This document shows, piece after piece, positions 1 to 11,940 of a stretch of DNA of 11,940 nucleotides. Source of the stretch: Candidatus Sumerlaeota bacterium (lineage in GTDB: Bacteria > CG03 > SLGR01); the NCBI GenBank assembly GCA_007136585.1, contig SLGR01000143.1, positions 1-11,940 of the forward strand. Reading direction: 5' to 3'. Under the pieces are notes generated by a model. The model was not told the origin of the DNA. It saw nothing but the letters and a program-made list of their open reading frames with translations, and ran no database searches. Numbering within the stretch: the stretch's first letter is position 1; every line of letters begins with the position of its first letter. Made by a program: the position numbers and the translations under genes.

Positions 1-257
1 CCGGAACCGGGTTCTTCCGAAAGATATGTATTAAAAGGGATTACCTGGGTTATATAGAAGTTAGTCGCGGAGGCGGATCCGTTATTTCTGTAAGTGATGG
101 TATACTCTATCTCCTCACCGGGCCTTACAGATATTACAGGAGATGCGCTCTTTTCCACGGTTACCTCCGCCTCCCCGTACAGGGCGGGGGGCATAGCAAA
201 AAAAGAGACGGCGAAAAACACAGTCAGCAGTAACAGGGGTCTTACAGAAGGAATCAT
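1..257 (-). CDS. Secreted DUF11-type repeat protein, 3' end cut by window edge
   Basis: Reading the minus strand from an ATG at 257 gives 85 codons that stay open to the window edge, so only the N-terminus is seen. Residues 1 to about 29 are a signal peptide: a short n-region with one Arg (MIPSVR), a hydrophobic core (LLLLTVFFAVSFFA) and a likely cleavage near ALYG/EA. The mature part begins EVTVEKSASP and continues with RPGEEIEYTITYRNNGSA and ATNFYITQVIPFNTYL. This is the hallmark of the DUF11 / conserved-repeat (TIGR01451-like) Ig-fold domain: 'Y.ity.N.Gsa.atn..itd.iP..t'. Such domains are usually tandem in large secreted proteins, so a longer protein beyond the edge is expected. Upstream lies an AAAAGG stretch only about one base from the ATG, closer than usual, but no alternative start with better spacing is visible. 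It is separated from the PorV gene by 297 bases, so it may be its own transcription unit. The function is unknown beyond surface or extracellular location. Confidence 0.85.
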   Translation of the reverse strand, partial: MIPSVRPLLLLTVFFAVSFFAMPPALYGEAEVTVEKSASPVISVRPGEEIEYTITYRNNGSASATNFYITQVIPFNTYLSEEPGS

Positions 258-554
258 ACCTTTTAATGATACCCGGGCAGAATCAGGGAGTTTTCCGCCT
301 GGAAAGAAGTTCAGAGTTAAAATTTGCGATATGTATCTGCGAACTCTTAGAAAAGCTCTTTGTATTAATAATATAAAAGAGTTACAAAAAGCCGGAATTT
401 TTTTCTTATTATTTTTCAAGATGGTCCTTTAGCGTACTTAAAGTCCTTATATTATTACTATTATAAGATAAAAAACGTGCGAAATATTAACCCCTGGAAT
501 GTGAAATCTGAGTGAAATATGTGTGTAATAAACGTAAAAAACGCGGGTCAGTAA
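258..554. other. AT-rich intergenic region, likely promoter region for the DUF11 gene
   Basis: This 297-base stretch separates the stop of the PorV-family gene (555) from the start of the DUF11 gene (257). It is clearly AT-richer than the flanking genes, especially around 440-480 and 355-420. On the minus strand there is a perfect TATAAT at 465-460, but no convincing -35 box 16 to 18 bases upstream, so promoter use is only possible. A run of six T's on the minus strand follows the PorV stop by about a dozen bases, but I see no GC-rich stem in front of it, so I do not call a terminator. Open frames on the plus strand here lack a ribosome site or recognisable protein features, and I treat them as chance. 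Confidence 0.5.
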
Positions 555-1472
555 TCAGTCAATAAGAAACCTCACCGATACCCTGTGAGTAAGCCCGAGA
601 TCCTCATAGGGAACCAGCGCGTAATCAAATACTATATCCCCAATCTGCACTCCGAGCCCGGTGGTAAAGTGACTGAGAGTATCAAGACCTTCTGCGTATG
701 ATTTAACCCCCATTCTCAGGGATAGACGGGTTCTCCCGATAGCGAGTTCTGCGTTACACCCCGCGTTTATCCTGAAAGGGATATCCTCCGAATAACTTGC
801 TTCGGCGGTGGCAAGTATATGCGCCCCGGAGACAAAGAACGGGTAGGATACCCCGGCTCTTACTGTCATGGGAAGGGATTCTCCCCTCTCCCTGAACTTC
901 ATCTTTGTCCCGATATTCTGAACCGAAACCCCGGCGTTCAGCATCCCGAAATACCTCATCGCTCCGATATCAAGCGCCACCGCGTTTGCCCTGTAGCCGT
1001 CTATATCGGAGGTAATATACTTAAGGGCAGCCCCGGCGGAGACCCCTCCTATAAACCTTGAATACCCGGCCGTTACGGCAATATCCGAGGGCCTGTAGGA
1101 TTCCCCCACCGGGTCCCCGTACCTTGAGAACTTATCTATATCATCCATATAAAGCCCGCTTATGCCCAGGGCCATATACCCTTCAAGAAGGGGTATACCC
1201 AGAGTGGCGTTTGAGTAGTTTATACTCTCAACCCATACGGCGTGGGAGAAGGAGAGCTCGTTACCGTAAAGAGAGCAGAGCCCCGCGGGGTTTGAGTACA
1301 GGGAGAGTATATCTCCTGAGACGCCGACGTAGGCGTCACCCATGGCAGCCGGTTTTGCCCCTACCCCTATGCGGAGGAAGGAGGCCGCAGAACTGCCCGG
1401 ACCGGCATAAACCACCCGGGTCCCGGAAGAGAGTAAAAACAGTATTAATAATAATATTTTAATCGTCTTCAT
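555..1472 (-). CDS. PorV/PorQ-family outer-membrane protein
   Basis: This 305-residue protein starts at an ATG six bases after the stop of the 904-residue gene and ends with TGA. Residues 1-23 are a signal peptide (MKTIKILLLILFLLSS, cleavage after VYA). The mature start GPGSSAASFLRIGVGAK followed by PAAMGDAYVGVSGD and LYSNPAGL (residues about 24-65) is the diagnostic block of the PorV/PorQ (UPF0164-like) family. The rest alternates short beta strands, turns and aromatics as in a FadL/OmpA-like barrel, ending LGLTHRVSVRFLID, a typical outer-membrane C-terminal strand. About 300 residues is normal for the family. In Bacteroidota, PorV (LptO) binds C-terminal-domain cargo of the type IX secretion system in the outer membrane, and PorQ belongs to the attachment complex. 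Its tight linkage behind a gene whose product carries a sorting-like C-terminal domain fits a cargo-partner role. The ribosome site is weak (AGAT), so translation is probably coupled to the gene ahead. I cannot separate PorV from PorQ-like members, so no symbol is given. Confidence 0.9.
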   Translation of the reverse strand: MKTIKILLLILFLLSSGTRVVYAGPGSSAASFLRIGVGAKPAAMGDAYVGVSGDILSLYSNPAGLCSLYGNELSFSHAVWVESINYSNATLGIPLLEGYMALGISGLYMDDIDKFSRYGDPVGESYRPSDIAVTAGYSRFIGGVSAGAALKYITSDIDGYRANAVALDIGAMRYFGMLNAGVSVQNIGTKMKFRERGESLPMTVRAGVSYPFFVSGAHILATAEASYSEDIPFRINAGCNAELAIGRTRLSLRMGVKSYAEGLDTLSHFTTGLGVQIGDIVFDYALVPYEDLGLTHRVSVRFLID

Positions 1473-1478
1473 AATAAT

Positions 1479-4193
1479 CTATCTTATAACCGAGAACCTC
1501 ACAGTTTTAGACTCCCCGTTATGGTTTACTATAAGTATGTAAACCCCGGAGGCCACTTCCTCGGCCTTAGCCCAGGATGCCCAGTTTCCGCCCCTGTGGG
1601 TGAACCTGTCAACAAGCTCGCCGGCCACATTGAATATCCTTATATCAGCCCTGGAGGGCAGGTTCCCTATTATGATCCCTCCTGAGGCACCGTGGGCCGA
1701 TCCGTAAAAATCATCGCCGGGTTTAAACGGGTTGGGATACACATAGACATCCTCCAGCGTATCGTAGGGATATACGGCCAGCCCGTACACGGAAAGCCCC
1801 GATACCCTGGTCTGAATCCATCTCTCTTCCATATTCAGCTCGAAATCTTCCGCCTTCTCCCATTCCCCGGAACTCTCGTTCAGTCTCACTATCCTGAGGT
1901 TTCTCTCGTCCGGCCTTGTAAGCGAGTCGGGATAATTGAATCTGACGGTTATACCACCGGGATACTCCGTAGCCCCGGTAACCCTGTTCTCAAACTCGTC
2001 AAGAACCGCATAATCCCTCAGCTCAACCACACCCCTTCTCCCCCCGGGCTCCAGGGCCCTGTCCGCTTCTTCAACCAGGGCTTCCTGCTCCGGGGTAAGC
2101 TTCCTTATCTCAAGCCTTGTAAGGAAATTATAGGCGTCTTCTGAGACGGTTATCCTGGATATAACCCTCCCTGTAACCTCATCCAGGAACTCCCTGTAAT
2201 ACTCGCGGTCTATGTATAGTTTCTCTCCTGATGTCACCACCTTTATAATCTCGTCCGACCAGGCTGTATTACCCGCCCTGTCCCTTGCGGCGCAGCGGAA
2301 GTAATAAGTGGTTCCGGGTTCAAGTCCGCCCCAGGTCAGAGTCGGCGAAGAGACCCACCCTTTATAACTCCAGGCGCTTCCCGTATCCCCAGTAAGGCTC
2401 TTGGCGTAGAGGTACGGCGAATCGTCAAGCCCGCTCAGAGTGTCCGATGCGGTTACAGCAAGATCCACGTTAACGCTCCTTATTTCCACCGCAGAAACGG
2501 TAATATCTTCCGGAGGCGTAGTATCGGCTATTATCTTCCACGGTCCGTTTAAGGCCCAGTCAGAGTACCGACCTTCCGTAAACCTTGCCCTTACGCTCCA
2601 GTAATAGACCCCTTCCCCGGGAACTTCTACAACAGCCCCCGTGGAGAGCCCCGCGTCAACGCTCTTTACAGCATCCTGAAGTCCGGCATCAGCAAAGACC
2701 CCTATCTCATACCATTCTGCAAGACCCTCGGGGTACTCCCAGCCCAGCTCCACATCCAGGGAGGACTCGGCGTAACCGTCTCCGGGAGAGATAAGAACCG
2801 GAGCGGGTGTTACGGCTGTCTTTGTGCTTACAGCGGGGGTGGCGGGTGTCCTCACCCCCCGCTCATCTTCGGCCACTACGGAATAGAAGTACTCAGCATC
2901 CCAGTAAGGCACTGTGGTATCGCTCCAGCTCAGCGCGGAAGTGCTCTTTACAAGGCTTACCCCCGGCTCTTCCACCGAGCTGAAAGAATGCGTGGCCCTG
3001 TATATGCGGTATGTATGAAGAATACCCAGGTCCGAACCGGCCGCCGGCCAGTAAAGGTCTATCCTCAGATCGTTCTCTGAACTGACCGCCAGGACGTTCC
3101 TAACATCATCCCCGACATCGTTAAGCTTCAGGTCGTCAATATAGACCCTTCCGGCCTCTTCAGTTACTCCGGGAGCAAAGTAGAGGCGCACCTCCTCTAT
3201 CCGGGTTATATCAATATTCCCCGTATCCGTACCCTCCCAGGACCAGTCAAGCCTCTGCCACTGGTCCAGGGTTCCGGCTGTCTGCTGACCTATGGGGTCC
3301 GAGAGGTTCCCATCCGCGTCCAGGAGCCTCACCATTATGGTGAGCGGCCTGTCAAGGGGATATCCCTGGAGGGATACCGACTTCGAGCCGCTTACCGAGA
3401 AATCGCTAATATTATTTGAGCCTGTGTAGAGCGATCCCGCAGCAAGGTAGGCGTACTCCACACCTGATTTATTATACTCCACCTGCAGGGAGTACTCTCC
3501 GTTAAAACTCTCACTTGAGGAAACAGAATACTTTCTGAAAACCCTATCCCCCGAACTTCTCCACCCGGCATCCGGGGCGTATTTCTCATCCTTACGGCTT
3601 CCGTCGTTCTCAAAAGAATCTATTACCGCCCAGGCCGGCGGGTAAGGCATATCCAGCGTTCTTACCCCGGAAGCGTTCAGATCTTCGGACCATTCCCCCC
3701 GGACGTGAGCCTTTATACCCACGTAATAGGTACTCCCCGGCTCAAGGCCGGTTATTTCCTTTTCCTCCGGGTCGCCGGGCTCTTCTGCCTCGGATATATC
3801 AACGCTCTTTACTATCTGGGCCGTATCCCACCAGTGGTTATTATCCGAAAACATAGGATCGGAAGGATCTTCAAGGCTCACAAGGACCCTGTAGACAAAA
3901 TCGCTCTGAAGCCTGTTGCCGTAGAAATCCGCCACGGCTGTCCAGGTAATCTGTATTACGCCATAGGTATCCCCGGGCCTGGCATGGAGATCCATCACAG
4001 ACTCGGGCGGGCGGAGTACGGGTTTCATACGTATCCCCAGGGAAGCCGAACCCCGTACCTCAGCCTCAGACACAGCGACAGATAACAGCACCATTAGACC
4101 CCCTGCTATTACGGTCCTGACCGCAGCGCCTATGCGACGATATTTAACTGTATTTACTACAGTCTTTACGATACACTCCTTTATATACAGCAC
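1479..4193 (-). CDS. Large secreted FN3/jelly-roll protein with type IX-like (FlgD-Ig) C-terminal domain
   Basis: 904 residues. A basic n-region (VKYRR) and core VIAGGLMVLLSVAVSEA give a signal peptide ending near residue 44. Then come a fibronectin-III domain (about 62-182), a beta-sandwich jelly roll (188-360, closing VYIDDLKLNDVG), FN3 domains at about 366-458, 462-555 and 558-655 (the last with LEPGTTYYFRCAARDRAGN), and a linker plus a beta domain (about 660-810). The C-terminal domain (about 812-904) contains VYVYPNPFKPG, IRIFNVAGELV and ASGVYILIV ... KTVRFSVIR. That pattern is the FlgD-Ig / type IX sorting type-A fold, which in Bacteroidota routes proteins through the type IX translocon and is handled by PorV; a PorV-family gene follows 6 bases downstream. 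Residues 188-458 are paralogous to a module in the giant protein upstream. The GTG at 4193 is the only in-frame standard start before the hydrophobic core; AAGG lies about 8 bases before it, yet a better AAAGGAG lies just inside the gene. The probable role is cell-surface or secreted glycan or protein binding; no catalytic motif is seen. Confidence 0.88.
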   Translation of the reverse strand: MLYIKECIVKTVVNTVKYRRIGAAVRTVIAGGLMVLLSVAVSEAEVRGSASLGIRMKPVLRPPESVMDLHARPGDTYGVIQITWTAVADFYGNRLQSDFVYRVLVSLEDPSDPMFSDNNHWWDTAQIVKSVDISEAEEPGDPEEKEITGLEPGSTYYVGIKAHVRGEWSEDLNASGVRTLDMPYPPAWAVIDSFENDGSRKDEKYAPDAGWRSSGDRVFRKYSVSSSESFNGEYSLQVEYNKSGVEYAYLAAGSLYTGSNNISDFSVSGSKSVSLQGYPLDRPLTIMVRLLDADGNLSDPIGQQTAGTLDQWQRLDWSWEGTDTGNIDITRIEEVRLYFAPGVTEEAGRVYIDDLKLNDVGDDVRNVLAVSSENDLRIDLYWPAAGSDLGILHTYRIYRATHSFSSVEEPGVSLVKSTSALSWSDTTVPYWDAEYFYSVVAEDERGVRTPATPAVSTKTAVTPAPVLISPGDGYAESSLDVELGWEYPEGLAEWYEIGVFADAGLQDAVKSVDAGLSTGAVVEVPGEGVYYWSVRARFTEGRYSDWALNGPWKIIADTTPPEDITVSAVEIRSVNVDLAVTASDTLSGLDDSPYLYAKSLTGDTGSAWSYKGWVSSPTLTWGGLEPGTTYYFRCAARDRAGNTAWSDEIIKVVTSGEKLYIDREYYREFLDEVTGRVISRITVSEDAYNFLTRLEIRKLTPEQEALVEEADRALEPGGRRGVVELRDYAVLDEFENRVTGATEYPGGITVRFNYPDSLTRPDERNLRIVRLNESSGEWEKAEDFELNMEERWIQTRVSGLSVYGLAVYPYDTLEDVYVYPNPFKPGDDFYGSAHGASGGIIIGNLPSRADIRIFNVAGELVDRFTHRGGNWASWAKAEEVASGVYILIVNHNGESKTVRFSVIR
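2820..3632 (-). repeat. Paralogous jelly-roll + FN3 module, copy in the 904-residue protein
   Basis: Residues 188-458 (WAVIDSFEND through the FN3 ending TPATPAVST) match residues 514-778 (counted from 11827) of the giant protein at 9494-10288 along their whole length. Shared blocks include YAPDA.W, ESFNG.YSL.VEY, SDFSVS, ITRI....LFFAPG or LYFAPG, YIDDLKLNDVG or YLDDLKLNDVG followed by DVRNVLA, IDLYWPAAGS, and AEYFYSVVAED or TEYFYSIIAED. By eye about half the residues are identical, with few gaps. The jelly roll resembles CBM-like galactose-binding folds and the second half is an FN3 domain; the pair has moved as a unit. Confidence 0.9.
3602..3627 (-). repeat. 26-base exact repeat, copy 1
   Basis: These 26 bases are identical to 10258-10283 on the same strand. 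They encode VIDSFEND plus flanking bases at the start of the paralogous jelly-roll module, with the same codon used at each position, while the modules around them have drifted at both synonymous and replacement sites. Confidence 0.9.
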
Positions 4194-4455
4194 CCGCAGG
4201 GCCTTATAGAGACCCCTTGATCCGGATGCGCAATCTAACTAATCAGCTAACAGAATCCAGTCTTACTATCCGTTACGCTACCTCCCTTTCATCGGTATTT
4301 GGATACACCTCGACAGACCCGTCCCTTTTAAAGGACAGCACATATACCGCGCCTTGCTTTTAGGCATTACAATAGATATGCCCGAACCTCACCCGGCAGC
4401 CCCGGGCTTAAGGTTCAAACGGACCCTTTTACCTAAGTATCCGTGTTACTTATTC
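4194..4455. other. Intergenic spacer with strong hairpin; leader of the 904-residue gene
   Basis: 262 bases between the 192-residue gene and the 904-residue gene. It holds a strong hairpin (4384-4416), an imperfect palindrome GTCCCTTTTAAAGGAC around 4321-4336, and on the minus strand AAAGGGAGGT at 4290-4281 without a usable start codon behind it. A 29-codon minus frame beginning at the ATG at about 4362 (MPKSKARYMCCPLKGTG...) has no ribosome site and I do not call it. I do not recognise a known riboswitch. The region could be a structured 5' leader of the 904-residue gene or the 3' end of the upstream transcript. Confidence 0.5.
4384..4416. other. Strong RNA hairpin downstream of the 192-residue gene
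   Basis: A two-part stem: GAACCT (4384-4389) pairs with AGGTTC (4411-4416) and CCCGG (4392-4396) pairs with CCGGG (4402-4406), leaving a five-base loop and a small internal loop (CA against CTTA). In minus-strand RNA it begins about 40 bases after the stop of the 192-residue gene. It is not followed by a T-run on either strand, so it is not a canonical intrinsic terminator; it could be a 3'-end protecting stem-loop, an atypical terminator or part of a leader structure. Confidence 0.6.
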
Positions 4456-5034
4456 TTAGAATGCATGCTCCACGGCGAAGGCCTCAACCGTCACGCTGAA
4501 ATCCTGCTCTTCAGTAACGGTTGTCTGCGTAGGCGTCTCCAGTTGGAACCATATACGGCGCTCGCCGTCTGCACCCACGTTCAGACCATTGTATTCATTG
4601 TGCTCTGTATCAAAAGACTTATCCAGGGCCCTAGTCACTTCTGCTATTATGACCGAGTCATCTTCACCCCAGCTTGCACCCTCGATACCACTCTCGGGAG
4701 TCGTAGTGGAACTGAGCATAACCCGCAGCCTTATCGTATCTTCATCGGGGGTTTCTCCCAGCTCCCAACCCTCAGCTGGATTTTGACCGGCAATACCCCA
4801 GTCTGCCGAAACAGAACCGGTATTGGTCACCGTAATTGTCGTATCTGTTGAGAGATAGGTCTCAGCCAGTTCAACTTCACCGAAGTTGAAGTCATCCGTG
4901 GATAACGATATAGCGTAATCCGTCGGAGGCGACATCCTTATAGTTATACTATCCTGATTATCGGCCAGAGCCGCTCCGGCTCCAAGTAACCCGATTGCCA
5001 GCGCAAGCGCCAGCGCTTTCTTTACGTGTTTCAT
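4456..5034 (-). CDS. Small secreted protein, stand-alone version of the giant protein's C-terminal domain
   Basis: 192 residues from an ATG at 5034 to TAA. Residues 1-24 are a textbook signal peptide (MKHVKKALALALAIGLLGAG, cleavage ALA/DN). The mature domain starts ITIRMSPPTDYAISLS, then FNFGEVELAETYL, TTITVTNTGSVSADWGIAG, and ends ERRIWFQLETPTQTTVTEEQ followed by DFSVTVEAFAVEH. The C-terminal ~150 residues of the giant protein (6059-6505) show the same order: HYFGQLDLGQSTM, ITVKNTGNVPVTYSIKG, ELKLWLNFRMPVQTTTPEEQ, EMSVTIGAKEH. It is therefore a single Ig-like beta domain secreted alone. No cysteine, transmembrane helix after the signal, or catalytic motif is seen. AAGGAG lies 10 bases upstream of the ATG in a purine-rich leader. 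It sits 150 bases behind the two-Ig gene, likely in the same operon. I do not recognise a named family; a shared anchoring, polymerising or structural subunit is inferred. Confidence 0.85.
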   Translation of the reverse strand: MKHVKKALALALAIGLLGAGAALADNQDSITIRMSPPTDYAISLSTDDFNFGEVELAETYLSTDTTITVTNTGSVSADWGIAGQNPAEGWELGETPDEDTIRLRVMLSSTTTPESGIEGASWGEDDSVIIAEVTRALDKSFDTEHNEYNGLNVGADGERRIWFQLETPTQTTVTEEQDFSVTVEAFAVEHAF

Positions 5035-5044
5035 TCTTTCTTTT

Positions 5045-5050
5045 CTCCTT
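5045..5050 (-). promoter_or_regulatory. Ribosome binding site of the 192-residue gene
   Basis: AAGGAG on the minus strand, ten bases before the ATG at 5034, embedded in a purine-only stretch (GGAGAAAAGAAAGA). It supports the chosen start, although the spacing is at the long end. Confidence 0.7.
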
Positions 5051-5073
5051 ACTTTCTTTTTCTTCTACATCTC

Positions 5074-5101
5074 ATCCCTCATCCTTCGTCCATCGTCCCT
5101 C
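5074..5101. repeat. Degenerate heptanucleotide tandem repeat
   Basis: Four consecutive 7-base units on the plus strand, ATCCCTC, ATCCTTC, GTCCATC and GTCCCTC, fit RTCCNTC (GANGGAY on the transcribed minus strand). Weak partial units continue at each end. It lies in the leader of the 192-residue gene, between the orphan Shine-Dalgarno and the gene's own ribosome site. Confidence 0.8.
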
Positions 5102-5117
5102 ATTTTTCCGCTATGGC

Positions 5118-5130
5118 ATCACCTCCTTTC
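5118..5130 (-). promoter_or_regulatory. Orphan near-perfect Shine-Dalgarno sequence
   Basis: GAAAGGAGGTGAT on the minus strand is complementary along its length to the common bacterial 16S rRNA 3' tail (ATCACCTCCTTTC). No gene starts correctly behind it: the triplet at ideal spacing is ATA followed by GCG GAA AAA TGA, and the overlapping ATG reads only ATG CCA TAG. It could be a ribosome loading or leader site, or a relic of a lost start. Confidence 0.65.
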
Positions 5131-5184
5131 ACTGTTAACTTATCCCTGAGACTCCTTATCAGAAACCCTCATACCGATTCTTTC

Positions 5185-6069
5185 CTACCTTACGGTTACG
5201 TTTACCCTGGAGTAGAGCCTGGCGAACTCCATCCCTTCGGGATAAACCGCTATAACAAACATCATCCTTTTTCCGCTGTGCTCCTCGGGTATCTCGGCAT
5301 AGAGGGGCACATCCCTGACCTGGTAGCTCTTTACGCTTATACTCTCAGGCTCGGCCCAGATATACTCCGTTGACGGGGTGAAACTGTAACCCTCCCTTAC
5401 GGGAAACCCCGGGTCGTTCGGGACGCTTTTTACCACAAGGTCAACGTCCTGGCGCCCCCTGTTTATTATCAGAAGGCTCCTTTCAAGCTCCTCAAGCAGG
5501 TTAACTTTCCTTCCCGCGGGTATATCTATAAAAAGAGTCTCCGGGTTGATATCATAGTTCAGCTCCGAGAGTATCCTCTCGGCCTCGGCCCTCTGGACCT
5601 CCTCAGGGCCCGGGGACCCCACCGAAAAGAAAAAATTATTTATTACCGCCGCCCCGAAAAACCCTCCCGTGACATTCTCCACTCTTATGAGGGCGTGGTA
5701 ATGCCTGCCTATATACTCTTCGTTATCCGGAACGTTTAAAATAAGGCTGGCCGGCATACTCTCTCCGCCGCCAAGCTCAAACTCAGAGGGCCTTACAGTA
5801 AGCCAGTTGGGGTCGGCAATGGGTTCGTACCCCTCCCGGGGGTTCCGCGGAGGAAGAACGCTTACCCTGACATTGCCTTTCTTTGACCCCCTGTTCATCA
5901 CAAGAAACGGCAGGTCCCTCATATCTGTCAGGTTATAGACCCGACCCGCCTCCACGTGTTCAAGGACTATCGTGCCGTACCTGGTCCCTATGCTTACCCC
6001 TGCTGCGGCATCACCTGCCGCAAGCGGAAGCAAGAGAGAAAAAATAATAAGAGTTAACCTACTCTTCAT
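5185..6069 (-). CDS. Secreted protein of two Ig-like repeats (294 aa)
   Basis: Starts at an ATG at 6069, inside the end of the giant gene (11-base overlap ATGAAGAGTAG), with AAAGG three bases upstream; this indicates translational coupling. Residues 1-23 form a signal peptide (LTLIIFSLLLPLAAG, cleavage near AAAG). Two homologous beta-rich halves follow. Repeat A (about 30-152) has AGRVYNLTDM, LPFLVMNRGSKKGNVRVSVLPP, EGYEPIADPNWL, a PSEFEL strand and LILNVPDNEEYIGRHYHALIRV. Repeat B (about 178-294) has AGRKVNLLEEL, SLLIINRGRQDVDLVVKSVP, EGYSFTPSTEYIW, and PLYAEIPEEHSGKRMMFVIAV. A short charged linker (EEVQRAEAERILSELN) joins them. The pattern 'N.G......v.v.P ... W ... P...l..g ... iP....G' resembles Ig-fold chaperone-like or DUF916-like domains of WxL-associated proteins, but only by eye. 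Its position between two proteins sharing one C-terminal domain suggests it works with that domain, perhaps as a periplasmic or surface partner. No lipobox cysteine is seen. Confidence 0.85.
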   Translation of the reverse strand: MKSRLTLIIFSLLLPLAAGDAAAGVSIGTRYGTIVLEHVEAGRVYNLTDMRDLPFLVMNRGSKKGNVRVSVLPPRNPREGYEPIADPNWLTVRPSEFELGGGESMPASLILNVPDNEEYIGRHYHALIRVENVTGGFFGAAVINNFFFSVGSPGPEEVQRAEAERILSELNYDINPETLFIDIPAGRKVNLLEELERSLLIINRGRQDVDLVVKSVPNDPGFPVREGYSFTPSTEYIWAEPESISVKSYQVRDVPLYAEIPEEHSGKRMMFVIAVYPEGMEFARLYSRVNVTVR

Positions 6070-9000
6070 GTTCCTTTGCCCCTATCGTTACAGACATCTC
6101 CTGTTCTTCCGGCGTGGTTGTCTGTACCGGCATCCGGAAGTTAAGCCATAACTTGAGCTCCCCGCCCTTGGGGATATTCACCCCCGCCTGGCTCCCGTCA
6201 ATGGTATAATCCGTGACGCTGCAGTCACGGTATTCTGAAAGTATTATGTTACTATAAGTATCAAAGGCTTCCTTGGAAGGTTTCTCATTATGAAAAGCGC
6301 CCTTAAGGACAAACTCGTCCCACCCCTGTTCTCCGGCAAAAAACCACGGGGTCCCTTCGGTCAGGGTTGATCCCTTGATACTGTAGGTTACCGGGACGTT
6401 TCCGGTGTTCTTGACTGTTATAGCCTCTACGGTCATAGTTGACTGTCCCAGGTCAAGCTGTCCGAAGTAGTGCTCCTCCGCCGTTATGGTAACCGAGGTT
6501 ATTTTCTGCACCTCCGCACCGGCAGTATCGGAGCCCTCCGACCAGAAGCCCTTATCGTCTCCTGTCCAGATCTTGAAGTAGTAAGTGACTCCCCCGGCCA
6601 GGTCATCTACAAGGTAGGAGTGTGCAATATCCTCACCGGTGCTGGTGGAGAAAGTCACACTGTACCTGTTATCCCTGTCGTAGTCCCAGACTTCTTCCGT
6701 CTCATCCCAGTCGCTTATCCAGTCAACCCCCGGAAAGGTTGACCACCTTATCCTGTAATACCCGTCACTGATCTCCTCGGGAGCGGTCCAGGTAAGTTTT
6801 ACGTCCCCGTCCTCAAGATCCTCCGCGGAGAGGGGGTCTATGGTTTCCAGGGCAACCGGCCACTCCGGGGGAGAGACGGTTGTACCAAGCCACGCCGCTC
6901 CAATGTGTAAATCAATATTATCAAACTCACCAAGCTCATCAACTCTTCTTGTTGTACGAATACGGAATTCTCCTTCTATTCCCTCCCGAGTATCACTTTC
7001 TAATTCAAATGTGATTTTTTTCCATTCTTCTGTACTTATTTCCTGCCAAGCACTATAAGCGCCAGTCCAACTATATCCCGGACGCCTAATCCCAAGTTGT
7101 AAAAAACCTTCCCCTTTAACCCACATTTCCCCATAATATTTAACAACTTTACCATCCCCTTCTTTGTAAAAAAACTCTTGGGTAATATCACTATTGCTAA
7201 CAATACTATGAGCAATATTAAGCGAAGTCTCGCCGACAAGTAATTCAGCAGACTCTGAGTAGTCACCAGGTCTGTCAGAAACCCACTCAATCGGAATTTC
7301 ATTCCACTCCTCAAAAAACTCGTTAAAGAGAAAGTTATTATCCCCGGCCTTAACCGTAAAAGTCGCAGTACCTATATCAAAATCTATGTAGATCTCTATA
7401 CTCTCGCCTTTTTCGGAAAGCTTCCCAGAAAGATAAGATTCAAATATTATCAGGTCCTCACCAATTAATCCGTACTCAGTATCTTTTGTTAGATCACCCA
7501 CATCATCACTTACAGACTCCACTGTTTCCGCATCATTCAATATTATTGTAGTTGTTACATCCCCGGGAGCCTGAAGGTTATAGACCGCCAGCTCCGGGAA
7601 TATCTCACCTCCAACTGGAGGCGGAAGGGTCGTGGTGCTTCCCGATACTGCGTATTCTTCCAGCTCCGGCCACTGGCCTTCATCGTTAAAGGCATAGACC
7701 GTGAAATAATAAGTGGTCTCGGGATCAAGCTCCGTAAAATAAGTGTTGCTCGCAGTAAGACCGTCTTCAAAACTAATCTCAAGGTCCGGGAAGGCGGAGC
7801 CCGGGTCGGAGAACCAGTCAGCGCTTGATACCTTTACCCCGAACCTTGTGCCTTCCGGGTTAGCCGTAGACGTAGACCAGGATATGGTAACCGAACTTAT
7901 ATTTACTTCTTCAAAAACAAGGTCAAAGGGAGGAGCCGCGTAGGTATAGGCCGATTCAATGTTAGATTTGCTTAAAGGAGTCCCGTCTTCGTATGCCATT
8001 ACATACCGGGAATATAGAGTGTTTACATCCAGATCCTCTTCAGTCCAATCAGTTACTTCACTGCCGAACATTACCAGCTCTCCATTATCCTCGGAATCAA
8101 AAATCCTGTATTCATCGGCTTCCGGAACCGAAGACCAGTCCCAGTTAATGGTATTAGTAGAGATTGCTGTACCGGTAAGAGTAATATCTTCCGGCAACTC
8201 GTGCGCTATTAACTCTGCATCATCCCAGTTAAATATTCCATCGGCATTAGTATATTCATATTTCATTCCGACGCGTACTATATCCGTCTCGGATGGAGCG
8301 ATACCCTCAACATAAAACTGCGACCAGGTTTCCGCTTCCATAAAATCCTCTTCTCCTATTGAAAGAGTGCTGGAGGATAAAACAGCATCAAATTCATCAA
8401 GAAATTTTATATACATCTCCAGTTCTTCAACATCACCCCATGACCAGTCATGTGAAGGCCAGCCATATATACTGAAAATATAATTAGACCCTACTTCGGC
8501 TTCTTCATAATCCTGCCAGGCTTCACCGTAGGATTCTTCCCAGAAAGTCATTGACTTGTCACCCGTACGACTTTCAGCCCAACTTTCATAAACTACACCA
8601 GGTCCTTCGTCAACCCAATGTTCAAAAATGGGATCTCCTTCATCAAGGTCTTCAAAAGAGGGATTAAGGAGCAGGTTTTCAAAATACTCTATAACCCTGA
8701 CAGATGCCGTCAGTGGATCATCACCTGCCAGACCGGATGCGAGGACTGTAACAGTCCCTATCCCGGTCTCAAAAGATAAATTGTCGGTAAGTCTTACTTC
8801 GGCCTCTGTTTCGTTTTCCCGGCTCACCGAATCAATTGAAAGCCCGTCAAAGTCGCCACCCAATAAAATGTCGCTGGGATCCAGCCCGGCATCAAATGCT
8901 TCATTTACAAGGGTAAGAGTGAATGTCTGGTCAAACTCTTCATCTTCCGTTACTTCATACGGTAATATATTAACAGCGGACTCCTCGGTTTCAGTAACCA

Positions 9001-11940
9001 GAGCCATATCGTAGTAAACGGCCTGTTCCTCAAAGGAACCTTCGGTAGTGATAAGGAAACGTCCGTAGTGGGTATTCTCAGGGGCGGTGCGCAACCCGAC
9101 AAGTTCTATCCAGGTATCCAGTTCGCCTCCGGCCAGAAGAGAGTCGATAAGTATCGTATTCCCTATCTGATCATCCTGATCATCAAACCATTCCAGTTTC
9201 AGTTCAAGCCGGGAATTACCCTTAAGTGGCTCTGCGGAATCGTCCCTTGCCCTCAGGCTTAACTTATATGATGTTCCGGACTGGGCATCAAAGTCCTGAT
9301 ACATTCCCGTCCCCCCGTCAAACCTCTTAATCTCCCAGTCTCCATCGTAAGGATCATCCCCGGCCCACCAGCCGGGCCCCCAGTGTACCCAATCATCTAT
9401 ATCTGCATCACCAAGTGGTCCGTCCTGACCTACTCCGTCCTCAAAAGAAGGGTTATCCAGTAAGTTGACTATAATGAGCTCGGGAGTGGTGGTACTGACA
9501 TTTACTGTCATTGGAGAGGTTCTCTCCTGGGTATCTTCGGCTATTATAGAGTAGAAGTATTCTGTTTCCGGCTCCACATCCGTATCTGTCCAACTCAAAG
9601 ATGTGGTACTGTATACAAGGTCCTCTTCTTGGGGAGAGGTAAAATCTGATTGAGACCTGTATATATGGTACTCATCCATCTTGCCTTCAACAGATCCGGC
9701 AGCGGGCCAATACAGATCTATCTTATGCTCTGTCTCAGAAGCTTTCGCAAGAACATTCCTCACATCTGACCCCACATCATTAAGTTTTAAATCGTCAAGG
9801 TAAACGGTGCCGGAAGCAGTACCGTCACCGGGCGCAAAAAACAAATATATCTGGTCAATCCGGGTTATATCAACTCCATCAAGCTTTCCTTCATCCCAGG
9901 TAAACTTAAGTTCCTGCCATTCATCTGGTGTTTCCGCAGTCTTAGATCCTATATCTCCAGACTCATTGTTGTCAGCATCCTCAAATGTCATAAGTATTTC
10001 CAACGGTTCCCCCTCCGGATATACCCATATAGATATTGAACTTGATTTACTTACGGAAAAGTCGCTTACATTATTTGAGTCATACAGATCACCGGCCCTG
10101 AAAGTCGCCCACTCACCTTCAGTTTTGTCATATTCAACTTTAAGGGAATATGACCCGTTAAAACTTTCCTCATCAGTTACATAAAAGTTATGATACACAT
10201 CATCATCAAGGGTCCACCACTGCGCGTCGGGAGCATAGGGTTGACTGTCATGGTGAGCGTCGTTCTCAAAAGAATCTATTACCACCCAGGAGGGAGCAAA
10301 GGTGGGCCAGTCGGTAGGCGGCGGCTCGGGTCCCAGCCAGGCTGCGCCTACATATATTACACTATTACCGTTCGGCCTGACTGCAGCTATCCTTATCCCT
10401 CCAGAAGACCCTTCAGTATCATTCAATCTTTCATGTGTAACCCTCGTCCAATCATCATCATCAAGTGTAACTACACTTCCGTAAGTTGCCAAACCACCTC
10501 CTCCTCTTACAATACCAACCCTTACATCTCCCGTTCCTTTAACCCATGCTTCTGCATAATAGGTTTCTCCAACTTCTAATGTATGGTCAAATTGGTTAAG
10601 ATTTTCTTCACCGGTAGTTGTCTGATTAACTCGAGCTGAATAATCACCCACAAGATTGTTTTCTGAATCACGTAAAACTCGAGAATCTGTACCTGTATAG
10701 TCCCAGTTATGCAATAGTGCAGCAGAATTGTACGGATCATCCCACTCTTCAAAATGCCAGTTTAGAAGCAAATTTGGTTCAACTTCATAAAGTGTTACGT
10801 GCTCTGTTTTATCGTCATCAACGACAACGCTGTCTTCAACCGTCTGGAATCCTTCTTTTTCTACTGTGTAGTCATAGGTGCCTTCCGGCACATCTGTAAA
10901 TACCGCCAGCCCGTCCACTCCCGTTATTTTGTTATCTATACCTACAAGCGTAACCGTGGCCCCTTCTACTGAGAGTGTGCCCTCGTCCTGAACATTAAAG
11001 GTTATCTCATATTTGGGTATCTCCGTGGTATTGACATTAAGGGTTATAGTGTCGGAGTCAGAAACAGAAACAGATTCGTGTTCATCATCTATTGATGCGG
11101 TAAGGTCTCCTGATTTGTCTATACCTGCAGCAAAGGTTATATCAAGTTCTGCTACACCGTTCTCATCGGTATTAACTTCTATCCCGGCCCCCACCAGGTC
11201 TGCTTTATCTCCTTCGCTGACGGAATCAATATCGTCTTCAAGAAAATCAGAGAGTGAAAAGTTTACCGGGATATTCTCAATAGATGCGTCAAGTTCAGCT
11301 GTATAGGTTTCTGTAGTAGTAGTATCATCGGCTCTTATATCCGTCTCGCCGGTTAATGTTACTTCGCTGGCTTCTTCGGGAACTTCATGAAAGCTAACTG
11401 TATCAAAAACTTGACGGCTACTGCTATCAACATGCCTGGCAGAAATTTTAATTATTGCCTTTGCTGTTTTTGGCGGCGCCTGCGCCACAAACTCCTTTTC
11501 CTCCCATGCCTCCTGAGCCGATAAACTGATTTCCCCGCTTGTTGATGTATCAATATATGTATCATCATCTTCGTACCACAGGATTTCCAACTGCAGGCGC
11601 TGATGTGCCCAGTGTGTTCCGGGAGCCATCCAATAAACCGAAACCGCATAAGATTTGTCCGCAGACAATCCTGTTATATAATTATCTAACTCCAATTCAC
11701 GTGAAGGGAAGGTACCTGCCACATTTGCCCAGGTAAAACTCTCGTCGCCTGTGTGATTTTCACCCGTATATTCATAGTCAGGAGTACCTGAAGTTGACCA
11801 TGTCCATTTGGCGTTTGCTTCATCCAACTCAAAACTCGGATCATGATCTTCTTCTGTAAGAAGTCCCGGGTCATAACCGAGGTCAGCATAAACATCTGTG
11901 GAAGAGGCAATTATAGAGATGACAATAATAAGGGGCGCGA
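6059..11940 (-). CDS. Giant secreted CBM-like/FN3 multidomain protein, 5' end cut by window edge
   Basis: Open from the window edge to a TAG at 6059, giving at least 1,959 residues. The edge codons encode APLIIVISIIASSTDVYA before DLGYDPG, a signal-peptide core and cleavage site, so the true start lies just outside and the in-frame TTG at 11827 is internal. Counting from 11827, domains are: CBM4/9-like jelly roll (DPSFEL, up to ~148); Ig-like Big_1 type (~155-268); carboxypeptidase-regulatory/PEGA-like (~273-348); jelly roll (~353-500); jelly roll plus FN3 shared with the 904-residue protein (514-778); jelly roll NLLDNPSFEDG (~787-945); Ig-like (~950-1046); jelly roll NLLLNPSFEDL (~1050-1208); two FN3 (~1212-1400); CBM_X2-like domain (~1412-1495, DTEYGLIGEDLIIFESYLSG); jelly roll (~1497-1648); FN3 (~1660-1774); and the C-terminal domain shared with the 192-residue protein (~1775-1922). 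It is acidic, with one cysteine and no catalytic motif seen. A surface or extracellular glycan-binding role is inferred. The next gene overlaps its stop. Confidence 0.88.
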   Translation of the reverse strand, partial: APLIIVISIIASSTDVYADLGYDPGLLTEEDHDPSFELDEANAKWTWSTSGTPDYEYTGENHTGDESFTWANVAGTFPSRELELDNYITGLSADKSYAVSVYWMAPGTHWAHQRLQLEILWYEDDDTYIDTSTSGEISLSAQEAWEEKEFVAQAPPKTAKAIIKISARHVDSSSRQVFDTVSFHEVPEEASEVTLTGETDIRADDTTTTETYTAELDASIENIPVNFSLSDFLEDDIDSVSEGDKADLVGAGIEVNTDENGVAELDITFAAGIDKSGDLTASIDDEHESVSVSDSDTITLNVNTTEIPKYEITFNVQDEGTLSVEGATVTLVGIDNKITGVDGLAVFTDVPEGTYDYTVEKEGFQTVEDSVVVDDDKTEHVTLYEVEPNLLLNWHFEEWDDPYNSAALLHNWDYTGTDSRVLRDSENNLVGDYSARVNQTTTGEENLNQFDHTLEVGETYYAEAWVKGTGDVRVGIVRGGGGLATYGSVVTLDDDDWTRVTHERLNDTEGSSGGIRIAAVRPNGNSVIYVGAAWLGPEPPPTDWPTFAPSWVVIDSFENDAHHDSQPYAPDAQWWTLDDDVYHNFYVTDEESFNGSYSLKVEYDKTEGEWATFRAGDLYDSNNVSDFSVSKSSSISIWVYPEGEPLEILMTFEDADNNESGDIGSKTAETPDEWQELKFTWDEGKLDGVDITRIDQIYLFFAPGDGTASGTVYLDDLKLNDVGSDVRNVLAKASETEHKIDLYWPAAGSVEGKMDEYHIYRSQSDFTSPQEEDLVYSTTSLSWTDTDVEPETEYFYSIIAEDTQERTSPMTVNVSTTTPELIIVNLLDNPSFEDGVGQDGPLGDADIDDWVHWGPGWWAGDDPYDGDWEIKRFDGGTGMYQDFDAQSGTSYKLSLRARDDSAEPLKGNSRLELKLEWFDDQDDQIGNTILIDSLLAGGELDTWIELVGLRTAPENTHYGRFLITTEGSFEEQAVYYDMALVTETEESAVNILPYEVTEDEEFDQTFTLTLVNEAFDAGLDPSDILLGGDFDGLSIDSVSRENETEAEVRLTDNLSFETGIGTVTVLASGLAGDDPLTASVRVIEYFENLLLNPSFEDLDEGDPIFEHWVDEGPGVVYESWAESRTGDKSMTFWEESYGEAWQDYEEAEVGSNYIFSIYGWPSHDWSWGDVEELEMYIKFLDEFDAVLSSSTLSIGEEDFMEAETWSQFYVEGIAPSETDIVRVGMKYEYTNADGIFNWDDAELIAHELPEDITLTGTAISTNTINWDWSSVPEADEYRIFDSEDNGELVMFGSEVTDWTEEDLDVNTLYSRYVMAYEDGTPLSKSNIESAYTYAAPPFDLVFEEVNISSVTISWSTSTANPEGTRFGVKVSSADWFSDPGSAFPDLEISFEDGLTASNTYFTELDPETTYYFTVYAFNDEGQWPELEEYAVSGSTTTLPPPVGGEIFPELAVYNLQAPGDVTTTIILNDAETVESVSDDVGDLTKDTEYGLIGEDLIIFESYLSGKLSEKGESIEIYIDFDIGTATFTVKAGDNNFLFNEFFEEWNEIPIEWVSDRPGDYSESAELLVGETSLNIAHSIVSNSDITQEFFYKEGDGKVVKYYGEMWVKGEGFLQLGIRRPGYSWTGAYSAWQEISTEEWKKITFELESDTREGIEGEFRIRTTRRVDELGEFDNIDLHIGAAWLGTTVSPPEWPVALETIDPLSAEDLEDGDVKLTWTAPEEISDGYYRIRWSTFPGVDWISDWDETEEVWDYDRDNRYSVTFSTSTGEDIAHSYLVDDLAGGVTYYFKIWTGDDKGFWSEGSDTAGAEVQKITSVTITAEEHYFGQLDLGQSTMTVEAITVKNTGNVPVTYSIKGSTLTEGTPWFFAGEQGWDEFVLKGAFHNEKPSKEAFDTYSNIILSEYRDCSVTDYTIDGSQAGVNIPKGGELKLWLNFRMPVQTTTPEEQEMSVTIGAKEHEE
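6884..7339 (-). repeat. Internal CBM-like repeat B of the giant protein
   Basis: Residues ~1497-1648 (NNFLFNEFFEEWN ... EMWVKGEGFLQLGIRR ... LHIGAAWLG..PPEWP) match residues ~353-500 at 10328-10774 (NLLLNWHFEEWD ... EAWVKGTGDVRVGIVR ... IYVGAAWLGP..PTDWP). This is an internal duplication of one jelly-roll type, distinct from the NPSFED type. Both copies are AT-richer than their surroundings: bases 6901-6960 contain 20 G or C of 60. Confidence 0.8.
9494..10288 (-). repeat. Paralogous jelly-roll + FN3 module, copy in the giant protein
   Basis: Residues 514-778 counted from 11827 (WVVIDSFEND to PMTVNVST) are the counterpart of residues 188-458 in the 904-residue protein at 2820-3632. The blocks DDLKLNDVGSDVRNVLA and KIDLYWPAAGS are nearly the same in both. 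In the giant protein the module sits between two CBM4/9-like jelly rolls, while in the other it follows a single FN3. Confidence 0.9.
10258..10283 (-). repeat. 26-base exact repeat, copy 2
   Basis: Identical over 26 bases to 3602-3627, at the start of the paralogous module and encoding VIDSFEND. It is the longest exact match I noticed between the two genes. Confidence 0.9.
10328..10774 (-). repeat. Internal CBM-like repeat A of the giant protein
   Basis: Partner of the repeat at 6884-7339. The best-matching blocks are the N-terminal LLLNWHFEEW, the central AWVKGTGDVRVGIVRG and the C-terminal YVGAAWLG. It is followed directly by the module shared with the 904-residue protein. Base composition turns AT-rich just inside the GAAWLG end, as in the other copy. 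Confidence 0.8.

Follow-up and report, generated by a model that had tools for sequence, protein, structure and literature searches.

The 11 940-nt stretch of Candidatus Sumerlaeota DNA analysed here (the window) encodes one domain twice, as the tail of a giant protein and as a small secreted protein, with a gene for a predicted two-Ig-domain partner between the two copies. We favour, as somewhat the better than even reading, that this is a docking or assembly domain bound by its dedicated partner and displayed by a T9SS-like route. The three-gene set recurs in many uncultured bacteria and points to a common attachment mode for surface proteins of very large size in little-studied bacterial lineages.

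Two copies of one domain

The free copy is an ORF of 192 aa at positions 4456..5034 (this and all the following features lie on the minus strand), starting with a signal peptide of about 24 aa, read from the sequence, that ends in AALA (4963..5034). Since the mature form thus comprises about 168 aa, the 192 residues ascribed to the mature protein in the preliminary description correspond to the precursor. The mature protein carries an N-terminal strand, SITIRMS (4930..4950), recognized by eye as a candidate donor strand, and the docking domain core (residues 42-185, 4480..4911; HMM match 1.1e-39). The second copy (residues 1800-1954, 6077..6541; HMM match 4e-47) stops, according to the HMM, 5 residues short of the C-terminus of a giant protein of at least 1959 aa (6059..11940), an ORF in which Pfam identified FN3, CBM_4_9 and CBM_X2 domains and whose 5' end is missing because the contig ends there. 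A scan for promoters and terminators between the window's genes gave nothing informative.

The claimed relation of the two copies was borne out, the free protein being homologous to the final ~155 residues of the giant by BLASTP (E=2e-13, 26% identity across 149 aa) and by a Smith-Waterman score of 140, which lies 17 SD above those of shuffled sequences (mean 33, SD 6.1, maximum 77, n=1000); when the giant was scanned in windows, the last window alone scored. Alignment and inspection by eye showed that the two copies share, in an identical order, the motifs FGEVEL/FGQLDL, ITVTNTGSV/ITVKNTGNV and IWFQLETPTQTTVTEEQDFSVTV/LWLNFRMPVQTTTPEEQEMSVTI, while the 'W.L segment' also said to be common to them corresponds only loosely (GWELGE in the small protein, TPWFFAG in the giant). 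From this alignment, both copies would be expected to share one fold, the free protein being the one that was folded. In line with the preliminary description, no named family could be assigned to the domain, both window copies falling below all curated cut-offs of Pfam and NCBIfam, and no family of either collection matched the partner above its cut-off.

A first profile scan of genome contigs with a two-row alignment gave no matches, and a second scan with a closer six-row alignment led to six named loci. As predicted, an HMM built from the two copies found the domain both as a C-terminal module on many large proteins and in small secreted proteins, the two forms often sharing a genome. The family has at least 55 members, 34 of them larger proteins or their fragments (the largest tail-bearing member with 3830 aa) and 21 small secreted proteins; free and tail forms share genomes, and often contigs, within the window's own phylum as well as in families beyond it. 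None of the 55 aligned proteins contains the domain more than once, and in 53 of them it ends 2-7 residues from the C-terminus, the two exceptions being a protein cut at a contig end and that of locus L048, which has the domain at its N-terminus and bears its own CHU_C tail above Pfam's cut-off.

These features bear on whether the domain might be an ordinary Ig-like/ASH module of the choice-of-anchor D type, spread by shuffling and devoid of a shared docking function. Its first third (FG...TNTGN) weakly resembles choice-of-anchor D (NF012200) and ASH/HYDIN Ig-like domains, with weak choice_anch_D matches in 10 of the 55 members (best E 3.3e-7), and a PDB sequence profile search with the domain returned HYDIN/CFAP Ig domains together with chance matches. 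However, the likeness is confined to the first strands of the docking domain, the window copies reach 16.7 and 18.8 bits in NF012200 against a cut-off of 45, and a generic repeat would not be expected to show a fixed C-terminal position, single occurrence, a free form and a conserved partner gene, so that we regard this explanation as very improbable.

A conserved partner gene between the copies

The gene lying between the two copies, a third part of the system absent from the preliminary description, encodes a protein of 294 aa (5185..6069) with a signal peptide and two predicted Ig-like domains, and the first 11 bases of this gene are shared with the end of the giant gene. A relative is found within two genes of 19 of the 21 free-domain genes; none lies that close to 18 of the 34 tail genes, of which some sit where a contig ends. 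Of 386 genomes, 23 carry both domain and partner, where 2.0 would be expected (hypergeometric 2e-28), and outside the window's own phylum 14 genomes do so against 0.8 expected (2e-19), both calculations ignoring the kinship of the genomes. In some genomes (G009, G100 and G240) the tail was detected and no partner.

The AF2 model predicts a two-Ig fold for the partner (pLDDT 94.3). Its top structural match is the WxLIP protein of E. faecium 9i1y (Z 12.4 over 198 residues), with an rmsd of 13.7 because the angle between the domains differs and with a Z only slightly above those of other Ig pairs. It also lies close to PapD-family chaperones such as Caf1M (Z 12.1, rmsd 2.2 over 105 residues). The N-terminal domain taken separately compares with Caf1M, FimC and PapD at Z 11-12 and rmsd 2-3 A, although arginine 8, a point of difference from PapD, is not conserved across the partner family, the alignment showing an arginine at this FimC/PapD position in some partners only. 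HYDIN, SPD-2 and OCRL-type Ig domains are also among the closest structural matches, and a PapD-like fold is therefore no proof of a chaperone role. In two-domain partners the chain was seen by eye to stop at the last strand or shortly beyond it, and in one-domain partners the C-terminus is a short amphipathic segment of cationic character. Altogether, the docking idea first proposed from the two copies is strengthened by this conserved gene between them and by the likeness of its product to WxLIP and to chaperones of the PapD type.

Comparison with WxL systems of Firmicutes

The closest architectural parallel is the WxL/WxLIP cluster of Firmicutes (PF13731, PF06030; PMC10599100, PMC9772566), where the same three-part cluster occurs and a WxLIP strand is predicted to complete WxL (PMC10599100). 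As in those clusters, a small protein consisting of the domain only accompanies a large protein in which binding domains precede the C-terminal docking domain, and a secreted partner, predicted like WxLIP to have two tandem Ig-like domains, adjoins them. This layout is met in the window and, for example, at loci L032, L033, L118, L119 and L124, and on E. mundtii plasmids the small WxL, WxLIP and large WxL genes are consecutive. The architecture is thus that of the Firmicutes clusters and, by analogy, the system looks like a counterpart of WxL surface anchoring in Gram-positive bacteria.

Sequence evidence gave no support for direct membership in the WxL or WxLIP families. PF13731 matched in none of 21 genomes, those of the own phylum included (E<=1; the Lactococcus control was positive), and hhalign of the domain with ten WxL sequences gave a probability of 0.3%. 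That no WxL chain figures among the structural matches listed for the domain carries no weight here. Unlike WxL, the docking domain lacks a W-x-L pair of the WxL type; two tryptophans are conserved, the second in W-x-x-L/I/F-x-x-P followed by another strand. As to the partner, PF06030 (WxLIP_PGBD) matched 4 of 34 members at E<=0.1 (best E 0.0036) and gave no match at E<=0.01 in 16 genomes of the own phylum, hhalign with WxLIP yielded a P of 0.0013 and a probability of 18.6%, and, unlike WxLIP, no C-terminal transmembrane helix was seen by eye in the sequences. The host also differs from the Firmicutes in carrying outer-membrane secretion genes. What is shared is the modular logic of free domain, tail and partner, which matches WxL clusters without detectable family membership.

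Comparison with fibre-forming systems

The same parts could be taken as a fibre instead of a platform, namely a donor-strand pilus without usher in which the free protein is the fibre subunit, the giant the tip adhesin and the partner a periplasmic chaperone, the N-terminal strand of the free protein completing either the subunit that follows or the tail of the giant. A classical precedent exists in tip adhesins that end in a pilin domain, and the likeness to chaperone-usher pili (FimA/FimH/FimC, Csu, Caf1) extends from the pairing of a free subunit with an adhesin ending in a domain of the same kind to the partner, whose two modelled Ig domains would be PapD-like as in their chaperones. Also in favour, an extra N-terminal strand of alternating hydrophobic residues was recognized by eye in 19 of the 21 free proteins, and the single-chain AF2 model of the window's free protein (pLDDT 79.7) leaves it unplaced, residues 1-12 of the mature form having pLDDT below 50 and no fixed place; the best Foldseek matches of this model include FimA, FimG, CfaB, Csu, and archaeal and cannula fibre subunits. 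Nevertheless, in fold comparisons the domain gives weak matches (best E 2.7e-3, Z <=7.3) and ASH/MSP domains score equally well, and partner or domain appear fused to T9SS-type tails at three loci, so that a surface complex fits better than a purely periplasmic chaperone. A classical chaperone-usher pilus was rejected, given that a search of 16 incomplete genomes from the own phylum gave no usher (PF00577), the E. coli control being positive. We see the usher-less pilus as a possible though rather unlikely alternative.

A further comparison is with known donor-strand filaments. TasA/TapA and the archaeal filaments are reported to consist of secreted fibre subunits joined by donor-strand exchange, TasA having a chaperone that works by strand complementation (PMC9674648, PMC10151520, PMC9715654). 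These are Gram-positive or archaeal systems, unlike the present one, and no sequence relation to them was found. In neither do we know of a counterpart of the giant tail.

Secretion context

Two neighbouring genes in the window encode proteins with T9SS-like features. One encodes a 904-aa FN3 protein (1479..4193) with a type A-like sorting tail at residues 818-901 (TIGR04183, 25.2 bits, cut-off 23), and the other an outer-membrane protein of the PorV/PorQ family (555..1472; NF033709, 150 bits, cut-off 90). Neighbours with similar sorting tails and a PorV/PorQ-type gene recur at related loci, PorV relatives on plasmids being limited to two distant matches. The window's own genome contains a 1727-aa SprA-like gene (TIGR04189, E=1e-53, 182 bits, cut-off 200), and of 16 genomes from the phylum 8 gave SprA_N matches. 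The literature searched, which covers few subscription journals, yielded nothing relevant on a WxL-like or pilus-like system associated with T9SS in these lineages.

This context raises the question of whether the domain is itself a new T9SS C-terminal sorting signal, the free protein being a small T9SS cargo or component that carries it. Like T9SS sorting domains (TIGR04183, PF13585), it stands nearly always at the extreme C-terminus, on large secreted proteins, and it shares genome and locus with SprA-like and PorV-like genes. Unlike type A/B sorting domains, it measures about 150 aa and occurs also on its own, in a free protein accompanied by a partner gene, and it gave no matches to TIGR04183, TIGR04131, PF18962 or PF13585. 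Furthermore, neighbour proteins at the same loci have conventional type A/B-like tails, the protein with the N-terminal domain carries its own CHU_C tail, no C25/PorU-type peptidase was found in the own genome, and the dedicated partner gene beside 19 of the 21 free copies would be left unexplained. All this makes a sorting signal improbable.

Proposed mechanism

In the docking model that we favour, the shared domain would be a C-terminal beta-sandwich forming the tail of the large protein and the whole of the small one. The two-Ig-domain partner would bind it, probably by beta-strand complementation, as modelled on PapD-type chaperones and on the prediction for WxLIP. All three products would be secreted by Sec and might reach the outer surface by a T9SS-like route involving a SprA-like translocon and PorV-like proteins, where the tail would fix the large binding protein, with its FN3 and carbohydrate-binding domains, to a complex of small protein and partner. 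Such an arrangement would join PapD-like chaperones, WxLIP and T9SS-type display in one system, and PapD-like pairing may here dispense with an usher. A bolder proposal, that uncultured double-membrane bacteria possess a widespread undescribed class of surface fibres, built as donor-strand polymers capped by giant adhesins with a PapD/WxLIP-like chaperone and a T9SS-like translocon replacing the usher, seems to us unlikely. The domain offers a marker for giant adhesins in metagenomes, and the partner a concrete protein to test.

Descent of the two copies

In the tree, the window's free protein groups with the free proteins of genomes G001 and G004, and its tail groups with the tails of the same two genomes, in both cases with support of 100/99; both forms were therefore kept in parallel. 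Judging from these sequences, tail and free protein in the window's clade are old parallel lineages, and a recent origin of the small gene by duplication of the giant's tail was rejected in view of the separate clades. Elsewhere, at locus L047, one local pair of tail and free copy looks recent.

Results and Discussion

The preliminary description proposed that one domain is encoded twice, as the C-terminal tail of the giant protein (6059–11940, minus strand, 5′ end missing) and as the free protein of 192 aa (4456–5034, minus strand), and this was confirmed, since the two are 26% identical across 149 residues (E = 2e-13) and score 17.5 SD above shuffles, with the rest of the giant nowhere near. 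Its expectation that this docking domain would recur, both at the C-terminal end of larger proteins and as small proteins, also held when an HMM from both copies was run on genomes. The two-copy HMM matched 12 of 98 genomes, of which ten belong to the same small phylum as the window; widened to 31 sequences, it matched 26 of 386, including 16 outside the phylum in 11 families. Relatives named in a separate scan came from MAGs labelled Elusimicrobia bacterium (n = 4) and Caldiserica bacterium. The 55 members, drawn from one sample of often fragmentary genomes and from loci partly picked for containing a domain or partner match, comprise 21 small proteins, nearly all with a signal peptide visible by eye, and 34 larger proteins or fragments thereof; the domain sits at the extreme C-terminus of every member except that of locus L048.

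The window is one entire contig of a genome of 1.88 Mb (257 contigs, 88% complete), and all its main genes, taken as simple ORF selections with signal peptides judged by eye, lie on the minus strand. Between the two domain copies is the gene of a secreted partner of 294 aa with two Ig-like domains (5185–6069, minus strand), whose start overlaps the end of the giant gene by 11 bases. The free protein is followed by an FN3 protein of 904 aa (1479–4193, minus strand), a PorV/PorQ family protein (555–1472, minus strand) and, at the contig end, the start of a DUF11-type (DUF11-repeat) surface protein on the same strand (3–419). The locus holds a second segmental duplication, in which residues 181–537 of the 904-aa protein correspond to 543–898 of the giant (∼350 residues, 47% identity; FN3 and a carbohydrate-binding-like part).

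Maximum-likelihood analysis groups the window tail with the tails of genomes G001 and G004 (100/99), and the window free protein with their free proteins (100/99), so that both forms have been maintained in parallel since before these genera split. Interconversion also occurred, with at least three label changes in a tree whose deeper forks are weakly supported; at locus L047 the small and tail copies are sisters.

Of the 21 free-domain genes, 19 have a partner relative, of one or two domains, no more than two genes away, as do 16 of the 34 tail genes. Both families co-occur in 23 of 386 genomes versus 2.0 expected, and outside the window's phylum in 14 versus 0.8, figures that ignore phylogeny among non-independent genomes. 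One-domain partners tend to come after tail genes (L036, L040, L044, L045) and terminate in a short amphipathic, cationic segment, e.g. KGFFKRIFGWILK, while two-domain partners tend to adjoin free-domain genes; exceptions include the window, with its single two-domain partner between tail gene and free-domain gene. A segment of the KGFFKRIFxWxxK type, common to the one-domain partners of L036 (15245–15736), L044 (8561–9055), L045 (167–667) and L047 (3648–4196), looks as if suited to contact with a membrane or another protein.

AlphaFold2, supplied with 31 family members, predicted the mature free protein as a beta-sandwich (pLDDT 79.7) with residues 1–12 unplaced; its matches were weak and mixed (Foldseek E no better than 2.7e-3, Z no higher than 7.3), ranging over ASH/PapD-like domains, type 1 and CFA/I pilins, Csu, cannulae and archaeal filaments. 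The partner was modelled confidently (pLDDT 94.3), and it most resembled E. faecium WxLIP (Z 12.4, 198 residues, rmsd 13.7), to which both domains fit at a different angle. This match is level with ciliary Ig pairs and PapD-family chaperones, the latter fitting one domain only (Z 11–12, rmsd 2–3 Å). The partner profile also ranked WxLIP first among PDB sequences, not significantly (E 0.09).

In Firmicutes, the surface-anchoring WxL domain is a sandwich predicted to be completed by a strand of its partner WxLIP (PMC10599100). Against WxL clusters gathered from plasmids with a composite query from general knowledge, matches being checked by annotation, profile comparison gave no link between the docking domain and WxL (probability 0.3%) and a weak one between the partner and WxLIP (P 0.0013, probability 18.6%; cross controls P 0.04 and 0.38). 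The trio would therefore work like a WxL cluster by architecture, without established membership.

A surface docking complex is the most economical reading of the trio. The partner would bind the docking domain whether it is free or a tail, and it is by the tail that the giant would be held. An extra N-terminal strand with alternating hydrophobic residues, seen by eye in 19 of 21 free proteins, would suit donor-strand exchange from subunit to subunit or into the giant's tail; we infer this step, and any fibre. A rival explanation is that the tail acts in sorting by the type 9 secretion route (T9SS).

With regard to export, the genome encodes a 1727-aa SprA/Sov-related protein (TIGR04189, E = 1e-53, slightly below cut-off). 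This trio and related ones have PorV-like proteins as neighbours, and also FN3 proteins whose sorting tails are type A/B-like. A search of 16 genomes of the phylum for an usher found none, and a PorU-type C25 peptidase was detected in one family of the phylum only. Fusions to CHU_C-type tails above the Pfam cut-off, of the partner domain at L129 and L130 and of the docking domain at L048, suggest that these modules reach the cell surface and that the docking domain itself is not the usual export signal.

An O-antigen ligase (Wzy_C), possibly an O-glycosylating enzyme for surface proteins, directly adjoins partner and free-domain genes in genome G014 (L041, 5227–7035); at L120, a membrane protein with a similar-looking N-terminus neighbours them. 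In G348 (L151, 1545–8080), two near-identical small secreted proteins cluster with a partner-like 266-aa protein above the WxLIP_PGBD cut-off, a 478-aa protein and one of 934 aa that matches no NCBIfam model, a cluster that may form another chaperone–subunit system. In G281 (L155, 1397–3602), two similar 172-aa secreted proteins, not detected by the docking-domain HMM, adjoin a partner-like 269-aa protein, the same theme with other small proteins.
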